Of a stretch of 64,000 nt of DNA, positions 1 to 64,000 are shown in pieces (positions within the stretch are counted from its first letter, which is position 1; each line of letters starts with the position of its first letter). The notes beneath the pieces were generated by a model that worked only from the letters and a program-made list of their open reading frames with translations, did not search any database and had not been told where the DNA came from. The position numbers and the translations under genes were made by a program. The DNA is taken from the NCBI RefSeq assembly GCF_014844075.1, contig NZ_CP062165.1, positions 3,224,001 to 3,288,000 on the forward strand. The letters are read 5' to 3'. Source of the DNA: Paenibacillus sp. JNUCC-31 (GTDB taxonomy: Bacteria; Bacillota; Bacilli; Paenibacillales; Paenibacillaceae).

Positions 1-2
1 TT

Positions 3-65
3 GAGGTAATGCAGAATACAACGATCAAGAAAATGCAGCTCAAGGTTCGCAAAGGTCATAAATAG
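3..65 (+). CDS. 3' end of an unidentified CDS entering from the left edge
   Basis: An open frame runs from the window edge to a TAG at 63-65 and encodes a short basic tail rich in Lys and Arg, ending KVRKGHK. It is followed at once by a good intrinsic terminator on the same strand, which is why I read it as the end of a real gene. Only about 20 residues are visible, so no family can be named. Confidence 0.35.
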   Translation, partial: EVMQNTTIKKMQLKVRKGHK

Positions 66-101
66 ATTTTGAACCCGTGTAAATAGAGTATTATTCAATA
101 A

Positions 102-142
102 GGGATAGTGGCTTATTTTATAAGTCGACTATCCTCTTTTTT
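102..142 (+). terminator. Rho-independent terminator
   Basis: GGATAGT (103-109) pairs with ACTATCC (128-134), with an inner CTTAT/ATAAG stem, followed by TCTTTTTT. It ends the gene entering from the left. Confidence 0.75.
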
Positions 143-182
143 ATATATTGAAATGAGATAAAAGCACTCGCTATCGCCGCTA

Positions 183-276
183 TATTCGGGATAAAGTTCC
201 ATTTGTTCATCAGGGTACACATTGTTCACTTGTACAAGATTCCATTTTAATTACACTAAATATGTAAACGCTTCAT
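183..276 (+). promoter_or_regulatory. Upstream regulatory region of the GH43 gene: AraR-like half sites and a cre-like site
   Basis: Three elements are visible. ATATTCGGGATAAAG (183-196) is followed by ATTTGTTCA (201-209), and both words recur upstream of araA. CTTGTACAAG (229-238) is a perfect 10-base palindrome resembling AraR half sites (ATTTGTACNNACAAAT). TGTAAACGCTTCAT (263-276) matches the CcpA cre consensus at about 11 of 14 positions. Arabinose induction and catabolite repression would fit the encoded enzyme, but the sites are inferred. Confidence 0.4.
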
Positions 277-304
277 AAAGGACCGATATTAGGAGGTGTG
301 TGTA

Positions 305-2173
305 ATGGGCAACAGGAAAGCAGTCTGGATTCTGGTCTTCGCGCTCACGCTAACCATGTTTGGCCTTCATCCCGAACGGACCAGCGCGGCAAGCGTGACG
401 ATCACCAACGGTTCCGATTGGCTGGATACTGCAGGCAACCCCATTCAGGCCAATAGCGGAAACATTCTGAAAGTCGGCAGTACGTATTATTGGTACGGCG
501 AGCATGCGGTCAGCGGTAAGTTTGACAGCGTTAATGTCTATACTTCAACCGATCTGAAGAACTGGACGTTCAGCAATGCCATCCTGACCAAGGATTCGGC
601 CACCGAGCTGGCCTCCAGCAAAATCGAACGTCCCAAAGTCATCTACAACGCCGCTACGAAGCAGTATGTGCTATGGGCGCATTACGAGAACGGCACAGAT
701 TACAATCTGGGACGGGTGGCGGTAGCAACCAGCAGCACACCAAACGGTAAATTCACGTATGAGGGAAGTTTTCGGCCTTTGGATTACGAGTCACGCGACA
801 TGACTGTTTTTGTAGATACAGACGGTACAGGTTATCTGATCACAGCATCCCGCAAGAATGGCGGGGCCAATGATACGATGGCTATTTTCAAAATGAACGC
901 CAGCTATACCGGTGTGGAAGCCTTTGTGGGTTGGCAATTTGAGAATGCCTACCGGGAAGCTCCTGCCGTTGTGAAAAAGGGCAATCGCTACTACCTCTTC
1001 ACCTCCCAAGCTGCTGGCTGGTATCCGAATCAGGGCGCGTATGCAACCGCATCGTCCATGACAGGCACATGGTCCGCTCTCACACCTTATGGCAATCCAT
1101 CGGCCTTCGGCTCCCAGATCCATGATATTGCCACCATTACAGGCAGCAGCACCACATCCTATATTTATATGGGCGATCGCTGGAATCCACTCAATCTTGG
1201 TGAACATAAACATATCTGGCTTCCTTTAACCTTGAATGATTCAAACGGAACCGCCTCACTGGAATGGTACAAAGAGTGGAATATCGATGCTGTGACAGGC
1301 ACGGTAACGCCACCTGCTCTTGTTAATCACGCCCAAGGCAAAACAGCTACAGCCATCTCCACAGCCTCCGGCTCATCTGCATCCCATGTCAACGACGGCA
1401 ACTATCAGACTTCTTGGGCAGCATCGTCCAATACTTGGCCAGCCTGGTGGCAGGTCGATTTCGGCGCACCGAAGACCATTACGGAGATCGATATCTCCTG
1501 GTTTATGTATAAAGGCTCGGAAGGCTATTATAAGTACAAAATGGAGATCAGCAATGATGGCGTTAATTACTCCACGCTAGATCGAACCAGCAATACCACC
1601 TATGGGTTTACGACCGACGCTGTTCATTTTACCGCCCGTTATGTACGTATCAATATGGTCAACGCTGTTCTGTGGAACAATCCGGGTAACTGGTACACCC
1701 CAACCCTGCATGAGGTCAAAATGTTAGGCCCGGCAACACCTGATGCAACGAATTACAGCCGCTTCAGCTCCTTCAATTATCCGGATCGGTACATCCGTCA
1801 TTCCAACTTCACTGCACGGATCGACACGAACGTCTCACCTGTACTGGATTCCCAGTTCCGCGTTGTACCCGGCTTGGCCAGCTCTACAGGCATCTCACTG
1901 GAGTCCATCAATTTTCCGGGCTACTTTCTGAAGCGCAATGCCAGCAACAAAATCGTACTTGAGGCATACACGGATACCCCCGCCTATAAAGGAGATGCCA
2001 CGTTCCTGAGCAGCCCCGGCTGGGCTGACAGCACCAAAGTATCGCTCCAGTCGTACAGCCAGCCCGGATATTACATCCGGCATTACGACTATGTATTGCA
2101 GCTAGATGCCATCAATGCCTCCAGCAGCGCAACGGTGAAGGGTGACGCCACGTTTGGGCGAAGCGATTTTTAA
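305..2173 (+). CDS. Secreted GH43-family glycoside hydrolase with F5/8-type and AbfB carbohydrate-binding domains
   Basis: A secreted polysaccharide-degrading enzyme of 622 residues. ATG at 305 is chosen over an earlier in-frame GTG because AGGAGGTG (291-298) sits 6 bases before it. Residues 1-29 are a signal peptide ending near SAA. Residues 30-315 form a GH43-type five-bladed propeller (GNILKVGSTYYWYGE, REAPAVV), closest by eye to the exo-galactanase-like subfamilies, in which the usual catalytic Asp of blade one is absent. Residues 335-470 resemble an F5/8 type C (CBM32) module. Residues 475-620 are an AbfB (CBM42) arabinofuranose-binding domain with repeated GYFL/GYYI strands. The likely substrates are side chains of arabinan, arabinogalactan or arabinoxylan; the exact linkage cannot be told from sequence. 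It appears monocistronic. Confidence 0.85.
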   Translation: MGNRKAVWILVFALTLTMFGLHPERTSAASVTITNGSDWLDTAGNPIQANSGNILKVGSTYYWYGEHAVSGKFDSVNVYTSTDLKNWTFSNAILTKDSATELASSKIERPKVIYNAATKQYVLWAHYENGTDYNLGRVAVATSSTPNGKFTYEGSFRPLDYESRDMTVFVDTDGTGYLITASRKNGGANDTMAIFKMNASYTGVEAFVGWQFENAYREAPAVVKKGNRYYLFTSQAAGWYPNQGAYATASSMTGTWSALTPYGNPSAFGSQIHDIATITGSSTTSYIYMGDRWNPLNLGEHKHIWLPLTLNDSNGTASLEWYKEWNIDAVTGTVTPPALVNHAQGKTATAISTASGSSASHVNDGNYQTSWAASSNTWPAWWQVDFGAPKTITEIDISWFMYKGSEGYYKYKMEISNDGVNYSTLDRTSNTTYGFTTDAVHFTARYVRINMVNAVLWNNPGNWYTPTLHEVKMLGPATPDATNYSRFSSFNYPDRYIRHSNFTARIDTNVSPVLDSQFRVVPGLASSTGISLESINFPGYFLKRNASNKIVLEAYTDTPAYKGDATFLSSPGWADSTKVSLQSYSQPGYYIRHYDYVLQLDAINASSSATVKGDATFGRSDF

Positions 2174-2196
2174 GAGAATGAGCATCTACTTCTCGG

Positions 2197-2246
2197 GAAA
2201 AAGGCCGCTTCTTCAGAACTCACAACTGAAGATGTAGCCTCTTTTG
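2197..2246 (+). terminator. Terminator after the GH43 gene
   Basis: An imperfect stem (GGC..TCTTCAG paired with CTGAAGA..GCC) ends in CTCTTTTGCTG, just downstream of the stop codon. Confidence 0.6.
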
Positions 2247-2354
2247 CTGTATAAAATTTGTGATTGGTGCGTACGGAAATATGCAAATGGGGAGTACACA
2301 ACGTACCCAACACGCAGACTCTATATAACTAAAATATATTTTCTAAAAAAATGA

Positions 2355-2900
2355 TTACTGATTTGAAAATCTGAAGATCAACTTTTCTCCATCATGCGTT
2401 TGGTCTTTCAATTCCATATAGTTTCCCTGGGTATAGTCCGATACGGTCTTTCGCCAAAAGTGTTGACCGACTCTATTCTTCTCCGAGGGATTCGTAAATA
2501 TCTCCCATCTGCCCTGAAATCTCCGGAATACCTCTTTTGCAGCGTTCTCTGCAATCCCCATACCTCTGAATGGCTGCATCAGAAAGAATTCATGTACAAA
2601 GAAATCCGTGTCTGCCGAACAATGAGGCGCATTAGCCACAAATACAAAACCTGCTGGTACGCCATCTACTCTAATCAAAAATGTATAGAGAACGTTCGGT
2701 TTTTCCCACCATATGTTCTGGACATCATATTGATCTTGCAACGTTTTGTAATCATCACCCATTTCGAAAATCCCATGTTGATTCGGAATGTGTTCTGCAT
2801 CCAGCCCATAATGTCCAGATAAATCATGAAGGTATAGAGGATACATGTTTTTGATGATGTATGCCTCATGGTTATGCGCTATCTGCACGTCAATTTTCAA
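2355..2900 (-). CDS. GNAT-family acetyltransferase
   Basis: A cytoplasmic protein of about 181 residues with a GNAT N-acetyltransferase fold. The acetyl-CoA-binding motif is visible as QPFRGMGIAENAAKEVF, followed by WRKTVSDY near the C-terminus. The frame is open further upstream, but a TTG at 2900 preceded by GGGGGAG is preferred, because it gives a normal family N-terminus (KIDVQIAHNHEAYIIKNMYP). The substrate is unknown. The 88-residue Mor-like gene lies immediately upstream on the same strand. Confidence 0.75.
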   Translation of the reverse strand: MKIDVQIAHNHEAYIIKNMYPLYLHDLSGHYGLDAEHIPNQHGIFEMGDDYKTLQDQYDVQNIWWEKPNVLYTFLIRVDGVPAGFVFVANAPHCSADTDFFVHEFFLMQPFRGMGIAENAAKEVFRRFQGRWEIFTNPSEKNRVGQHFWRKTVSDYTQGNYMELKDQTHDGEKLIFRFSNQ

Positions 2901-3061
2901 ACGTAACTCCCCCCCATGGATATTGTACTGTTTTGTTAGTAAACGTTCTGTAATCAAATTGTATTGGTCTTCTCCTGCACAATATAGGCAACAAACCATT
3001 TAATCCAAATCCTGCACAAAAAGCCACATTCGATTTCTCGAATGCAGCTCTAAGCCTTAAA

Positions 3062-3328
3062 TCACTTTTTGGAATATACAATTTTCTTGATACTGTCGAT
3101 GGACAAACAAAATTGCTCTATGAGTTGGTCAATGGACATGCCCGCAGCGAATAACTGGCGGATTTCATCGTTCCTTTGCTTCAAAACCATCCGGCTGCCT
3201 GAATTCTCGCCCCACTTTTGATGGGCTTCCTTCGGTTTGGGGATATACACCAACCCACCAGGGATGTGGCGCTGGATCTCCTTTAGCAATGATTCCGGAA
3301 AAACCGTATCTGCATTAACATATTTCAT
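3062..3328 (-). CDS. CD3324-family / Mor-type helix-turn-helix protein
   Basis: An 88-residue protein with an N-terminal segment (VFPESLLKEIQRHIPGGLVYIPKP) typical of the CD3324/Mor-activator-like family. A predicted helix-turn-helix follows at about residues 55-85 (IRQLFAAGMSIDQLIEQFCL). AAGGAGCGGAG lies 5-10 bases before the ATG. It is probably a small DNA-binding regulator of unknown target. Confidence 0.7.
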   Translation of the reverse strand: MKYVNADTVFPESLLKEIQRHIPGGLVYIPKPKEAHQKWGENSGSRMVLKQRNDEIRQLFAAGMSIDQLIEQFCLSIDSIKKIVYSKK

Positions 3329-3591
3329 ATTTGCTCCGCTCCTTAAAAGTTAAGATCTTTAAGGCAGCAGAGTCAACCGATGAACACTTGTTATACGCAT
3401 TATACTAATGTGGCGGAAATGGAATTCAAGCTCTATACAAACAACCGCCGTTGTTCATCGCATGGACTCTGCATAGAGCGGATCGTGAAACTTCTTATGA
3501 ATTGAATCATGGTAGCCCCCCATTCGGTGAATCCTATATAAGCTACTTTCATAGTACTCTTATATGTTCCATATGAGAACGCGATATCCTT

Positions 3592-4500
3592 TTACAACGT
3601 ATTGTACTGCTTCAAACTCCGTTCCAGCATCTCTTTCACTTGTTGTTGCAGCTCCAAAGGCTCCATCACCTTCACTTCAGGCCCATAGGAGAGCAGCTTC
3701 CGCGCTGTAAAAGGAAACTCCTCAAGCGGAACCAGTCCTCGCCATTCATTATCTTCAACCGACTTGAACAGTACATCTGATCCTGCCAGTCTCGCCCCAA
3801 AATCCGTGAATTGCAGCACGACTTCTACGCTTTCTCTCTCTTCCTTGAAATTCAACCACTCTTGCAAACTAGGAACCGACTCGTCGATGGAACCCAGCAT
3901 AACCAGCTCCTGCATGCGATCCACCCGATACAACAGCACCCGATCCTTCCTCCGGGCCGGCATATACCAATACCCGTGATCGTAATAGATACCAATGGGG
4001 AAGGCCTGTACTTTTTTATGTCCCTGCCGGGAATGATATATAAATTCAATTTCTCTTTTATCTACTGCCGCGCCTAATATCTCTGTTGTCACTGCCTCGA
4101 CCTGCACAGCATGATGTTGAAGGAACGTAATGTGCTGCCTCATCCGTGTAATCAGATCCTGTACATCCTGAGGCAAAGTTGAATAATATTCCTCTGCCAG
4201 ATGTTCACGAATTGATCCATACGGAAAATCCGGGACGTTCTCCAAATATTCAATCATCATAAACAACCCCAACGCCTCATGTTGTGTGAGTTGAAGAGGT
4301 GGCAAAATCCGATTAGGCAGCACTCGGTAACCCCCGTTCACGCCAACCTCTGTATACAAAGGAAAGCCCAACTCCTGCAGATCATTCAAATCTCGCTGAA
4401 TCGTACGGATCGACACCTGAAAACGCTCCGCCAATTCACGAGCCGTAAATTTTTTTCTCGAATCCATGAGTCGCATCAATGCGAGTTTTCGATTATTCAT
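3592..4500 (-). CDS. YafY-type transcriptional regulator (HTH_11 + WYL domain)
   Basis: A 302-residue DNA-binding regulator. Residues 1-60 form a DeoR-like winged helix (ARELAERFQVSIRTIQRDLN). Residues 140-215 are a WYL ligand-sensing domain (IEFIYHSRQGHKKV, then PIGIYYDHGYWYM), followed by a WCX-like C-terminus. The start is the ATG at 4500, behind AGGTGGGG; a GTG two codons earlier lies too close to that site. It is divergent from a dihydrofolate-reductase-like gene, the usual arrangement for a local regulator, with about 75 bases between them. Confidence 0.85.
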   Translation of the reverse strand: MNNRKLALMRLMDSRKKFTARELAERFQVSIRTIQRDLNDLQELGFPLYTEVGVNGGYRVLPNRILPPLQLTQHEALGLFMMIEYLENVPDFPYGSIREHLAEEYYSTLPQDVQDLITRMRQHITFLQHHAVQVEAVTTEILGAAVDKREIEFIYHSRQGHKKVQAFPIGIYYDHGYWYMPARRKDRVLLYRVDRMQELVMLGSIDESVPSLQEWLNFKEERESVEVVLQFTDFGARLAGSDVLFKSVEDNEWRGLVPLEEFPFTARKLLSYGPEVKVMEPLELQQQVKEMLERSLKQYNTL

Positions 4501-4527
4501 ATTCACCCCACCTAACTACGTCAACAT

Positions 4528-4555
4528 TTGTCATAGTTGGAGTGTATCATACATT
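4528..4555 (+). promoter_or_regulatory. Predicted sigma-A promoter of the DHFR-like gene
   Basis: TTGTCA (4528-4533) and TACATT (4550-4555) are separated by 16 bases. The promoter lies in the short divergent spacer, so the WYL regulator could bind over it. Confidence 0.4.
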
Positions 4556-4574
4556 TCAGAAGGGAGCGATTGAT

Positions 4575-5108
4575 ATGTCTACCAATAAAGTTGTGCTATA
4601 CATTGCGATGAGTCTGGATGGGTACATTGCAAGACCGGACGGTTCGGTGGATTGGCTGTTCGATGTGGAAGGTGACGGTGGCGATAACGGGTATGGCGAG
4701 TTTTATTCAACGATTGGATCGGTGGTTATGGGACGTCTTACGTATGAAGAGGTGCTCAAGCTGTCAGAGGATTTCCCCTATGCGGATCGCCCGACGTATG
4801 TACTTTCCCGTTCCAAACAAGCCCCTGCACCACATGTACAATTTACGGACGAGGCTGTGGAGAACCTGATTCCCCGATTGAAGCAGGACTCCGGCGGTGA
4901 CATTTGGATTGTGGGCGGAGGTCAGCTGGTGCAAGCCGTTCTGGAACAACAACTGCTCGATGAGGTTGAGATTGCCATTATTCCGAAGGTTCTTGGTGAA
5001 GGAATTCCCCTATTTCCAATAGGAACGGTACCAACCCATTTCAAAATGATTCATACGTACACGCTGGGGCAGATCATTTCGATCCGCTATCAGGTACAAG
5101 GGAATTAA
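4575..5108 (+). CDS. Dihydrofolate reductase family protein (RibD C-terminal-like)
   Basis: A 177-residue protein of the DHFR/RibD-C fold. It opens with VVLYIAMSLDGYIARPDGSV, has the NADPH-binding stretches VVMGRLTYEEV and WIVGGGQL, and ends with the usual IIPKVLGEGIPLFP strand. The ATG at 4575 follows AAGGGAGCGATTGAT; the longer frame upstream overlaps the promoter region and is rejected. Such YyaP/YwjB-like proteins are reductases of unknown physiological substrate. It is divergent from the WYL regulator. Confidence 0.85.
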   Translation: MSTNKVVLYIAMSLDGYIARPDGSVDWLFDVEGDGGDNGYGEFYSTIGSVVMGRLTYEEVLKLSEDFPYADRPTYVLSRSKQAPAPHVQFTDEAVENLIPRLKQDSGGDIWIVGGGQLVQAVLEQQLLDEVEIAIIPKVLGEGIPLFPIGTVPTHFKMIHTYTLGQIISIRYQVQGN

Positions 5109-5157
5109 CTTTAGCGTATTTGACACATCCCTTTCGATGTTTAAGGTGTACTAAAAG

Positions 5158-5196
5158 AAGAGCCAGGCCTCTCTACCTAAGAAAGGTCTGGCTCTT
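5158..5196 (-). terminator. Terminator shared by the convergent DHFR-like and SGNH genes
   Basis: AAGAGCCAGGCCT pairs with AGGTCTGGCTCTT around a short loop. The T-rich side (TTCTTTTAG) lies on the minus strand, so it mainly ends the SGNH gene. Confidence 0.7.
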
Positions 5197-5219
5197 CCGA
5201 TTACAAATGTAAATTAAAA

Positions 5220-6344
5220 TTATTTTAAAATTTCCTTTAAATAATCCGCTAACGCATCAGCAGTCCTTCGATGAGATAACTCACCCGGATGACTTCTGGC
5301 GCCTACCGTCTCCTCGGTCGTATTGGGAAGCTGTATCACCGAGACTTTCGTATCTCCGGACTGTCTCGTATAAGCGTCAACAGCACGATAAATCGCTGGC
5401 ATCATCGGGAATCCAAGCATGCCGTATGCCCATACGAGATGCGGTTCTGGATTGTTTTTTCGAAGTTGGGTCAAGAATCGGGTCACGGCATTCTCAAAAG
5501 CAGCCAGATCCTCTTCATGGTAAGTGCCGTCTTCGTTCAGGCGTTGCTTGTACACCTTTCCGGTAACGGGGTCCTGCCACGCCGGGGTTTGAAAGGCCCC
5601 TCCATCATTGCTTCCCAGATTAACGACCACTACATCCGGCTGCCAGGAGTTAAAATCATGTTTGTCCCCTGCCCCAAGTGCTGCGTTCTTATCTCCGGTC
5701 ACCAATCCACAAACTTGCTCGTAATAATCAGGGATATTTGCATTCGGATTGTTATCCCAACTCGTCAGCACACCCCAGCCGCTCTGCGAGATGACGCGGT
5801 ATTCTGCATTCAGCGCTTCTGCTGTCATAGCCGTATAATTATGTATGGCACTGAACCACATCGGAATCCAATCCTCTTCTGTTTTGGCTCCAATTGCGCC
5901 TTCTCCGGATGTAATACTGTCGCCGATAAATTCAATCTTGTACGGTTTTTCCTCTACAGGCGCGAAGTCACCATCGGACTTCACCGCATGAATCTGCAAG
6001 GAACAGCCCGGATCTCCATTCATGGCCTGTACATCTTTGACGATGCGTACATTTTTCACCACATTCTCGTTCATTCCTCGAAATACGCAGATCCAATACC
6101 TTCCCGCCGTTAACATCTGTCTGCTCACCGGGACACCGTTAATCAGAATGCTGATCCAGGGTTCATACAGGTCATAATCGGACTCGATCTCCACCCACAA
6201 CTCAGAGGCTTTTGCATTAAGCTCAACCGCACTTCCGGTCCAAAACAAAGTTAAGGGCGACCGTTGTCCTGTCGTTCTGCCATGTATTTTGAGATTGCTG
6301 ACATCAGATAACGCATACGTCTTTAGTTTCTCATTATCCTTCAC
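5220..6344 (-). CDS. SGNH/GDSL hydrolase, CE2-like carbohydrate esterase
   Basis: A 374-residue esterase with the two-part layout of carbohydrate esterase family 2. Residues 1-120 form a beta-sandwich, and residues 125-374 the SGNH hydrolase: block I FIGDSITSGEG (nucleophile Ser), block III NLGSNDGG, and a C-terminal catalytic SHPGELSH with the D/H pair. It probably removes acetyl groups from polysaccharide or oligosaccharide. There is no signal peptide, so it should act in the cytoplasm. The GTG at 6344 is used because GGGAGGA lies 7 bases upstream; the longer frame from 6374 has no such site. A frameshifted stub of the same gene lies at 9187-9318. Confidence 0.8.
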   Translation of the reverse strand: MKDNEKLKTYALSDVSNLKIHGRTTGQRSPLTLFWTGSAVELNAKASELWVEIESDYDLYEPWISILINGVPVSRQMLTAGRYWICVFRGMNENVVKNVRIVKDVQAMNGDPGCSLQIHAVKSDGDFAPVEEKPYKIEFIGDSITSGEGAIGAKTEEDWIPMWFSAIHNYTAMTAEALNAEYRVISQSGWGVLTSWDNNPNANIPDYYEQVCGLVTGDKNAALGAGDKHDFNSWQPDVVVVNLGSNDGGAFQTPAWQDPVTGKVYKQRLNEDGTYHEEDLAAFENAVTRFLTQLRKNNPEPHLVWAYGMLGFPMMPAIYRAVDAYTRQSGDTKVSVIQLPNTTEETVGARSHPGELSHRRTADALADYLKEILK

Positions 6345-6392
6345 AATGTGTTCCTCCCGCAGATTATTGCCCAAGGGGGCAGTCTCATATGA

Positions 6393-6875
6393 CTAGATTT
6401 TAAGAAAGCAGTCCACATGCTTCTGGTATTTTTCGTACCAGATTTTCCATTCCGCTTCACGAGATTCCAAAGTACGGCCATCAAGTAATGCCTCAATGAC
6501 ATTCAGACAGACATGCCATCCTGCGAGATCCTTAGGTGTATGACTTGTGATAGAGTGAATGGTTTCGATCAGCAGCAGGCGACACCCATCCGACTCTGGA
6601 TATAGCTCGAACCGAACCCGGTCTTCTGCCCATGTAAATTCGAGAACGGAATGCGGCACAAAGTCCAGAATTTGAAGAACCAGGAACGTACCATCCGGCA
6701 TATTGAACTTGATGCTCCCACCTGCACGAAGGTCCGTTACTTCGAGTTCGGAGAACCACTTTGTGAGCTTTTCATTTTCCGTTAAATAGGACCATACCTC
6801 TTCCACAGAGTACTTCCAATGACGTTCGAAACTGGCTATTGTACCATTCGGTACTTGATTCAACTCTGCAATCAT
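6393..6875 (-). CDS. SRPBCC family protein (AHSA1-like)
   Basis: A 160-residue START/Bet v1-like domain protein: VSYSVEEVW-type opening (HWKYSVEEVWSYLTENEKL), the core DLRAGGSIKFNMPDG, and a C-terminal helix with GWHVCLNVIEALLDG. These proteins bind hydrophobic ligands, and the role here is unknown. The ATG at 6875 follows GGAGGTATCTTT. It lies 49 bases upstream of the SGNH esterase on the same strand, so the two may be co-transcribed. The first 25 codons and about 50 bases of leader are repeated as a relic at 9319-9447. Confidence 0.8.
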   Translation of the reverse strand: MIAELNQVPNGTIASFERHWKYSVEEVWSYLTENEKLTKWFSELEVTDLRAGGSIKFNMPDGTFLVLQILDFVPHSVLEFTWAEDRVRFELYPESDGCRLLLIETIHSITSHTPKDLAGWHVCLNVIEALLDGRTLESREAEWKIWYEKYQKHVDCFLKI

Positions 6876-7084
6876 AAAGATACCTCCTCCATAAGGATAG
6901 ATCATGGCTTACCACTCTGAATGTGGAATTAACCCGGGAATGAACAGGATGATGTGGAGCAACTCGTTTCCACATGTTCTCCCAATATCGGCACTCCAGC
7001 TGACTATTGTTATTGGACAGGTGGGGCGCTCGCTCTCACATCATCCTGATTATTTGTTCAATATGCCTTATTTCATCCCGTTAT

Positions 7085-7774
7085 TCACAAATGTTGATTC
7101 CCTAATCCATCGAGAACATTCGGAATTTTAACGATATGTGATTGTTTATGATAAAACATACAATACACCCGTAAATTATCGATGTGTATTTCTTTGTTTA
7201 AGGTAAATCCCCATTTGCAATACATATTAACATTTTCTTGGTTTTCCGTGTCCAGTGCAATTCCCTGTGAATGTGTGTCCCCATTAATCGTTTTCATGAG
7301 GTGCATCAGCAACGATTTACCAATTCCCTTTCCCTGAGACTTAGGTATTACGCCAATCATAATGAGGTAATGATGCGATAGCCGGGGAGCGGCGGATCTG
7401 GTGACTCGCATATAGGAATTAAGGAGCCATAAGGATTTTACGGACATTTGAAAAAACAACGGAATGAACCGCCCCATGAGCAGAAACCCTTCTTTCATAT
7501 TTTGAAGCTTGTTCTTTTCTGGTTTTTCTACGATGTACGCACCGAGCAGGCACTCATTTTCAAATAAACCCCAGACCTCCTCACTGACCAAAAAAGCTTT
7601 ATCAAACATAAAGGAAACAAAAGCTATCACACGGCTCCTTGCCTTCTCATCCATCTCCGAATCACCAAATAAGTACAGGAATAATGGATCTCGGGCAAAG
7701 GCTTTGCTCAAAACGAATACAAATGAAGGTTTGTCTGATTTCGTTAGCCTGGCGATTGTATACGGAGTGCTCAT
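7085..7774 (-). CDS. GNAT-family N-acetyltransferase
   Basis: A 229-residue acetyltransferase. The CoA-binding motif A is clear (IGVIPKSQGKGIGKSLLMHL), followed by ALDTENQENVNMYCKWGF, the usual motif B. The N-terminal half (FVFVLSKAFARDPLF) matches the family that acts on small-molecule amines. Its ATG overlaps the stop of the upstream membrane-protein gene (ATGA), so the two are translationally coupled and probably one operon, divergent from a TetR regulator. The substrate is unknown. Confidence 0.8.
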   Translation of the reverse strand: MSTPYTIARLTKSDKPSFVFVLSKAFARDPLFLYLFGDSEMDEKARSRVIAFVSFMFDKAFLVSEEVWGLFENECLLGAYIVEKPEKNKLQNMKEGFLLMGRFIPLFFQMSVKSLWLLNSYMRVTRSAAPRLSHHYLIMIGVIPKSQGKGIGKSLLMHLMKTINGDTHSQGIALDTENQENVNMYCKWGFTLNKEIHIDNLRVYCMFYHKQSHIVKIPNVLDGLGNQHL

Positions 7775-8340
7775 GTTTCTTCACCGAGGCTGTTTGTTGT
7801 TCTGCCATAATGATCGACGGCGAAGCTGAATAACACTTTAAGCATAAATAATGAACAGGTAATCAGCATATACGGCTTCATATCTGGCAGCATGGGCATA
7901 CAACCCAGGCCGATCGACAGGAGCAAACCTGCAACAAATCGTTGTGATTGCTTACCCATAAGGGAATTTACGATAAATGCTCCCAGAATGGTATAAGCCC
8001 AGATTCCTATTGCATACCCAATATCCGTATTCAATAGAAACGCAACAATCACGATATGAAAATGTATTGCAATGAATACGATGCGATTGGTTTTGCGTAC
8101 AGCGTAAAAATTGCTGGTTGAAGGTGAGAAGTTGGCTATACAACCGGAGAATATATCAAAAATGAGCAATAACGCCAGAACGATGCGCCAAACTGGCAAA
8201 TTTCCTGTAAGTTCCGGGAAAATCAGGCCCATCGTTGTGGTCAGGAGACCACCAAAGAGCAGTACGGCTAATAGGGATGCAATGCTCTGTTTCTCACCAA
8301 AAACATCATGCAGAAATGTGGGAATCCGTATTTGTTTCAT
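7771..8340 (-). CDS. Multi-pass membrane protein of unknown function
   Basis: A 189-residue hydrophobic protein with about six predicted membrane segments (for example SLLAVLLFGGLLTTTMGLIF, IVLALLLIFDIFSGCIANF, VAGLLLSIGLGCMPML). I do not recognise the family. It is the first gene of a two-gene operon with a GNAT acetyltransferase (4-base overlap) and is divergent from a TetR-family regulator, which probably controls it through the palindrome at 8403-8416. Confidence 0.7.
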   Translation of the reverse strand: MKQIRIPTFLHDVFGEKQSIASLLAVLLFGGLLTTTMGLIFPELTGNLPVWRIVLALLLIFDIFSGCIANFSPSTSNFYAVRKTNRIVFIAIHFHIVIVAFLLNTDIGYAIGIWAYTILGAFIVNSLMGKQSQRFVAGLLLSIGLGCMPMLPDMKPYMLITCSLFMLKVLFSFAVDHYGRTTNSLGEET

Positions 8341-8402
8341 GTAAATACACTCCTATCCTAATTGAATGTTTTAAAATGCATTTCTAAGCAAATAAAATTA
8401 TG

Positions 8403-8416
8403 TACTATATATAGTA
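8403..8416. promoter_or_regulatory. Candidate TetR operator in the divergent spacer
   Basis: TACTATATATAGTA is a perfect 14-base palindrome between the TetR gene and the membrane protein/GNAT operon. The position suits a repressor site for both promoters; the assignment is inferred. Confidence 0.45.
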
Positions 8417-8526
8417 AATGACTACAAAAACATTATAACTACATCACATCAGGATTTCAACAGATTTATACTTATTATATTGAATTACTCTAAAACTTGA
8501 GCTACACTACATTTGAGGTGGAGAAG

Positions 8527-9129
8527 ATGAATGGCTATGAACGACGGAAACAGAAAAAGATCGAGCAAATATACAGTGTGTCCTTTCAATTATTTTCAAA
8601 ATTCGGCTTTCAGAAGGTTAGTGTCAATGAAATCGCTCAACATGCAAAGGTTTCCCCTGCGACCATTTATAACTACTTCAGAACCAAAGAGCAGCTCTAT
8701 TCCGATATGCTTATGAACTGGATGGACAAGCAGTTGGAGCAATACGAAAACATTCTTGATTCAGAGCTCTCTTTCCCCGAGAAAACCAAGGAAATCATGA
8801 TGATGGAGGCCAAAAATCTAAAAATGATATCGGATGAGTTTCAGAAAACGCCATCCCCTGAGATGAGTGGCTTGGTAGAGTTAATGGAAAGTTACACCGA
8901 GCAGAAAATCATGCAATTTTATATGAGGTTTGTGGCAATGGGAAAGCAAGAGGGGTATATTCAAAGAGATCAAACGGTTGAGATGATAACGATGTACTTC
9001 ACAATGTATAAAAATGAGCTGGGTCGTTATTGGAAAGCGTCGAATCAAGAGGCCGTGACTCAAAATATGGATCAACTAATGGATTTGTTCTTTTATGGTC
9101 TGGTTGGGCAGAGGAACAAGCAGGAGTAG
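8527..9129 (+). CDS. TetR/AcrR family transcriptional regulator
   Basis: A 200-residue regulator. Residues 5-50 form the TetR helix-turn-helix (IYSVSFQLFSKFGFQKVSVN, then EIAQHAKVSPATIYNYFRTK). The rest is an all-helical ligand-binding domain without recognisable specificity. The ATG at 8527 follows GAGGTGGAG; an in-frame upstream start at 8497 lacks a site. The nearest divergent target is the membrane protein/GNAT operon. Confidence 0.88.
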   Translation: MNGYERRKQKKIEQIYSVSFQLFSKFGFQKVSVNEIAQHAKVSPATIYNYFRTKEQLYSDMLMNWMDKQLEQYENILDSELSFPEKTKEIMMMEAKNLKMISDEFQKTPSPEMSGLVELMESYTEQKIMQFYMRFVAMGKQEGYIQRDQTVEMITMYFTMYKNELGRYWKASNQEAVTQNMDQLMDLFFYGLVGQRNKQE

Positions 9130-9186
9130 CAGATCGGATGAAAAAAATGTTTTACCGAAGAGTTCTTCGAACGAAAACCAAACTTG

Positions 9187-9318
9187 CGGGAGGAATGTAT
9201 CGTGAAGGCGAATTCCACATCAGATGTATGCGTTATCTGATGTGGAAAACCTCAAGATACACGGCAGAACAACAGGACATCTGGCCCCCTTAACGTTGTT
9301 TTGGACGGGGAGTGCGGT
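9187..9318 (+). pseudogene. Relic of the 5' end of an SGNH esterase gene
   Basis: This stretch repeats the ribosome binding site and first ~40 codons of the SGNH gene (6355-6230 on the other strand). The shared parts include GCGGGAGGA, the GTG start at 9202, TATGCGTTATCTGATGT and GTTTTGGAC, at roughly 80% identity by eye. A net two-base loss near codon 8 shifts the frame, and the match stops near 9318. It then joins the SRPBCC relic. It cannot make a functional enzyme. Confidence 0.75.
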
Positions 9319-9447
9319 CCACAGCGTGCTTCCAATGACGTTCAAAACAGGCCACTGTGCCAATCGGTGCTAGCTTCAAATCTGCAATCATAATGGTACC
9401 TCCTCCATAAGGATTAATCGATGGGGCTTACCGCTCTGAATGTGGAA
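9319..9447 (-). pseudogene. Relic of the 5' end of an SRPBCC gene
   Basis: On the minus strand an ATG at 9391 with GGAGGTACC upstream encodes MIADLKLAPIGTVACFERHW. This is clearly the start of the SRPBCC protein at 6393-6875 (MIAELNQVPNGTIASFERHW). The leader is also shared (CTTACC.CTCTGAATGTGGAATTAA). After about 25 codons the frame runs into the esterase relic, so the rest of the gene is gone. Confidence 0.75.
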
Positions 9448-9816
9448 TTAATCTATATTATGCAAAGCCTGAAGTGCTTCCTCTTTATTTTTCAAAAAGA
9501 ATACATGCTTGCCATGGTTGCACTCATAGATGAAGTCTCTGAGACTTTTGCTGTTGTATCCGTCAAAATCTCCGACTATGGCAAGTTTCACCTGGTAATT
9601 CACGTATTTCTGCAAAATATCACCTGCAAGTTTGGTCTTCAGTTCGAAGAAGTCTTCGGTAAGGTTAGATTTATCAATCAGGATTTTATGAGCATCATCC
9701 GTGTAATTCACAGAAGCCATTAAATCCAGTGCATCTTGAACATTGTTAATGATGATATCGCTACTTTCGATAATAGCAACCTTGGAGCTGCCCTGTTGAT
9801 CAATGGTTATATTCAT
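9448..9816 (-). CDS. DUF4180 domain-containing protein
   Basis: A 122-residue soluble protein matching the DUF4180 pattern along its full length: SSDIIINNVQDALDLMASV in the first half, FFELKTKLAGDILQKYVNY in the middle, and VGDFDGYNSKSLRDFIYECN near the end. GGAAGGAGAAA precedes the ATG. The function of the family is not established; the fold may resemble STAS-like proteins. It stands alone, next to the esterase/SRPBCC relic. Confidence 0.8.
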   Translation of the reverse strand: MNITIDQQGSSKVAIIESSDIIINNVQDALDLMASVNYTDDAHKILIDKSNLTEDFFELKTKLAGDILQKYVNYQVKLAIVGDFDGYNSKSLRDFIYECNHGKHVFFLKNKEEALQALHNID

Positions 9817-9969
9817 TTAAATTTCTCCTTCCGCATCGCTTTTCTTTATACTATCTCGCAGTTCTATAGTGAAAGGCAACGACTTTTTGAGCATGTTGAT
9901 ATATTCATTTGAACATTCCAATTGCGATAAACTTTTTCCCATGATTGCAATTATTTACAACAATTCTTC

Positions 9970-9978
9970 TGCTATAAT
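9970..9978 (+). promoter_or_regulatory. Extended -10 promoter of the NUDIX gene
   Basis: TGCTATAAT is a consensus extended -10 element 62 bases before the NUDIX start codon. No good -35 is visible at 16-18 bases. Confidence 0.5.
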
Positions 9979-10039
9979 GAGGGTGTTTCCTATAAAGCTT
10001 AATTTCTTGTAGAATTCTCAAAGAAAGAAGGAGTTATTT

Positions 10040-10657
10040 ATGGACATGAAGTGGTTAGAATGGGCAAAACAAATACAAGCTATCGCACAAACTGGTTTAA
10101 CCTATGCCAAAGATGTTTATGATATTGAACGTTATGAAGAATTAAGACGGATTAGTATCGATATTCTAGCCAACTACACTTCGGTTAACAAAGAAAAAAT
10201 TGCACTCACATTTGCAAGTGATTCCGGTTATGCAACGCCTAAAGTTGATATTCGTGGTGTTGTTTTTAGGGGGAATAAAATATTGTTGGTTCGCGAAAAA
10301 ATAGACGGGGCGTGGGCATTACCAGGTGGATGGGGCGACATCGGCCTCTCACCAGCGGAGGTAGCCGTGAAAGAAATTAAAGAAGAATCCGGGTTCGATG
10401 TCCTGCCGATAAGACTTTTAGCAGTATTGGACAAGAAATTTCATGATCATCCACCCGAACCCTATCATGTATATAAAATGTTTATTCAATGCAATATTGT
10501 TGGAGGAACCGCCGAAATTGGTGTAGAAACCAGCGCAGTTGAATTCTTCTCATTGGATGAATTGCCTGAGCTTTCGCTGGAAAGGAATACGGTGGAACAA
10601 ATTAAAACCATGTTTGAATTTCTTGAACAACCCGATAAAGAAGTCATTCTGGATTAG
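10040..10657 (+). CDS. NUDIX hydrolase with Nudix_N2 N-terminal domain
   Basis: A 205-residue hydrolase of nucleoside-diphosphate-linked substrates. Residues 1-60 are the helical Nudix_N2-type extension (WLEWAKQIQAIAQTGLTYAK). Residues 68-195 are the NUDIX domain with the box GGWGDIGLSPAEVAVKEIKE followed by ESGF. The first Glu of the classical box is replaced by Leu and the Arg by Lys, which is common in this subgroup; the metal-binding KEIKEE core is kept. AAAGAAGGAG precedes the ATG. The substrate is probably ADP-ribose or a similar compound, not proven. Confidence 0.85.
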   Translation: MDMKWLEWAKQIQAIAQTGLTYAKDVYDIERYEELRRISIDILANYTSVNKEKIALTFASDSGYATPKVDIRGVVFRGNKILLVREKIDGAWALPGGWGDIGLSPAEVAVKEIKEESGFDVLPIRLLAVLDKKFHDHPPEPYHVYKMFIQCNIVGGTAEIGVETSAVEFFSLDELPELSLERNTVEQIKTMFEFLEQPDKEVILD

Positions 10658-10693
10658 ATCAATAACCACCATATTCCAAAAAAAGTGCATACC

Positions 10694-10810
10694 CTATCGG
10701 GCCTCAGCTCTAGTCATCCAAGGCTCGATGTGGGCATCTTGCAGCATATTTCTGCTCACGATATCATCATCCACGATCATAATATAAGGCGTCGTCCGCA
10801 CCGTCCCCAT
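10694..10810 (-). pseudogene. Truncated response-regulator gene (GlnL/YcbB-like N-terminal stub)
   Basis: Starting at an ATG at 10810, inside the 3' end of the kinase gene, this frame encodes MGTVRTTPYIMIVDDDIVSR followed by NMLQD, the start of a receiver domain with its acidic pocket (DDD). After about 25 residues the similarity stops, and a stop codon follows at residue 39. The phosphorylation Asp, the rest of the receiver and any output domain are missing. The overlapping position is that of glnL/ycbB after glnK/ycbA in Bacillus. Confidence 0.7.
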
Positions 10811-12086
10811 TGACCAGATTTGCTTTCGGAATGGATACGACAAATGCGGAGCCCTTATCGCCTTGCGGAGCCGATTCCACACTGATTCGTCCTTCCAGGG
10901 ACTGAACGATATCACGTACATGGGACAACCCAATTCCGGTTGCCGCAATGCCTACTTCATTGAACTTGGTCGTATAACCTGGTTCGAAGATGATATCTCG
11001 CTTCGCCTCGGGTACACCTTTTCCAGAGTCGATAACCACAAATTGCACATCCGCCCCTTCTTCCAAAACGCCAATCCGAATCGTTCCGTCGTTCTCAATG
11101 GCTTCCACGGCATTGGCGATCAGATTATTCATGACAGTTAAGAGAGGAATATAGTAAGGCGAGTCACAGTCATACTGCTGCTCGATGCGAATCTCAATCT
11201 TTCTGTTCAGCATTTCGCTATACTTCCGGTTTCCTTTGATCGCAAAGTTTAATACCTCGGAAAGACTCATATTCACTGCTTTTTCGCTATCATACAATTT
11301 CAACAGACCTGCAAGGATACGTTGGGAGTCCTTTTTGACCTCATGAATCTGTTGAGCAATGCCGAGCGTCCGCTGGCTATATTGGTTCAATTCCTGCTCT
11401 CTCAGATCCCGATAAAGATCGTAGCTGTCTACAGCAATGCCTTCAATCGTATTCATGGCTTTTTGCAGATAAAAGGCCTCGCCATACAGACCCGAATTCA
11501 CGCTCAGCATCTGCTCCATTCGCTTCTCCTGCTCTGCATGCAAGAGCCGCATCTGCCTCACCGCAAAACTGTTGTAGAGCCCAATCACAAAGTAACTTCG
11601 CAGACCGCCCACCACAAGCAGATACAACCATTCCTTCATATAAAAGATATTGGTTCCACTTAACATTCCGCGAAGAAGCAGCTCAACAAAATTAGATGAG
11701 AAATCGATACATGTGATCAACCCGCCGAGTAGAAGAGGCTGCATCTCATGAAATCGATGCCTCAACTTGCTCAGCCCATAGGCAAAGACCACGTAATACA
11801 CGCCTGCCCCCAGATTGTCCCGCATACTTTCCAGAATGGACACGGTCTGTACATGATTAATGAGATCTGCCGACTGAAACAGCAAATTCGCGATGCCTGT
11901 CAAGATTCCTGTCTTCACATAAGACAGGTGCGGCATAATCATCAGCAGAAATAAAAGGATGCTGACCCCCAACCCGATTCGGAAATAATCTTCCCGGAAC
12001 GGATTAATCTTGAATTGCGCACCTACTGCTGTGGCAAAGGCAATGGCCGTCATCTGCACATTCTCATTTTTGACCCAATTGCGCAT
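10767..12086 (-). CDS. Sensor histidine kinase, GlnK/YcbA-like
   Basis: A membrane sensor kinase of about 439 residues. Residues 10-190 contain five to six membrane segments. Residues 215-290 form a dimerisation region of the Spo0B-like type, with IAQQIHEVKKDSQRILAGL where the phosphoacceptor His is expected. Residues 315-430 are the GHKL ATPase: N box VMNNLIANAVEAIEN, G1 DSGKGVP, G2 GIGLSHVRDIV. The resemblance is to B. subtilis GlnK (YcbA), which senses glutamine with GlnL. Here the partner regulator is only a stub, so the kinase is an orphan or signals elsewhere. The ATG at 12086 is preferred over a GTG four codons earlier. Confidence 0.75.
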   Translation of the reverse strand: MRNWVKNENVQMTAIAFATAVGAQFKINPFREDYFRIGLGVSILLFLLMIMPHLSYVKTGILTGIANLLFQSADLINHVQTVSILESMRDNLGAGVYYVVFAYGLSKLRHRFHEMQPLLLGGLITCIDFSSNFVELLLRGMLSGTNIFYMKEWLYLLVVGGLRSYFVIGLYNSFAVRQMRLLHAEQEKRMEQMLSVNSGLYGEAFYLQKAMNTIEGIAVDSYDLYRDLREQELNQYSQRTLGIAQQIHEVKKDSQRILAGLLKLYDSEKAVNMSLSEVLNFAIKGNRKYSEMLNRKIEIRIEQQYDCDSPYYIPLLTVMNNLIANAVEAIENDGTIRIGVLEEGADVQFVVIDSGKGVPEAKRDIIFEPGYTTKFNEVGIAATGIGLSHVRDIVQSLEGRISVESAPQGDKGSAFVVSIPKANLVNGDGADDALYYDRG

Positions 12087-12219
12087 CGATCTCTTCACCC
12101 ACTATAGCAACGTTTAGCGCCAATACCGAAACCTGCGCTTCTAATGTTAAATATACTAACATATGTAAGAAGCATTAGAAAATAATAAAAATTAGGGAAT
12201 CGACGCGCAAGCAAAACAA

Positions 12220-12247
12220 AAAGGCCGGAAGTCTTCACTTCTGCGGC
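12220..12247 (-). terminator. Terminator after the first hybrid kinase gene
   Basis: On the minus strand GGCCG..GAAGT pairs with ACTTC.CGGCC, followed by TTTTTGTTTTG. It ends the regulator/kinase operon. Confidence 0.8.
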
Positions 12248-12254
12248 CATTTCC

Positions 12255-15200
12255 TTATATCTCATCCGGAATATCAAATGACACCATTGTTCCCTCACCT
12301 GGCTCACTTACAATAGATAACCCCTGACCATACCGTTGCAGCAATCTGCGGTTCGTATTCACAATGCCTATTCCGCCTTTTCCACCTGGCGTAGCATGTA
12401 GCAGCTCTGCAACCTTCTCCGGTTCGATGCCTTTGCCATTATCTTTCACCTCAATACGGGTATAACCCTCATGGCGAGAGATGGACAGGCATACCGTCCC
12501 GCCCACATTTCGGCTTAACAGCCCATGTCTTACGGCGTTTTCAATCAAAGGCTGAATCGATAGCGGCGGGAGAAGCAACGAAAGATCCGGCTCTACGTTC
12601 AATACCACAGACAAGCGATCTTCAAATCGCGTTTTCTCAATAAAAAGATAGGCTTCCACGAGTTCCAGCTCGTGTGATAATTTCACCAGTTCCCCTGTAT
12701 TGAGATAGTTGAAGCTGATCCGTAAATAGGATGAAAAGGCTTCACCGAGCTTCCGCATATGCTCTGTATCAATATCACTTAAGACCATAAGCGAATTCAG
12801 CGTATTGAACAGGAAGTGGGGCTGAATCTGAGCCTGCAAATAGGCGGCCTCCATGCGCAGGCGCTCTTGGATGGACTGATTTAACATGGTCAATGCACGT
12901 ATCCGATATTTCAGCTCCAACGCATCTACAGGCTTCGTGACATAATCATTTGCCCCCGATGCAAAACCGGTATATATATCCGGTGGCTGGCTTCGTGCAG
13001 TCAACAATAACACCGGAAGCTCCGACATGGAGAATTGTTCCCGCACCTTCTGGGTTAATTCATAGCCGGACATATTAGGCATCATCACATCTGTAATGAG
13101 CAAATCCCACTGGCGTGTGCCCAGCAATTCCATCGCTTCCTGGCCTGAACGGGCCGTAGTTATCGTGTAGGGTTCGGTCGAAAGAATACTGACCAGCACA
13201 TCCAGATTCACCGGATCATCATCCACAGCCAGAATGGTGGCTCTCCCCTCTTTTAACAACGGGGCCATCTCCGCTGTCGCCGAAGATTCTACGTCGCCCA
13301 TACCGGGGCGAGGTAGCAGAAATCCACCAGGAGCATCTTCCATTATCTCCATCGCCTGTTCCCAGATCAGGGGGAGCTGCGACTGAGCCTGACGGGTTTC
13401 ATGCGCAAGCGGCAGGTCGAAGCTGAATACCGAGCCCTTTCCGATTTCCGAGTGAACCGTTAGTGCCCCGCCGTGCAGTTCTACGAGCTGTTTGCAGATA
13501 TTCAGTCCAAGCCCGATGCCTTGTCCATCACTTATTCCATACGACCCTTGTTCATATGGAAGGAATATCCTCATCCTAGTATCCTCATCCATGCCAATGC
13601 CCGTATCCGTCACATGGATCAAGGCATGTCCTTCACGAATTTCGGCGCTTACGGAGATCGTCCCTTCCTCCGTATGTTTGAGCGCGTTATGCAGCAGATT
13701 ATACAAAATCTGCACAAGTCTTTCTTCATCAGCCAGGACCAGAGGGAATGATTCTGGAATCTCCATATGAAGGCGGACCGGTTTCCGTTCTGCCATGAAT
13801 TGCAGCATAGCGATAATACCAGGTACCACTGACTGTATTGAAAGGGGGACCTGACGCAGCACAATTCGATGCTCCTTCAGCCGGACTACATCCAGCAGGT
13901 CCCCAAGCAGATGGGACATTCGTCGACCGATCGTGATGAGCAGTTCCATATCCTCCTGGCTCCGTTCATCCAACCTGCTCTTCTCTCGGGTGACCACGTT
14001 GTGAGCGATGTTAATGATTCCGTGCAGCGGAGTTCGCAGTTCATGGGATGTATTAGCCAGGAATTGATCTTTAATTTTGTCACTCTTCTGCAATTCTGTA
14101 TTCAGTCTCATATTCTCTCGGACATTCCTGAAGTACTTCTTGAACCAGTAGGCTGAGAAGCCGGTAATCGCAAAAATGATATCGATTGGATAGTACACTG
14201 TCGTCACATCTCTGACAGTCTCGGCCACACTCCATAACAGGTTGGATGTAATGCCTCCTGCGGTAAGCAGCAGAAACACAATGTCCCGATCCCCCTGTTT
14301 CCTGAAGATCATTGTTCCGACGATGTATAGATACCAGATTAATGATAGAAGAAAGAATACGTTAATGACGTTGTAATGGATCATGGCAAAGGTAATATGA
14401 ATGGGCACCACCACAATCATGGCGGTATAGATTAAAGTAATAACAACATGCAACTGAAGCCATGCCTTTCGTACATGAACCACCGTTAATCTCTGGAATA
14501 ACAGAAGGATACATATATTTTGCAACAACAATGAGATTAATCGAATTTTAATGCCCCAGGTATAATTAATCGGAAGCCATAACATCAAAATATTATCATG
14601 ACCCATCATAACTGCTGTGCCCACAGATAAAGTTAATATGGCCGCAACCAGCAAGGCGCGTTCCTGCGGATTAAATGCGTAGAGAATACAGGCATATATG
14701 CCGTGAAGGACCAAAATCAGAAAGGTAACCATCTGAAATCCAATGGAGTACCACCGCGAAAAATCAACGGCTGCCTGTGAGCCGAAGCGAACAGGTTTAC
14801 TAATTCCGCCCATATATGGGCTATCGTAATTGGCTACGCGGATCAATAATTCAATAGATGTTGTTCCTTCCCGATCATAAGTCGCTGTATATGAAGTACT
14901 TCTGGGCATATACGTACTGCTATCCGCGGATACCTCACCCATACCGCCATCGGCGACTCCATTCATCTCAATCTCGGATGAACTTCGAATTCCTTTGAAC
15001 CAGAAGGTAACAGGCGTCTGAAGCGGATCTGTCAAAATACGCAATCGATATGTTCCGTAACCGTACGAACTCTCTTGTTCCTGATTCTGTGCAGTCCCCC
15101 AGTCTCCTGGGACCTGAACACTCTTTGCACCGCCATCCCTCTTTGCAATCTCTTTCTGGGTTAGCAACTTATCCAAGTAGAGTTCCCATTCCCCATTCAA

Positions 15201-15389
15201 ATACATGATCGGAGAGTTTTCCAGATCCACGCCCCTTAAGTCAAGCACTCCATTAACGGCGCGATGCTCATTTGCCGTATGGAAAAACGCCGACCATGCC
15301 GAGCGCATGCCTATCAATACGCCAACAATGATTAGCATGACGATCATATATCTGTAACGGTTCATAGGTTTCGTTTGAAGTGATTTCAT
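12255..15389 (-). CDS. Hybrid sensor histidine kinase with 7TM-DISM sensor and two kinase modules
   Basis: A membrane signalling protein of about 1044 residues. Domains in order: N-terminal anchor (12-30); extracellular beta-sandwich (45-205, GVLDLRGVDLENSP, GEWELY, PGDWG, YGTYRL); 7TM-DISM membrane block (215-420); HisKA with H-box NTSHELRTPLHG (about 450); first HATPase (550-660, GIGLGLNICKQL); receiver (715-835, ILAVDDDPVN, phosphoacceptor in LLITDVMMPNMSG); a LytS-type kinase segment (IQPHFLFNTLNSLM, about 865); and a second HATPase (940-1044). Two kinase cores in one chain are unusual. The gene follows the SARP-type regulator gene directly (stop at 15393, start at 15389), so the two should work together. 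A full paralogue lies at 50625-53702. Confidence 0.88.
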   Translation of the reverse strand: MKSLQTKPMNRYRYMIVMLIIVGVLIGMRSAWSAFFHTANEHRAVNGVLDLRGVDLENSPIMYLNGEWELYLDKLLTQKEIAKRDGGAKSVQVPGDWGTAQNQEQESSYGYGTYRLRILTDPLQTPVTFWFKGIRSSSEIEMNGVADGGMGEVSADSSTYMPRSTSYTATYDREGTTSIELLIRVANYDSPYMGGISKPVRFGSQAAVDFSRWYSIGFQMVTFLILVLHGIYACILYAFNPQERALLVAAILTLSVGTAVMMGHDNILMLWLPINYTWGIKIRLISLLLQNICILLLFQRLTVVHVRKAWLQLHVVITLIYTAMIVVVPIHITFAMIHYNVINVFFLLSLIWYLYIVGTMIFRKQGDRDIVFLLLTAGGITSNLLWSVAETVRDVTTVYYPIDIIFAITGFSAYWFKKYFRNVRENMRLNTELQKSDKIKDQFLANTSHELRTPLHGIINIAHNVVTREKSRLDERSQEDMELLITIGRRMSHLLGDLLDVVRLKEHRIVLRQVPLSIQSVVPGIIAMLQFMAERKPVRLHMEIPESFPLVLADEERLVQILYNLLHNALKHTEEGTISVSAEIREGHALIHVTDTGIGMDEDTRMRIFLPYEQGSYGISDGQGIGLGLNICKQLVELHGGALTVHSEIGKGSVFSFDLPLAHETRQAQSQLPLIWEQAMEIMEDAPGGFLLPRPGMGDVESSATAEMAPLLKEGRATILAVDDDPVNLDVLVSILSTEPYTITTARSGQEAMELLGTRQWDLLITDVMMPNMSGYELTQKVREQFSMSELPVLLLTARSQPPDIYTGFASGANDYVTKPVDALELKYRIRALTMLNQSIQERLRMEAAYLQAQIQPHFLFNTLNSLMVLSDIDTEHMRKLGEAFSSYLRISFNYLNTGELVKLSHELELVEAYLFIEKTRFEDRLSVVLNVEPDLSLLLPPLSIQPLIENAVRHGLLSRNVGGTVCLSISRHEGYTRIEVKDNGKGIEPEKVAELLHATPGGKGGIGIVNTNRRLLQRYGQGLSIVSEPGEGTMVSFDIPDEI

Positions 15390-15392
15390 CAA

Positions 15393-16550
15393 TTACGTTT
15401 TCATGACTTTAGTTAAACCGAACTTCCAGTCCTGATACCATGCGCTAATATTTTCACTGATTGGTATCTCCAAATCATGCTCCATTCTGGTGGTTAAGAG
15501 ACGATACTGCTCCTCCACACCGAGATCGTTGTTCATTTCATTATATAGTTTCATTAAAACGAAATAACTTTCCTCTTCATCTGGAAGCATCTGCTGGATA
15601 CGCCGTGTACACTCAATTACTTTCTCACCCAGTCCCTGTTGCTGGTAATACAGACTAAGTTGTCGCATATGGTACAACCACATGTATCTTAATCTTTCCC
15701 GTTCAGGTTCAGCCCACATGTATTGGTAATTCCCAAGATACGTGCCCTTGTATAGATGAAGCGCTTGCTCATAGGCATGAATGGTACTGGCGTTCACAAC
15801 TTTCCATTGCCTGATTTCCTGCTCCCACTGCTCACTATCCAACTGAGCTTCACCCAATTCAAGTCTATATCCCGCTTCCAAGTGTCCACTGTGAATGGTG
15901 ACCATATCCATATTGCATGCTTTCAGGGTTTGACGGACATGATACATTGCGGTATAGAGTTGATGTACCGTCTTTTCCTCTTCTAATTCAGGCCACAGCA
16001 TCTCCAGCAACACACTGCGATGAATCGTCTGATTCCGGTGATGGAGTAAATATGCAAACAGCTCCTGCGCCTTGCTTGTGCGCCATTTGGCAACCTGGAT
16101 ATCCTTGCCTGGAAGCTTAAACTGTATCTGATTAAAACAGCAAATTAAAGGTACGTTTGTATCCTTTGACTGCAGCTCGCGTTTTACGCTTAGTTTCTCC
16201 CGGACTCGGCTCACTGTCTGCTTCAATCGATCCTTCTGGATGGGCTTCATCAGATAGTCCAAAGCCTGTAACTCGAAGGCATGCACTGCATATTGGTCGT
16301 AACTGGTCACAAATATAATTTCGGTGCCCGGTGTTGCTGCCTGAATCTGCCTTCCCAGATCCATACCATCCATCTCTGGCATATGAATATCCAGAAATAC
16401 AACATCAGGGCGGTGCCTCACAATACCTGCCATGGCCTCTGTCGGGTTCATATATGTAGCGATAATTTTGATGCCGCTTACTTCTTTTTCTAGTGATTTT
16501 TGAAGGCCTATCAACGCTAGACGTTCGTCGTCAACCAATATCACTTTCAC
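15393..16550 (-). CDS. Response regulator with receiver and SARP/BTAD output domains
   Basis: A 385-residue transcriptional regulator. Residues 1-120 are a receiver with phosphoacceptor Asp in VVFLDIHMPEMDG and the switch residues TSYDQYAV and KPIQ. Residues 155-235 form an OmpR-like winged helix (AQELFAYLLHHRNQTIHRSV). Residues 250-375 are a BTAD helical repeat domain (YKGTYLGNYQYMWAEPERER). The GTG at 16550 is preceded by GAGGAGG. It is the first gene of a two-gene operon with the hybrid kinase. A second regulator of the same architecture is at 49311-50447. The targets are unknown. Confidence 0.88.
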   Translation of the reverse strand: MKVILVDDERLALIGLQKSLEKEVSGIKIIATYMNPTEAMAGIVRHRPDVVFLDIHMPEMDGMDLGRQIQAATPGTEIIFVTSYDQYAVHAFELQALDYLMKPIQKDRLKQTVSRVREKLSVKRELQSKDTNVPLICCFNQIQFKLPGKDIQVAKWRTSKAQELFAYLLHHRNQTIHRSVLLEMLWPELEEEKTVHQLYTAMYHVRQTLKACNMDMVTIHSGHLEAGYRLELGEAQLDSEQWEQEIRQWKVVNASTIHAYEQALHLYKGTYLGNYQYMWAEPERERLRYMWLYHMRQLSLYYQQQGLGEKVIECTRRIQQMLPDEEESYFVLMKLYNEMNNDLGVEEQYRLLTTRMEHDLEIPISENISAWYQDWKFGLTKVMKT

Positions 16551-16721
16551 CGGAGCTTCCTCCTCGACCCTAGAGTCTTGAGATTTATTTCCCTATTATA
16601 CCATGTAAGTTTAAGTATTTTGGTTTGCGATTACCATATTTTAATTTTTCGCAATTTAATTGTATAATTCTTATATAGAGACGGGTTGATCGACCTGATC
16701 CAGAGGAAAGGAAGATTCCAC

Positions 16722-17219
16722 ATGTCAGATGCTAATCAAAGCTTTGGACAAGCCCTTGTCAAATCATTGGTGGGAGAACGCGGACATATCCGCATCGCCC
16801 GTGCATTACCCGATATTGATGTTACACTTGCCGCACATACACATGAGGCCATGCCTTACACCATCTATCAGTTGGTGAAGCACATGCATTATTGGCAGCA
16901 GTTCATGCTTGAACACTTGGAGGGACGCAAGCCGCAACTCCCCGGGAACGTAAGTGAGAGCTGGCCTGAAGAGACAGGTCCTCAGGATGAAGCCACATGG
17001 CAGACGGATATCCAGGCATTCCTGGATGGGGTTGACCAAGCGGTAACCATTGCCGAAACTGCCCAATTGGATGATCCGTTACCTTATTTCCCGGGCGAAA
17101 CCAAAGCTGGACTCCTGCGCAACATCGCGTCTCATAACTCATACCATTTGGGTGAGATTGTTCTGCTTCGTCGCTTCTACGGCGTGTGGCCACCACTGGG
17201 AGGCGGATTCCCGGGCTAA
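16722..17219 (+). CDS. DinB family protein
   Basis: A 165-residue four-helix-bundle protein of the DinB/YfiT type. Metal-ligand positions are present as MPYTIYQLVKHMHYWQQFM (His) and the C-terminal HNSYHLGEIVLLRR. Such proteins include bacillithiol transferases and many uncharacterised members; no subfamily can be assigned. The ATG at 16722 follows AGGAAAGGAAG; the frame from 16686 overlaps the promoter region. It appears monocistronic. Confidence 0.8.
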   Translation: MSDANQSFGQALVKSLVGERGHIRIARALPDIDVTLAAHTHEAMPYTIYQLVKHMHYWQQFMLEHLEGRKPQLPGNVSESWPEETGPQDEATWQTDIQAFLDGVDQAVTIAETAQLDDPLPYFPGETKAGLLRNIASHNSYHLGEIVLLRRFYGVWPPLGGGFPG

Positions 17220-17373
17220 CCGCATTAATCAGTATGCCAATGGCAATGGCCCATAAACATGCTCCGTGCTCATATATTACTTTCAAGTGCGTATATCACT
17301 TCGAAGTGCGTACTTTTCATCTTTCTTTTTCTAACTCACAATAATGAGCAGAGGAAGAAGAGGAGCATGCCTA

Positions 17374-18081
17374 ATGAAAACCGATCCATCTGTTACAACC
17401 CACACCGCGCTTGTCGTTGGAGCTGGCGGCGTCATTGGAAGAAACCTGATCGATTATCTGATGACACTTCCGGAATGGAATGTCATTGGTGTATCACGGC
17501 GTGGGGGAGAAGATGCCCCAAGGCTGCATTATATATCGGTAGATTTGCTGAACGAAGCGGATACTCAGGCCAAACTGGGCCATTTAACGACGGTCACTCA
17601 TATTTTCTACGCTGCTTATCAGGATCGCTCGACCTGGGCCGAATTGGTACAGCCCAACCTGGCGATGCTCGTCAACGTCGTGAACGCCATCGAACCGATT
17701 GCCCCCAACCTTCAACATATCAGTCTGATGCAAGGGTATAAGGTATACGGCGCACATCTGGGCCCATTCAAAACGCCTGCACGGGAGACGGATGCACACC
17801 ATATGCCGCCCGAATTCAACGTTGATCAGCAGCAGTTCCTTGAAGAACGGCAACCCGGAAGCGGATGGACCTGGTCGGCCCTGCGCCCGTTTGTTGTGTG
17901 TGGAACGCAAGGTCATTCCATAATGGATGCTGATACGATCAATAAGCCGGTTCCTGAACTTCAGGAATCGGCTTTTCTTTTTGTACATCAACGGTCTGAA
18001 ACCGGCAGCTTGAACAGGATCTTGCCTCTGTCGCCATATACTTTTTCCACATGCATATCTCCCCATCTGCACATCAGATGA
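17374..18081 (+). pseudogene. Truncated SDR / NAD-dependent epimerase (PRISE-like)
   Basis: The first ~180 codons encode a normal extended SDR N-terminus: HTALVVGAGGVIGRNLIDYL (Rossmann motif), TTVTHIFYAAYQDR, LMQGYKVYGAHLGPFKTPAR, and WTWSALRPFVVCG. Full members of this progesterone-reductase-like family have about 350 residues. Here similarity stops after VVCG; the frame crosses an intrinsic terminator (17944-17980) and runs antisense into the HxlR gene. The second half of the gene appears deleted with the terminator kept. AAGAGGAGC lies before the ATG at 17374. Confidence 0.65.
17944..17980 (+). terminator. Terminator downstream of the truncated SDR gene
   Basis: AAGCCGGTTCCTGAA pairs with TTCAGGAATCGGCTT, followed by TTCTTTTTG on the plus strand. 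It lies inside the extended SDR frame, which supports a deletion of the gene's second half. Confidence 0.75.
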
Positions 18082-18308
18082 AGAATCTCTTTCAGACTCC
18101 ATCCATAATCCGTCAACTCATATTCAACTTTTGGCGGAACTTGGTGATAGGAAATACGGGCAACGATGTCGGCTTCCATTAATTCACCCAGCTGCTGAGT
18201 CAGTACTTTCTGCGTAATGGCGGGCATCAACCGCATCAGTTCACCGTTACGTTTCTTGCCAAACGTAAGATGGAATAGAATAACAGGCTTCCACTTGCCC
18301 CCGATCAC
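17988..18308 (-). CDS. HxlR-family regulator, N-terminus probably frameshifted
   Basis: A winged-helix regulator of 106 residues from a GTG at 18308: GGKWKPVILFHLTFGKKRNG, GELMRLMPAITQKVLTQQLG, PPKVEYELTDYG. The family normally starts 15-25 residues earlier. In the same frame the missing segment is present upstream (VYNTAVEALLEVIGGKW) but has no start codon. A well-placed ATG (18373 or 18379, behind TTAAGGGGG) lies in another frame; one added base near 18345 would join them. Either a late GTG is used or the gene is newly inactivated. It adjoins the broken SDR gene, its likely target. Confidence 0.7.
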   Translation of the reverse strand: MIGGKWKPVILFHLTFGKKRNGELMRLMPAITQKVLTQQLGELMEADIVARISYHQVPPKVEYELTDYGWSLKEILHLMCRWGDMHVEKVYGDRGKILFKLPVSDR

Positions 18309-18462
18309 TTCCAGAAGAGCCTCGACTGCGGTGTTATATACTTTGGTTCCTGCATGACACCTTCCGTTTCCATGCTCATCCCCCTTAAGGTTTTCAATGC
18401 CTCAAAAAATATCCTTTTTACATCATAACTAAAATTCTGCCTGTATTGGTAGTACCCTAGAA

Positions 18463-18502
18463 CAAAATAAATAGCCTGAACCCTTGTTTAAGAGGCTCAG
18501 GC
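18463..18502 (-). terminator. Terminator after the lipoprotein gene
   Basis: On the minus strand GCCTGAGCC pairs with GGTTCAGGC (one G-T pair), followed by TATTTATTTTG. Confidence 0.7.
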
Positions 18503-18507
18503 AACCT

Positions 18508-19026
18508 TCATTTTTTGATTTCACTCTTTTGATCTGGATAAAGTTTTCCTTCCGGATCACCCTTAGTCTGAACGTACCAGTGAGTATATACGGGTTCACC
18601 CTTATCCGTTTCGACTTTCTCTGGCTTACAGATGAACTGGTAGACAGCTGCATCCTCTCCGCGAACCGTTAAAGTAATCGCGAGCTCTGGGTCGCCCCAA
18701 CTCGGATATTCTTTGCGGTACTGACCATCAACCACCTCACTTTGAAAGGATGAACTCGTCATGAATTCTTTGGTCTTGGTAAAAAGAAGCTGCACCTCTT
18801 CTTCATTAGGTTCCTCTTTGAGCGTGTAAGTAACTTCGACCCTAGGAGTGGAGTAACGAATGTCCGTCTTTTGAATATCAGGAAAGTTCTGCTTGATATC
18901 CTGTCGGAAAGCTTTAACCCCTTCCGAAGACACTTTGGTGTAGGAAGTGCATGCCGTCATGAAGAGAACCAGAGCCAGAATGGTCACCATCCGGAACGCG
19001 CTTGAGTATGGCTTAGTGCTGAACAT
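18508..19026 (-). CDS. Lipoprotein of unknown function
   Basis: A 172-residue exported lipoprotein. The signal peptide has a basic N-terminus and the hydrophobic core MVTILALVLFMTAC, with the lipobox Cys near residue 26. The mature part is acidic with no recognised domain (VEVTYTLKEEPNEEEVQLLF, YQFICKPEKVETDKG). AGGTGATCGG precedes the ATG. It starts 13 bases after the secreted C39-like peptidase gene and should be in the same operon, possibly acting with it at the membrane surface. Confidence 0.75.
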   Translation of the reverse strand: MFSTKPYSSAFRMVTILALVLFMTACTSYTKVSSEGVKAFRQDIKQNFPDIQKTDIRYSTPRVEVTYTLKEEPNEEEVQLLFTKTKEFMTSSSFQSEVVDGQYRKEYPSWGDPELAITLTVRGEDAAVYQFICKPEKVETDKGEPVYTHWYVQTKGDPEGKLYPDQKSEIKK

Positions 19027-19039
19027 CCGATCACCTGCT

Positions 19040-20380
19040 TTATTTGAAATACATGAATCCTCCGCCCAATGAGCGGTAGCTCGTTATGGCATCGAAATGA
19101 GTTCGATAATTGATACTTCTGCGTTGTCCCCAGGTCGACACGGCTATCCATCTGCTATCCGTAGTATCACGATAATACTTGGTAATGGTCATCCAATGCC
19201 ATTCATAATCGTAATCAGAGAATTTGGACAGATTCAGGGTCGCCACTGGCGAGTTGAGTTTAAGTCCAGCTTTGATATAGGCAGCCGTGTTATCAAGCGT
19301 AAACGCTGAATTATCGGTTACTCTGTTTAAGTTCACCTTTTTATCCTTCGCATAACTTTCTACCGCTGAAGCAAAGCCACTCACCGAAATTTTACCCAAA
19401 ATTCCCGGACTTACGTAATCATACATCGTATCCATATGTGCAAGAAAGTCCTGCTTGGATGTTGTGTTCCCGCTGTACAAGGCACCGTAAGTAGAGGGGT
19501 TTGTAATCTTGGCTAAGTAGTTGGTGATATTGGCAGCAGCAACCGGACCGCAACCACGATCTTTATGCGTATTTTGGGAGTACCAGTTCTGGTTCCCCCC
19601 ATAGCTGTAACCTGAACCATCCTGTACGGGAACAAACATGGATTGATTGGCTTCAACTGTGAGACTCACATCTTCTTTCGCAACAGCAGCGGCGGCTCTG
19701 AAACCAACATAACCATCCAGAATTTGATCCATGTATTCCTGATTTTCTTCTGATCGGATGGTTTCATATGTTTGCTGAAATTCATCCATATTTTCTTCAA
19801 CAGATTCAGTCACATCCCGCAAGGATTGAAGGCCCTCATTCATTTCAAAATATTGTTGTCGGCCTCCATCCGTAACCTGTAGCATATAAGTCATTGGCGG
19901 TACAAATATAATTCTTCTTTCCTCAGAGGCAGCCATAATGGACGGATTGGACAACGATTGATGAAGCCGCTGTACTGCTGAATCGTCTATAAAGATATCG
20001 TATGCATCATACCCATCCCGTAAAGCTCCTACAGAAATATAACCGATCTCTCGTTCTCTCTCCAGTAGAGGAACTGCGTAAGCAATAATCTGATCACTCA
20101 AATCATAGAGCGGAATCAGATTGGTTGAAGCTGTAATGGTGCGATCTTTGGTCTGAATATCATCTGCCAGATAACCCTGTATATGCTTTTTGGCGATTTG
20201 TAAAACTTCCGGGTAAGACAGCATTTGGCTTTCGGAGATATCTTTTAGTCTACCATCTTCTTGTACAAGCAAGCTGTCATCAAACGGAACGTTTCCTGCA
20301 TCAGCAGAAGTTGTGGGTACAGATGAAAAAATAAGCAGGAAAATGAGTACAGAAAGAAGCACCGGCATTTTAGCTCGCAT
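19040..20380 (-). CDS. Secreted cysteine peptidase, C39-like domain
   Basis: A 446-residue exported protein. Residues 1-27 are a signal peptide (MPVLLSVLIFLLIFSSVPTT), residues 30-290 an uncharacterised N-terminal domain, and residues 300-446 a papain-like C39 domain. The catalytic Cys is in HKDRGCGPVAAANITNYL, the His in YEWHWMTITKYY, and a following Asn/Asp region lies in WIAVSTWGQRRSINYR. The ATG at 20380 follows GGAGG by 8 bases and lies 38 bases downstream of a good promoter. The open frame continues upstream for 63 codons but would start before that promoter, so it is rejected. The lipoprotein gene follows 13 bases downstream. Confidence 0.78.
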   Translation of the reverse strand: MRAKMPVLLSVLIFLLIFSSVPTTSADAGNVPFDDSLLVQEDGRLKDISESQMLSYPEVLQIAKKHIQGYLADDIQTKDRTITASTNLIPLYDLSDQIIAYAVPLLEREREIGYISVGALRDGYDAYDIFIDDSAVQRLHQSLSNPSIMAASEERRIIFVPPMTYMLQVTDGGRQQYFEMNEGLQSLRDVTESVEENMDEFQQTYETIRSEENQEYMDQILDGYVGFRAAAAVAKEDVSLTVEANQSMFVPVQDGSGYSYGGNQNWYSQNTHKDRGCGPVAAANITNYLAKITNPSTYGALYSGNTTSKQDFLAHMDTMYDYVSPGILGKISVSGFASAVESYAKDKKVNLNRVTDNSAFTLDNTAAYIKAGLKLNSPVATLNLSKFSDYDYEWHWMTITKYYRDTTDSRWIAVSTWGQRRSINYRTHFDAITSYRSLGGGFMYFK

Positions 20381-20417
20381 AAAAAAAGCCTCCATTCTAA
20401 TTTTAACCGCTTTCATC

Positions 20418-20446
20418 AATATACTATTTAATCCCAATTGATACAA
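20418..20446 (-). promoter_or_regulatory. Predicted sigma-A promoter of the C39 peptidase/lipoprotein operon
   Basis: On the minus strand, -35 TTGTAT and -10 TATATT are 17 bases apart. Transcription would start near 20411. Confidence 0.55.
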
Positions 20447-20746
20447 GTATATGTAACTCAATGCACCGAAGAGAATACGGTTGGAATCATGCTGTATTTG
20501 ATAGCTGCCCGCAAAACCGATGGTGTACACGAATCCAGATAAAAAAATGACGACCGCCCCTGGAACCATTCCGGAGATCGATCGCCCTTACTTCCCGTTT
20601 CAAAAATATCCATTAAACGTTTCCGTTTTTATCCATGCCACCTGAATCAATGGTAGTGAATTTCAATTGTTAACTGTCGGGATACTCTCGTAGTATACAT
20701 ACACTCTTACGTCGCAGCAGTTGTGGTTACTCCGCTCTCTTGGAAC

Positions 20747-21100
20747 TCACATGCGACCTATGACTACCAACACAGCTAACGCCAAGAAAACGATGTTCAC
20801 GCCAATTTCTTTATATTCCTTACGCCAAATATGGAATATGGCACCGAGCAAAACAATTACGGCAAGGCCGATGGCAGCAATTGGCGTCAGTCCAGGTGCG
20901 ATATTCGCCGCTTGAGGTACAATTATACCAAGTACCCCGAGTAACTCCACAACCCCAATAAAAAACACCAACCCTTTTGAAACTTCGTTCACCCAGGGCC
21001 ATGATTTCTTTGCCTTTTCATACTGGAACGCCTTCATCCATCCTGAAAAAATAAATCCAACTCCCAATATGCCTTGTACAATCCATAACGCAATATTCAT
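20747..21100 (-). CDS. DoxX-like family membrane protein
   Basis: A 117-residue protein with four predicted membrane helices (WIVQGILGVGFIFSGWMKAF, GLVFFIGVVELLGVLGIIVP, IAAIGLAVIVLLGAIFHIWR, VFLALAVLVVIGRM). It matches the DoxX_2/YphA-like family. It is divergent from an HxlR regulator, a common pairing in Firmicutes where such genes respond to electrophile or quinone stress. AAGGGGAGC precedes the ATG. Confidence 0.85.
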   Translation of the reverse strand: MNIALWIVQGILGVGFIFSGWMKAFQYEKAKKSWPWVNEVSKGLVFFIGVVELLGVLGIIVPQAANIAPGLTPIAAIGLAVIVLLGAIFHIWRKEYKEIGVNIVFLALAVLVVIGRM

Positions 21101-21131
21101 GATTCTTTAGCTCCCCTTCTTGTACATGTTC

Positions 21132-21182
21132 AGTGCCTAGGCATATAATATTTTATGGGGTAACTATTTGGAAGTAGGCACT
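21132..21182. promoter_or_regulatory. Candidate HxlR operator region between doxX-like and hxlR-like genes
   Basis: AGTGCCTA (21132-21139) and TAGGCACT (21175-21182) form an inverted repeat. The first arm extends into the palindrome TGCCTAGGCA, and ACTATTTGGAAGTA between the arms resembles YodB/HypR-type sites. The assignment is inferred. Confidence 0.4.
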
Positions 21183-21242
21183 TCAAATAAACATAGTATA
21201 CAAAAAGAAACCTTAGATGAATAAAGGATTGGAGGATTCCCC

Positions 21243-21602
21243 GTGACTACATATTGCAAATTTGAAACGGCATTAGATATCCTTGTTGGAAAATGGAAAC
21301 CTGTTATCCTGCTTCGTCTTTTCGCAAATGGCACAATGAGATTTAGCGAACTTCAAAAGGCAATTCCGGATATCACCAAAAAAATGCTAACTCAACAATT
21401 AAGGGAATTAGAGTACCACGATATCATCCATCGCGAGGTCTATCAGCAAATCCCTCCCAAAGTCGAATATTCCATTACGCCATACGGTCAACGAATGACC
21501 CCATTATTGCAGGCCATGAATGATTGGGGCGTGGGCCACATCACTCATTTGAACGAACTTTATGGGGAAGAATCAACGCGGGAGCTGACTGAACGCAGCT
21601 AA
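21243..21602 (+). CDS. HxlR-family transcriptional regulator
   Basis: A 119-residue winged-helix regulator, full length: YCKFETALDILVGKWKPVIL with the conserved N-terminal Cys, TMRFSELQKAIPDITKKMLT, and PPKVEYSITPYGQRM. The GTG at 21243 follows GGAGGATTCCCC. It is divergent from the DoxX-like gene and probably controls it. The N-terminal Cys suggests redox or electrophile sensing as in YodB/HypR. Confidence 0.88.
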   Translation: MTTYCKFETALDILVGKWKPVILLRLFANGTMRFSELQKAIPDITKKMLTQQLRELEYHDIIHREVYQQIPPKVEYSITPYGQRMTPLLQAMNDWGVGHITHLNELYGEESTRELTERS

Positions 21603-21679
21603 ACAGAACATACGATGATTTCGGCAATGCCGTGCTTCTTCTACCGCATAGAACGGGAAGTAATCACTGAAATAGCTGC

Positions 21680-21713
21680 AAAAAAAGCTGCATCCTTTGT
21701 TACGGATGCAGCT
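21680..21713 (-). terminator. Terminator of the TPR-SUKH gene
   Basis: GCTGCATCC (21687-21695) pairs with GGATGCAGC (21704-21712). The minus-strand transcript ends in TTTTTT. Confidence 0.85.
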
Positions 21714-21761
21714 TCTTCAAACCATTTGAATACGTGAAGCTATGACCTTCTTTACAGTGAA

Positions 21762-22727
21762 TTACAGTGAACCCTCAAGGTTAGCTGGCTGATTATCCTC
21801 ATTTACCAAACCTTGAATAAAGGTCGCAACATCAGGCGCAAGCCAAGTGATCTTGTAACCCTCTGCTTTATTCACATGAACAACCTCGGGCTCACCGGCA
21901 TTGCCGGATTCACGATAATCCAGCATCACCACCTCCGAATCGGAGGGGCACTCACATAGAACGACACCGATTTCCGGATACCCTCCCTGCTCGATCATTA
22001 CCCGACTGCCCGCTGATCCACACAGTGAATGTGCCTTCTCCCGTCCAACACCCAGGATATTCGAAATTTCAATATGGATCTTCCCATCATTCTCTGCCTG
22101 GCTAACCGGAAAATAACGATAGTGGGGAACACCACCATTATGTAGTTTCATCATGTTCGTATAGAATGTCGGGAGCTTGAACACCAGTTGCTCCTCCACT
22201 GCTTCAATTTGCTCATCGGTAGGCGGGGACAATACATATTGATCGATGTATGCTGGACTGTCATTCCAAAAGCCCGTCGATTCCGGATGGATACCAGGTA
22301 CAGGCTCAATGGTGATTTCAGTAACAGAGTGGACTGTATCCACGGGCTCCTCTACAGATTCCTCTGTGAGCTCCTCTGTTGTTTTATTCCGAATCCATTC
22401 CAGGAACTCCTGTGTATCCTCATCTCCCGGCTCCAATCGGTCCGATGTTTCGAAAGCTACACGCGCATTCTCATACTGCTCCAAATAATAATACGCCAGA
22501 CCAATGCGGTAATGCCAAAGCGGGTCATTCTCCCCCTCTTCAGCAACCGACAAGAACTGTTCCACCGCCTCCTGGTAACGCTCCATATTACTCAGCGCTC
22601 TGCCCAGATGGTTGACCAGAACATAATCCCGCTCTTCCTCCGGAATCTGTGTAATCGCATCCACAATCTCTTCATATTCATCCTGTTCATGCCAAGCCTC
22701 TAGCCGTTCCAAGAGTTCATCATCCAT
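21762..22727 (-). CDS. TPR repeat protein with SMI1/KNR4 (SUKH) domain
   Basis: A 321-residue cytoplasmic acidic protein. Residues 5-115 hold TPR-like repeats (HLGRALSNMERYQEAVEQFL, HYRIGLAYYYLEQYENARVA). Residues 120-150 are an acidic linker, and residues 165-315 are a SUKH/SMI1-KNR4 domain (PTDEQIEAVEEQLVFKLPTF, HNGGVPHYRYFP, DYRESGNAGEPEVVHV). SUKH proteins often act as immunity proteins to polymorphic toxins, but TPR-fused members may be general scaffolds. No toxin gene is adjacent. Confidence 0.8.
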   Translation of the reverse strand: MDDELLERLEAWHEQDEYEEIVDAITQIPEEERDYVLVNHLGRALSNMERYQEAVEQFLSVAEEGENDPLWHYRIGLAYYYLEQYENARVAFETSDRLEPGDEDTQEFLEWIRNKTTEELTEESVEEPVDTVHSVTEITIEPVPGIHPESTGFWNDSPAYIDQYVLSPPTDEQIEAVEEQLVFKLPTFYTNMMKLHNGGVPHYRYFPVSQAENDGKIHIEISNILGVGREKAHSLCGSAGSRVMIEQGGYPEIGVVLCECPSDSEVVMLDYRESGNAGEPEVVHVNKAEGYKITWLAPDVATFIQGLVNEDNQPANLEGSL

Positions 22728-22886
22728 TGATCTTGCCTCCCCTGCTTCGTTGTAGTGATTATATCATTTAGGTGCTGCCCACTCCAAAAAATGGCGATCG
22801 ATATCAAGCATCAGTAGTCTAAAACCGCCAAAAAACAAAATAACCTCTGCCGACTTTAGTATCAGCAAAGGTTGTTTAATTCACTT

Positions 22887-23130
22887 TTATTTATCAATTA
22901 AATTAGTGGTTTTCAGCAATCTTGCGATCAGCGCTGTCACTTCTGCACGCGTCATCGTTAGCTTGCGGGCTGAGTACTTCAGGATCATTGCCCCGAATAA
23001 TGCCTGCTTCGATCAATTGCGCCACATCCATTTTAGCCCAGTTCGATACGCTTGCTCCATCTTTATATTGGGACAAGGCGGAAGTGTCCTGTCCATACCC
23101 CCGATCTCTATGCCTATGCATGGACGAAAT
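22887..23130 (-). pseudogene. Frameshifted relic of the C-terminal SLH domain of a surface protein
   Basis: Two minus-strand frames together reproduce the end of the SLH protein at 45142-48957. One encodes VAQLIEAGIIRGNDPEVLSP (paralogue VAQLIQAGIIQGNGPEVLSP). After a frameshift near 22970 the other encodes TMTRAEVTALIARLLKTTNL then IDK and TAA (paralogue SMTRAEVTALIARMLKITNL then IDK). Nothing upstream of this last SLH unit remains. An intrinsic terminator-like stem follows (AACCTTTGC/GCAGAGGTT near 22842-22873). Confidence 0.8.
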
Positions 23131-23149
23131 CGCCCAGTGTTTTGTTAAC

Positions 23150-24040
23150 TTAATTGGCGTTGAATGAAAGCCGTTTCCGAATCGGTATCCATATCTCGCT
23201 TCTGTACTGCGGCAAAGTCATATCCTTGTGTTCGTTCCAAAGTATTTCCGGCCCTTCGCTCAGTTCGTAATCCGAGGAGGGAAACCATTCCGCATAGATT
23301 CGTCCCCACACCTCCTGAAGCGTACTCGGAAAAGGACCAACAGCGGTAAATACCGCCCATGTCGAGGCCGGCACCTCCAGCTGTACCAGACCCTCAGGCG
23401 TCGCTTTTGTCGTAGCTGCACCAATGTAATGATCCAGCTCCCCCTTCTCCTCCATCCGCCCCTCGCTGAAATGGGCTGAAGCACTGATTAACCCGAACGG
23501 CTGAACGTTGGATAACCCCTTAATCGTCTCGATCCATTCCGGCGTAAGACTTTGATACATCTCGGCAATATCCGGATTCACCCCTTGAAACACGATTGGC
23601 ACCCTTTTGCTGATACCTACAATCCGAAAGGTCTCTTTGTCTTCGATACGGTAATTCATTTCGCTTCCTCCTTGAATGGTCAGTTGAAATGTCATCCGTG
23701 GGAAGGCTTTGAGCGATGGGCCATGACTCCGTGCTTCAGAGGGCGTAACCCCATGCATGCTTTGAAAAGCCCTGGTGAAGGAATCCGGCGAAGCATACCC
23801 GTATTTTAGGGCAACATCTATGACTTTGTTGTCATTCCGGCTTAACTCCAGTGCCGCCAGCGTCAAGCGCCGACGTCGAATATATTCCGACAACGTAATT
23901 CCGCTTAAAAAAGAAAACATGCGCGTAAAATGGTACTCGGAGCAGCAGGCGATCTGTGCAACTTCTTTCATATCCACGTTGTCCGTCAGATTCTCCTCAA
24001 TATAACCCAAGGCTTTGTTCAATCCCGCCAGTGTATCCAC
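23150..24040 (-). CDS. AraC-family regulator with GyrI-like effector domain
   Basis: A 296-residue regulator. Residues 1-105 carry the two AraC helix-turn-helix units ([20 protein letters not shown], then [20 protein letters not shown]). Residues 125-296 form a GyrI/SOUL-like small-molecule-binding domain ([40 protein letters not shown]). The GTG at 24040 is chosen because GGGGGAGGGG lies just before it; an in-frame ATG at 24136 lacks a site. Such proteins (Rob/YdeE-like) sense hydrophobic compounds. The target is unknown. Confidence 0.85.
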
Positions 24041-24149
24041 GTCATCCCCTCCCCCGTTAATTTCAAGGATAGCAAAACCGCTCTCTTCACATCCGACATT
24101 GCCTGCACCATTCTGCAGGCAGCTCATCTCTTGCAAAAATTACGCTTGT

Positions 24150-24303
24150 TCATGCAGAAGGTTGGGGTTGATTTACTTCAACATGCAGAAGTCTGGTCTT
24201 CGTTACCATTCCCGCACTCTCCAATGTTCGTTTAGATGGGTCGTTATAGTACCAGCATCCAGCTATAGGGGATATGCCAAGTTCACTGCACCATTTACGC
24301 AAT
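24150..24303 (-). pseudogene. C-terminal part of a GNAT gene split by the IS200/IS605 element
   Basis: Directly after the right end of the element, the minus strand encodes KLRKWCSELGISPIAGCWYY, then NDPSKRTLESAGMVTKTRLL and HVEV, ending in TGA at 24150. The GCWYYN..SKRTLE.AGM..TRLL pattern is the C-terminus of a GNAT acetyltransferase. The N-terminal part of the same kind of protein lies on the other side of the element (26016-26213). That both are one gene is an inference from position, strand and family. Confidence 0.6.
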
Positions 24304-24460
24304 TTTGACACTCCCACCCCTAAAGGGGCAAGATCACTAAAGTGATTGAGATTCTTAGCTAAGCTTAACGTCCTCATTTCATTTCTGCTTTGGACAGATG
24401 CTAAGATTAGGGTATGCCATTACCCCTCCTAAGACAGTGCATATAGCACCTTAGGCTGAT
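24304..24460 (-). ncRNA. Probable reRNA (omega RNA) guiding TnpB
   Basis: From the 3' end of tnpB to the right element end, the minus strand carries structured sequence ending in two tight hairpins and TGGGAGTGTCAA. In related elements the TnpB guide RNA occupies this position, and its guide is the sequence just outside the element. Here the guide would begin AATTGCGTAAATGG, which is the interrupted GNAT gene. Position and hairpins are seen; the function follows from the family. Confidence 0.55.
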
Positions 24461-25530
24461 TGACTGTTACCGCCAATCACAGTTGCGTAGCGAATATTCA
24501 TCGCCCCAACGATATCACGATGTTTCTTGAATCCACATGGGCACTTATATCTTCTATCTTGCGCCTTGTTCTTTTTTGAACATTCTGGACAGGTTTGACT
24601 TGAATATGCAGGGTTCACATATTCCACTTTGATCCCTGCCATATTTGCTTTGTATTCAATGAAGTGTGCCAAACGGTAGAATGACCATGTGTGTAGATTC
24701 TTTTCGTTTTTACGACTTGTTCTTGTCGTCTGCCTAATATTCGTTAGTTGCTCTAAGCGAATGACAGAAGTCTTATTTTCGACTGCGAAATTAACGATTT
24801 CACGACTGACTTTGTGGTCTTTGTCTTTCATCCATCGTTGTTCTTTATCATCTAACTTGCGAATAGCGTTCACTTTCTTTTGTTTTCCTAGCTTTTGACG
24901 AACACTACGAAACTTCCGTTTCTTGTATTTGTTTTCTCGCCCATTCCCAAAGAAGCGAGCGTGATCATTATCTGTGATGGCTACGGCAGGGACTTTCAGA
25001 CCTAAATCAACGCCCAAAATCCGCATACCCGTTTTTTCAGTTGTTGGCATGGTGACAGCAATTTGGGCTACCCACTTACCTGAGCTTTTCGTAACACGGA
25101 GCGTACCAAGTTTATGCTTCAAAAGGTCAACGTTTCGATGGTCTTTGTCGATGAACAATGCACGAATTTTTAAACGCTTAGATTTTCCCTCTACCATGAA
25201 TGGAATGGAAATGTGCGTGAAGTCAAGAGAATAGTTTTGGTTATTCCATACGCAAATCGGTTTCTTTAGGATCGGTATGATTGCGTATTTACTTTTCTTA
25301 ACTTTGGTATAGAATACACTATTCGCATCTTTAATCGCTTGATTTTTTACTGCACTTGGTAGATTAGCAGGAATGTCTTTTGTTGTCTTCTTCAACCTTT
25401 TCTTTTCTTCTACCATCTCGGCCACGAGTGTATTCACAACTCGGATATATTCATGACTACTTTGTTGCAATAGTTGGATCTGCTCTTTAGTCGGCAGCAG
25501 CTTTACCTTAACCGTTATGGTCTGAGACAT
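24451..25530 (-). CDS. tnpB: TnpB, RNA-guided RuvC-like nuclease of IS200/IS605
   Basis: A 359-residue Cas12-like nuclease that uses the element's reRNA to cut DNA. The N-terminus is a helix-turn-helix type (VKVKLLPTKEQIQLLQQSSH). The RuvC residues are all present: Asp in RILGVDLGLKVPAV, Glu in VIRLEQLTNIRQ, Asp in KHRDIVGAMNIRYA. The zinc finger CPECSKKN..YKCPCG is intact. The ATG at 25530 has GGGGTGAAG before it; a GTG at 25539 that overlaps the tnpA stop is also possible. It appears full length and potentially active. Confidence 0.9.
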   Translation of the reverse strand: MSQTITVKVKLLPTKEQIQLLQQSSHEYIRVVNTLVAEMVEEKKRLKKTTKDIPANLPSAVKNQAIKDANSVFYTKVKKSKYAIIPILKKPICVWNNQNYSLDFTHISIPFMVEGKSKRLKIRALFIDKDHRNVDLLKHKLGTLRVTKSSGKWVAQIAVTMPTTEKTGMRILGVDLGLKVPAVAITDNDHARFFGNGRENKYKKRKFRSVRQKLGKQKKVNAIRKLDDKEQRWMKDKDHKVSREIVNFAVENKTSVIRLEQLTNIRQTTRTSRKNEKNLHTWSFYRLAHFIEYKANMAGIKVEYVNPAYSSQTCPECSKKNKAQDRRYKCPCGFKKHRDIVGAMNIRYATVIGGNSQSA

Positions 25531-25535
25531 ATACT

Positions 25536-25880
25536 TCACCCCCTTGTCTTTTGTTGTTCAACATAACGCTTGATGGTCTCACTTGATACATTTCCAGCGG
25601 TAGAAACAAAATAGGAACGTGTCCACAAACTGGGCAAATGCAGAAGGTGTGGAAACTCTTCTCGTAGTTTTTTTGATGTGACTCCTTTTATTTTTGCCAT
25701 GATATCAGCAGGGCTTAATGTTGGAAGTGCATTGAGAAACATATGTGTATGGTCTTTGTCGCACTCCATGGCAACAATCACAATTTTAAGCTCTGCACAT
25801 ACCTCATGCACCAGTTCCTTGAAGCGCTGTTCTACCTCTAATTTGAGAAATATCTTTCTCCTGTATCGTGGGCAGAACAC
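25536..25880 (-). CDS. tnpA: TnpA, Y1 HUH transposase of IS200/IS605 (N-terminus eroded)
   Basis: A single-strand transposase that cuts and joins element ends through a Tyr. The HUH region reads MECDKDHTHMFLNALPTLSP and the catalytic Tyr is in SSETIKRYVEQQ. In frame, residues typical of the family start (LVSIYLLNYHFVFCPRYRRK) lie upstream of the first usable start codon, the GTG at 25880. An in-frame TAG is present at 25914-25916, and no start codon lies between it and that GTG. The usual N-terminal strand may therefore not be made, and TnpA may be inactive. The stop overlaps the start region of tnpB. Confidence 0.8.
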   Translation of the reverse strand: MFCPRYRRKIFLKLEVEQRFKELVHEVCAELKIVIVAMECDKDHTHMFLNALPTLSPADIMAKIKGVTSKKLREEFPHLLHLPSLWTRSYFVSTAGNVSSETIKRYVEQQKTRG

Positions 25881-26015
25881 AAAATGATAGTTTAATAGAT
25901 AAATTGAAACAAGCTAAAAATTTAAGAACGCAGACATTTCGGATACTTGAAGCATCACAATAGTGATACTCCGTATCCGACCTCACTTTCATCCCACATC
26001 TAAAGAATTGGGCTT

Positions 26016-26213
26016 TCTCGTTCGTGGATTCTGTAAGAAGTTCATTGTTATGTATAGCCATGTAACCCACATCGTTCGAATCGTCCTGAAACAGGAAAAA
26101 GTTGATGAAAGGATATGCTCCTCTAGAAAAGAATCGAATGGAGAAGACAATTCCTCAAGATATTCGGAACTAAGATGTTGAATTTCGGTGATCGTACATG
26201 GTTTCGTAATCAT
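26016..26213 (-). pseudogene. N-terminal part of a GNAT gene, frameshifted and split by the IS
   Basis: The ATG at 26213 encodes ITEIQHLSSEYLEELSSPFD then SFLEEHIL. At the run of five A (26096-26100, plus strand) one base appears missing; the next frame continues as FLFQDDSNDVGYMAIHNNEL, as expected for this acetyltransferase family. Homology ends where the element begins. It starts 5 bases after the VOC gene stop, so it was the second gene of an operon. Confidence 0.6.
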
Positions 26214-26218
26214 TCAGT

Positions 26219-26635
26219 TCACCATTCAAGACAAATCATCAATTTGTTGCCATCAGGATCTTTCACGACAAACCAATGTTCATGCTCGATTTCTGTAACG
26301 AGGTTTACACCCAGCTCTTTCATGTAGTCAAACGAGCCCTTCAGATCTTCTGTCATTAACATAAAAGCGGGCGTCTCGATAGACGCAGCACCACCCGGTT
26401 GATCGCCTCCCCACTTTGGCATAGTATCCAAAATAATTCCAACCCCATCCATTGGCAGCGGGCACAAGTGACCATTCACGATTTCACAGTCAGCTTCATT
26501 CAGCCCCAAAACCTGACAATACCAACTGCGGGACTTCTCAATATTTCGAACAGGGACAAAAACACTTCCCACTTTATTTTTGATCGGGCTGGTTGGTGTG
26601 ATACCGCTTTGGGCTGGTTGTTTCTTGTTCATCAT
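26219..26635 (-). CDS. VOC family (glyoxalase/bleomycin-resistance-like) protein
   Basis: A 138-residue vicinal-oxygen-chelate fold protein: KVGSVFVPVRNIEKSRSWYC and VLGL at the start, FMLMTEDLKGSFDYMKELGV in the middle, and HWFVVKDPDGNKLMICLEW at the end, which supplies the final metal-ligand Glu-type position. Many such proteins bind antibiotics or detoxify small molecules; the substrate is unknown. GGAGGGAAA lies before the start. It is followed 5 bases later by the broken GNAT gene. Confidence 0.8.
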   Translation of the reverse strand: MMNKKQPAQSGITPTSPIKNKVGSVFVPVRNIEKSRSWYCQVLGLNEADCEIVNGHLCPLPMDGVGIILDTMPKWGGDQPGGAASIETPAFMLMTEDLKGSFDYMKELGVNLVTEIEHEHWFVVKDPDGNKLMICLEW

Positions 26636-26806
26636 TTTCCCTCCATTTTTATTCTCTTTCTCTAATTATGCCAGGACTTGCGCTGTCTGTATTGACAAGT
26701 TTTTGTGTGTATTCTCCATTTTGTAGATATGCCGTTCCTCTTAATTGCGGTTGACATATTTTATAGAGAGATAGTTTTGATCATACGGATAAGGGGAGCG
26801 ATTCAA

Positions 26807-27544
26807 ATGGGAGCGAAGCCAAAAAATTCTATCATAAAGCAGGGAGTTTCTATTATTGCCTGCACGAAACGCCAAAGCTATATAAGAAACCTGTTTAATA
26901 ACTTTAGTCGACAGAACCACGCCAAGAAAGAACTTATCATTATCGTCAACAACGATAACATCCCCCTTACTCCTTATTTAAGCTTAGCCAAAAAACTTCC
27001 AAACGTACATGTTTATCGTCTTCCGGAACGTACCTCACTCGGTGCTTGTCTAAATTACGCTATCAAGAAAACAAAATATAACTATATTGCCAAGTTTGAT
27101 GATGATGATTATTACGCTCCCTATTATTTGACGGAAAGCTTGCAGACCTTTCAAAGAACCAATGCTGATGTCATTGGCAAGCGGGCACATTACATGTATT
27201 TGCGCGGATCAAAAACGTTTATCCTTCGTTTTCCACATGATGAACATCGACCTGTAACCCTAATCCCTGGCGCAACTCTTGTCTTTAAACGAGATGTATT
27301 AAACAAAGTTCAGTTTCCGAATCGAAGCGTCGGTGAAGATGATCTTTTTTGCATTAGAAGCAAACGAAAGGGGTACAACGTTTATTCTGCTGGAAAAAAT
27401 AATTTTGTCGCGATACGCAGAAGAAACTCATCCAACCATACATGGGTCATCAGCGATAAAGAACTTATCTCTCAAAGCCGAAAAATACCATCCGTTACGG
27501 ATTACAAGAAATATGTTCAGAAAAAGCCAAAGGGCGTATTATAA
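26807..27544 (+). CDS. GT2-family glycosyltransferase (first of tandem pair)
   Basis: A 245-residue GT-A fold glycosyltransferase: GVSIIACTKRQSYIRNLFNN at the nucleotide-sugar site, the metal-binding DXD-type motif in YIAKFDDDDYYAPYYL, and the acceptor-side SVGEDDLFCIRSKRKGYNVY. It has no membrane segment. The family resembles the spore-coat CgeD-type transferases of Bacilli, so a role in surface glycan synthesis is possible but not shown. The ATG at 26807 follows AAGGGGAGCG. It overlaps the next gene by one base (TAATG), and the two proteins are close paralogues. Confidence 0.8.
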   Translation: MGAKPKNSIIKQGVSIIACTKRQSYIRNLFNNFSRQNHAKKELIIIVNNDNIPLTPYLSLAKKLPNVHVYRLPERTSLGACLNYAIKKTKYNYIAKFDDDDYYAPYYLTESLQTFQRTNADVIGKRAHYMYLRGSKTFILRFPHDEHRPVTLIPGATLVFKRDVLNKVQFPNRSVGEDDLFCIRSKRKGYNVYSAGKNNFVAIRRRNSSNHTWVISDKELISQSRKIPSVTDYKKYVQKKPKGVL

Positions 27545-28263
27545 TGGCGAACCCGGGCAATTCTCGTGATCTGAAAGGGGTTTCCATCATTGTTTGTACC
27601 AAACGGCGACAATGCATGGACAATCTTTTTCATAACTACACCCGGCAGAATTACAGGCATAAAGAGCTTATCGTCATATTAAATAATGATGAACTGAAGT
27701 TGAACGAATATATGAAGGCTGCAAAACAATATAAGAACGTAAGGATATATACCTTACCGGGACATGTCTCGCTAGGCCAATGCCTTAATTATGGCGCTTC
27801 ATTATCTAAATACCATCTTATTGCTAAATTGGATGACGACGATTATTATGCCCCGCGCTATTTAACGGATAGTGTACGAACCCTGATAAAGACCAATGCA
27901 GATATCGTGGGAAAACGAGCCCACTATATGTATTTGAGCAGCAAAAAACTCCTTCTGCTCCGTTACCCTACCAAGGTGAATCAATATGTCCCCCTGATTC
28001 AAGGAGCCACCCTTCTCGTAAAACGACATGTGGTAAGCAAGGTTGGTTTTCCCGATCAAAATCGGGGAGAGTGCGTAAAATTTTGTTCCGATAGCCTGGC
28101 AAAGGGCTATAAGATCTATTCAGGAAGTCCATCCAACTTCCTTGCGATGCGCAGGAGGAATTCTAAAGATCATACGTGGATCGTAAGTGATAAAGACCTT
28201 TTAAAAAGAAATGTGAGGGTGCTAAAAGTGGGAAACCCAAGAAAATTTGTATGTGAACGCTAG
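27544..28263 (+). CDS. GT2-family glycosyltransferase (second of tandem pair)
   Basis: A 239-residue paralogue of the preceding gene: GVSIIVCTKRRQCMDNLFHN, LIAKLDDDDYYAPRYLTDSV, and QGATLLVKRHVVSKVGFPDQ. In the acceptor region ECVKFCSDSLAKGYKIYSG replaces the EDDLF of the first copy, so the catalytic-base Asp/Glu pair differs and the two enzymes may have diverged in acceptor or activity. Translation is coupled to the first gene through TAATG. Confidence 0.8.
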   Translation: MANPGNSRDLKGVSIIVCTKRRQCMDNLFHNYTRQNYRHKELIVILNNDELKLNEYMKAAKQYKNVRIYTLPGHVSLGQCLNYGASLSKYHLIAKLDDDDYYAPRYLTDSVRTLIKTNADIVGKRAHYMYLSSKKLLLLRYPTKVNQYVPLIQGATLLVKRHVVSKVGFPDQNRGECVKFCSDSLAKGYKIYSGSPSNFLAMRRRNSKDHTWIVSDKDLLKRNVRVLKVGNPRKFVCER

Positions 28264-28464
28264 ACTTTTGTAGCTGATAACGTATATTCCATACACTGCG
28301 GAATGGGTTATAGTTATGGTTTTCCCTGAAGCATGCATAAAACCAACAGTTGATAAGGTAATCCTCACCAGTCATGAAGTTATGTACCAACCCCCTCTTC
28401 GGTTTGCCCATGAATGCTGTTGGTTTTCATATCAAACTCCTCTGTTGTCATCCAAACATGAAGA

Positions 28465-28495
28465 AGCTCCCCCTGTCCTGTTTACAAGGGGAGCT
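28465..28495 (-). terminator. Terminator of the LPXTG adhesin gene
   Basis: AGCTCCCC pairs with GGGGAGCT. The minus-strand side ends in TTCTTCATGTTTG. Confidence 0.65.
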
Positions 28496-28512
28496 GATGC
28501 TCCAAGGAATGA

Positions 28513-31500
28513 TTATTTCGTGGTAAATCGTTTGCGGCCTAACACACCAAGAACGATGAGTCCGAGACCAACCAAATAGAACGGATAACGGCTTGACTCT
28601 CCGGTTTTCGGAAGCGTCGATATCGTAATCCCCGATGCCGGAGTTTGCGAATCCGGCGTCGGTACTGCTGGCTTCTCCGGCTTCTGTGGTTCTGGTTTCT
28701 GCGGTTCTGGTTTCTGTGGTTCCGGCTCGCCTACACCGCGCGGAATTTCATCCTCACCGATATCAATGGTAGGTGTCCCCGGATCTTCCGTCGGTGGCGT
28801 CTCCGGATAGTCTGTCGGAGGCGTTTGAGGAGTTGTCGGTTCGCCTCTCGGGATGTCTTCATCCGGTACCTCGACGGATGGGGTCCCTGGATCGGACGGA
28901 GTAGCGGGCTCTCCCGGCTTGCCATCCGTGGGGTTACCCGGTGTTCCCGGATCTGTCGGGTCAGTCGGGTTGGTTGGGTTTCCAGGATCCGTTGGATCTG
29001 TTGGGCCCGTTGGGTCCGTTGGATCTGTTGGGTTCGTTGGGTCCGTTGGGTCCGTTGGGTCCGTTGGGTCCGTTGGGTCCGTTGGGTCCGTTGGGTCCGT
29101 TGGGTCCGTTGGGTCCGTTGGGTCCGTTGGGTCCGTTGGGTCCGTTGGGTCCGTTGGGTTGGAAGGCTCGCCAGGTTGAACGGGCTCTTCTTTGCGGTTC
29201 GTTACGGTCAATTTTTTCACATTGTCTTGACCCTTGATGCTGGAGTCGATCGTTACGCTCCACGTTGCCTGTTCGATCTTATATCCTTCCGGAGCTGCAA
29301 GCTCCTCCAAAATATAGTCGTCATACAACAGTTTCGTAAAAAGGATTTTTCCGTCAGCATCCGTTGTTTTTACGATCGGCGTCCATTTGCCTGCTTTATC
29401 GTAAAGCACGAACTTCGCTCCTGCCAGCGGCTTTGTCTTATCATCCTGGTCAACCTTCGTCACTTCCAGGCTGCCCGTTACGCCGCCTCCCGAACCTGAA
29501 CCGGATGAAGTACGGACAATAACCTCTTCCGTCGTTTCTCTAAGCTCGGTTTTTAGCTGATCTCCTTCGAGCGCCACTTTATTTTGTACTGCTTCTTTAT
29601 CTCCGGCGGTAATGAACGACTGATATTCCAAAACATAAGCCGTGGAGATATCGCTTGTGAACTTTAATTCAAACGTCTCTTGATCTCCGTCAAGGCTTGC
29701 GATGGTTAATGTATAGTCTTTTCCTTTGATCAGTTCATCTGCTTTGAGCGCTTGACCGTTTGCACTGGTCTTGGTTGCATACAGGTGGAACGAATCCTCG
29801 ATCAAGATCTGATTCACACTTGGATAGTCGATAATCTTCGCGTTGGAAATATGTGATTGCCCTTCGTTGATTCGAATGGACCAATCGATTTTATTTCCGT
29901 TCTGGGCACCACTTTTCTTCACATATTCGCCGCCGTGCGGAACCGTCACTCTGGCGTTCCATGTCGCCGCTTTATCGCTGCCATTCCACAGCTCAGCGGT
30001 ATTATCGATATCCTTGACAATCACCGTGCCTTGCAGCGATGTTTTGAACTCAATCCAGTATGCGGATGAGATCGGGTTGGCAAAACGAATGGACAGCTGG
30101 TTTCCGTTCGCTTCGGACGGTTCCGTCACCTCATATAGAGACGCCGGAACTTCGGTGCTCTTCGCAATGCCATTCCGTTCCCCCGTCAGCTTCATCTCGT
30201 ACACCTTAACCGAGTTTGGCACAAGCTTTTGTCCTTGCTTTAGGACATCCGTTACGCTCGCTTGGGCAAGCGAATCGAGATTGTAGTTCATTTTAATGTT
30301 CCACGTGATCTCTTTATGGACCGGATTGTAGCTGCCGTCTTTCCCACCGTTATTTTTCGTATATCCGTCGGAGGAGAAGCTTGCATCCCGCACTATCGGC
30401 CCTTTTATCTCGCCGTTTTCGCTCCATGTCATGGAAGCTCTGTTCATGAAATCCAGCTTGCTGTCCTTAAGCCAGCCGATGTTGAACTTCGTTTCATACT
30501 CAATCGTATAGGTCGTATTCACGGTCTTGGAAAACTTGATTGCAAAGCCGCTGCGAACATTATCGTACTCGATTTTATAATCGCTCGCAGGAACAGGGTT
30601 CCCGTCTGCTTTTACGATCACCGAATCCGGAACGAATTCGAGGCCGTCATGCGGGAATGTATCCGTGATAACTACGTTTTCCATGCTGTACTTGCTGCCG
30701 TCCGGCTTTTTATCGCCGTTGAAAGTAATAAGCCATCTTGCCGTTTTGTTGGCAAAATCGACTTTCCAGGTTCCTTTCACCAGAGCACGGCTTCCTTGAG
30801 CCGGAACCGTTACTACTTTGGACGAATCCCCCGACACGACTTTGTTCTTCACCTGTTGTCCGTCAGCGATCGTCCGATCAACCGGCTTCGTTTGGTAAAC
30901 GATTGTATACGGCGAATCAATATCCTTCGCGAATTGAAGTTTGAATCCGTTCGTACCTGTCGGTGTAGTGGTGTATTCATCCGACGAAAGCAATGCCTTG
31001 TCATCCGTAGCGTTCCCTTTGTACACCTTCAGCGAATCCGCAACCCATGCATGAATCGCACTGAATTCATCCGTGATGACTGCCTGATCTTTCGAAACCT
31101 TCTTCTCGTTGAAATTGTACTTCACCGTCCACGTGATGACTCCGGTATCCTTATCCCGGCTAAACGACTTATCCAAAAATTGGCCGCGGTCCACTGTTAC
31201 CGTAGCGGTCGATTTGGCATCTTCCATCCCCTCGCCAGACAGTACAGCGGTGTTCTCAAAGCGAGATTGCTCGCCGGCAGGCTTCGTCGAAAAGCGAATC
31301 TCGTAGGCTTTGCTAATCGTCTCATCCTGGAACGCAAGCTCCAGTTTGGTGCCGCCATTCGTTTCGACCGTATACTTGCCGGCCTCTACCTTATCGCCAG
31401 GGAGCGCCGATCCATCACCATTTACCTGCAGGTGGTAAACTTCCACAGAGTCGGCGATGAGCTCCAAGCCTTCAGGCATCGCATCCGTGATGACCGCATG

Positions 31501-32241
31501 CTTGATTTTATCCAGGGACTTGTTGACCTGAACCGTCCAATCGATCCGGTCTTTGCCAATCGCTTTCCCCTGCTTATCGATCAGCTTTCCGCCATTCGGC
31601 TTCAGATTCACGATGATGGTCTGCACTCCGCTTTTTATCGGAATGGCAATAATGATTTCCGTGCTTCCTTTCAAGACTTCCTTTTTAAATTCCGTACGAA
31701 TTTCCAGCTTGCCGCTGATGTTGGAGTGGCTCTCCACGTAATCGTTAAAGGTCATCACAACTTTTCCGTCCCGATCGACCGTAAATCGGCCAACTTCGCC
31801 TTGACCAGCAACGAGCGGTGCATCAATATCCGTAAAAATTTCAAACTGCTGCGGCAGGTCGAAGGTAAATGTATCCCCGTTCTTGTAGCCGTGTCCGTTC
31901 GGAAGCTCCCATTCGTAACTGAGATTGACAGCTGCGCCAATGTCCAGGCTGCTGTCCGGATTATATACCGCATCAATCACGGTCCCGTTCATATCGGTTA
32001 ACACGGCTTTTGTTAAAATACCCTCTGTATTGGCGACTGGCGCCGGCTGGTTATATACATCATCCGTCACTGATTCCTGCATGTTAACCGCTGAGTTCTG
32101 CTCGCTAACCGTTGAGTCCTGCATGCTAGCCGCTGAGTCCTGCTCGCCAGCCGCTGCACTTACCGTCCAAGCGGAAGTGCCAAACAACGTTTGAATCAGT
32201 AGCAGTAGCATAACTAAAATTCCACTTACTTTTTTCTTCAT
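28513..32241 (-). CDS. LPXTG-anchored adhesin with collagen-binding-type repeats and a Cna-B domain
   Basis: A 1242-residue surface protein. Residues 1-31 are a signal peptide. Residues 60-900 hold a series of Ig-like modules of the collagen-binding/fibrinogen-binding kind; each has a WTVQVN or WTVKYN start and a SSAYWIEFKT-like or TTYTIEYETK-like end. Residues 920-1010 are a Cna-B/SpaA domain (LEVTKVDQDDKTKPLAGAKF) with a likely isopeptide Lys and Glu (ILEELAAPEGY). A TDP-repeat stalk follows, then a Pro-rich spacer. The sortase signal LPKTG is at about residue 1210, followed by a hydrophobic helix and RKRFTTK. It mediates adhesion from the cell wall. No sortase gene is in the window. Confidence 0.9.
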   Translation of the reverse strand: MKKKVSGILVMLLLLIQTLFGTSAWTVSAAAGEQDSAASMQDSTVSEQNSAVNMQESVTDDVYNQPAPVANTEGILTKAVLTDMNGTVIDAVYNPDSSLDIGAAVNLSYEWELPNGHGYKNGDTFTFDLPQQFEIFTDIDAPLVAGQGEVGRFTVDRDGKVVMTFNDYVESHSNISGKLEIRTEFKKEVLKGSTEIIIAIPIKSGVQTIIVNLKPNGGKLIDKQGKAIGKDRIDWTVQVNKSLDKIKHAVITDAMPEGLELIADSVEVYHLQVNGDGSALPGDKVEAGKYTVETNGGTKLELAFQDETISKAYEIRFSTKPAGEQSRFENTAVLSGEGMEDAKSTATVTVDRGQFLDKSFSRDKDTGVITWTVKYNFNEKKVSKDQAVITDEFSAIHAWVADSLKVYKGNATDDKALLSSDEYTTTPTGTNGFKLQFAKDIDSPYTIVYQTKPVDRTIADGQQVKNKVVSGDSSKVVTVPAQGSRALVKGTWKVDFANKTARWLITFNGDKKPDGSKYSMENVVITDTFPHDGLEFVPDSVIVKADGNPVPASDYKIEYDNVRSGFAIKFSKTVNTTYTIEYETKFNIGWLKDSKLDFMNRASMTWSENGEIKGPIVRDASFSSDGYTKNNGGKDGSYNPVHKEITWNIKMNYNLDSLAQASVTDVLKQGQKLVPNSVKVYEMKLTGERNGIAKSTEVPASLYEVTEPSEANGNQLSIRFANPISSAYWIEFKTSLQGTVIVKDIDNTAELWNGSDKAATWNARVTVPHGGEYVKKSGAQNGNKIDWSIRINEGQSHISNAKIIDYPSVNQILIEDSFHLYATKTSANGQALKADELIKGKDYTLTIASLDGDQETFELKFTSDISTAYVLEYQSFITAGDKEAVQNKVALEGDQLKTELRETTEEVIVRTSSGSGSGGGVTGSLEVTKVDQDDKTKPLAGAKFVLYDKAGKWTPIVKTTDADGKILFTKLLYDDYILEELAAPEGYKIEQATWSVTIDSSIKGQDNVKKLTVTNRKEEPVQPGEPSNPTDPTDPTDPTDPTDPTDPTDPTDPTDPTDPTDPTDPTDPTNPTDPTDPTGPTDPTDPGNPTNPTDPTDPGTPGNPTDGKPGEPATPSDPGTPSVEVPDEDIPRGEPTTPQTPPTDYPETPPTEDPGTPTIDIGEDEIPRGVGEPEPQKPEPQKPEPQKPEKPAVPTPDSQTPASGITISTLPKTGESSRYPFYLVGLGLIVLGVLGRKRFTTK
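29039..29156. repeat. 9-base tandem repeat coding for the Thr-Asp-Pro stalk
   Basis: About 13 uninterrupted copies of GGGTCCGTT, flanked on both sides by variant copies. On the coding strand it gives (TDP)n. Its length is expected to vary between strains by slippage, which would change the stalk length. Confidence 0.9.
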
Positions 32242-32270
32242 ATTCTCTCCCTCTGTCTCTCATAACCCTC

Positions 32271-32276
32271 ATTATA
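32271..32276 (-). promoter_or_regulatory. Possible -10 element of the LPXTG gene
   Basis: TATAAT on the minus strand lies 30 bases before the start codon, with GAGGGAGAG between them. No convincing -35 is seen at normal spacing. The rest of 32277-32470 contains small hairpins (for example GGACT-AGAA-AGTCC) but no motif I can name. Confidence 0.35.
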
Positions 32277-32469
32277 TCCGGTTCCTATCTTGCTTTTCGT
32301 GTCCAAATTGGGCCATCCATCCATAGGATTGCATGCCGATAAAGGGACTTTCTAGTCCATCACCTCCACTACTTCCTATTGGCGCACGATCTCATTGGTG
32401 CCTGTATTTTTCTTAAGAACCAAATGGGTTTCTTTCATTGTAAAGTCTGAAACTATACATTTTCTGTAC

Positions 32470-32506
32470 AAACTCAAATAAGCTTTGGACATATCGTCCA
32501 AAGCTT
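32470..32506 (-). terminator. Terminator after the transglutaminase-like gene
   Basis: A perfect 11-base stem, AAGCTTTGGAC/GTCCAAAGCTT (32480-32506). The minus-strand tail ATTTGAGTTTG is only moderately T-rich, so some read-through to the adhesin gene is possible. Confidence 0.6.
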
Positions 32507-32524
32507 AGGTTTATCATGCAATAA

Positions 32525-33325
32525 TTAGAAATATTTAGCTGTGGAATAACGGGAGGCGTCTTTAATCATTTTGAATTCGGCTCCACTACTTTTCCAGCTC
32601 GCATCGACAGTGGTGTCAATGGTTACCCATTGCCCATTCAAATAAACTTCATTCCAAGCGTGGTACACATCGACGTATTCCGAATTCCCCATCACAAGCT
32701 TTGTCGGAATATCGATACTCCGCAGCATGGAAGCGAATAGGGAGGCGTAATCATAGCACATCCCTTTCTTCCCTGCCATTGTACGATTGATATCGGGAAG
32801 GTAGCCCGACAGCTCACTGGATGCAAGAGCTTTATCGTACCGGATTGTTCCAACAATATATTCATAAACAGCCTGTACTTTCTCTTCATCGGACTGGGCA
32901 GATCGGGTTAGCTTCTTAGCGAGCTGAGCTGCCTTGTCCCGTTCACTCCAATCGATATTTTGTACAGAGTTCAAAAACACTTTGCTACTGTTCTTCAGTT
33001 GAAGCGCAACTACCGTTTCCTGAACGACCTTATATTTGGTGCCGCTGACTTGTTCCAGCACAGTCACCATGTAATCACCGTTGCCCATCTGCAGCGGAAA
33101 CACTTCCTGCTGCTTGTCCGGTGAAAGCGCATATGTATATTTCTCCTGACCCTTCGCAATCATGATCTTCGTCTTGACGCCGGCTTTCACATCATATCGA
33201 ATGACGATCACACCACGGTCAAGCTGCTCCAAGCCCAGCCAATCTTCAGATTGTGCAGCTTGTACAACCGGAGTCCAAATCAGTAACATTAAAAGACCTA
33301 CTATAGCGAGCACTGCATTTCGCAT
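32525..33325 (-). CDS. Secreted transglutaminase-like (CYK3-type) cysteine protein
   Basis: A 266-residue exported protein. Residues 1-24 are a signal peptide (AVLAIVGLLMLLIWTPVVQA). Residues 25-125 form a beta-rich domain, and residues 140-255 the transglutaminase-like core with all three catalytic positions: Cys in GKKGMCYDYASLFASML, His in DVYHAWNEVYLNGQW, Asp in VTIDTTVDASW. It could act as a peptidase or crosslinker at the cell surface. The ATG at 33325 follows AAGGGAG, which lies directly after the first of two c-di-GMP-I riboswitches, so expression should respond to c-di-GMP. Confidence 0.85.
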   Translation of the reverse strand: MRNAVLAIVGLLMLLIWTPVVQAAQSEDWLGLEQLDRGVIVIRYDVKAGVKTKIMIAKGQEKYTYALSPDKQQEVFPLQMGNGDYMVTVLEQVSGTKYKVVQETVVALQLKNSSKVFLNSVQNIDWSERDKAAQLAKKLTRSAQSDEEKVQAVYEYIVGTIRYDKALASSELSGYLPDINRTMAGKKGMCYDYASLFASMLRSIDIPTKLVMGNSEYVDVYHAWNEVYLNGQWVTIDTTVDASWKSSGAEFKMIKDASRYSTAKYF

Positions 33326-33339
33326 GCTGTAAACTCCCT

Positions 33340-33424
33340 TCGGTGGCCAGGCTGCCATTGACATTACGTCAAGAAGGCCCTGTAGCTTTGCGTCCTAGTC
33401 TTTCGACAAGTTTGCCGTTATCGT
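33340..33424 (-). promoter_or_regulatory. c-di-GMP-I (GEMM-I) riboswitch, copy proximal to the gene
   Basis: On the minus strand the order is GGCAAAC, a GTC-GAAA-GAC hairpin, GGACGCAAAGC, TACAGGGCC, the hairpin TTGACGTAATGTCAA, and GGCAGCCTGGCCACCG. This is the GEMM-I layout: GNRA tetraloop, conserved GGACGCAAAGC, and a receptor hairpin closing with GGCAGCC. The 3' edge is 5 bases before the AAGGGAG ribosome binding site, so translation control is plausible. Confidence 0.85.
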
Positions 33425-33486
33425 ATTAGAGTTTCACAGATTTTTATGGATGTTTGTCCAATAAAAACAAAAAAAAGCATTTTCGT

Positions 33487-33571
33487 TCGGTAACTGGCTG
33501 CCATTTGACATTACGTCAAGAAGGCCCTATAGCTTTGCGTCCTTGCCTTTCGACAAGTTTGCCGTTATCGT
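33487..33571 (-). promoter_or_regulatory. c-di-GMP-I (GEMM-I) riboswitch, distal tandem copy
   Basis: A second GEMM-I aptamer, nearly identical to the proximal one in the core (GGCAAACTTGTCGAAAGGCA, GGACGCAAAGC). Its P1 arms CGATAAC and GTTACCG can pair better than in the proximal copy. About 12 bases downstream the transcript has a U-rich run (CTTTTTTTTGTTTTTAT), which suggests control of transcription. Confidence 0.85.
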
Positions 33572-33591
33572 GAGTAGCTTTTCATGGACAC

Positions 33592-33620
33592 ATCATATCA
33601 AATATGTGGGTTTACATCAA
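33592..33620 (-). promoter_or_regulatory. Sigma-A promoter of the riboswitch/transglutaminase transcript
   Basis: On the minus strand, TTGATG and TATGAT are separated by 17 bases. Transcription would start about 15 bases before the distal riboswitch. Confidence 0.7.
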
Positions 33621-33819
33621 GAGAAATTTCCGAATATTGTCGAATATCCATCTATACATTCTGCTATTATTCTTTGGATAATTACAATGTACTCTCCATT
33701 AGTAGTATAGTCCTATATTGCACCACCCCAATGAGGTCATAACAAGCGAATACTTTTTGAAAAACCATGAGTCCTTCAATTCAGGTACGGAACCCAGAGC
33801 TTTCTACATAAGCAAAAGT

Positions 33820-33866
33820 AAAAGGACGAAGATAGTTCACGTTACATGAACCATTTTCGTCCTTTT
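33820..33866 (-). terminator. Terminator of the phosphatase-SLH gene
   Basis: AAAAGGACGAA pairs with TTCGTCCTTTT, with an inner GTTCA/TGAAC stem. The minus-strand end is TTTTACTTTTGC. Confidence 0.8.
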
Positions 33867-33946
33867 GAACCCTGACGGGAGTGCTGTTCACTTCAGCCGA
33901 ATCTTCCGCTCTCGTTCACAGCAGCACCTTGTCTTGCAGTCCTGTT

Positions 33947-36559
33947 TTACAACCCTTCGATCAGTGCCTTGATTGAGCTATCGCTCTCCAGTGCGCGGAT
34001 GATCATCGTCACAGCTTCAGCCCGTGTAGCTTTGCCGCTCGGCGAGAACACGGAAGAGGATCGTCCTTGCACCAGGTTGGCCGATGAAGCCTGCGCAATT
34101 GCAGCCGCTGCCCAGTTACTGCTGTCCACATCATTAAAGCTGGCCGGAGCACCATTTGCAAGTGTGTTCAGATCAAGCACACGTGCAATAATCGTCACCA
34201 TCTCGGCGCGGGAGATCGTCGCATTCGGCTTGAAGCTTCCGTCCGCATAACCGGTAATGACTCCCTTGTCAGCCAGGGCACTAATATATCCGGCCGCCCA
34301 GCTTGACCGTGTATCCTTGAAGCTGGCGGAAGCCGAATTCTCGCCAAGGCCAAACGCCCGGGCAATCATCGCGGTAAATTCCGCTCGGGTAACGGATGCG
34401 TTAGGTCGGAACGAGCCATTCTCGTAACCATCCACCATGCGCAATTTCATGGCAGTTCCAATGCTTCGGTCGGCCCAGTGGCCAGAAATATCACTGAAAG
34501 TCTTTTGCTCATTTTTCGTTGCGGCAATTGCTTCGTTAACTGTCTTCAGCACCGTTTCCTGGCTCACAACACCTGATTTGAACGGATGAACCTGTGCTGT
34601 CGGCGGTACTGTTGGTTCAGTTGTAGGAGACGTGGTAACTGTACCCGAATCCGTTCCAGAACCTGTTGATGGTGTGGACGGTGTTGGAATAGTGACTGAA
34701 CCGCCTCCAGTACCAGGAGTAGATGGCGTTGTCGGCGTAGTCCCTGGATTTGTTATTGTATCCGTAATCACCAAGGCGATTCGGTTGCTCTCATACTTCA
34801 CCTGGGCATTATATTGGCTTGGCAGGCCATCCACCTGAACAGAAGCAAATTTACCGCTTTGCTGATTGACGCCATGGCTTACAAGCGTAATCTCACCCGG
34901 GACAGGTACATAGTTGCTGGCAAAATTAACATGCAATGTTCCAGCAGTACTAACTGTACCTTTAACGTCGAGCACGTCATTTGCGGAAGCTACGTTGAGC
35001 TCCAGCATACCGTCAGCGGCCTGCGTGAAGTTGCCCTCGATGTTCCATTTGCCAGTTACGCTCTCCGTAACCGTACCGCCGCTGTTGACTACATCGCCAC
35101 TCCCGAAAGCAGTAGCTGTATCCCCTTCCAATGTGCCTGCACTAACCTGAGTACCGCCGGAGTACGTATTCGCTCCCCGCAGCTTCAATGTACCGCTGCC
35201 TTCCTTCGTGAGCTTGCCTGTACCGGAGATGTTGTTCCGCCAAACGTCTACGGCGTTGAAACCACCCTTGCCAGCATCCATCATGACCGTTACATCACTA
35301 TTGAATGCACCGTATCCATCTGCCGCAGCGAACAGATTGAGACGTCCCCAGCCTTCTGGATCATCCAATACCGGATAACCGGATTCAATGCCCGTTGTTG
35401 CCAGTACGGCACGGCGTTGCTGATCTGTCAGGTAAGGCTGTCTGGTTTCAAGTAGCACTTCTGCGCCTTTAGGTACAGCTGCGGGTTCGGTAGCAGAATT
35501 GATCTGCTGGAATCCGTAAGTTAAACGTTGTGTGTATTCGTCTTTATTTTTTTGGTAATCCGTAAAACGATCTTCTGCTGTTCCGTTTTGTTTCAAAAGG
35601 ATATCATGCGCCTGCTTGTACGCATCTTGTTTCAGCTGCTGATTATCTGGATCATTTAAAGCCGAAGCTGCGAATGCCGTCGCAAGTACCCGACCTCCCA
35701 TAACATCAAGTGGAGAGTGCATGCCGGCTACAATCCGGTCATCTCCCATTTCGGATGCACGTGTCAGCAGCTCCTGAAAGCGCTCAGGAACGGAGTATGC
35801 CAGTGCAATCGCGGCAAGATAAGATGCATTGGTGTGTCCACTTGGGAAGCCACCGTCGCTGGACGGATTGCTACTTTGTACCGCAACCAGTGTAGGAACG
35901 ATCACAGACTGATCTTTCCAACGGAAAGGTCTCATATATTGGTAGAATTTCTTCGCTTGTTGCGTTGAGGCATAATCCCCCCGCACTTTACCAACCAAAT
36001 CCACCATTTTACCTAGCTCAGAGTTGGAATCTCCACCCTTATTGGAATCATTCGTATCTGTAAATTTCGTTGTCAACGCTTCTTGTGGAATATACGTAAT
36101 AGAAGTTACCGTTCCTGATTTCTCACGATATACATCTGTCAAAGCACCCAGGCCCTCTGCAGCTCCATACGTCTGGTTTCTTCGATCCGTATAGTAAGCA
36201 TCCTCCTCGTCCTTGGCGGTACGCGTTTTGGAACGATCTTCTACATAATCAATATTGTAGTCCAACACCTGTGGATTCAGTTTATTACCGTCATTCCAGG
36301 ATGAACCTGGTGTCCATAATGTTAGAAACTTGGAAAGAGTACCTATTGCCGGATTGCCATCGATAGTCATGCTTGCTCCCGTGTTATTTTTGTACGTATC
36401 TACAAAATACCCCCACGCCGGCTGCGGCGGCAATGGAATGGTCGTCTCATCCGATGCGGCGAGCACGTTGCTTGCGGCAAAGGTATTTGATAAAAGAACA
36501 ACTCCCATCGCTGCGGCGAACAATCTCTTCTTGTTGCTTTTGATCACTTTCGTTTTCAA
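33947..36559 (-). CDS. Surface acid phosphatase (PAP2) fused to autotransporter-type beta-strand repeat and three SLH domains
   Basis: An 870-residue cell-wall-associated protein. Residues 1-34 are a signal peptide. Residues 40-330 form a class A/PAP2 phosphatase with the three signature blocks: KKFYQYMRPFRW, GGFPSGHTNASYLAAIAL, and DDRIVAGMHSPLDVMGGR. Residues 415-610 contain a beta-helix segment with the repeat GTGKLTKEGSGTLKLRGANT and YSGGTQVSAGTL. Residues 612-670 are a Thr/Pro linker and residues 690-870 three SLH domains (SDISGHWADRSIGTAMKLRM, then two more) that bind wall polysaccharide. It should release phosphate from organic phosphates outside the cell. Confidence 0.9.
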   Translation of the reverse strand: MKTKVIKSNKKRLFAAAMGVVLLSNTFAASNVLAASDETTIPLPPQPAWGYFVDTYKNNTGASMTIDGNPAIGTLSKFLTLWTPGSSWNDGNKLNPQVLDYNIDYVEDRSKTRTAKDEEDAYYTDRRNQTYGAAEGLGALTDVYREKSGTVTSITYIPQEALTTKFTDTNDSNKGGDSNSELGKMVDLVGKVRGDYASTQQAKKFYQYMRPFRWKDQSVIVPTLVAVQSSNPSSDGGFPSGHTNASYLAAIALAYSVPERFQELLTRASEMGDDRIVAGMHSPLDVMGGRVLATAFAASALNDPDNQQLKQDAYKQAHDILLKQNGTAEDRFTDYQKNKDEYTQRLTYGFQQINSATEPAAVPKGAEVLLETRQPYLTDQQRRAVLATTGIESGYPVLDDPEGWGRLNLFAAADGYGAFNSDVTVMMDAGKGGFNAVDVWRNNISGTGKLTKEGSGTLKLRGANTYSGGTQVSAGTLEGDTATAFGSGDVVNSGGTVTESVTGKWNIEGNFTQAADGMLELNVASANDVLDVKGTVSTAGTLHVNFASNYVPVPGEITLVSHGVNQQSGKFASVQVDGLPSQYNAQVKYESNRIALVITDTITNPGTTPTTPSTPGTGGGSVTIPTPSTPSTGSGTDSGTVTTSPTTEPTVPPTAQVHPFKSGVVSQETVLKTVNEAIAATKNEQKTFSDISGHWADRSIGTAMKLRMVDGYENGSFRPNASVTRAEFTAMIARAFGLGENSASASFKDTRSSWAAGYISALADKGVITGYADGSFKPNATISRAEMVTIIARVLDLNTLANGAPASFNDVDSSNWAAAAIAQASSANLVQGRSSSVFSPSGKATRAEAVTMIIRALESDSSIKALIEGL

Positions 36560-36765
36560 ATTTGTCGACTCCCATCGTTTAATAGTTGGTCTCAGTTCGG
36601 TCCCAATGTAGCATTAGGCCCGCCAAACCAGCAATAAAACAATTTCGTCTTTGTATCAATTTCGGAACAATATCATAAAATCGCAACATTTTACATGAAG
36701 TTAATATAAATCGTGAACTCAAGAATAAACGTGTAGTGTATAATTTTCGCCGGGAGGTGTGCGTG

Positions 36766-39117
36766 ATGAAAAAATGGAGCTCTGCATGGGCCGGTTTGGC
36801 CATTTCATACGGTTCAATCGTGGTCACCATCGTGCTGCTGATCTGCTCGTTTTTCTATATCTATTTCTCGCGCAGCTACAATGAAGAATTAAGGAATAAG
36901 AATCAGTTGATTCTTGAGAATACAGCTCGTACCATTGAAGGAACCGTATTGCAACGAGTGCAGCAAATGTATGTAGATCTGTCACTCGATAAATCTGCCA
37001 ACATCCGTCTGTTCGCGGATAACGCGGATCGAAGCGGGCTGGATCAGGTCGTTGACCTGCAAGAACTGCTCAAAGCGAAGGTAGCAGGCAATGCCGATAT
37101 CGTTCAGGGCATCCATCTCTACTATCCTGAACGTAATATCATGTTGTCTTCCCTGTATGGGCTACGCTACAACGCGGATCACAGCGAAGGTTCCGCTTAT
37201 TATAAGGACTGGCTTCAGAAGATGCGGACCAACAAACAAAATAGCCTCTGGACACCATCGCGTCCCATCCCGAAGGACATCTTTACCAGTCATGCGGGGG
37301 AGAGCAGCAATGAATTATTTACGTATGCGCACAGTTACCCTTTTCGTTCAACGGGTGAAACCAGTGATGTCATCATTGCGATTGATGTAAAAGAGGATGC
37401 AGTTAACCGTATCATTGAGAACATGATGCCTTCCGAATATCAACGGACTTTTATCGTCAATTCAGCAGGAAGTACCGTGAGTAATTCGCAAGAGCAGAGT
37501 CCGGGGCAGTCCAATAAGTATGCGACAAGTCTAAAGAAGATGCTTGATCTCGGTAGTACAAAGGGCAGCTTCGACGATACAATCGGGGATGCACCTTACG
37601 TTGTTTCCTATCAGACGCTTCCCTCCGCGGATTGGACCATCTATAGTGCAACACCCTCCAGCTTCTATTATGAACAATCCATCATGATTCAGAAACTCAT
37701 TCTAGGCATCTGTCTGATTGCCCTGTTCATCGGGCTTGTCTTAGCCGCCTTGCTGGTACGGGCCAACTACAATCCGATCAAACGTCTGGTGGGACGCATC
37801 AAGGATCTGTCTGGCACAGGTGCAGCACCTAACCCGATTATGAACGAATATCACCTGATCGACAGTGCATTCATTCAGTTGAAGGATAAAGTAAGTAATC
37901 TGGAAGAAACATTGCTGGCGAACACCCCGGCAATCAAACATAAGGTGATGCTTAACCTCTTGCAAGGTAACCCTGAGCAGAGAATGGGGGAAGAGGAACT
38001 GACTGCTCTCGGCATAACACGGCAATACGCTGATTACTGCTGCATACTTCTGAATACCGGAGTTTTCCATATGGGGAAAGACTCACATAGCCAGCCTACT
38101 GCAATCTCCAAGGTGATTCACGGGCTTGGATCCCTTTCTCTGCAAGACAGCCGTCTGATTGCCGAAGAGCTGCCTGACCAAAGGCTCGCCGTCATCCTGT
38201 GTACCGATGTTGCCTCGGAAGCAATGCTGAATACATTCGCTCAGCTTCTGCTGGCTGAAACCAGACAGCAGTTGCAACCGGATATCCAGCTGTCCACGGG
38301 CTGCTGGGTCAATGATCTGGGTGATGTGCACCGCAGCTTCAATGAAGCACAGGCTTATATGAAATATGCTTATTTCCTGCCTGAGCTGAACATCTTGAAG
38401 GATCGTGCCATACTCCAGCGTGAACACAGCCAGGATGAAATTCCTCAGGCTATGCTTGCCAAGTTCAGGGACAAGCTCCAGGGCAGGCAGATGGATGAGG
38501 TGATCGAGACTATTGAACAGGTGGTTGAACATATGCGGGAGGGACAGTATCCCGCTGACTATTGCCATTTTATCCTGTCAAACATGGTATTTATCTATTC
38601 GGATGTGGTGAAAAACGTACGTTACAAGCATCCCCTTCAGTTCGGTCACCCCGATCTGTATCATGAGTACACGAATCTCCATGATGTTCTGGCGTACCGC
38701 AACTGGCTGGTGGAATCGGTCACAGCATTTATTGAAGAAACCGAGAAGCGCAACAGTGATCGGGCCGTCTCGACCATTGAACTGGCGAAGCAGTATATTG
38801 AAGCCAATCTGTCCGAAGACCTCTCGCTGGAGGCTGTTGGAACGAAGGTATTTCTTAGTCCAAAATATCTGAGCAAGCTCTTTAAGGAAGAGATGGGTGT
38901 TACCTATACCGACTATGTGACATCCCGCCGAATGGAACAGGCGAAGGTATTGATGGAGAACAACAATATGACCATTGATCGGATCGCAAGCTCCGTCGGG
39001 TATGGCACCACGGCCTATTTTATTAAACGATTCAAGGACATGTACGGCTGCACACCGGGTCATTATGTACGCAACCTCTCTTCGGCAGTGATGCCAGAGG
39101 CTGGATCAAGAGCGTGA
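36766..39117 (+). CDS. Membrane-anchored AraC-family regulator (YtdP-like)
   Basis: A 783-residue one-component regulator. The N-terminal helix (AGLAISYGSIVVTIVLLICS) and a second at about 305-325 (LILGICLIALFIGLVLAALL) enclose an extracellular Cache-like sensor. A cytoplasmic linker follows. The C-terminal 100 residues are an AraC DNA-binding domain (SLEAVGTKVFLSPKYLSKLF, then IDRIASSVGYGTTAYFIKRF). The ATG at 36766 follows GGGAGGTG. It is followed 13 bases later by a solute-binding lipoprotein, the usual partner in Paenibacillus sugar-uptake loci. Confidence 0.85.
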   Translation: MKKWSSAWAGLAISYGSIVVTIVLLICSFFYIYFSRSYNEELRNKNQLILENTARTIEGTVLQRVQQMYVDLSLDKSANIRLFADNADRSGLDQVVDLQELLKAKVAGNADIVQGIHLYYPERNIMLSSLYGLRYNADHSEGSAYYKDWLQKMRTNKQNSLWTPSRPIPKDIFTSHAGESSNELFTYAHSYPFRSTGETSDVIIAIDVKEDAVNRIIENMMPSEYQRTFIVNSAGSTVSNSQEQSPGQSNKYATSLKKMLDLGSTKGSFDDTIGDAPYVVSYQTLPSADWTIYSATPSSFYYEQSIMIQKLILGICLIALFIGLVLAALLVRANYNPIKRLVGRIKDLSGTGAAPNPIMNEYHLIDSAFIQLKDKVSNLEETLLANTPAIKHKVMLNLLQGNPEQRMGEEELTALGITRQYADYCCILLNTGVFHMGKDSHSQPTAISKVIHGLGSLSLQDSRLIAEELPDQRLAVILCTDVASEAMLNTFAQLLLAETRQQLQPDIQLSTGCWVNDLGDVHRSFNEAQAYMKYAYFLPELNILKDRAILQREHSQDEIPQAMLAKFRDKLQGRQMDEVIETIEQVVEHMREGQYPADYCHFILSNMVFIYSDVVKNVRYKHPLQFGHPDLYHEYTNLHDVLAYRNWLVESVTAFIEETEKRNSDRAVSTIELAKQYIEANLSEDLSLEAVGTKVFLSPKYLSKLFKEEMGVTYTDYVTSRRMEQAKVLMENNNMTIDRIASSVGYGTTAYFIKRFKDMYGCTPGHYVRNLSSAVMPEAGSRA

Positions 39118-39130
39118 GGAGGATTGGCGG

Positions 39131-40765
39131 ATGAGTACGAAGAAGCTCTATCACGATAAGCTGTTTCTGACCGTATTGCTTCTGACCATCATTGCTGTCG
39201 TTCTTGGCGGCTGTGATCTGCTGTCCGGAACCAGGGCCATTGCAGAACGACAACAGGGCGAAATGATTGATACCGATGCCGGGATAGCCAAATACCATAT
39301 TTCATGGACGATGCATCAGAACGTGCCCGTGCCGAGAGATGCGGAGATGCTGAAGGCCGTAGAAGAACAATATGGTGTTGATCTGGACGTTTGGAATCTG
39401 GAAAACAATAAATACGAGTCGCTTCTCGACATGAAACTGGCCCAAGGGGCCATTCCTGATCTGTTTCGCATTCGTCAGCCACAGGACCTGCTAAAGTACC
39501 AGCAGCAAGGGGTACTTGCCGAGATTCCCGTGGAGACGCTGAACACATATGCCCCGAATCTGATGCGCATCATTCATGAACAGGCGCCTGCCTATGAGCA
39601 AGCTGGTGTAATTGACGGCAGATATTACGGAATTCCTGTCATCAATCCCACCAACATCTACCGTACACCTGTAGTGTATCGGCAGGATTGGCTGGACAAG
39701 CTGGGTCTGCCCGTTCCGCAGACACTGGCGGAATTCGAGAAAGTCATCTATGCGTTTACGTTTGAAGATCCCGACGGCAACGGCATCCAGGATACGTATG
39801 GCTTGTCCAGTGAAGGCATGAACGTTGTATTTGGAGCCTTCGGTCAGATCATTTTTGCCGATCAACTTTACTTCAGCACGAAGGATGGAAAAAAGGCCAT
39901 TGGTGCACTGGAACCCGAAATGAAGGAAGCATTAACCTACTTGCGTAAATGGTACAAAGACGGCGTGATTGATCCCGAATTTGTGACTGGCGAGAATAAG
40001 GGCGGCTACAAACATCTGTCCCACCCGTTCATTAACGGAAAAATCGGGATGACCTCCATGGGCAACTACTACCACTGGATTCAGGATGGTGATTACGAGG
40101 ATTGGCACGTTGAACGTGGCGGAAAAGTGGTAAAAAGCCCAGTACAAGCTGCATTTAATGTAAAAGAACTCACGGCCAAGTTCCCGGAAGCAAAGGTTGT
40201 CTTTGGCAAACCTTTCACTGGACCCCATGGACAACGCGGCTCCAAAGGCTACGATATGCTGATGAGCTTTACGGCAATTGGCGCTGATGCAGTCAAAGAA
40301 CCAGGCAAGCTGGAGATGATCCTCCGCATCCTGGACGAGGTTAGTGCAAGCCCTGATCCAGACAAAGCAGCAAGCATGACCTACGGCGTGGAAAATAAAC
40401 ACTGGGTCTGGACACCCACCGAGCCCCGGAATATCGTCATCATGCCACCGTACGACACGATGTTCGGGTTTCAGAATACGATTGGTGCCAATATCGGCAT
40501 GACCGTTCCGCTGAAACAGACGGGAGAACGGGAGCAGTGGGCCGCTACGCTACATCTGGATCAGGACGGCATTTATAATGCGCTGGAGGTCGCTACCCCC
40601 GCTCTCGCCAAGTATGGCGATTCGTTGATCCGTTTAAAAAACAAAGCCTATATCGCGTTTATTACAGGTGAGCGGCAGCTCAGTGAGTTCGATGAGTTCG
40701 TACAGGAGTTCATGTCCGCAGGCGGCGCAGAAGTGGTGAAGGAAGCGAACGCGTGGAAGCAGTAG
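39131..40765 (+). CDS. Extracellular solute-binding lipoprotein (family 1, LipO-like)
   Basis: A 544-residue ABC-importer binding protein anchored by a lipobox (VVLGGC, Cys near residue 28). The fold is recognised from HQNVPVPRDAEMLKAVEEQY, YGIPVINPTNIYRTPVVYRQ, and FEDPDGNGIQDTYGLS. It probably binds an oligosaccharide. GAGGAGG precedes the ATG. It follows the membrane AraC regulator in one operon, but the permease genes normally adjacent (lplB/lplC-type) are absent from the window, so it must share permeases encoded elsewhere or act as a co-sensor. Confidence 0.85.
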   Translation: MSTKKLYHDKLFLTVLLLTIIAVVLGGCDLLSGTRAIAERQQGEMIDTDAGIAKYHISWTMHQNVPVPRDAEMLKAVEEQYGVDLDVWNLENNKYESLLDMKLAQGAIPDLFRIRQPQDLLKYQQQGVLAEIPVETLNTYAPNLMRIIHEQAPAYEQAGVIDGRYYGIPVINPTNIYRTPVVYRQDWLDKLGLPVPQTLAEFEKVIYAFTFEDPDGNGIQDTYGLSSEGMNVVFGAFGQIIFADQLYFSTKDGKKAIGALEPEMKEALTYLRKWYKDGVIDPEFVTGENKGGYKHLSHPFINGKIGMTSMGNYYHWIQDGDYEDWHVERGGKVVKSPVQAAFNVKELTAKFPEAKVVFGKPFTGPHGQRGSKGYDMLMSFTAIGADAVKEPGKLEMILRILDEVSASPDPDKAASMTYGVENKHWVWTPTEPRNIVIMPPYDTMFGFQNTIGANIGMTVPLKQTGEREQWAATLHLDQDGIYNALEVATPALAKYGDSLIRLKNKAYIAFITGERQLSEFDEFVQEFMSAGGAEVVKEANAWKQ

Positions 40766-40824
40766 CGAGTAGTGCTTAGAGCGAAGGTGAGATATCCAGC
40801 AGTCTAGCGTGGCTCTTTATTTTC

Positions 40825-41016
40825 TAACGATCACCAGAAACCTTATTCAACTGATTTTCGCCCCGTTAGAATTGTAACGATCCCCAGCGACGCTATTTCC
40901 GAACAAATGCAGCGTAAACGATGATTTCACACCAAAAACACGCAACTAGCGTTTCTCAGGATCGTTACATTTTCAACAGGTTAAAATGCATCAAATAGCG
41001 TCATCTGTGATCGTTA
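40825..41016. repeat. Four diverged copies of a ~24-base repeat in mixed orientation
   Basis: Consensus TAACGATCNCNGANGACGCTATTT. Forward copies lie at 40825-40850 (weakest) and 40875-40898; reverse copies at 40944-40967 and 40993-41016. Copies two and four are the best matched. The inverted pairs could form long hairpins in RNA. No gene lies in 40766-41391 apart from the possible fragment at 41100-41243. I do not recognise the repeat family. Confidence 0.65.
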
Positions 41017-41099
41017 GCCGCTATCAGCAACTTTAATGGACATCTCCATCTCTAAGAAAGCTGAACAGGGCGATTACGGCTAGAATGACAGAGCAATGC

Positions 41100-41243
41100 T
41101 CATATTTCATGCCCCTCCGCCTTAGCCACCGTCAGATATGCCCAATCTTCTCCAAGCCTGATCGGACTGCTTCCATTCATTAGCTTGCACGCCAGATTTG
41201 CATGAATCCCCCACGTAATCTGTTCCTGTGTATCTTCTGAGCC
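41100..41243 (-). pseudogene. Possible gene fragment without start codon
   Basis: The minus strand encodes, up to a TGA at 41100, a protein-like tail: EDTQEQITWGIHANLACKLM followed by NGSSPIRLGEDWAYLTVAKA. Composition and codon use look coding, but it begins inside the terminator of the upstream gene and has no start. It may be the C-terminal remnant of a lost gene. I do not recognise the family. Confidence 0.3.
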
Positions 41244-41268
41244 AAAAAGAGCAGCCTTGCGGCTGCTT
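41244..41268 (-). terminator. Terminator of the TerD-like gene
   Basis: GCAGCC pairs with GGCTGC around GCAA on the minus strand, followed by TCTTTTTGG. Confidence 0.75.
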
Positions 41269-41391
41269 CTTCCTTTCTCTATGCATTTTTACACGCATCC
41301 ATTTCACTCGATTTACAACTCCACAGCATTCCTATTCATTCAGCTCTCTATGCCTTTCCACATGCGCCAGTACGACGCTACGCCACACCAC

Positions 41392-43614
41392 TTAGGCCAA
41401 GTACTCCGCCATAATCTGTTCAATATCATATGGTGTCACGCCTTCATCGACCGCATAGATGGTATCGGCCTGCTCTTTCGTATCCACCAGTTCACCTCTC
41501 GCCTTGGCGTGCAGCATGAACAAGTCGTACAAGTCGGGTTTGCGTAATGTGGTCATCGCTTTCCCCATCAGCACAATACCTTTCTGATTGCCCTCCACAT
41601 TGTTGTTATAGTCCGGGTATCTGGTCAGAGCCAGATCCGTCCAGATGATCGTACGCTCCACCAAATCCAGGATAACAGGGATCGCGATCTGCGTATCTGC
41701 GGAGATATCCACTTTGTTCTCCACCGTGGATGGCTCGTAGATTTCACCCGATCCGGGTTTCTTGCGCATCATCCAGCCTGCAAAGCATTCCGGCAGATTA
41801 CAGTACGGATGGCTGGTGAAGGAGTGCAGTGTCGTCACCACATAACGCCCGCCATAATTCACAATCGAAGGCATATGCAGATCAATAAATTCACTTGCAC
41901 CGTTAGGCGCAGTCACAATATCCCCGCTGTGGACGGCCTTGTATTTGACAGACCGCAGATTCGTATACGAGATATGTTCAACGTAGTTCCAGTTCTCGTC
42001 ATACATGACCGCCGACAGGTCAATATCCACGCGCCCGGTTGGTGTACCGTCCACCTCTCCCTCCTTCCACCAGCTGAAGAAACGAATCGTATCCCCCTCA
42101 CCCATTGGGATGCGGCTTCCCCGTACAATAGTCCGTAAAGCTTTACTTGCGGATCGTTGTGAAAATGGAACCAGATAATGCTGCAGCCGTTCATCGATGT
42201 ACGTCTTCCCAAGCACAGGAAAGTCAGCAAACCGTGTGATTAAAGCCTGCTCGCACAACTGCACTACTTCCAGGCAGACTGCCTCGTTAAGCTCCGGCAG
42301 CTCATTCGGGATACCAAAGGCCTTGGCCACATTGCCTTTGGGGAAAAAGACACGCAGGCCCTGCGGTTCATTACGCTGGGCAAAATGCTGCCTCACCTGC
42401 AATAGCACGGGTGTAGATACCTGTGCAGCCACCTCGCCAAACGCCAGCAACACATAGGCTTCATCCTCGGTGATTCGCAGCAAGTGATCCAGCTTCCTGG
42501 CGAATTCTCCCGGACGCTGTGACAGCAGATCGATCAAGCTCCAGACATTCCGATACTGAAATGCCAGCTCTACGCTTCCATTAAAGGTTGTAAACGGTTT
42601 ATCATTGCGCAAAATATCAAAGGCTTCCTGACATCGCGGATATCGAAGCTTATATTCGGATGGATGCAGGATTTCGCCCAGGCGAATCCAGCGATCCTTG
42701 TAGCGGAGCATATCCTCCGTGATGGAGCCGCATTGCTCCAGCAAGCTAAGGAGCAAGCGGCGCTCACGGCGTTTGAATTTACGAAAAGGTGAGGCTGTTG
42801 CCAGACTGACGTCACCGTCCGACCAGGAAACCGCCAGTCGGAGTACATCGCTTGCCGTTTTAAAATACGACCCGATTCGTTCCATGCTTGCCAGTTCATA
42901 TTTCAACAGCACCGCAACGACAAAGCCCACATTCTCCTTAAACGGAATCTCTGCAGGCAAAATAATCTCGACATCGCTCGGATCTGAATGTTTCAGCACA
43001 CGTTTGATATCTTTTTTGTCCGTATCGGAGATGGAGCCTTTCGCTTCAACTAACTGACGGATCAGCTTCAAGAACGCTGGCTTGCTCCCCAGATCAATGA
43101 CTTTCAGCTTTCTTTGCTCCAGCAAAGGAGACCGAGCGCCAGTAGTCGCAGCCGAAGGATCGAAATCGTCCAGCGTAAGATGCGTCAGATAATGAAAAAC
43201 AGCGTTCAGGTACAGCTCGGCTTCGTCCTCTCCCATCACCTGCTGCGGGAATCCCGCATACATCGGTTTGTACTCCACATGGGCACCGACCATGACTTTG
43301 AGGTCTTTCACCAGTTGTTGATATAACGCTTCGAATTGTTCCTCGGACAGCTTTCGCATCGCCTGCATAAGTTCATTTGTGAAAGTAAACCCGAGGGACT
43401 CCATATTTTTGAGAGCTGTCGCCAGAACATTTTTGGGTAACTGTTGTTGCAGCCCTTCACTTGGTTCGATCATAAGTTTGCTGGCTCTGCGCACATAGAT
43501 GCTGTTCATTCTGATATGGTTGTTTGCATTGATATTGGCATTGTTGGTGTTATTGGTATTGTTGTTATTGTTCATGATTAAAGAGTCCAGGAAAGCCATA
43601 TCCCTATATAACAT
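41392..43614 (-). CDS. Large cytoplasmic protein with C-terminal TerD-like domain
   Basis: About 740 residues, no signal peptide. The first ~35 residues are Asn-rich low-complexity sequence (MNNNNNTNNTNN). Residues 60-510 are mostly helical with no domain I can name. Residues 530-690 resemble the TerD stress-protein fold: VDIDLSAVMYDENWNYVEHI, the HSGDI..APNGASEFIDL metal-site loop, then YVVTTLHSFTSHPY. TerD domains bind calcium and occur in tellurite, phage and chemical stress systems. The start is uncertain: ATGs at 43614, 43575 and 43509 are in frame and none has a clear ribosome binding site. Confidence 0.6.
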   Translation of the reverse strand: MLYRDMAFLDSLIMNNNNNTNNTNNANINANNHIRMNSIYVRRASKLMIEPSEGLQQQLPKNVLATALKNMESLGFTFTNELMQAMRKLSEEQFEALYQQLVKDLKVMVGAHVEYKPMYAGFPQQVMGEDEAELYLNAVFHYLTHLTLDDFDPSAATTGARSPLLEQRKLKVIDLGSKPAFLKLIRQLVEAKGSISDTDKKDIKRVLKHSDPSDVEIILPAEIPFKENVGFVVAVLLKYELASMERIGSYFKTASDVLRLAVSWSDGDVSLATASPFRKFKRRERRLLLSLLEQCGSITEDMLRYKDRWIRLGEILHPSEYKLRYPRCQEAFDILRNDKPFTTFNGSVELAFQYRNVWSLIDLLSQRPGEFARKLDHLLRITEDEAYVLLAFGEVAAQVSTPVLLQVRQHFAQRNEPQGLRVFFPKGNVAKAFGIPNELPELNEAVCLEVVQLCEQALITRFADFPVLGKTYIDERLQHYLVPFSQRSASKALRTIVRGSRIPMGEGDTIRFFSWWKEGEVDGTPTGRVDIDLSAVMYDENWNYVEHISYTNLRSVKYKAVHSGDIVTAPNGASEFIDLHMPSIVNYGGRYVVTTLHSFTSHPYCNLPECFAGWMMRKKPGSGEIYEPSTVENKVDISADTQIAIPVILDLVERTIIWTDLALTRYPDYNNNVEGNQKGIVLMGKAMTTLRKPDLYDLFMLHAKARGELVDTKEQADTIYAVDEGVTPYDIEQIMAEYLA

Positions 43615-43933
43615 GAAAGGTTAGGTTTAGAAGGAAGGAATACGATAGCCTGGACGCCTCCTCTCTGAAATTGAAATTATTCAGGAAAGCGGCGACCCTA
43701 GGATCTCCAATGATGTAGAAGGAAGGATCGCCATAGCCTGAAGGCCAAAGGTCCGAAGTTCGTGACCCGAACCTTTGATGAACCCATCATCTCAGATTCC
43801 ACGATCTCCCAACAGGGCGAAAGTATTACGACTGGTTAAATTAAGGGGGGAACGCTCCGATAGGCGTCGAATAGTTTTGAAGAGCGGCGTATAACTGACG
43901 GACAGGAATCCAGAACATGAACAGAGGACTGAT
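43615..43933. other. Intergenic region with a direct repeat and a hairpin
   Basis: AGAAGGAAGGA..CGATAGCCTG-type sequence occurs twice (about 43630 and 43718). CAAAGGTCCG (43746-43755) and CGAACCTTTG (43768-43777) form a stem with one mismatch. I see no gene and no known riboswitch. It separates two divergent genes and so should hold both promoters. Confidence 0.4.
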
Positions 43934-45031
43934 ATGAAAATGGATAATAAGATGAAGATACAACTTCAAACCCTATATAACGAGTATCTCAATATAAAGT
44001 GGAAAAGAGGGCTGTCACCTGTTCATACGGAGCCATTTGAATATGGCTTATACGAAGATGATAGCGCAGACTTATTCCTTTCCGGTCATTCGGAAGCAAC
44101 GTTTACGAACTGGATGAGCGAGCTTCGCCCAGAAGATCCATACTATGGTAGCAAACCAAATGGGATGCCCGTTCTCGCGGATATCTTCAACCAACTGGAT
44201 GTATACGACGAACTCGTGCTGTATTATCTGCTCTTTACCCTGAATACAACAATGTCCATTCACACACATAATTCCTACAGCGAAATGAATGATTGGATGA
44301 AAAACTATAGCTTCTTTCAGCTCGCCCAATTGAATGGACTATCTAGCTTAAACGATGAACAGAAGGGTGAGTTGAGAGACTTTTTCTTCTTTTTCTACCT
44401 TTATACGCATCCGGTCAATGAGGAAACCCTTTACGCCTGTTCGTTTCGCGAGCAGGACCTTATACATACCAAAACCAATATCAAGCTGGAGCACTACTTC
44501 TCGGCGTTTCACGACCACTACAGCGAGAATCGGGATAAATATGGAGAGCAGTTCCTCATCGCTCCACATGAAATACAGGCCTGCGAACAGCTTACACTGG
44601 AGCTGCTACGAATCATCGAGGGCAAGTCCCCCAAGCTGAGCATGCCCTCGGAAGAAGGATTAGAGGCTGTAGTGGATTTGATTAATAACGTGGAGCAAAT
44701 GCTGCAAATGTACGCGAAGAATAGAACTTTAGTATTTGATGTCATGAGAAACTTTCTGGCTGACCCCCGTACCGGTCTCTATCGGAATCACTGCTTCACA
44801 ATGCTGCTCCAAAACTATGCTTCATATATCCTGTATTTTAATTTTGATGAAATCCATGCATTAGTGAATGACTTCAGAGACACTCCGGCATGGTGCGGGA
44901 TCATCATTAATAAAATCTTTACGGATGCCATCTTTATTCATAAGATCATGAGAAAGAACGCTATTGATATCAGAGAATACCCGAATGTTATCGAGTTCTT
45001 TGACGAGCAAGCAAGAGAATTTTGTCTGTGA
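43934..45031 (+). CDS. Protein of unknown function
   Basis: A 365-residue soluble protein, acidic and mostly helical, rich in Phe and Tyr (for example YNEYLNIKWKRGLSPVHTEP, LRDFFFFFYLYTHPVNEETL, FRDTPAWCGIIINKIFTDAI). There is no signal peptide, membrane segment or motif I recognise. A weak AGAGGA lies before the ATG. It is divergent from the TerD-like gene, which may hint at a shared role, and ends at a bidirectional terminator. Confidence 0.65.
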   Translation: MKMDNKMKIQLQTLYNEYLNIKWKRGLSPVHTEPFEYGLYEDDSADLFLSGHSEATFTNWMSELRPEDPYYGSKPNGMPVLADIFNQLDVYDELVLYYLLFTLNTTMSIHTHNSYSEMNDWMKNYSFFQLAQLNGLSSLNDEQKGELRDFFFFFYLYTHPVNEETLYACSFREQDLIHTKTNIKLEHYFSAFHDHYSENRDKYGEQFLIAPHEIQACEQLTLELLRIIEGKSPKLSMPSEEGLEAVVDLINNVEQMLQMYAKNRTLVFDVMRNFLADPRTGLYRNHCFTMLLQNYASYILYFNFDEIHALVNDFRDTPAWCGIIINKIFTDAIFIHKIMRKNAIDIREYPNVIEFFDEQAREFCL

Positions 45032-45066
45032 TGGCCTAGAATGCTTGTTTTCGAAAAAGGAAAACT

Positions 45067-45107
45067 AAAAAGCCTTTGCTGACCCCAAAATATCAGCAAA
45101 GGCTTTT
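45067..45107. terminator. Bidirectional terminator
   Basis: AAAAGCCTTTGCTGA pairs with TCAGCAAAGGCTTTT. It serves the unknown gene on the plus strand and the SLH protein gene on the minus strand. Confidence 0.85.
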
Positions 45108-45141
45108 CAGTATAGATGGTTTACTTATCGCATATAGATGG

Positions 45142-48100
45142 TTACTTATCGATCAAGTTGGTTATTTTCAGCATTCTTGCGATCAATGCCGTGACTTCAG
45201 CACGTGTCATGGATGCTTTCGGACTAAGGACTTCTGGTCCATTGCCTTGAATAATTCCCGCTTGGATCAGCTGGGCAACATCCTCTCTAGCCCAAGAAGA
45301 TACGTCAGCGGCATCCTCGTAACGTGCTAACTCAGAGGCAATTTGCTCCTGATTAGGCACGTCCCCGGATTGAATCAAGCGATATGCACGAGCAACCATG
45401 GCAAAGCCCTGCTCTCTTGTGATTTGCTGACTGCCTTTGAAGTAGCCGTCATCATAACCGGTAACAATATCAAAATCGCTTGCGATCGCTACTGAATTCC
45501 TATACCAATCCGATGGGGACACATCCGGGAAGTGAACCTGTGGAGCATCCTGAGCCATCAAACCCAAACCATTTACCACGATCTCTGCGAATTCGGAGCG
45601 TGTTACACTGCGGTCCGGTGAGAATGTATTATCTCCGTTCCCTTTCAAATCCAATCGGGCTGCGATGTTGTTTACATCCATTTTACCCCAATGAGTTCTG
45701 GCATCCTCAAAATCCTGCGGATTCCAGATCACCGAATAGCTTCCGCTGCTGCGCAAATCATTGATGAGTGCGTAATAACGGTTGTCTATTTTCGTCACAA
45801 CCGTTGGCACATGGAAGATGTTGCCATCCGGGTTGACAATGACGCCTGTTGTAATCCGGTTCGGATCTATTCCTTCTGGAAGTGCAATATATTTCGGTGC
45901 GTATCCGTTGAGTTGACCAGATCTTACCGTTTGTCCGTCTTTCGTAAAGGTAAGGTCGAGATCAACCGGATTCACCAGAAGCTCATACCCTCCGGTTGCA
46001 GCCTTGTTTTTTGCACTACTGATCAAAGCGTCCGAAGAACGTGCAATGTCGACATGTACAGCAATATCTTTCATTGCAACGTTGCCAAGTTCCTTGGACA
46101 CACCGTTCAGGTCCATTTTGCCACCAGGTACCGGATAGATCGCCAGCGGATTGCTGATGTTCAGTTTGGAGCCTTGATCCGTTAATTGTTTCAGTGTTTC
46201 CAAGGTTAAGCCGTCTACCTTCATATCGCCTTCATTCGGTGAATGAATGGCAAACTGCTGTCCTGTACCTTGGGACATGGCAGTGTTCAGCTTGGCTGGA
46301 TCAACTTGAACCAACGTTTGCTTGTCACCCGATGGTTTGGAAGTCGCGAATGGCTGATAATTGCCATCCCGAGTGGTTTCCAAGTTATCTTTTGGTGCTG
46401 TCGGGGTTGGTGTTGGTACTGGCGTAGGCGCAGGTGTAGGTGCTGGTGTGCTGCCTCCATTGCCTCCGGTATTGCCACCGCCATTGTTGCCTCCACCGTT
46501 GTTACCATTGTCGCTGGATGCTCTGTTTACGTTGATTCTATATTCAGTTACATGGCCGAGCGAATCTGTGACTTTAACGATTATCATATTTCCGCCGACT
46601 TGGAGTGGCAGATTCTCGCTGGCAACACCATTTGAAGCGTCTTGCCAAGCACTATTTCCAACAGAAATTTCAATCTTGGCATGTGGATCAAGTGCCGTTG
46701 GCGTTAACTGAAATTGATATACGCTATTAGGCACAGACATAGTATAAGTATCTTTACCCGGATCAAAAGCTGGGGATAAGCTTCCTACGGATGGAATCAA
46801 TGTTTGCAATGTGGAAGTGTTCGTACCTGGTACTTTGGTGAGACCATTCCGGGCATCATTTAACGCTTGCAGTGCTTCGTCAACTGCTGTTTGTGTTGCA
46901 CTCTCATCGTTGAACACGGTTTGAGCAGCTTCTAATGCCCCTTGCAGCGTTTGCCAAGTCTCTGGCGTGTACTCCTCTTTGTTCAGTTCGCCAGTTTCGA
47001 TCTTGCCGTTGATCTCATCGGCTTTGGCTTTCAACTTCGTTTTATCAACCCCTGGAGCAGTGGACACCTTTTCCAGATTTTCATAGGCATCATTTAACGC
47101 TTGCAGTGCTTCGTCAACTGCTGTTTGTGTTGCACTCTCATCGTTGAACACGGTTTGAGCAGCTTCTAATGCCCCTTGCAGCGTTTGCCAAGTCTCTGGC
47201 GTGTACTCCTCTTTGTCCAGTTCGCCTGTTTCAATCTTGCCGTTGATCTCATCGGCTTTGGCTTTTAACTTCGTTTTGTTAATAAAAATATATTGTTCCT
47301 GATTTGACTCTTCTGAATCTGAATATGCTGGATTGTTTGTCTTCGCTGTTACTGTCACCGTGTAGGTGCCGGATTCCAGCGACGGTTCCAATTGCGACAG
47401 GTTCAGTGCCGTTCCGGGCACCTCCACCTTCCGCGTTGTGCCGTCTTCCAGTTGAATTGTTACTTCATATTTATCTGCATGCTCAACCGCTTCCCATTTC
47501 AACTCATCACCGATTAGTTTGACCTCTGGTGCTGTTAAAGGAGTGGCAGCCGTTGCAATGGTAAAGTACGAATTCGGACCAAAATTGGAGGTGTTAATGG
47601 TTACTTGGCCGTTCTCAATTAAATGGATCGAGTCTTGATCATCAAATTGCTCATCATCGCTAATCACAACATATTGTGGCCGTTCCGTAGTGCCTCCCGC
47701 TTGGTCTACTTGAAGTGTAATCTGTGTATCATTCCAATTTGTTTTCTGTACTTTGTAGATACGCTCCATTAGAAGCAGTTTTTTTTCATCTTTAGTCATC
47801 GGCGTTTTGAATCCAGTATTTGCTCCATTGTCACCGAATGTAAAGAAAGAAGAATTATTCAGTAAATCATTTTGATTTGCAGAGTTTGTATCCTGAACAC
47901 TGTTGCCCAATGCAATCGCCAATATCGATCCCTGTTCCTGCGCTTTGGCTTGTTTCTGCATCAAGCCGCTCTGATCATCTCGACCGATGCTTGTAACGCG
48001 ATGGGTATAGACTGCGTTCACATTTGAATCCCAGATGGTAGCCATGTTTGAATCGACATATGAATTTGCTGTCGTCTGATCTAGCGTATAGCCGTATTTG

Positions 48101-48957
48101 ATCGCCAGATATGTGCTGACTTTTTGGCGTTCTGCGTCCGTAAGAGCATGATCGTATACGATAATTTCTTCAATTGTACCCTGCCAATAGCTAAGGTTAT
48201 TAGCTTCCGGAATAAGTTTACCGATTATAGCTCCTTCAGAGTTGCCAGTATCCCATAACTTAGCATTATCTTTTCCCCAACCATTCAGTTCCTGTACCTG
48301 CTTCATTTTACTGTACAATCTAGCTTTATTTGTATCACCGTCCCCGCCCGTCCAAGTCACAAATTGCTCGTTCGGGAACATCGTTCCTAGAAATCCTCCG
48401 GCAGTGTATAATGTTTGGTCCATTGCTGTGTTAAATGGCGTCAATCCGCCCCTTGTTCCATTTTGAAGCATCCCTATGCCAGAATAAGCCTCAGGATCGC
48501 TCTTTCCCCAGGAAATGATATAACTGAGACCTGAAGCTCTATTGGTTTTACTAACCGTAACGATCGATCTCGGGCTTTTCCCTTGTGGAAGCTTGTCTAC
48601 ATCCAGTTTCATAAAATTACTCGTTCCGTTATATTCCAATACCGGATTGAAATTAATATTATGACTCCTATCATCCCAATAAGTCGGTTGATTAGCTTCT
48701 ACGTCTTGCGTTGCGTTATTTATTTTACTTCCTTGATCTTCCCAGTTACTCACCTTTTGGCCGCTGGCAACTCCCATCCCCCGATCTGATCGTAGCCATA
48801 ATGCAGGGGCACCAACTCCACCCGGACCAACAGGAGTTTCGGTAATCTCATCCGCGTGCGCCAAACTCATTGGCAACGTTCCAAGCGTCAGCATAAAGGA
48901 AAGAACCAGCACGATAAGTCTTTGCCATGGTTTCTTACGGATTCCTGCTGTGTACAT
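45142..48957 (-). CDS. Large SLH-domain surface protein with LamG-like and FIVAR modules
   Basis: A 1271-residue exported protein. Residues 1-35 are a signal peptide. Residues 45-290 are a LamG/concanavalin-like jelly roll (APALWLRSDRGMG, then AERQKVSTYLAIKYGYTL), residues 300-480 a following beta domain, and residues 485-565 an Ig/FN3-like domain. Residues 570-720 are two almost identical FIVAR modules (ETWQTLQGALEAAQTVFNDE). Residues 725-810 form a cadherin-like sandwich, then a Gly/Asn and Thr/Pro linker, a beta domain, and three SLH domains at about 1080-1271. It is probably a wall-bound adhesion or structural protein. The SLH end is closely related to the relic at 22887-23130. Confidence 0.88.
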   Translation of the reverse strand: MYTAGIRKKPWQRLIVLVLSFMLTLGTLPMSLAHADEITETPVGPGGVGAPALWLRSDRGMGVASGQKVSNWEDQGSKINNATQDVEANQPTYWDDRSHNINFNPVLEYNGTSNFMKLDVDKLPQGKSPRSIVTVSKTNRASGLSYIISWGKSDPEAYSGIGMLQNGTRGGLTPFNTAMDQTLYTAGGFLGTMFPNEQFVTWTGGDGDTNKARLYSKMKQVQELNGWGKDNAKLWDTGNSEGAIIGKLIPEANNLSYWQGTIEEIIVYDHALTDAERQKVSTYLAIKYGYTLDQTTANSYVDSNMATIWDSNVNAVYTHRVTSIGRDDQSGLMQKQAKAQEQGSILAIALGNSVQDTNSANQNDLLNNSSFFTFGDNGANTGFKTPMTKDEKKLLLMERIYKVQKTNWNDTQITLQVDQAGGTTERPQYVVISDDEQFDDQDSIHLIENGQVTINTSNFGPNSYFTIATAATPLTAPEVKLIGDELKWEAVEHADKYEVTIQLEDGTTRKVEVPGTALNLSQLEPSLESGTYTVTVTAKTNNPAYSDSEESNQEQYIFINKTKLKAKADEINGKIETGELDKEEYTPETWQTLQGALEAAQTVFNDESATQTAVDEALQALNDAYENLEKVSTAPGVDKTKLKAKADEINGKIETGELNKEEYTPETWQTLQGALEAAQTVFNDESATQTAVDEALQALNDARNGLTKVPGTNTSTLQTLIPSVGSLSPAFDPGKDTYTMSVPNSVYQFQLTPTALDPHAKIEISVGNSAWQDASNGVASENLPLQVGGNMIIVKVTDSLGHVTEYRINVNRASSDNGNNGGGNNGGGNTGGNGGSTPAPTPAPTPVPTPTPTAPKDNLETTRDGNYQPFATSKPSGDKQTLVQVDPAKLNTAMSQGTGQQFAIHSPNEGDMKVDGLTLETLKQLTDQGSKLNISNPLAIYPVPGGKMDLNGVSKELGNVAMKDIAVHVDIARSSDALISSAKNKAATGGYELLVNPVDLDLTFTKDGQTVRSGQLNGYAPKYIALPEGIDPNRITTGVIVNPDGNIFHVPTVVTKIDNRYYALINDLRSSGSYSVIWNPQDFEDARTHWGKMDVNNIAARLDLKGNGDNTFSPDRSVTRSEFAEIVVNGLGLMAQDAPQVHFPDVSPSDWYRNSVAIASDFDIVTGYDDGYFKGSQQITREQGFAMVARAYRLIQSGDVPNQEQIASELARYEDAADVSSWAREDVAQLIQAGIIQGNGPEVLSPKASMTRAEVTALIARMLKITNLIDK
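46853..47281. repeat. Tandem FIVAR-coding repeat, 234-base period
   Basis: Two copies (from about 46853 and 47087) are identical over some 190 bases except for a handful of changes, so the duplication is recent or kept alike by recombination. Copy number may vary among strains. Confidence 0.85.
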
Positions 48958-49310
48958 AGTTTACCTCCTACTTACCCAACTTATTTTTTGACTGCTCACC
49001 GACGACAACACTTCCTACGAAACTTTGCTGAGCTATTATAGTGGTACACCATTGCTAGATTGGTGAAAGTTAAACTGGCGCTTTCTTCCAATCGGTTCAA
49101 GACCGTTCCACCTGCTACATAACCGACACCTTAAAACTCTTTTTTCCACTTCATCCTCCCCGCTGTTATTTTTGTTGTTGCTTCATGTAGGGACGCATAT
49201 CGTTTTAATTCTACACAAAGCCTCTTACCAAACTCTTACCAAGCAACTGAATAGTCGTAGCAAAAGAAAAAACAGCCTCGCAGGTGAGGCTGCAAGGCTG
49301 TCCATTTACA
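48958..49310. other. Intergenic region between the SLH protein and response regulator genes
   Basis: Two items are visible. CACCA/TGGTG (49047-49065) flanks a possible minus-strand -10 TATAAT (49035-49040) of the SLH gene. An intrinsic terminator of the regulator gene lies at 49268-49301. No gene is seen in the rest. Confidence 0.4.
49268..49301 (-). terminator. Terminator of the second SARP-type regulator gene
   Basis: On the minus strand ACAGCCT pairs with AGGCTGT, with an inner GCAG/CTGC stem, followed by TTTTTTC. Confidence 0.8.
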
Positions 49311-50447
49311 TCAAATATTTAATTTTTTCCACTTTTGATACCAAGACTCGATTTCATAACCAAGACTTATGCCAGCCTCTTGTCGTAACGCAGTAGCCAC
49401 CTGATTATATTGGGCAATTACTGGATCTTTATGGCCTAATCGATCATATATTTTCATCAAAGCTAGGCCGACTTCCTCCAATATCGGATCGAATTGTTGT
49501 ACTCGGTGATATATCGTTAGTGCTTCTGTATCCATCCCCAGACCAACATAATATTGGGCAAGCTGCATTGCATGGTTACGCCATAACGCATGTAAGCGCT
49601 GACGCTCCAGCTCAGCCCATACGTAGTCGTCCTCACCAAAGTATCTGCCCTCATATTGATCCGAGATCTTCCGGTGCTCGGCGACTATAGAGGATGATAA
49701 TGGAGACAATCGATTAAGACGACTTTCCCATTCCTCCGCATCAATCCTGAATTCTCCTGTTTCCAGTATGTAACCATACTGTTGATAGCGAATGGATATC
49801 TTGTCCTCGCCCATGAATTCGTTCATCATGCTGCGCAGGCGATGGATACCGCTGTGAAGATTGGAAATGCCCCTCTTCTCATCCAGCTCTGGCCACAACA
49901 ATTCAAGTAGTGAATCCCGCTTGATCGGCTTGTTCCGATGGTGAAGCAAATAGGCGAATAGCTCTCTGATTTTGGTTGTTCTGAACTTCAGATGCATCGG
50001 GGGCTCGTTTGGATGAAGTTGTAACTGAAGCATTCCCATACACCGGATCAACATGGACGGCTCTTCTGCCGAGTTCAGACCTGCTGGCATAATTCGGCGT
50101 TGATACATCTTCATCGTTTTTTCCAAACGGTCCCGTGTGACGGGCTTCATGATATAGTCCAGCACTTCAAGCCCATAGGCCGTTAGTGCATGTTCGTTAT
50201 ATGCTGTTGTAAATATAATCTCTGTTCCAGGAGAAACCTCATGAATGCGTTCAGTCGCCTGAATCCCGTTCATTCCCGGCATGTGAACATCCATGAAGAC
50301 GATTTCAGGCTGATGACGTTCGATATGATCCATGGCCTCTTCTGCCGCCAGAAAAGAGCCAATGACTTCGCAATCCTCTCGCTCCAGCAAAAGTTTGTTT
50401 AACCTGCTCAGAGCGAGGTATTCATCATCTACCAAAATCATTCTCAT
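49311..50447 (-). CDS. Response regulator with receiver and SARP/BTAD output domains (second copy)
   Basis: A 378-residue paralogue of the regulator at 15393-16550. Receiver: MILVDDEYLALSRLNKLL, phosphoacceptor in IVFMDVHMPGMNG, switch TTAYNEHALT and KPVT. Output: a winged helix (FAYLLHHRNKPIKRDSLLEL) and a C-terminal BTAD repeat domain (YEGRYFGEDDYVWAELERQR). The ATG at 50447 follows GGAGGAG; an in-frame TTG at 50456 is less likely. It is divergent from its likely partner kinase, unlike the first pair, which is an operon. Confidence 0.87.
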   Translation of the reverse strand: MRMILVDDEYLALSRLNKLLLEREDCEVIGSFLAAEEAMDHIERHQPEIVFMDVHMPGMNGIQATERIHEVSPGTEIIFTTAYNEHALTAYGLEVLDYIMKPVTRDRLEKTMKMYQRRIMPAGLNSAEEPSMLIRCMGMLQLQLHPNEPPMHLKFRTTKIRELFAYLLHHRNKPIKRDSLLELLWPELDEKRGISNLHSGIHRLRSMMNEFMGEDKISIRYQQYGYILETGEFRIDAEEWESRLNRLSPLSSSIVAEHRKISDQYEGRYFGEDDYVWAELERQRLHALWRNHAMQLAQYYVGLGMDTEALTIYHRVQQFDPILEEVGLALMKIYDRLGHKDPVIAQYNQVATALRQEAGISLGYEIESWYQKWKKLNI

Positions 50448-50624
50448 AAATCTCAACTCCTCCGGCTCACTGACCTTCCTCTAAACAGTAATTTTACCAT
50501 AATTCCATTTGTTGAAACGCTATCATTTTAATAAAAGATTTCTGTTTAGACCATGAATAAAATGTTCTACATGCGGCCCAACGTGCAGGAATTTAGATTA
50601 TCATGTCGAAAACTAGTTTTTGCC

Positions 50625-53600
50625 ATGAAACCAATAACTTTTAAAAAGATACCCCGATATGTCGTGCTGTCGATTCTATTCCTTACGTTCTTAATCGGAT
50701 TTCGCTGGATATGGTCCGAGTCTTTCTCCATACCCCAACACCCTGCCCCAGCACATGGTGTGCTTGATCTTCGAGGATGGGATCTTGCTAACGCCTCACC
50801 GATCTCCCTTGATGGCGAATGGGAGTTTTTCCCCCAAGCCTTAATCTCTAATCACGAAGCAAAAGTACTGAACCAACCTTCAAAGTGGATTCAAGTACCT
50901 GGAGATTGGCGCAGTGCGTTACCACCATCTTCATCATCATTCGGGTATGGAACGTACCGCATTCGCATTCTTCTGGACCCATCGGTTGAGGAAGTCAGTC
51001 TCTGGGCACAGAAAATCCAGGCTTCATCCATCGTAGAAATGAACGGGACCATTGTAGCCGAATTCGGTCAACCTGCGACCCATGCCGAGGCCTATCGCCC
51101 AGAAAGGACGGCGTTTACAACCTCCTATGCCCTTAACGGGGCCAAGGAGCTTGATCTTCTCGTGCAAACAGCCAATTTTGATGATCCTTCTAGCGGTGGG
51201 ATTACACGTTCCCTTTACTTCGGTTCTCCGGAGGCGATCGCAAGTGAACGGGGATTTTCAATCGATTTACAGAAAATTACCTTTGCCATACTGCTGCTGC
51301 ATAGCTTGTATGCTTGTGTAATGTTCTTTTTTAACCGTAAACAACGCGCTCTGCTCACGTTTTCCCTGTTAACCCTGGCAGCAGCGCTTACAGTTGCTTC
51401 CGATCATGATAGTCTTTTATTGAACTGGATTCCGCTCAACTTTACTTGGATGGTCAAAGCCAAAGCGTTATCCTATCCCTTGTTTTCGTTCTTCATGCTT
51501 CTCATGGCCAGGAGTTTCTCACACAGTTTGCGAGGTCGCAGACTTTTCCGAGTCTATGCCAGTACGCTCGGTGTCTACAGTGTATTTTTGCTAATCGCAC
51601 CAGTGAACCTGATTTACTTAGTCCTTGGGTCCGGCGTCTCTGATTTCCTCTATCTGTTTGCTGTTTCCTGGTCTGTGTGCCTGTTCTTCAGAATGGCGGT
51701 CAGAAAACAAAGTGATGCCAGCTTCTTGCTATTCGCAGCAACCGGTAGTTTCTCCAGTGTGCTGTGGGGATTCGTGAACTCACATAACGAGATTACCAAC
51801 GTGTATTATCCAATTGATGTCATTGCGGCCATATTCGGCTTCTCGACCTACTGGTTCAAAAAATACTTTCGTAATTCCAATGAGATCGAGAAGCTGTACG
51901 AACAGCTCAAAGAGGAAGATCGGCAGAAGGATCAGTTTCTTGTCAATACGGCTCATGAGTTACGAACACCATTGCATGGCATCATTAACATTGCTGAGAG
52001 CATCGCGGTACGTGAACGGCGTGGATCAGGAGAGCTGCATGCAGAAGAGATGAAACTGTTAATTACGATCGGCCGCCGAATGTCCCAACTGGTTGACGAC
52101 CTGCTTGATGTGATTCGCCTGAAGGAAAAACGCATTAACCTTCAGAAAAAACCATTGTCCCTAGCATCCGTAATCCCCGGCGTTATTGGAATGTTCAGGT
52201 TCATGGCAGAAGGCAGGCCTATCCAAATAAACGTGGATATTCCTGAATCGCTCCCCCTTGTTCAGGCTGATGAGAGAAGACTGGTTCAGATCCTTTACAA
52301 TCTGCTGCATAACGCCCTGAAATTTACCGAAGAAGGCACCATTACCGTTTCTGTACGCAAGCGTGGAGAGTGCGCCGTGATTCAGGTCTCCGATTCCGGT
52401 GTGGGGATCAGCGAACAGATGCAGAAGCGAATATTCGATGCATATGAACAAGGGACCCCGGAGGCTCGTTTGAGTGGAGGGATCGGCTTGGGATTAAGTA
52501 TTTGCAAGCAGCTTACAGAACTCCACGGCGGCCATCTAACCGTCCAATCTGTGCTTGGGCAAGGTTCAACCTTCCAAGTCTCACTCCCATTGGGAGATAC
52601 GGCATCACTGCCTGATCAGAGTGAGCAGGATTGGGATCGTCATAGCTTCGAGGAAGTCGCGGTTGCAGAGCAACAACCCACTTCTCATGAACCGGTTGTT
52701 GCCCATATTCTCGCCGTCGATGATGACCCTGTGAATCTGAGAGTACTTATTTCCATGCTTTCGAGCGAGCCTTACCATATTCAAACTGCATCTTCAGCGC
52801 GTGAAGCCCTTCAATTACTCGATTCCAAGCCTTGGGACTTGCTTATTGCCGATGTCATGATGCCTCATATGTCAGGCTATGAACTGACAGAGAATGTACG
52901 CAAGCGTTATTCCGTGTCAGAGCTTCCGATTTTGCTGCTCACGGCTCGTAACGAATCGGCCGATATCCACGCTGGATTCATGGCGGGTGCTACGGATTAT
53001 GTCACCAAACCCGTTGATGCGCTTGAGTTGAAACATCGTATCCGATCACTGGCCGTCCTGAAACAGTCCATCGATGAAAGGCTACGGATGGAAGCTGCCT
53101 ATTTGCAAGCGCAGATCCAACCCCATTTTCTATTCAATACGCTGAATTCCATCATGGCACTTAGTGACCTGGATACTGAGAGAATGCAGAAGTTAGGAGA
53201 TGCCTTCATTCATTACCTGCAAACGAGCTTCCATTTCCTTAACGCAGAGAAAACAGTGGATATCACTTATGAGATAGATCTTGCACGAGCCTATGTGTAC
53301 ATTGAGAAAGAACGCTTCCCGGATAGATTGGAAGTGCTCTGGGACATTCCTCATAATCTAAGCTTATCTATTCCTCCGTTAACCATTCAGCCGCTTATCG
53401 AGAATGCGGTGAGACACGGTGTTCTGAGCAAGCGCACGGGTGGGACCGTACAGATTCGGATTATCGAACAAGATGATCAGGCCATCATTGAAGTTCAGGA
53501 TGACGGCGTGGGAATGGATCAGGCTCAGATCGATAACGCGCTGGAATGGCCGAAGAGGAGCCCCTCCGGTTCCGGGGGCGTTGGATTAACCAATACACAT

Positions 53601-53702
53601 CGAAGGCTTAATCAAAGATACGGTCAAGGTTTGGACATACGCAGCAGTCCAGGGGAAGGAACGACCATCTCTTTCGTTATCCCGTTCACCCAGTCGAGGT
53701 GA
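50625..53702 (+). CDS. Hybrid sensor histidine kinase with 7TM-DISM sensor and two kinase modules (second copy)
   Basis: About 1025 residues, colinear with the kinase at 12255-15389: extracellular beta-sandwich (HGVLDLRGWDLANASPISLD, SIVEMNGTIVAEFG), 7TM block, H-box NTAHELRTPLHG, HATPase (GIGLGLSICKQL), receiver (ILAVDDDPVNLRV, phosphoacceptor in LLIADVMMPHMSG), LytS-type segment (IQPHFLFNTLNSIMALSDLD), and a second HATPase (GSGGVGLTNTHRRL). The ATG at 50625 is chosen by alignment with the paralogue; the frame is open to an ATG at 50553 and neither has a clear ribosome binding site. It probably phosphorylates the divergent SARP-type regulator. Confidence 0.87.
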   Translation: MKPITFKKIPRYVVLSILFLTFLIGFRWIWSESFSIPQHPAPAHGVLDLRGWDLANASPISLDGEWEFFPQALISNHEAKVLNQPSKWIQVPGDWRSALPPSSSSFGYGTYRIRILLDPSVEEVSLWAQKIQASSIVEMNGTIVAEFGQPATHAEAYRPERTAFTTSYALNGAKELDLLVQTANFDDPSSGGITRSLYFGSPEAIASERGFSIDLQKITFAILLLHSLYACVMFFFNRKQRALLTFSLLTLAAALTVASDHDSLLLNWIPLNFTWMVKAKALSYPLFSFFMLLMARSFSHSLRGRRLFRVYASTLGVYSVFLLIAPVNLIYLVLGSGVSDFLYLFAVSWSVCLFFRMAVRKQSDASFLLFAATGSFSSVLWGFVNSHNEITNVYYPIDVIAAIFGFSTYWFKKYFRNSNEIEKLYEQLKEEDRQKDQFLVNTAHELRTPLHGIINIAESIAVRERRGSGELHAEEMKLLITIGRRMSQLVDDLLDVIRLKEKRINLQKKPLSLASVIPGVIGMFRFMAEGRPIQINVDIPESLPLVQADERRLVQILYNLLHNALKFTEEGTITVSVRKRGECAVIQVSDSGVGISEQMQKRIFDAYEQGTPEARLSGGIGLGLSICKQLTELHGGHLTVQSVLGQGSTFQVSLPLGDTASLPDQSEQDWDRHSFEEVAVAEQQPTSHEPVVAHILAVDDDPVNLRVLISMLSSEPYHIQTASSAREALQLLDSKPWDLLIADVMMPHMSGYELTENVRKRYSVSELPILLLTARNESADIHAGFMAGATDYVTKPVDALELKHRIRSLAVLKQSIDERLRMEAAYLQAQIQPHFLFNTLNSIMALSDLDTERMQKLGDAFIHYLQTSFHFLNAEKTVDITYEIDLARAYVYIEKERFPDRLEVLWDIPHNLSLSIPPLTIQPLIENAVRHGVLSKRTGGTVQIRIIEQDDQAIIEVQDDGVGMDQAQIDNALEWPKRSPSGSGGVGLTNTHRRLNQRYGQGLDIRSSPGEGTTISFVIPFTQSR

Positions 53703-53769
53703 AGGTCGCTTTACTGGTTTAAATTAAGTAATAGGAATTACAATACGCGCAACTATCGCAAACCAAGCC

Positions 53770-53808
53770 AAAGAGCTAAGCACGGTCTTTATACCGGCTT
53801 AGCTCTTT
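53770..53808. terminator. Bidirectional terminator between kinase and mqo genes
   Basis: AAAGAGCTAAGC pairs with GCTTAGCTCTTT, with inner ACGGT/ACCG pairing. It serves both convergent genes. Confidence 0.85.
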
Positions 53809-53843
53809 ATTACACCCATTATAGAAAAGGTAACCTACGGTCG

Positions 53844-55349
53844 TTACATCCGAACGACTGATTTCTCAGCCGTCAGCCCAAGCACCCGAGCGGTTGAAGC
53901 ATGTACCTGGTTCAGTAAACTAAGATTTTCAACCAGTGATTCGCCATAGGAAGGAACCATTTCCTTGATCTTTGGCTCCCACGCGTCCATATGCTGCGGG
54001 AAGCACTTCTGGAGGATCTCCAGCATCACATGAACAGCGGTTGAAGCCCCCGGTGAAGCACCGAGTAATGCCGCAATCGAGCCATCCGCTGCAGTCACTA
54101 CCTCCGTACCGAATTGGAGCGTTCCTTTGCCACCTTGAGCTGTGTCTTTGATCACCTGCACGCGCTGTCCCGCCAGAACCATATCCCAATCCTCGCTCTT
54201 GGCATCTGGGACAAAGTCGCGCAGTTCTGCCATACGTTGTTCCTTGGATAACATCAGCTGTTGGATCAAGTATTTGGTTAGTGAAATTTCTTTGACACCA
54301 GCGGCGAGCATCGTAAGCAGGTTGTGCAGCTTCACGGACGTAATCAGATCGGCATTGGAGCCTGTCTTTAAGAATTTTGGCGAGAACCCGGCAAACGGTC
54401 CGAATAACAGCGATTTCTGGTTCTCGATAAATCGGGTATCCAGATGCGGAACAGACATCGGCGGAGCACCCACCGAAGCTTTTCCATATACTTTGGCATG
54501 ATGCTGTTCCACGACTTTCGGATTTTTGCACACCATAAAGATGCCGCTAACCGGGAAACCGCCAATATGTTTACCTTCGGGAATGCCGGATTTTTGCAGC
54601 AAGTGCAAGCTTCCGCCACCCGCACCGATAAAGACGAATTGCGCGGTGTGCCGTTCGACGGTTCCGCTTTTCAGATTTTTAACGGCTAATTCCCATGATC
54701 CATTGCTTGTGCGTTTCATATTCTTCACGCTATGTTGGTAGTGGATATCCACGTTTTGGCTCTTTAAGTGTTCCATTAGCATACGCGTTAAAGCACCAAA
54801 GTTAACGTCCGTACCGGAGTCAATTTTGGTGGCTGCAATCGGTTCATTGCCCGTGCGGTTTTTCATCATCAGCGGAATCCATTCCGCCAGTTTTTTCTTA
54901 TTATCCGAGAATTCCATGCCTACGAACAACGGATGTTTCGCTAACGCTTCAAAACGTCTTTTAAGAAACAGAACATTCTGCTCTCCATGTACATAACTCA
55001 AATGAGGAAGCGGCATAATGAAGTCCCGCGGATTACGAATCAGATTGCTTTTGACAAGATAGGACCAAAACTGCCTTGAGATTTGAAAATGCTCATTCAC
55101 CTTAATGGCTTTGCTAATATCTACGGATCCGTCTGGTCGTTCAACGGTATAGTTAAGTTCGCACAATGCTGAATGCCCGGTTCCGGCATTATTCCATTCG
55201 TTGGAGCTTTCCTCCCCCGCACTGGCGAGCTTCTCAAAAATCTTAATATTCCAGTCTGGTGCCAATTGTTTAAGCAAAGTTCCCAAAGTTGCACTCATAA
55301 TTCCGGCACCAATCAAGATAACATCTGTACTCGTTTGTCCCTGGCTCAT
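53844..55349 (-). CDS. mqo: Malate:quinone oxidoreductase
   Basis: A 501-residue FAD-dependent peripheral membrane enzyme that oxidises malate to oxaloacetate and passes electrons to the quinone pool. The FAD-binding N-terminus is [20 protein letters not shown]. Family-specific stretches are [55 protein letters not shown], and [20 protein letters not shown]. The length is normal for the family. AAGGACGG precedes the ATG. A cre-like site upstream suggests CcpA control. Confidence 0.95.
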
Positions 55350-55385
55350 GTCTACCGTCCTTATATCCTATATTTGCCAAAAGGA

Positions 55386-55399
55386 TGTAAGCGTTATCG
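55386..55399 (+). promoter_or_regulatory. Candidate CcpA cre site upstream of mqo
   Basis: TGTAAGCGTTATCG matches the cre consensus TGWAANCGNTNWCA at 13 of 14 positions. It lies 37 bases before the mqo start codon (reading on the minus strand), a position suited to repression. Confidence 0.6.
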
Positions 55400-55598
55400 A
55401 TTTGGCATTGCAGCAAGCCCCATTCTTGAACAGGCCCGCCCCTTCTCTGAATGAATATAACCTTGATCTAGTGTATCAATAATATGGGTTAATTTAAATA
55501 TGAAATTTGAAGATATTTGCTATTCCATCAGTATACGCTAGTTTATGTCAGATAGATAACCCGGTTATAGGGCTGAAAGATTAATTTGTTCAATAAAA

Positions 55599-55634
55599 AG
55601 AGACATTTCTGGCTGCGAGGCCTGAATTGTCTCT
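55599..55634 (-). terminator. Terminator of the gene at 55677-56222
   Basis: AGAGACA pairs with TGTCTCT. The minus-strand side runs into CTTTTTATTG. The remainder of 55400-55676 holds no other feature I can name. Confidence 0.65.
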
Positions 55635-55676
55635 GAAAGGTGAGAGAAATTGATGTTTGCACACCATAATAGTATT

Positions 55677-56222
55677 TTAATGAGACTCCAGTTCCCGCAA
55701 ACTGTTCTCTAGTATTTGAATGTTTTTACTCTCCATTATTTTAAAATTCAGTACAGCAACAAAATTTATAAATTCTCGTGCATTACTCACGATTTCCTTA
55801 GTAAAAGAAGCCATGTTAACATTAGCGCCTTTCCAAGTTGAATATCTAAATTCCTTAAACGGTTCAATAATAAACAGATTCAAAATGACTTCTCGATCAA
55901 TATCTTCAATTAAACTGACTTCTAATTCCTTTTCCTGCGTTTTAAACTCAAGCCACAAATTAGTGCTATCTGGAATTCGATATGCAACATAATTATGGAC
56001 TTTAACCATTTTGGCAATGGTTATTAAGTCAATAAACCATCTAATAAGTCTTTCATTACCAAATGGACAATCTTCGAAGAACATGCCGTACTTATTACCG
56101 TTAAAATCCAATTCAATAATTCCCTCTATATCTTGTTTCGTCTGATCAAATTGCTCCGCGGACAATTGTTTAATTTCATCAAAGTTATCAATTGCTTTAA
56201 AAGAAATAGTGAACATATTCAA
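55677..56222 (-). CDS. Hypothetical protein, last gene of an immunity-type cluster
   Basis: A 181-residue soluble, acidic protein with no recognised motif (CPFGNERLIRWFIDLITIAK, STWKGANVNMASFTKEIVSN). Its sequence is A+T-rich compared with the metabolic genes nearby. It lies downstream of an Imm7-like gene in a run of small same-strand genes, the context of polymorphic-toxin immunity arrays, but I cannot assign it to an Imm family. Confidence 0.6.
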   Translation of the reverse strand: MNMFTISFKAIDNFDEIKQLSAEQFDQTKQDIEGIIELDFNGNKYGMFFEDCPFGNERLIRWFIDLITIAKMVKVHNYVAYRIPDSTNLWLEFKTQEKELEVSLIEDIDREVILNLFIIEPFKEFRYSTWKGANVNMASFTKEIVSNAREFINFVAVLNFKIMESKNIQILENSLRELESH

Positions 56223-56326
56223 GTGCCCCTAATCAAATAAATTACCAATAAAAAGTTGATTAATAGCTAGAACTTGTTTTCATACTGGGTGTGTGACGAG
56301 AACGCTCTAACGGTTTAGACTTATCT

Positions 56327-56731
56327 CTACCCTTTGTAGTCATCCTCTATTTTGGGTATAAATGGTGAGAGGAAAGGATCATGATGCTCCTTAATCTCCC
56401 CCCGAATTAACGAATACACCTTAAATTGATTGGAAAATTCCAAATCATCGCTATCTCTTACATAAAGAACACCATAAGAACCAGGAGCTATTTCCCCAAC
56501 CTTTTTCATCACTTCGGTTGGATCATACTTTAATACAGGCTTGTGATTATTGAGACCCGCTATCCAAAGTTGAAAATCACCATTTACTGCTCTTAAGTCC
56601 AAAACGCCTGAAGGCCACTCTAACTCTTGCACATATTCTTTAAGCTGTTGAATAACCAATTCATATTGATCCTCATCTTCTTCAAACGAAGCACTCTCTC
56701 TAATTGTTGCCCATCCATGATACTCGTACAT
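56327..56731 (-). CDS. Imm7-family immunity protein
   Basis: A 134-residue cytoplasmic protein whose start MYEYHGWATIRES and later YGVLYVRDSDD and VYSLIRGEIKEHHDPFLSPF are those of immunity protein 7. These proteins neutralise toxins delivered by neighbouring cells. No toxin gene is adjacent, so it is an orphan immunity gene. It lies between two unassigned small genes on the same strand. Confidence 0.75.
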   Translation of the reverse strand: MYEYHGWATIRESASFEEDEDQYELVIQQLKEYVQELEWPSGVLDLRAVNGDFQLWIAGLNNHKPVLKYDPTEVMKKVGEIAPGSYGVLYVRDSDDLEFSNQFKVYSLIRGEIKEHHDPFLSPFIPKIEDDYKG

Positions 56732-56849
56732 ATTCTGTTCATCCTCTCATAATTAAAGGGCATCACAAATAGTCTGAGCCTCTCATTTAAGAAGTTCAGA
56801 CTACCCAGATAAGTAAATGTTCTAGAAGAAAATTCGCTTCATAAACCTT

Positions 56850-57254
56850 TTAATCGTAAACTATATATACATTACTTCCATTCGATTTGGCTGCTTCTAG
56901 AAACATTGATATCTGTTGTGCGACTTCCGGCAGATCAGGGACGATATTCTCTGAATTCTCTATTTGCTCACTACTTAATTTATCCATATCAAAGGATTTA
57001 AATAAACGAATAGCAGCATCAAGATTCTGTATTTCCCATGGACTTTCTTCATACCAACCTTCATGAGCATAGTACTCATATAAGATACCTTCATTAGAAG
57101 GCTCGTACTGACACATAACATCTAATAATGTCTCAAAATATCCATTCCACATTTTCAGAATATTCTTTTCGGTAGGGTTTTCAAAAAGAATTATTATCTC
57201 CGGTTGCCCTTCAAATCCAACATAAAGAGAATCATTAACTACTTCTTCTTTCAT
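56850..57254 (-). CDS. Hypothetical small acidic protein, immunity-like context
   Basis: A 134-residue acidic soluble protein (YVGFEGQPEIIILFENPTEK, YEYYAHEGWYEESPWEIQNL). The family is not recognised. GGAAGGAG precedes the ATG, which overlaps the stop of the upstream gene (ATGA), so the two are translationally coupled. Size, charge and its Imm7 neighbour suggest an immunity protein; this is inference. Confidence 0.65.
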   Translation of the reverse strand: MKEEVVNDSLYVGFEGQPEIIILFENPTEKNILKMWNGYFETLLDVMCQYEPSNEGILYEYYAHEGWYEESPWEIQNLDAAIRLFKSFDMDKLSSEQIENSENIVPDLPEVAQQISMFLEAAKSNGSNVYIVYD

Positions 57255-58006
57255 CTTGTTACTCCTTCCAATGTCCTTGATCTAAAATCCTGACTTGTTC
57301 CGGCGTGGCAGTACCTGATCAAGCTGCCCTTCAGGCGTATGAGAAGGATCAAGGCCATCTGGATATAAATCGCATGCAAGGTGTGAAGGTTGAACCACCT
57401 GGGGAGGATATATTCCATATCACGGTTGTTTGAAGAATCCATTTCTCTGCCAATACCCTGAACCCGACTCGCAAACATATGTAAAACTCGATCAATCTGC
57501 CAACGATACCGGACTGCCGCCTCAATGATCGTTCTCAGACCTGCTATACATTCCTCTGGATGCTCTAGCAGAAAATTCACATACGCCTCCAGCAACTCTG
57601 CATTCCCCGCATCAATCTCCAGCGCATACCGATTCACCTGGGCTCGATGTCTAAACTCCTGCACTACCTGCGTTCCCGCCTCATCCAGCTCTTCCATCCC
57701 CCCCAGCTCTGCATACTGATCGATGCACGCCCGCGCCTGATCCACCTGTCCCATCTTTTGGTGAGCCATGCCCCGCATCTGGAGACTGAACCCGTGATAA
57801 TAGATCAACGGACGTTCGGTATGGATAAAGGGTAAAGGCAATCTCTTTGCCTGATACTCCTGTCGCTCTTCATGGATGCACTGCACACACTGATACAACA
57901 TGTCCGCCCTCTCCATCACTTTGCTCCAATTTTCAAAAGCCACAGCCATGTCCAACATTTCAACAATGATGTCCGGTTTGAGTGATTTAAGAATAGATTT
58001 CCGCAA
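57251..58006 (-). CDS. Helical repeat protein of unknown function, C-terminus possibly altered
   Basis: A 251-residue protein of TPR-like helices (ERADMLYQCVQCIHEERQEY, FSLQMRGMAHQKMGQVDQAR, EFRHRAQVNRYALEIDAGNA). It resembles the helical part of larger Paenibacillus DNA-binding or signalling repeat proteins, without the helix-turn-helix. The last ~55 residues (from about YILPRWFNLHTLHAIY) change character and may result from a frameshift or truncation. Its stop overlaps the next gene's start. The divergent XRE regulator may control the cluster. Confidence 0.6.
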   Translation of the reverse strand: MRKSILKSLKPDIIVEMLDMAVAFENWSKVMERADMLYQCVQCIHEERQEYQAKRLPLPFIHTERPLIYYHGFSLQMRGMAHQKMGQVDQARACIDQYAELGGMEELDEAGTQVVQEFRHRAQVNRYALEIDAGNAELLEAYVNFLLEHPEECIAGLRTIIEAAVRYRWQIDRVLHMFASRVQGIGREMDSSNNRDMEYILPRWFNLHTLHAIYIQMALILLIRLKGSLIRYCHAGTSQDFRSRTLEGVTR

Positions 58007-58171
58007 AAGGAAGCCCCCCTTATTTATCCATTTTTTAATAATTGTATAGTTGAATCAAAAGAAGGTCAATATAAATTGTACTCATAAGTACTTTTAAACC
58101 CAAAATCACTTTGCATATATTGGTCTGTAACGATTCCTCAACCTCTTCTAACCTTAAGTGGAGGTGATCAC

Positions 58172-58519
58172 ATGAATTTACCAGAAAGTGTAGGAAATCG
58201 GATAAGGGAGTTAAGAAAGGCAAAAGGCTGGACTCAAGAACAATTAGCAGAAGCAGCAGGTCTTCATTACAGTTACATTGGTGGAGTTGAACGGGGAGAT
58301 CGAAATATTTCTCTGGAGACTTTAGAAAAAATAATAAATGGTTTTCAGGTTCCTGCCGAAGAAATCTTCAAATTCAAGGAAGAATCCGAGTACAAAAGAG
58401 CATTGGATGAACATATAGTATTAATAAGTGGTAAAAGTTCAGATGAAATTGCATCATTAACGAAAATTAATAAAGAGATTCTTAATACTATAGAAAAACT
58501 ACAAAAAAGTGCTGATTAA
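58172..58519 (+). CDS. XRE-family helix-turn-helix regulator
   Basis: A 115-residue regulator. Residues 5-62 form the Cro/CI-type domain (IRELRKAKGWTQEQLAEAAG, LHYSYIGGVERGDRNISLET), followed by a helical tail (residues 70-115) that may dimerise. GTGGAGGTG precedes the ATG. It is divergent from the immunity-type cluster and convergent with the diguanylate cyclase gene. The target is unknown. Confidence 0.85.
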   Translation: MNLPESVGNRIRELRKAKGWTQEQLAEAAGLHYSYIGGVERGDRNISLETLEKIINGFQVPAEEIFKFKEESEYKRALDEHIVLISGKSSDEIASLTKINKEILNTIEKLQKSAD

Positions 58520-58540
58520 ACACATCAGCATCAAAATTAA

Positions 58541-58568
58541 AAAGAGTGGAGTACACCTCTCACTCTTT
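58541..58568. terminator. Bidirectional terminator between XRE and cyclase genes
   Basis: AAAGAGTG pairs with CACTCTTT, with AG/CT pairs inside. T-rich tails lie on both strands. Confidence 0.75.
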
Positions 58569-58583
58569 CTTAATTTCATCAAT

Positions 58584-60278
58584 TTACAAAACAACTCCCT
58601 CAAACTCCGCAAACTCAATCCGATTACGCCCGTTCTGCTTCGCCTGATACAACGCCTTGTCTACCGCAGCGAACAGCTGAATCAGATACCCCTCCGGATT
58701 GTCCGGTACATGCTCGTACTCAAAATCCTCAATAGATAGAATTCCTATACTAATCGTAATGGACACCTGTTCGATCTCGTGATCCACCACAATCAGGTTC
58801 GACTCCACCGATAATCTCACGCGTTCCGCTAATTGTTCGGCTAAATTGCGCTCGGTATGCGGGAGGTAGATCATGAATTCTTCCCCTCCATATCGGGTCA
58901 GAATATCGGTACTCCGAATGGATTGTTTGACGGCCTGAGCCGTGCGATGCAGCACTTCATCCCCGATGACATGTCCATAGCGATCATTGATCGCTTTGAA
59001 GTAATCAATATCCAGCAGTATGAGTGAAAATGGCGTTTTATATTGAATGTTGGTGATGACCTCATGATTCAGGTGTTGGGTCAGGTATCGGCGGTTGTAG
59101 CAGTCGGTCAGACTGTCCGTTAGGGCGAGTTCTTCCAGCTTACGATTGGCGTCGGACAACTCCAGGCGAATGCGATCCAGGGCTTGATTACGCTCCTGGA
59201 GCGTTTCATTCTGCCGATTCATTTCTTTTACATAGAAGCGCTCTTGAGAGACATCCTGAAACGTAAGGATATGACCGATGGGTTTACGATAAGAACCCAC
59301 AATCGGAGACGATTGAAGGATATAATGACGGATGTCATCCCGCTCCACGATCACTTCAATTTGAGATAAGATATTCTCTTTTTGTTTATACTCATTCAGA
59401 AACTTCTGGCGGCTGCCCTCTACACGAACAGACCCCAGAAATGCTTCCATATCAAAAGAATCCCCCACATGCAGATCCATGAAGGATCTGGAGGCTTTGT
59501 TCAATTCAATAATCATCTCATTCTCATCCAATACAATAATGCCGTAAGGAATGGTATTGATCACATCCTCGTGCGCAATGGAAACCAGATCGAAGACATT
59601 GTATCTTTTAATAACATAGACGAAGAAAAGATCGGACAGAAAAATCCCCAGTGAAGTCATTCCGGGAATGATGAACGGTAAATACGCTCTAAGAACCACA
59701 TTAAGCAGAGCATCAATTGTCGCAAAAACAGCCAGCACGAATATGCCCCATAGTGTAACTTTCACCTGATTCTTAATCATGGAGGACGTTCGAGAAGAAT
59801 ATAGTGCCCGGAACAGAATGAAGAGGGATGTTACAAAATAGCTCACAAGAATAACCATGACAACCCAGAACCAGGGTCCGTATGCCCGCTCCACATAACC
59901 GCCCTCCAGCGGTGTTACAAACCAGCTCCACGGGTTCAGGATCACGCCAACGGCTCCAATAATCGCGGGGATGAACAGCAGGAGGGATCTTTTTATGCCT
60001 AATCGCTCCGCCTCACCCGTAATGAAGAGCGTAAGCAGAAGCCAACCACTCCCTAGCAAAGAGACTGCGACAAAGGACAAGGTTACATAAAACAACTGTA
60101 ATCCCGGATCATCCGTCAACGTACTCGCAAATTGACAGAATGGCCAGAGCATCATCAAACCATGAAACAGAAAATAAACCTTATGTAAGTTCGTAACTCT
60201 AACTGTTGCAAAAACATATACGTATACACCAAACAATAGGACGAATAGAACAAGATCATACCATACTAATGGGCTCAC
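58584..60278 (-). CDS. Diguanylate cyclase with 7TM sensor and PAS domain
   Basis: A 564-residue membrane enzyme that makes c-di-GMP from two GTP. Residues 1-210 form a histidine-kinase-type 7TM sensor (seven hydrophobic helices). Residues 220-335 are a PAS domain (GIIVLDENEMIIELNKASRS). Residues 395-560 are the GGDEF domain with active site RYGGEEFMIYLPH and the inhibitory I-site RxxD (RSTD) five residues before it, so product feedback is expected. The GTG at 60278 is chosen because AAAAGGAGAAG lies before it. It is the only c-di-GMP enzyme in the window and could feed the riboswitches at 33.3-33.6 kb. Confidence 0.9.
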   Translation of the reverse strand: MSPLVWYDLVLFVLLFGVYVYVFATVRVTNLHKVYFLFHGLMMLWPFCQFASTLTDDPGLQLFYVTLSFVAVSLLGSGWLLLTLFITGEAERLGIKRSLLLFIPAIIGAVGVILNPWSWFVTPLEGGYVERAYGPWFWVVMVILVSYFVTSLFILFRALYSSRTSSMIKNQVKVTLWGIFVLAVFATIDALLNVVLRAYLPFIIPGMTSLGIFLSDLFFVYVIKRYNVFDLVSIAHEDVINTIPYGIIVLDENEMIIELNKASRSFMDLHVGDSFDMEAFLGSVRVEGSRQKFLNEYKQKENILSQIEVIVERDDIRHYILQSSPIVGSYRKPIGHILTFQDVSQERFYVKEMNRQNETLQERNQALDRIRLELSDANRKLEELALTDSLTDCYNRRYLTQHLNHEVITNIQYKTPFSLILLDIDYFKAINDRYGHVIGDEVLHRTAQAVKQSIRSTDILTRYGGEEFMIYLPHTERNLAEQLAERVRLSVESNLIVVDHEIEQVSITISIGILSIEDFEYEHVPDNPEGYLIQLFAAVDKALYQAKQNGRNRIEFAEFEGVVL

Positions 60279-60613
60279 GAATCTTCTCCTTTTTGCATGC
60301 GACAACTATAATGTCAATGGATTAGCATACTTCTTAATTGTTAAATGAACCTTCAAAAAAACGTTTAAAAGGTATCTCTACATTACTGCTATTGGTTAAA
60401 TTAACCACATCTTATCACACTGCTAATGGGGTGAGTAGCCCATACAATGGCAATCCCACCAACCTCTGATTGAATTTTGCGTTATTTTTGCGTTTTTGTG
60501 AATGAATTTGAATGTTTGGGATGCAAACCAGGAGGAAAGAAGTCCTTGTTAGCTGCCGTAAGAGCGAAGAAGGTAAAGTATGAAGAGCCCTCCGTCACCG
60601 GACGGCCCTCTCC
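60279..60613. other. Intergenic region, one palindrome
   Basis: GGTTAAATTAACC (60394-60406) is a perfect palindrome upstream of the diguanylate cyclase gene and may be an operator. A CCGTC/GACGG hairpin near 60595-60608 may end the acetyltransferase gene. Open frames here do not look coding. Confidence 0.35.
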
Positions 60614-61384
60614 TTATTCGTGTACAGTAGCCAAAGGCAAATTGTCTGAAAATAAATCCGGATTATCTTGGAGCATGTCCGTAATCACTTCCGTCAACAT
60701 GGCCGCATCACACACTCTGACGAGTGCATCGCCAAGCTGTCCCTTACGCATCGCGCCTTTACGTTCAAGGACATCATCCACTTTCCAAAAGTGCTCCGAC
60801 CACGACAACCCACAATGTCTGCGCGAAGGCACCGAAATTTCGGTTCCATCGGGTAAAACTGTGCGTAACATCTCAGGCTCATCCGTTAATCTGCCCGGGA
60901 TATCCACCCATTCTTCAATACCATGGATAAACGTGTTCCTTTTCAGATCAACGCCGACCAACAGGATGGTTGCCTTCCGATCAAGCAGCTTCCCCCAGGC
61001 CGATCCTCTCGCACATGGTGTATCAAAAAGATGATCGTCCTTCGTAAATTCTTCGGCATCCCGTCCCAGAGCAGCTACCGAATGCGTAGGATGCCAAGAA
61101 CGCACGACCTCAGGTCGTTTGCGAAACAGCTCAGGCAGAATACCGACACAGCACGGTGAGGATTCCACGTGGAACATCGGATTGTCCGCATTAATCGTGG
61201 ACCATGTATGGGTTGGCAACACCAGCAGTCCGTCCTTCATATACTCGGCGAGCGCATCCAACACCGTATCCGCGCCACCTTCGACTTCGCCCATACTTTT
61301 CATGGAGGAGTGCATGAGCAGCGTTCCTTGGCCGTCGATGCCCAGCTGGCGCAGTTGGTGGAGCAAACTTTCTTGAGTATGCAT
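60614..61384 (-). CDS. AAC(3)-family N-acetyltransferase (YokD-like)
   Basis: A 256-residue acetyl-CoA-dependent enzyme of the aminoglycoside 3-N-acetyltransferase superfamily: LLMHSSMKSMGEVEGGADTV, LLVLPTHTWSTINADNPMFH, SWHPTHSVAALGRDAEEF with the catalytic His, and HGIEEWVDIPGR. AAAGGAGG precedes the ATG. Chromosomal members in Bacilli are often not resistance enzymes, so the substrate is open. Confidence 0.85.
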   Translation of the reverse strand: MHTQESLLHQLRQLGIDGQGTLLMHSSMKSMGEVEGGADTVLDALAEYMKDGLLVLPTHTWSTINADNPMFHVESSPCCVGILPELFRKRPEVVRSWHPTHSVAALGRDAEEFTKDDHLFDTPCARGSAWGKLLDRKATILLVGVDLKRNTFIHGIEEWVDIPGRLTDEPEMLRTVLPDGTEISVPSRRHCGLSWSEHFWKVDDVLERKGAMRKGQLGDALVRVCDAAMLTEVITDMLQDNPDLFSDNLPLATVHE

Positions 61385-61519
61385 GATTAATGGATAACCT
61401 CCTTTGGGCTATTATAGCAAAATAGAACGTAGTGGACGGTACGAAACGTTATCCTTGCCTTAGGTGGAGCACAAAGTCCCTTTCAAGCCGCACATCATGC
61501 CCCTCACGGCAAGACAAAG

Positions 61520-61539
61520 GGCCGGGGAACCCCCCGGCC
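61520..61539 (-). terminator. Terminator of the araDA operon
   Basis: GGCCGGGG pairs with CCCCGGCC around a 4-base loop. The minus-strand tail is CTTTGTCTTG. Confidence 0.75.
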
Positions 61540-61577
61540 GTAAGGAAAGAATTTGTATGAGTCCATAAAAGTCAAAA

Positions 61578-63002
61578 CTATTTAATCACAACGTACTCCA
61601 GGTTCACCAGCTTCGCATAGGTCACGATCTGATCTGTCGTCAGGTTCAAAGATACTACAGTATGGTGACCGCCGCCATTCTCAATCCAGGCTCTAACCCC
61701 GTCCTGGAAGTTGGGCTTCACGTTCCATAGTACACGTGCTACCGGCAGGTTAGGCGCTGGAACCGTCGGTTCGAATGCGGATACTTCGTTGATCAACAGT
61801 TTGTAATGTGTACCGAAGTCTGCCATGGATACCACGACACCTTCTCCTGCTTTGCCGTCGAATACGAGACGTGCCGGATCTTCACGATCGCCAATACCCA
61901 GTGGAGACACGATGATTTTCGGTTTATTGCTGGCGAGTGTCGGGTCCACTTCAAGCATGTGAGATTGAAGGATCGCTTCTTGGCCAGCCGCCATTTCGTA
62001 CGTGTAATCTTCCATGAAGCCCGTGTTCTCGTTATGGGCCATGACTTTAAGCAGGCGGTCGAGTGCAGCCGTTTTCCAATCACCTTCCCCTGCAAAACCG
62101 TATCCTTGAGCCATCAGGCGTTGCACAGCGAGACCCGGTAGCTGCTTCATGCCATGCAGATCTTCGAAGTTGGTAGTGAAGGCACTGTATCCACCCTCGT
62201 CCAGGAAACGTTTGATCGCAATTTCATAACTTGCTTGCACACGTACGCTAGCTTCCCAAGCTTCCTTGCTGTTTGTGCCATAATCGAATTCATACAACTC
62301 CGCATACTGGGCGATCAGATCATCGATTTCTTGCTCCGTCACGGCATTCACGTATTGCACGAGGTCGCCAATACCGAAATAATCGACTGTCCATCCGAAT
62401 TGGATCTGGGCTTCCACTTTATCCCCTTCGGTTACGCCCACGTTGCGCATGTTGTCACCAAAACGAGCGACTTTGATGTTGAAGCTTTCGTTGTAGGCTA
62501 CAGCTACGTCCATCCAATCTGCAACCTGCTGCTGCACTTCTGCACGCTCCCAGTAGCCAACAACGATTTTATTTTGTTTTCTCAGGCGGGCGTTGATGAA
62601 GCCATATTCACGGTCACCGTGAGCCGCTTGATTCAGGTTCATGAAGTCCATATCGATCGTCGCCCAAGGAATGCTTTCATTGAATTGAGTCGCAAGATGA
62701 AGCAACGGTTTTTGCAGCAATTTCGTGCCCCGAATCCACATCTTTGCAGGTGAGAACGTGTGCATCCAGGTAATCACACCCGCTACTTCGTCGCGGTAGT
62801 TCACTTCCTTCATGATGCTCGTAATTTTATCCGCGCTTACCGCCAAATCCTGCAATACGAGCGGGTATGGCAGAACGCCGCTTGCATTGAGGGCATCCGT
62901 AATTTTCTGTGCATTGGCTTTAACCTCACCCAGTGCTTCTTCCCCGTACAGATGCTGTGAACCTACGACGAACCAAAACTGTTTAGCTGCTGTTGCTGAC
63001 AT
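61578..63002 (-). CDS. araA: L-arabinose isomerase
   Basis: A 474-residue cytoplasmic enzyme that converts L-arabinose to L-ribulose, the first step of arabinose use. The length and sequence are typical: [20 protein letters not shown] at the start, [40 protein letters not shown], and metal-site Glu and His positions in [12 protein letters not shown] and [20 protein letters not shown] precedes the ATG. It follows araD on the same strand after a 270-base spacer. Confidence 0.97.
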
Positions 63003-63025
63003 AAAATCATCCTCTTTTCATTTTT

Positions 63026-63211
63026 ATAGTTGAACAAATGGGTTTACACTAGCCACTCCGATTGCAGTACCATCTTCCGATCGCTGGTTATCCCCGAATT
63101 TCTTTGATCAATTTTTATAAGGCTGATATTCGGGGATAAAGGCGAGCGCTACGCTTCTACAGATTGGTTCTGCACTCTCCGTTATCGTGTAAAAAGTATA
63201 GTTGAACAAAT
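63026..63211. promoter_or_regulatory. Regulatory region between araD and araA
   Basis: The 15-base word TATAGTTGAACAAAT occurs twice (63026-63040 and 63197-63211). Its reverse contains ATTTGTTCA, an AraR-like half site also present before the GH43 gene. TTATCCCCGAAT (63089-63100) and ATTCGGGGATAA (63129-63140) form a 12-base inverted repeat, a possible hairpin or operator. AraR binding is inferred. Confidence 0.45.
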
Positions 63212-63271
63212 CATTCCCACACTTAACCACTTGGAAGCCAGAACATGCTTCCAGTCACTGTTATAACCAAA

Positions 63272-63967
63272 TTACTTCTGTCCGTAGTACGCGTCTTTCC
63301 CGTGTTTCCGCAAATAGTGTTTATCCAAAATGCCTTGCGGCAGTTCTTTTGCAAAGTTGTTCAGTTGCCGCGCATACAGGTTCATCTTGCACACTTCCTC
63401 CAGCACGACACTGTTCACGACTGCCGATTTGGCATCTTTGCCCCACGTGAACGGTGCATGACCATGGAGCAGGACTGCCGGAATCGCCATCACATCGAGT
63501 CCACGCTGCTCAAATGTCTCAATAATAACGCGGCCCGTCTCCGCTTCGTATCCGCGATCAATCTCACCCTGATTCAAGAAACGGGCACAAGGTACGGCTC
63601 CATAGAATGTATCTGCATGCGTCGTTCCCATCACGGGTACGTCCAGGCCAGCTTGCGCCCAGATGGTCGCCCAAGTGGAATGAGTGTGCACGATACCCCC
63701 AATTTCCGGGTAATGTTTGTATAGTACCGCGTGAGTCGCAGTATCCGAGGAAGGTCTCATTTCGCCCTCGACCACATTGCCGTCCAGATCAACTACAACC
63801 ATGTCGCTTGGTCTCATCTTGTCATAGCTGACACCACTCGGTTTGATGACAAACAGACCGCTTTCCCGATCCATTGCGCTGACATTACCCCATGTGAACT
63901 TCACAAGTCCGTGCTTCGGCAGCTCCAGATTCGCCTCATAGACCTCTTCTTTCAGTTGTTCTAACAT
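63272..63967 (-). CDS. araD: L-ribulose-5-phosphate 4-epimerase
   Basis: A 231-residue class II aldolase-fold zinc enzyme that converts L-ribulose 5-phosphate to D-xylulose 5-phosphate. It shows KFTWGNVSAMDRESGLFVIK, the zinc ligands HTHSTWATIWAQ, and LLHGHAPFTWGKDAKSAV near the C-terminus. GGGAGGGAC precedes the ATG. It is cotranscribed with araA downstream and probably with the gene ending at 63971. Confidence 0.95.
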   Translation of the reverse strand: MLEQLKEEVYEANLELPKHGLVKFTWGNVSAMDRESGLFVIKPSGVSYDKMRPSDMVVVDLDGNVVEGEMRPSSDTATHAVLYKHYPEIGGIVHTHSTWATIWAQAGLDVPVMGTTHADTFYGAVPCARFLNQGEIDRGYEAETGRVIIETFEQRGLDVMAIPAVLLHGHAPFTWGKDAKSAVVNSVVLEEVCKMNLYARQLNNFAKELPQGILDKHYLRKHGKDAYYGQK

Positions 63968-63970
63968 GTG

Positions 63971-64000
63971 TTAGTCCCTCCCGTTCTCTACCAGATGATC
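63971..64000 (-). CDS. 3' end of the gene upstream of araD (possibly araB kinase)
   Basis: The last nine codons read DHLVENGRD and end in TAA at 63971, within the araD ribosome binding region. Close coupling suggests an ara operon gene, most likely the ribulokinase gene, but too little is visible to confirm. Confidence 0.4.
   Translation of the reverse strand, partial: DHLVENGRD

Follow-up and report, generated by a model that had tools for sequence, protein, structure and literature searches.

The 64,000-nucleotide stretch of Paenibacillus sp. JNUCC-31 DNA analyzed here (the window) carries, all on the minus strand, two predicted c-di-GMP-I aptamers in tandem, a gene for a predicted secreted transglutaminase-like cysteine protein and a gene for an LPXTG adhesin. 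The leader opens with a predicted sigma-A promoter at 33592..33620 (TTGATG-17-TATGAT with a TG before the -10), and transcription is predicted to start at ~33585. The first-pass annotation had called this a good promoter shared by both aptamers; the match itself stands (9/12), and because the scan returned 17 sites of this kind within 8.5 kb (11.0 ± 3.5 in shuffled sequence), it is no strong evidence alone. The distal aptamer lies at 33486..33573. Just 5' of it, the strand AAAAGC (33577..33582) can pair with GCUUUU at 33478-33473 as an extension of P1, and 3' of it comes GC with a run of eight U (33469..33478, the U-run at 33476-33469), presumably the 3' arm and U-tract of a terminator. The proximal aptamer, of the GGC subtype, is located at 33338..33425. 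It is preceded by the strand AAACUC (33429..33434), which is complementary to GAGUUU at 33336-33331 and would serve both as the 5' strand of a P1 extension and as an anti-Shine-Dalgarno (anti-SD) strand, and followed by the SD sequence AAGGGAG (33340-33334) and its spacer, together 33331..33340 and pairable with that strand. The enzyme gene (32525..33325, start codon at 33325) encodes a 266 aa protein and is followed by a hairpin resembling an intrinsic terminator, with a weak U tail (32479..32507). Further on, the adhesin gene (28513..32241) encodes a protein with a Big_8 domain, five Collagen_bind domains, SpaA and an LPKTG motif; it is a candidate substrate of the enzyme, contains all five Collagen_bind matches of the genome and apparently forms a separate transcription unit. 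Upstream of the leader, the gene at 33947-36559 (-) encodes a PAP2-type phosphatase with a passenger-type repeat and three SLH domains.

Covariance-model searches assign both leader copies to the predicted c-di-GMP-I (GEMM-I) class. The distal copy scored 80.8 bits with RF01051 (cut-off 35, cmscan), while the proximal one passed both RF01051 (66.5 bits against the same cut-off) and RF03167, the c-di-GMP-I-GGC model (63.4 bits against 59). A search of the whole 7.55-Mb genome with RF01051 returned these two copies only. Additionally, the stems of the aptamer covary across the genus, with 60 cells changed on both sides against 15.6 in shuffles (24 genus aptamers, 23 of them distinct). The two tandem aptamers proposed earlier from the letters of the window are hence borne out by the Rfam search, and the GEMM-I motifs, the U-run behind the distal aptamer and the ribosome-binding site behind the proximal one are indeed present in the sequence.

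The downstream gene was likewise read correctly as that of a transglutaminase-like protein, predicted to be secreted, with an LPXTG adhesin gene behind it. The enzyme matches Transglut_core (PF01841) with an E-value of 1.4e-23, its signal peptide can be seen by eye, and residues C190, H222 and D237 are invariant in an alignment of 49 enzyme sequences; domain score and Cys-His-Asp triad together place it in the predicted transglutaminase-like superfamily. At an E-value of 1e-3 its only Pfam matches were PF01841 and PF04473, and the profile of the LapG family (PF06035) was not among them. The catalytic domain of its AlphaFold model shares the LapG fold. PPEP metalloproteases are defined by the HExxH zinc motif; this motif is absent from the enzyme, where a single histidine lies within YHAWNE. 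An enzyme start at the in-frame ATGs at 33364 and 33358, within the aptamer, was considered and rejected, as the reading frame that crosses the aptamer is not conserved among loci. In one assembly (L088, genome G059), the usual signal-peptide start and the 5' end of the enzyme gene are in different reading frames.

The enzyme was found in 19/75 genomes of the genus at an E-value of 3.6e-84 or better, and two aptamers lie just upstream of it in 17 of these genomes and one in the other 2. At 1e-28 or better it is present in 171/394 genomes of the family, belonging to 9/19 genera. From 78 of these 171 genomes we examined 79 loci (genome G123 contributes two), namely those of all 19 genus genomes and 60 places in other genera, hand-picked for contig extent and for spread over the nine genera. 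The loci were scanned with a model derived from the 24 genus aptamers; one further locus (L090, genome G037), which contains just part of the enzyme gene and no aptamer, was left out of the counts. A c-di-GMP-I aptamer was found just upstream of the enzyme gene in 79/79 loci from all nine genera, as a pair in 61, so that the comparison across relatives suggested at first pass upholds the arrangement as more than chance. Judged by this distribution, the tandem aptamer-enzyme arrangement is old within the family. In 17 of the 18 loci with a single aptamer this is of the proximal type; that of L173 is classed as distal because of its U-run. No triplets occur among the 79 loci. A second enzyme copy is present in five loci, and two of these copies are without their own aptamer, which leaves 82/84 genes with one. 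Specifically, L167, L168 and L170-L172 carry two enzyme genes in a row, the second having its own single aptamer in L168, L171 and L172 and none in L167 and L170. Named relatives belong mostly to Paenibacillus, and also to Cohnella, Fontibacillus and Gorillibacterium. Within the stretches scanned, no aptamer was found near the Acetoanaerobium noterae relative, at two Clostridia loci or at one Fibrobacteres locus. The A. noterae protein (L207:5989-6780) is 40% identical and its gene stands directly behind a pilT-like gene, at what by eye appears to be the end of a type IV pilus row.

A class-wide aptamer survey, which served only for viewing other platforms, gave a match in 157/299 genomes. In four genomes a distal-type aptamer is present without the enzyme gene (L213-L216, from G028, G026, G008 and G025). 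In L213-L215 this orphan aptamer is followed by a terminator hairpin of the kind found behind the enzyme gene and then by an LPXTG adhesin, an order that resembles the scar of a deletion in which the enzyme gene was lost cleanly; L216 also has such a hairpin behind the aptamer, with the adhesin beginning ~1.8 kb further on. A gene for a GH26+PA14 protein (L218, 2148-3749; Pfam was run for L218 only) is also preceded by a c-di-GMP-I aptamer, at 2053-2133 (+), and a similar arrangement occurs in L217, L219 and L220. Its SD sequence lies directly 3' of the aptamer and a 5' strand CUUCC is pairable with GGAAG, a leader that would repeat the proximal output layout for a second, matrix-type hydrolase; a Wzz-type gene stands further downstream. 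Finally, a weak c-di-GMP-I-like match (40 bits) at L221:3244-3329 (+) lies upstream of an ORF with VWA, GBS104-like and MucBP domains in its first half, a pilin- or adhesin-like protein.

Concerning the output of the distal copy, a U-run of five or more begins 9 nt after the aptamer in 60/61 copies and 7 nt after it in the remaining one. Nine nucleotides are too few for a terminator hairpin of its own, and therefore the 3' arm must pair backwards. Two options are available. The arm can pair with the 3' strand of the aptamer (AGCC; 89.6% of cells paired), which would exclude the bound aptamer and make an ON switch. Alternatively, it can pair with AAAGC immediately upstream of the aptamer (86.1% of cells paired), which would form a helix under P1 that the ligand should favor. 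Covariation is absent in both stems because both strands are nearly invariant; AAGC occurs in 54/61 of the distal 5' flanks, in the same register in 47/54 distinct ones. The hairpin overlapping the aptamer is not stronger than shuffles (-4.99 against -4.55 kcal/mol; 2/38 loci at 5% or better) and was rejected as the sole distal terminator. The 5'-flank helix, in tests that relatedness inflates, beats shuffled strands (-6.76 against -3.01 kcal/mol), is not stronger than with the strands of other loci (-6.49 kcal/mol; 349/5000 permutations) and has little more unbroken pairs than shuffles (7.20 against 6.15). Among loci with a deviating sequence, inspection by eye shows that this helix can still form in L114, L135, L167, L173 and the L078-L080/L082/L083 group, both strands being altered in L114, L167 and L173; in the L081/L085-L089 group, which has AGAC for AAGC, it is not evident (-4.0 kcal/mol). 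Taken together, these features weakly point to an OFF switch.

The proximal copy is of a different build. Its SD sequence starts at offset 0 or -1 from the aptamer in 81/81 copies, and the commonest distance from aptamer to start codon is 13 nt (49/81). Six or more consecutive U occur within 14 nt 3' of the aptamer in only 14/81 copies, where they overlap the SD spacer, which suggests that there is no second terminator behind this copy. The helix between the anti-SD strand and the SD region reached -7.95 kcal/mol with the leaders' own partners, -6.01 with partners from other clades and -3.56 with shuffled ones (68 distinct), own partners being better than swapped ones in 6/8 clades; 0/5000 permutations were as low (67 distinct), and 50/71 distinct flanks had eight or more unbroken pairs against 12.4% of shuffles, all figures that relatedness inflates. 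In a fixed register (57 sequences), 73.0% of cells pair against 70.0 ± 0.9 (0/500) and 49 cells are changed on both sides against 32.8 ± 4.6 (0/500), while pairs changed on both sides (7 against 6.8) and pair types (25 against 24.2) do not stand out, in a test that relatedness inflates as well and that is weakened by a one-position shift of the register between clades. Changes in the anti-SD strand thus appear to covary in part with the SD region. Since the anti-SD helix continues P1, the ligand should strengthen it, and binding of c-di-GMP at the proximal copy should hide the ribosome site (OFF). Folding with ViennaRNA gave an about equal probability that the SD is unpaired with and without the aptamer held (0.35 vs 0.32; 79/81 leaders), so that a switch is not shown by folding alone, and polarity from folding energies was rejected because the unconstrained and the aptamer-held ensembles do not differ. 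Scrambling the anti-SD strand opened the SD in the same program (0.48 unpaired; within the window 0.61 vs 0.20). The second aptamer is accordingly positioned like that of a bi-mechanism tandem and is predicted to control the ribosome site. The transcriptional-looking and the translational-looking output that the first-pass annotation had distinguished are conserved over the nine genera.

The switch appears to serve the enzyme gene and not the adhesin gene, as a terminator-like hairpin closes the former. A U-tailed hairpin of -8 kcal/mol or better lies at most 130 nt from the enzyme stop in 73/79 loci against 28/316 shuffled stretches, and one of -12 or better in 71/79 against 3/316. For this reason the adhesin as a co-target in one operon was rejected, and the earlier idea that the switch targets the adhesin as well was not sustained; furthermore, same-strand LPXTG or sortase genes stand only upstream of the switch in 31/79 loci. 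In the window, the weak U tail of the hairpin at 32507-32479 may allow some read-through into the adhesin gene. With regular expressions, in stretches of 5-13 kb, LPXTG or sortase genes were found nearby in 70/79 loci: LPXTG genes on the same strand lie downstream in 38 loci and upstream in 10, and sortase genes in 21 and 26, respectively. Collagen_bind proteins occur in 19/19 enzyme-bearing and 31/56 other genomes of the genus. In L161 (5122-10076) and L139 (5141-10139) the riboswitch-enzyme unit is located directly before an rRNA operon. Contigs end soon after the enzyme gene in many drafts among the 171 genomes, perhaps owing to the rRNA operon; repetitive adhesins as the cause of these contig ends were rejected, since an rRNA operon follows in L161 and L139 at least.

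We propose, with a probability of roughly 45%, a coherent OFF/OFF leader through which an enzyme made at low c-di-GMP acts on the neighboring sortase-anchored adhesin. Binding of c-di-GMP would stabilize P1 and hence the helix under it. At the distal copy this would likely favor termination of transcription first, and at the proximal copy c-di-GMP would then hide the ribosome-binding site and stop translation, both copies presumably acting in the same direction. When c-di-GMP falls, the enzyme would be made and secreted, and it may cut, release or remodel the sortase-anchored adhesin, a guess from neighborhood and fold. This would amount to the logic of LapG, in which an enzyme is set against an adhesin at low c-di-GMP, realized with RNA in a Gram-positive bacterium. 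Such LapG-like logic, raised at first pass, gains support because the proximal copy looks OFF, which implies that the enzyme is made at low c-di-GMP, and from the shared fold of the modeled catalytic domain. The OFF/OFF arrangement was preferred because of the proximal layout and because loci with a single copy retain one type or the other, which would be expected of two copies with the same function.

Ranking next, and rather unlikely, is a leader with both copies ON, pseudo-cooperative as at csp of Bacillus thuringiensis, in which c-di-GMP would prevent the distal terminator and free the ribosome site, and a sessile-state enzyme would help to assemble or cross-link sortase-anchored adhesins. 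The B. thuringiensis switches Bc2 and Bc3-5 are ON by experiment, and in the distal copy both the complementarity of the 3' arm to AGCC and a gap too short for an independent hairpin agree with such a leader. However, the strand able to pair with the proximal ribosome site extends P1, which the ligand should stabilize, and the hairpin overlapping the aptamer does not rise above shuffles.

Placed behind it, and improbable to our judgment, is an opposed pair with a distal ON switch at transcription and a proximal OFF switch at translation, so that enzyme synthesis would be confined to intermediate or falling c-di-GMP (band-pass). The distal layout permits ON and the proximal one suggests OFF, and incoherent transcription-translation control has been described for the single c-di-GMP-I switch Bc1 (PMC11218506). 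If copies had opposite tasks, however, it would be odd that 17/18 single-copy loci have the proximal type alone and one the distal type alone. Were it true, the leader would yield a detachment pulse against the sortase-anchored adhesin, a band-pass from two copies of the same aptamer. Equally improbable is that the leader sharply switches a housekeeping wall enzyme and that the adhesin next door is incidental, as could be read from the 9/79 loci with no LPXTG or sortase gene nearby, from the rRNA operon next downstream in L161 (one of the nine) and L139, with similar spurious reading frames in other loci, and from the aptamer-free Clostridia relative behind a gene that by eye is pilT-like; against it stand the LPXTG or sortase genes in 70/79 stretches and the Collagen_bind proteins in all 19 enzyme-bearing genus genomes.

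Among known systems, PPEP-1 (CD2830) of C. difficile is under a single-aptamer c-di-GMP OFF riboswitch and shares with the present candidate the theme, predicted here, of a secreted enzyme acting on LPXTG proteins, but it is a metalloprotease of another kind than the transglutaminase-like enzyme. LapG is controlled after synthesis by LapD and belongs to another Pfam family, whereas control here would be exerted by RNA at synthesis. Common to LapG/LapD/LapA (PMC3032545; structures 4fgo, 4u65) and to the present locus are the transglutaminase-like cysteine fold and, as a prediction here, an enzyme against an adhesin at low c-di-GMP. The pairing of tandem c-di-GMP-I aptamers with COG1305 genes in Bacillota is already known from a tabulation (94% doublets, 6% triplets, 1.08e-34; PMC12452182), whose main text names transglutaminase once (Table 2) and adhesin or collagen nowhere. 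That group shares aptamer class, tandem arrangement, enzyme class and phylum with ours; it includes triplets, whereas none occur in our 79 loci, and its main-text passages give no output mechanism. The two-level output, the SD-hiding helix and the sortase/adhesin setting proposed here are absent from the passages cited of this and the other papers. In another survey (PMC9481103), 347 c-di-GMP-I doublets are filed as pseudo-cooperative and, in the passages cited, bi-mechanism tandems appear only for SAM classes; its authors state that not all tandems were evaluated for mechanism. The SAM-II/SAM-V tandem described there likewise has a first aptamer acting on transcription and a second on translation with one ligand, but consists of two different aptamer classes, whereas here one class occurs twice. 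Bc2-cap and Bc3-5-csp of B. thuringiensis (PMC4933901, PMC4759541) are ON switches with terminators, Bc3-5 being a tandem; they share the c-di-GMP-I link to Gram-positive surface proteins, but there the surface proteins themselves are the targets, and the word transglutaminase is absent from the main texts. Both an ON switch with a terminator that excludes the aptamer and an OFF switch with one able to coexist with it are described in PMC9262584. Among the open-access papers searched, we found none on the mechanism of the transglutaminase-like enzyme's riboswitch, and none on TglA or on a transglutaminase-like protein with sortase and adhesin in Paenibacillus.

The locus would give a regulatory assignment for an enzyme family present in 171/394 of the genomes searched, and it offers a concrete target on which control of sortase-anchored adhesins by c-di-GMP can be tested in Paenibacillaceae. 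If the OFF/OFF leader proposed here is true, a tandem of one aptamer class would act on transcription first and on translation second, and Gram-positive soil bacteria would run the logic of LapG with nothing but an RNA leader, which would act on expression at two levels.
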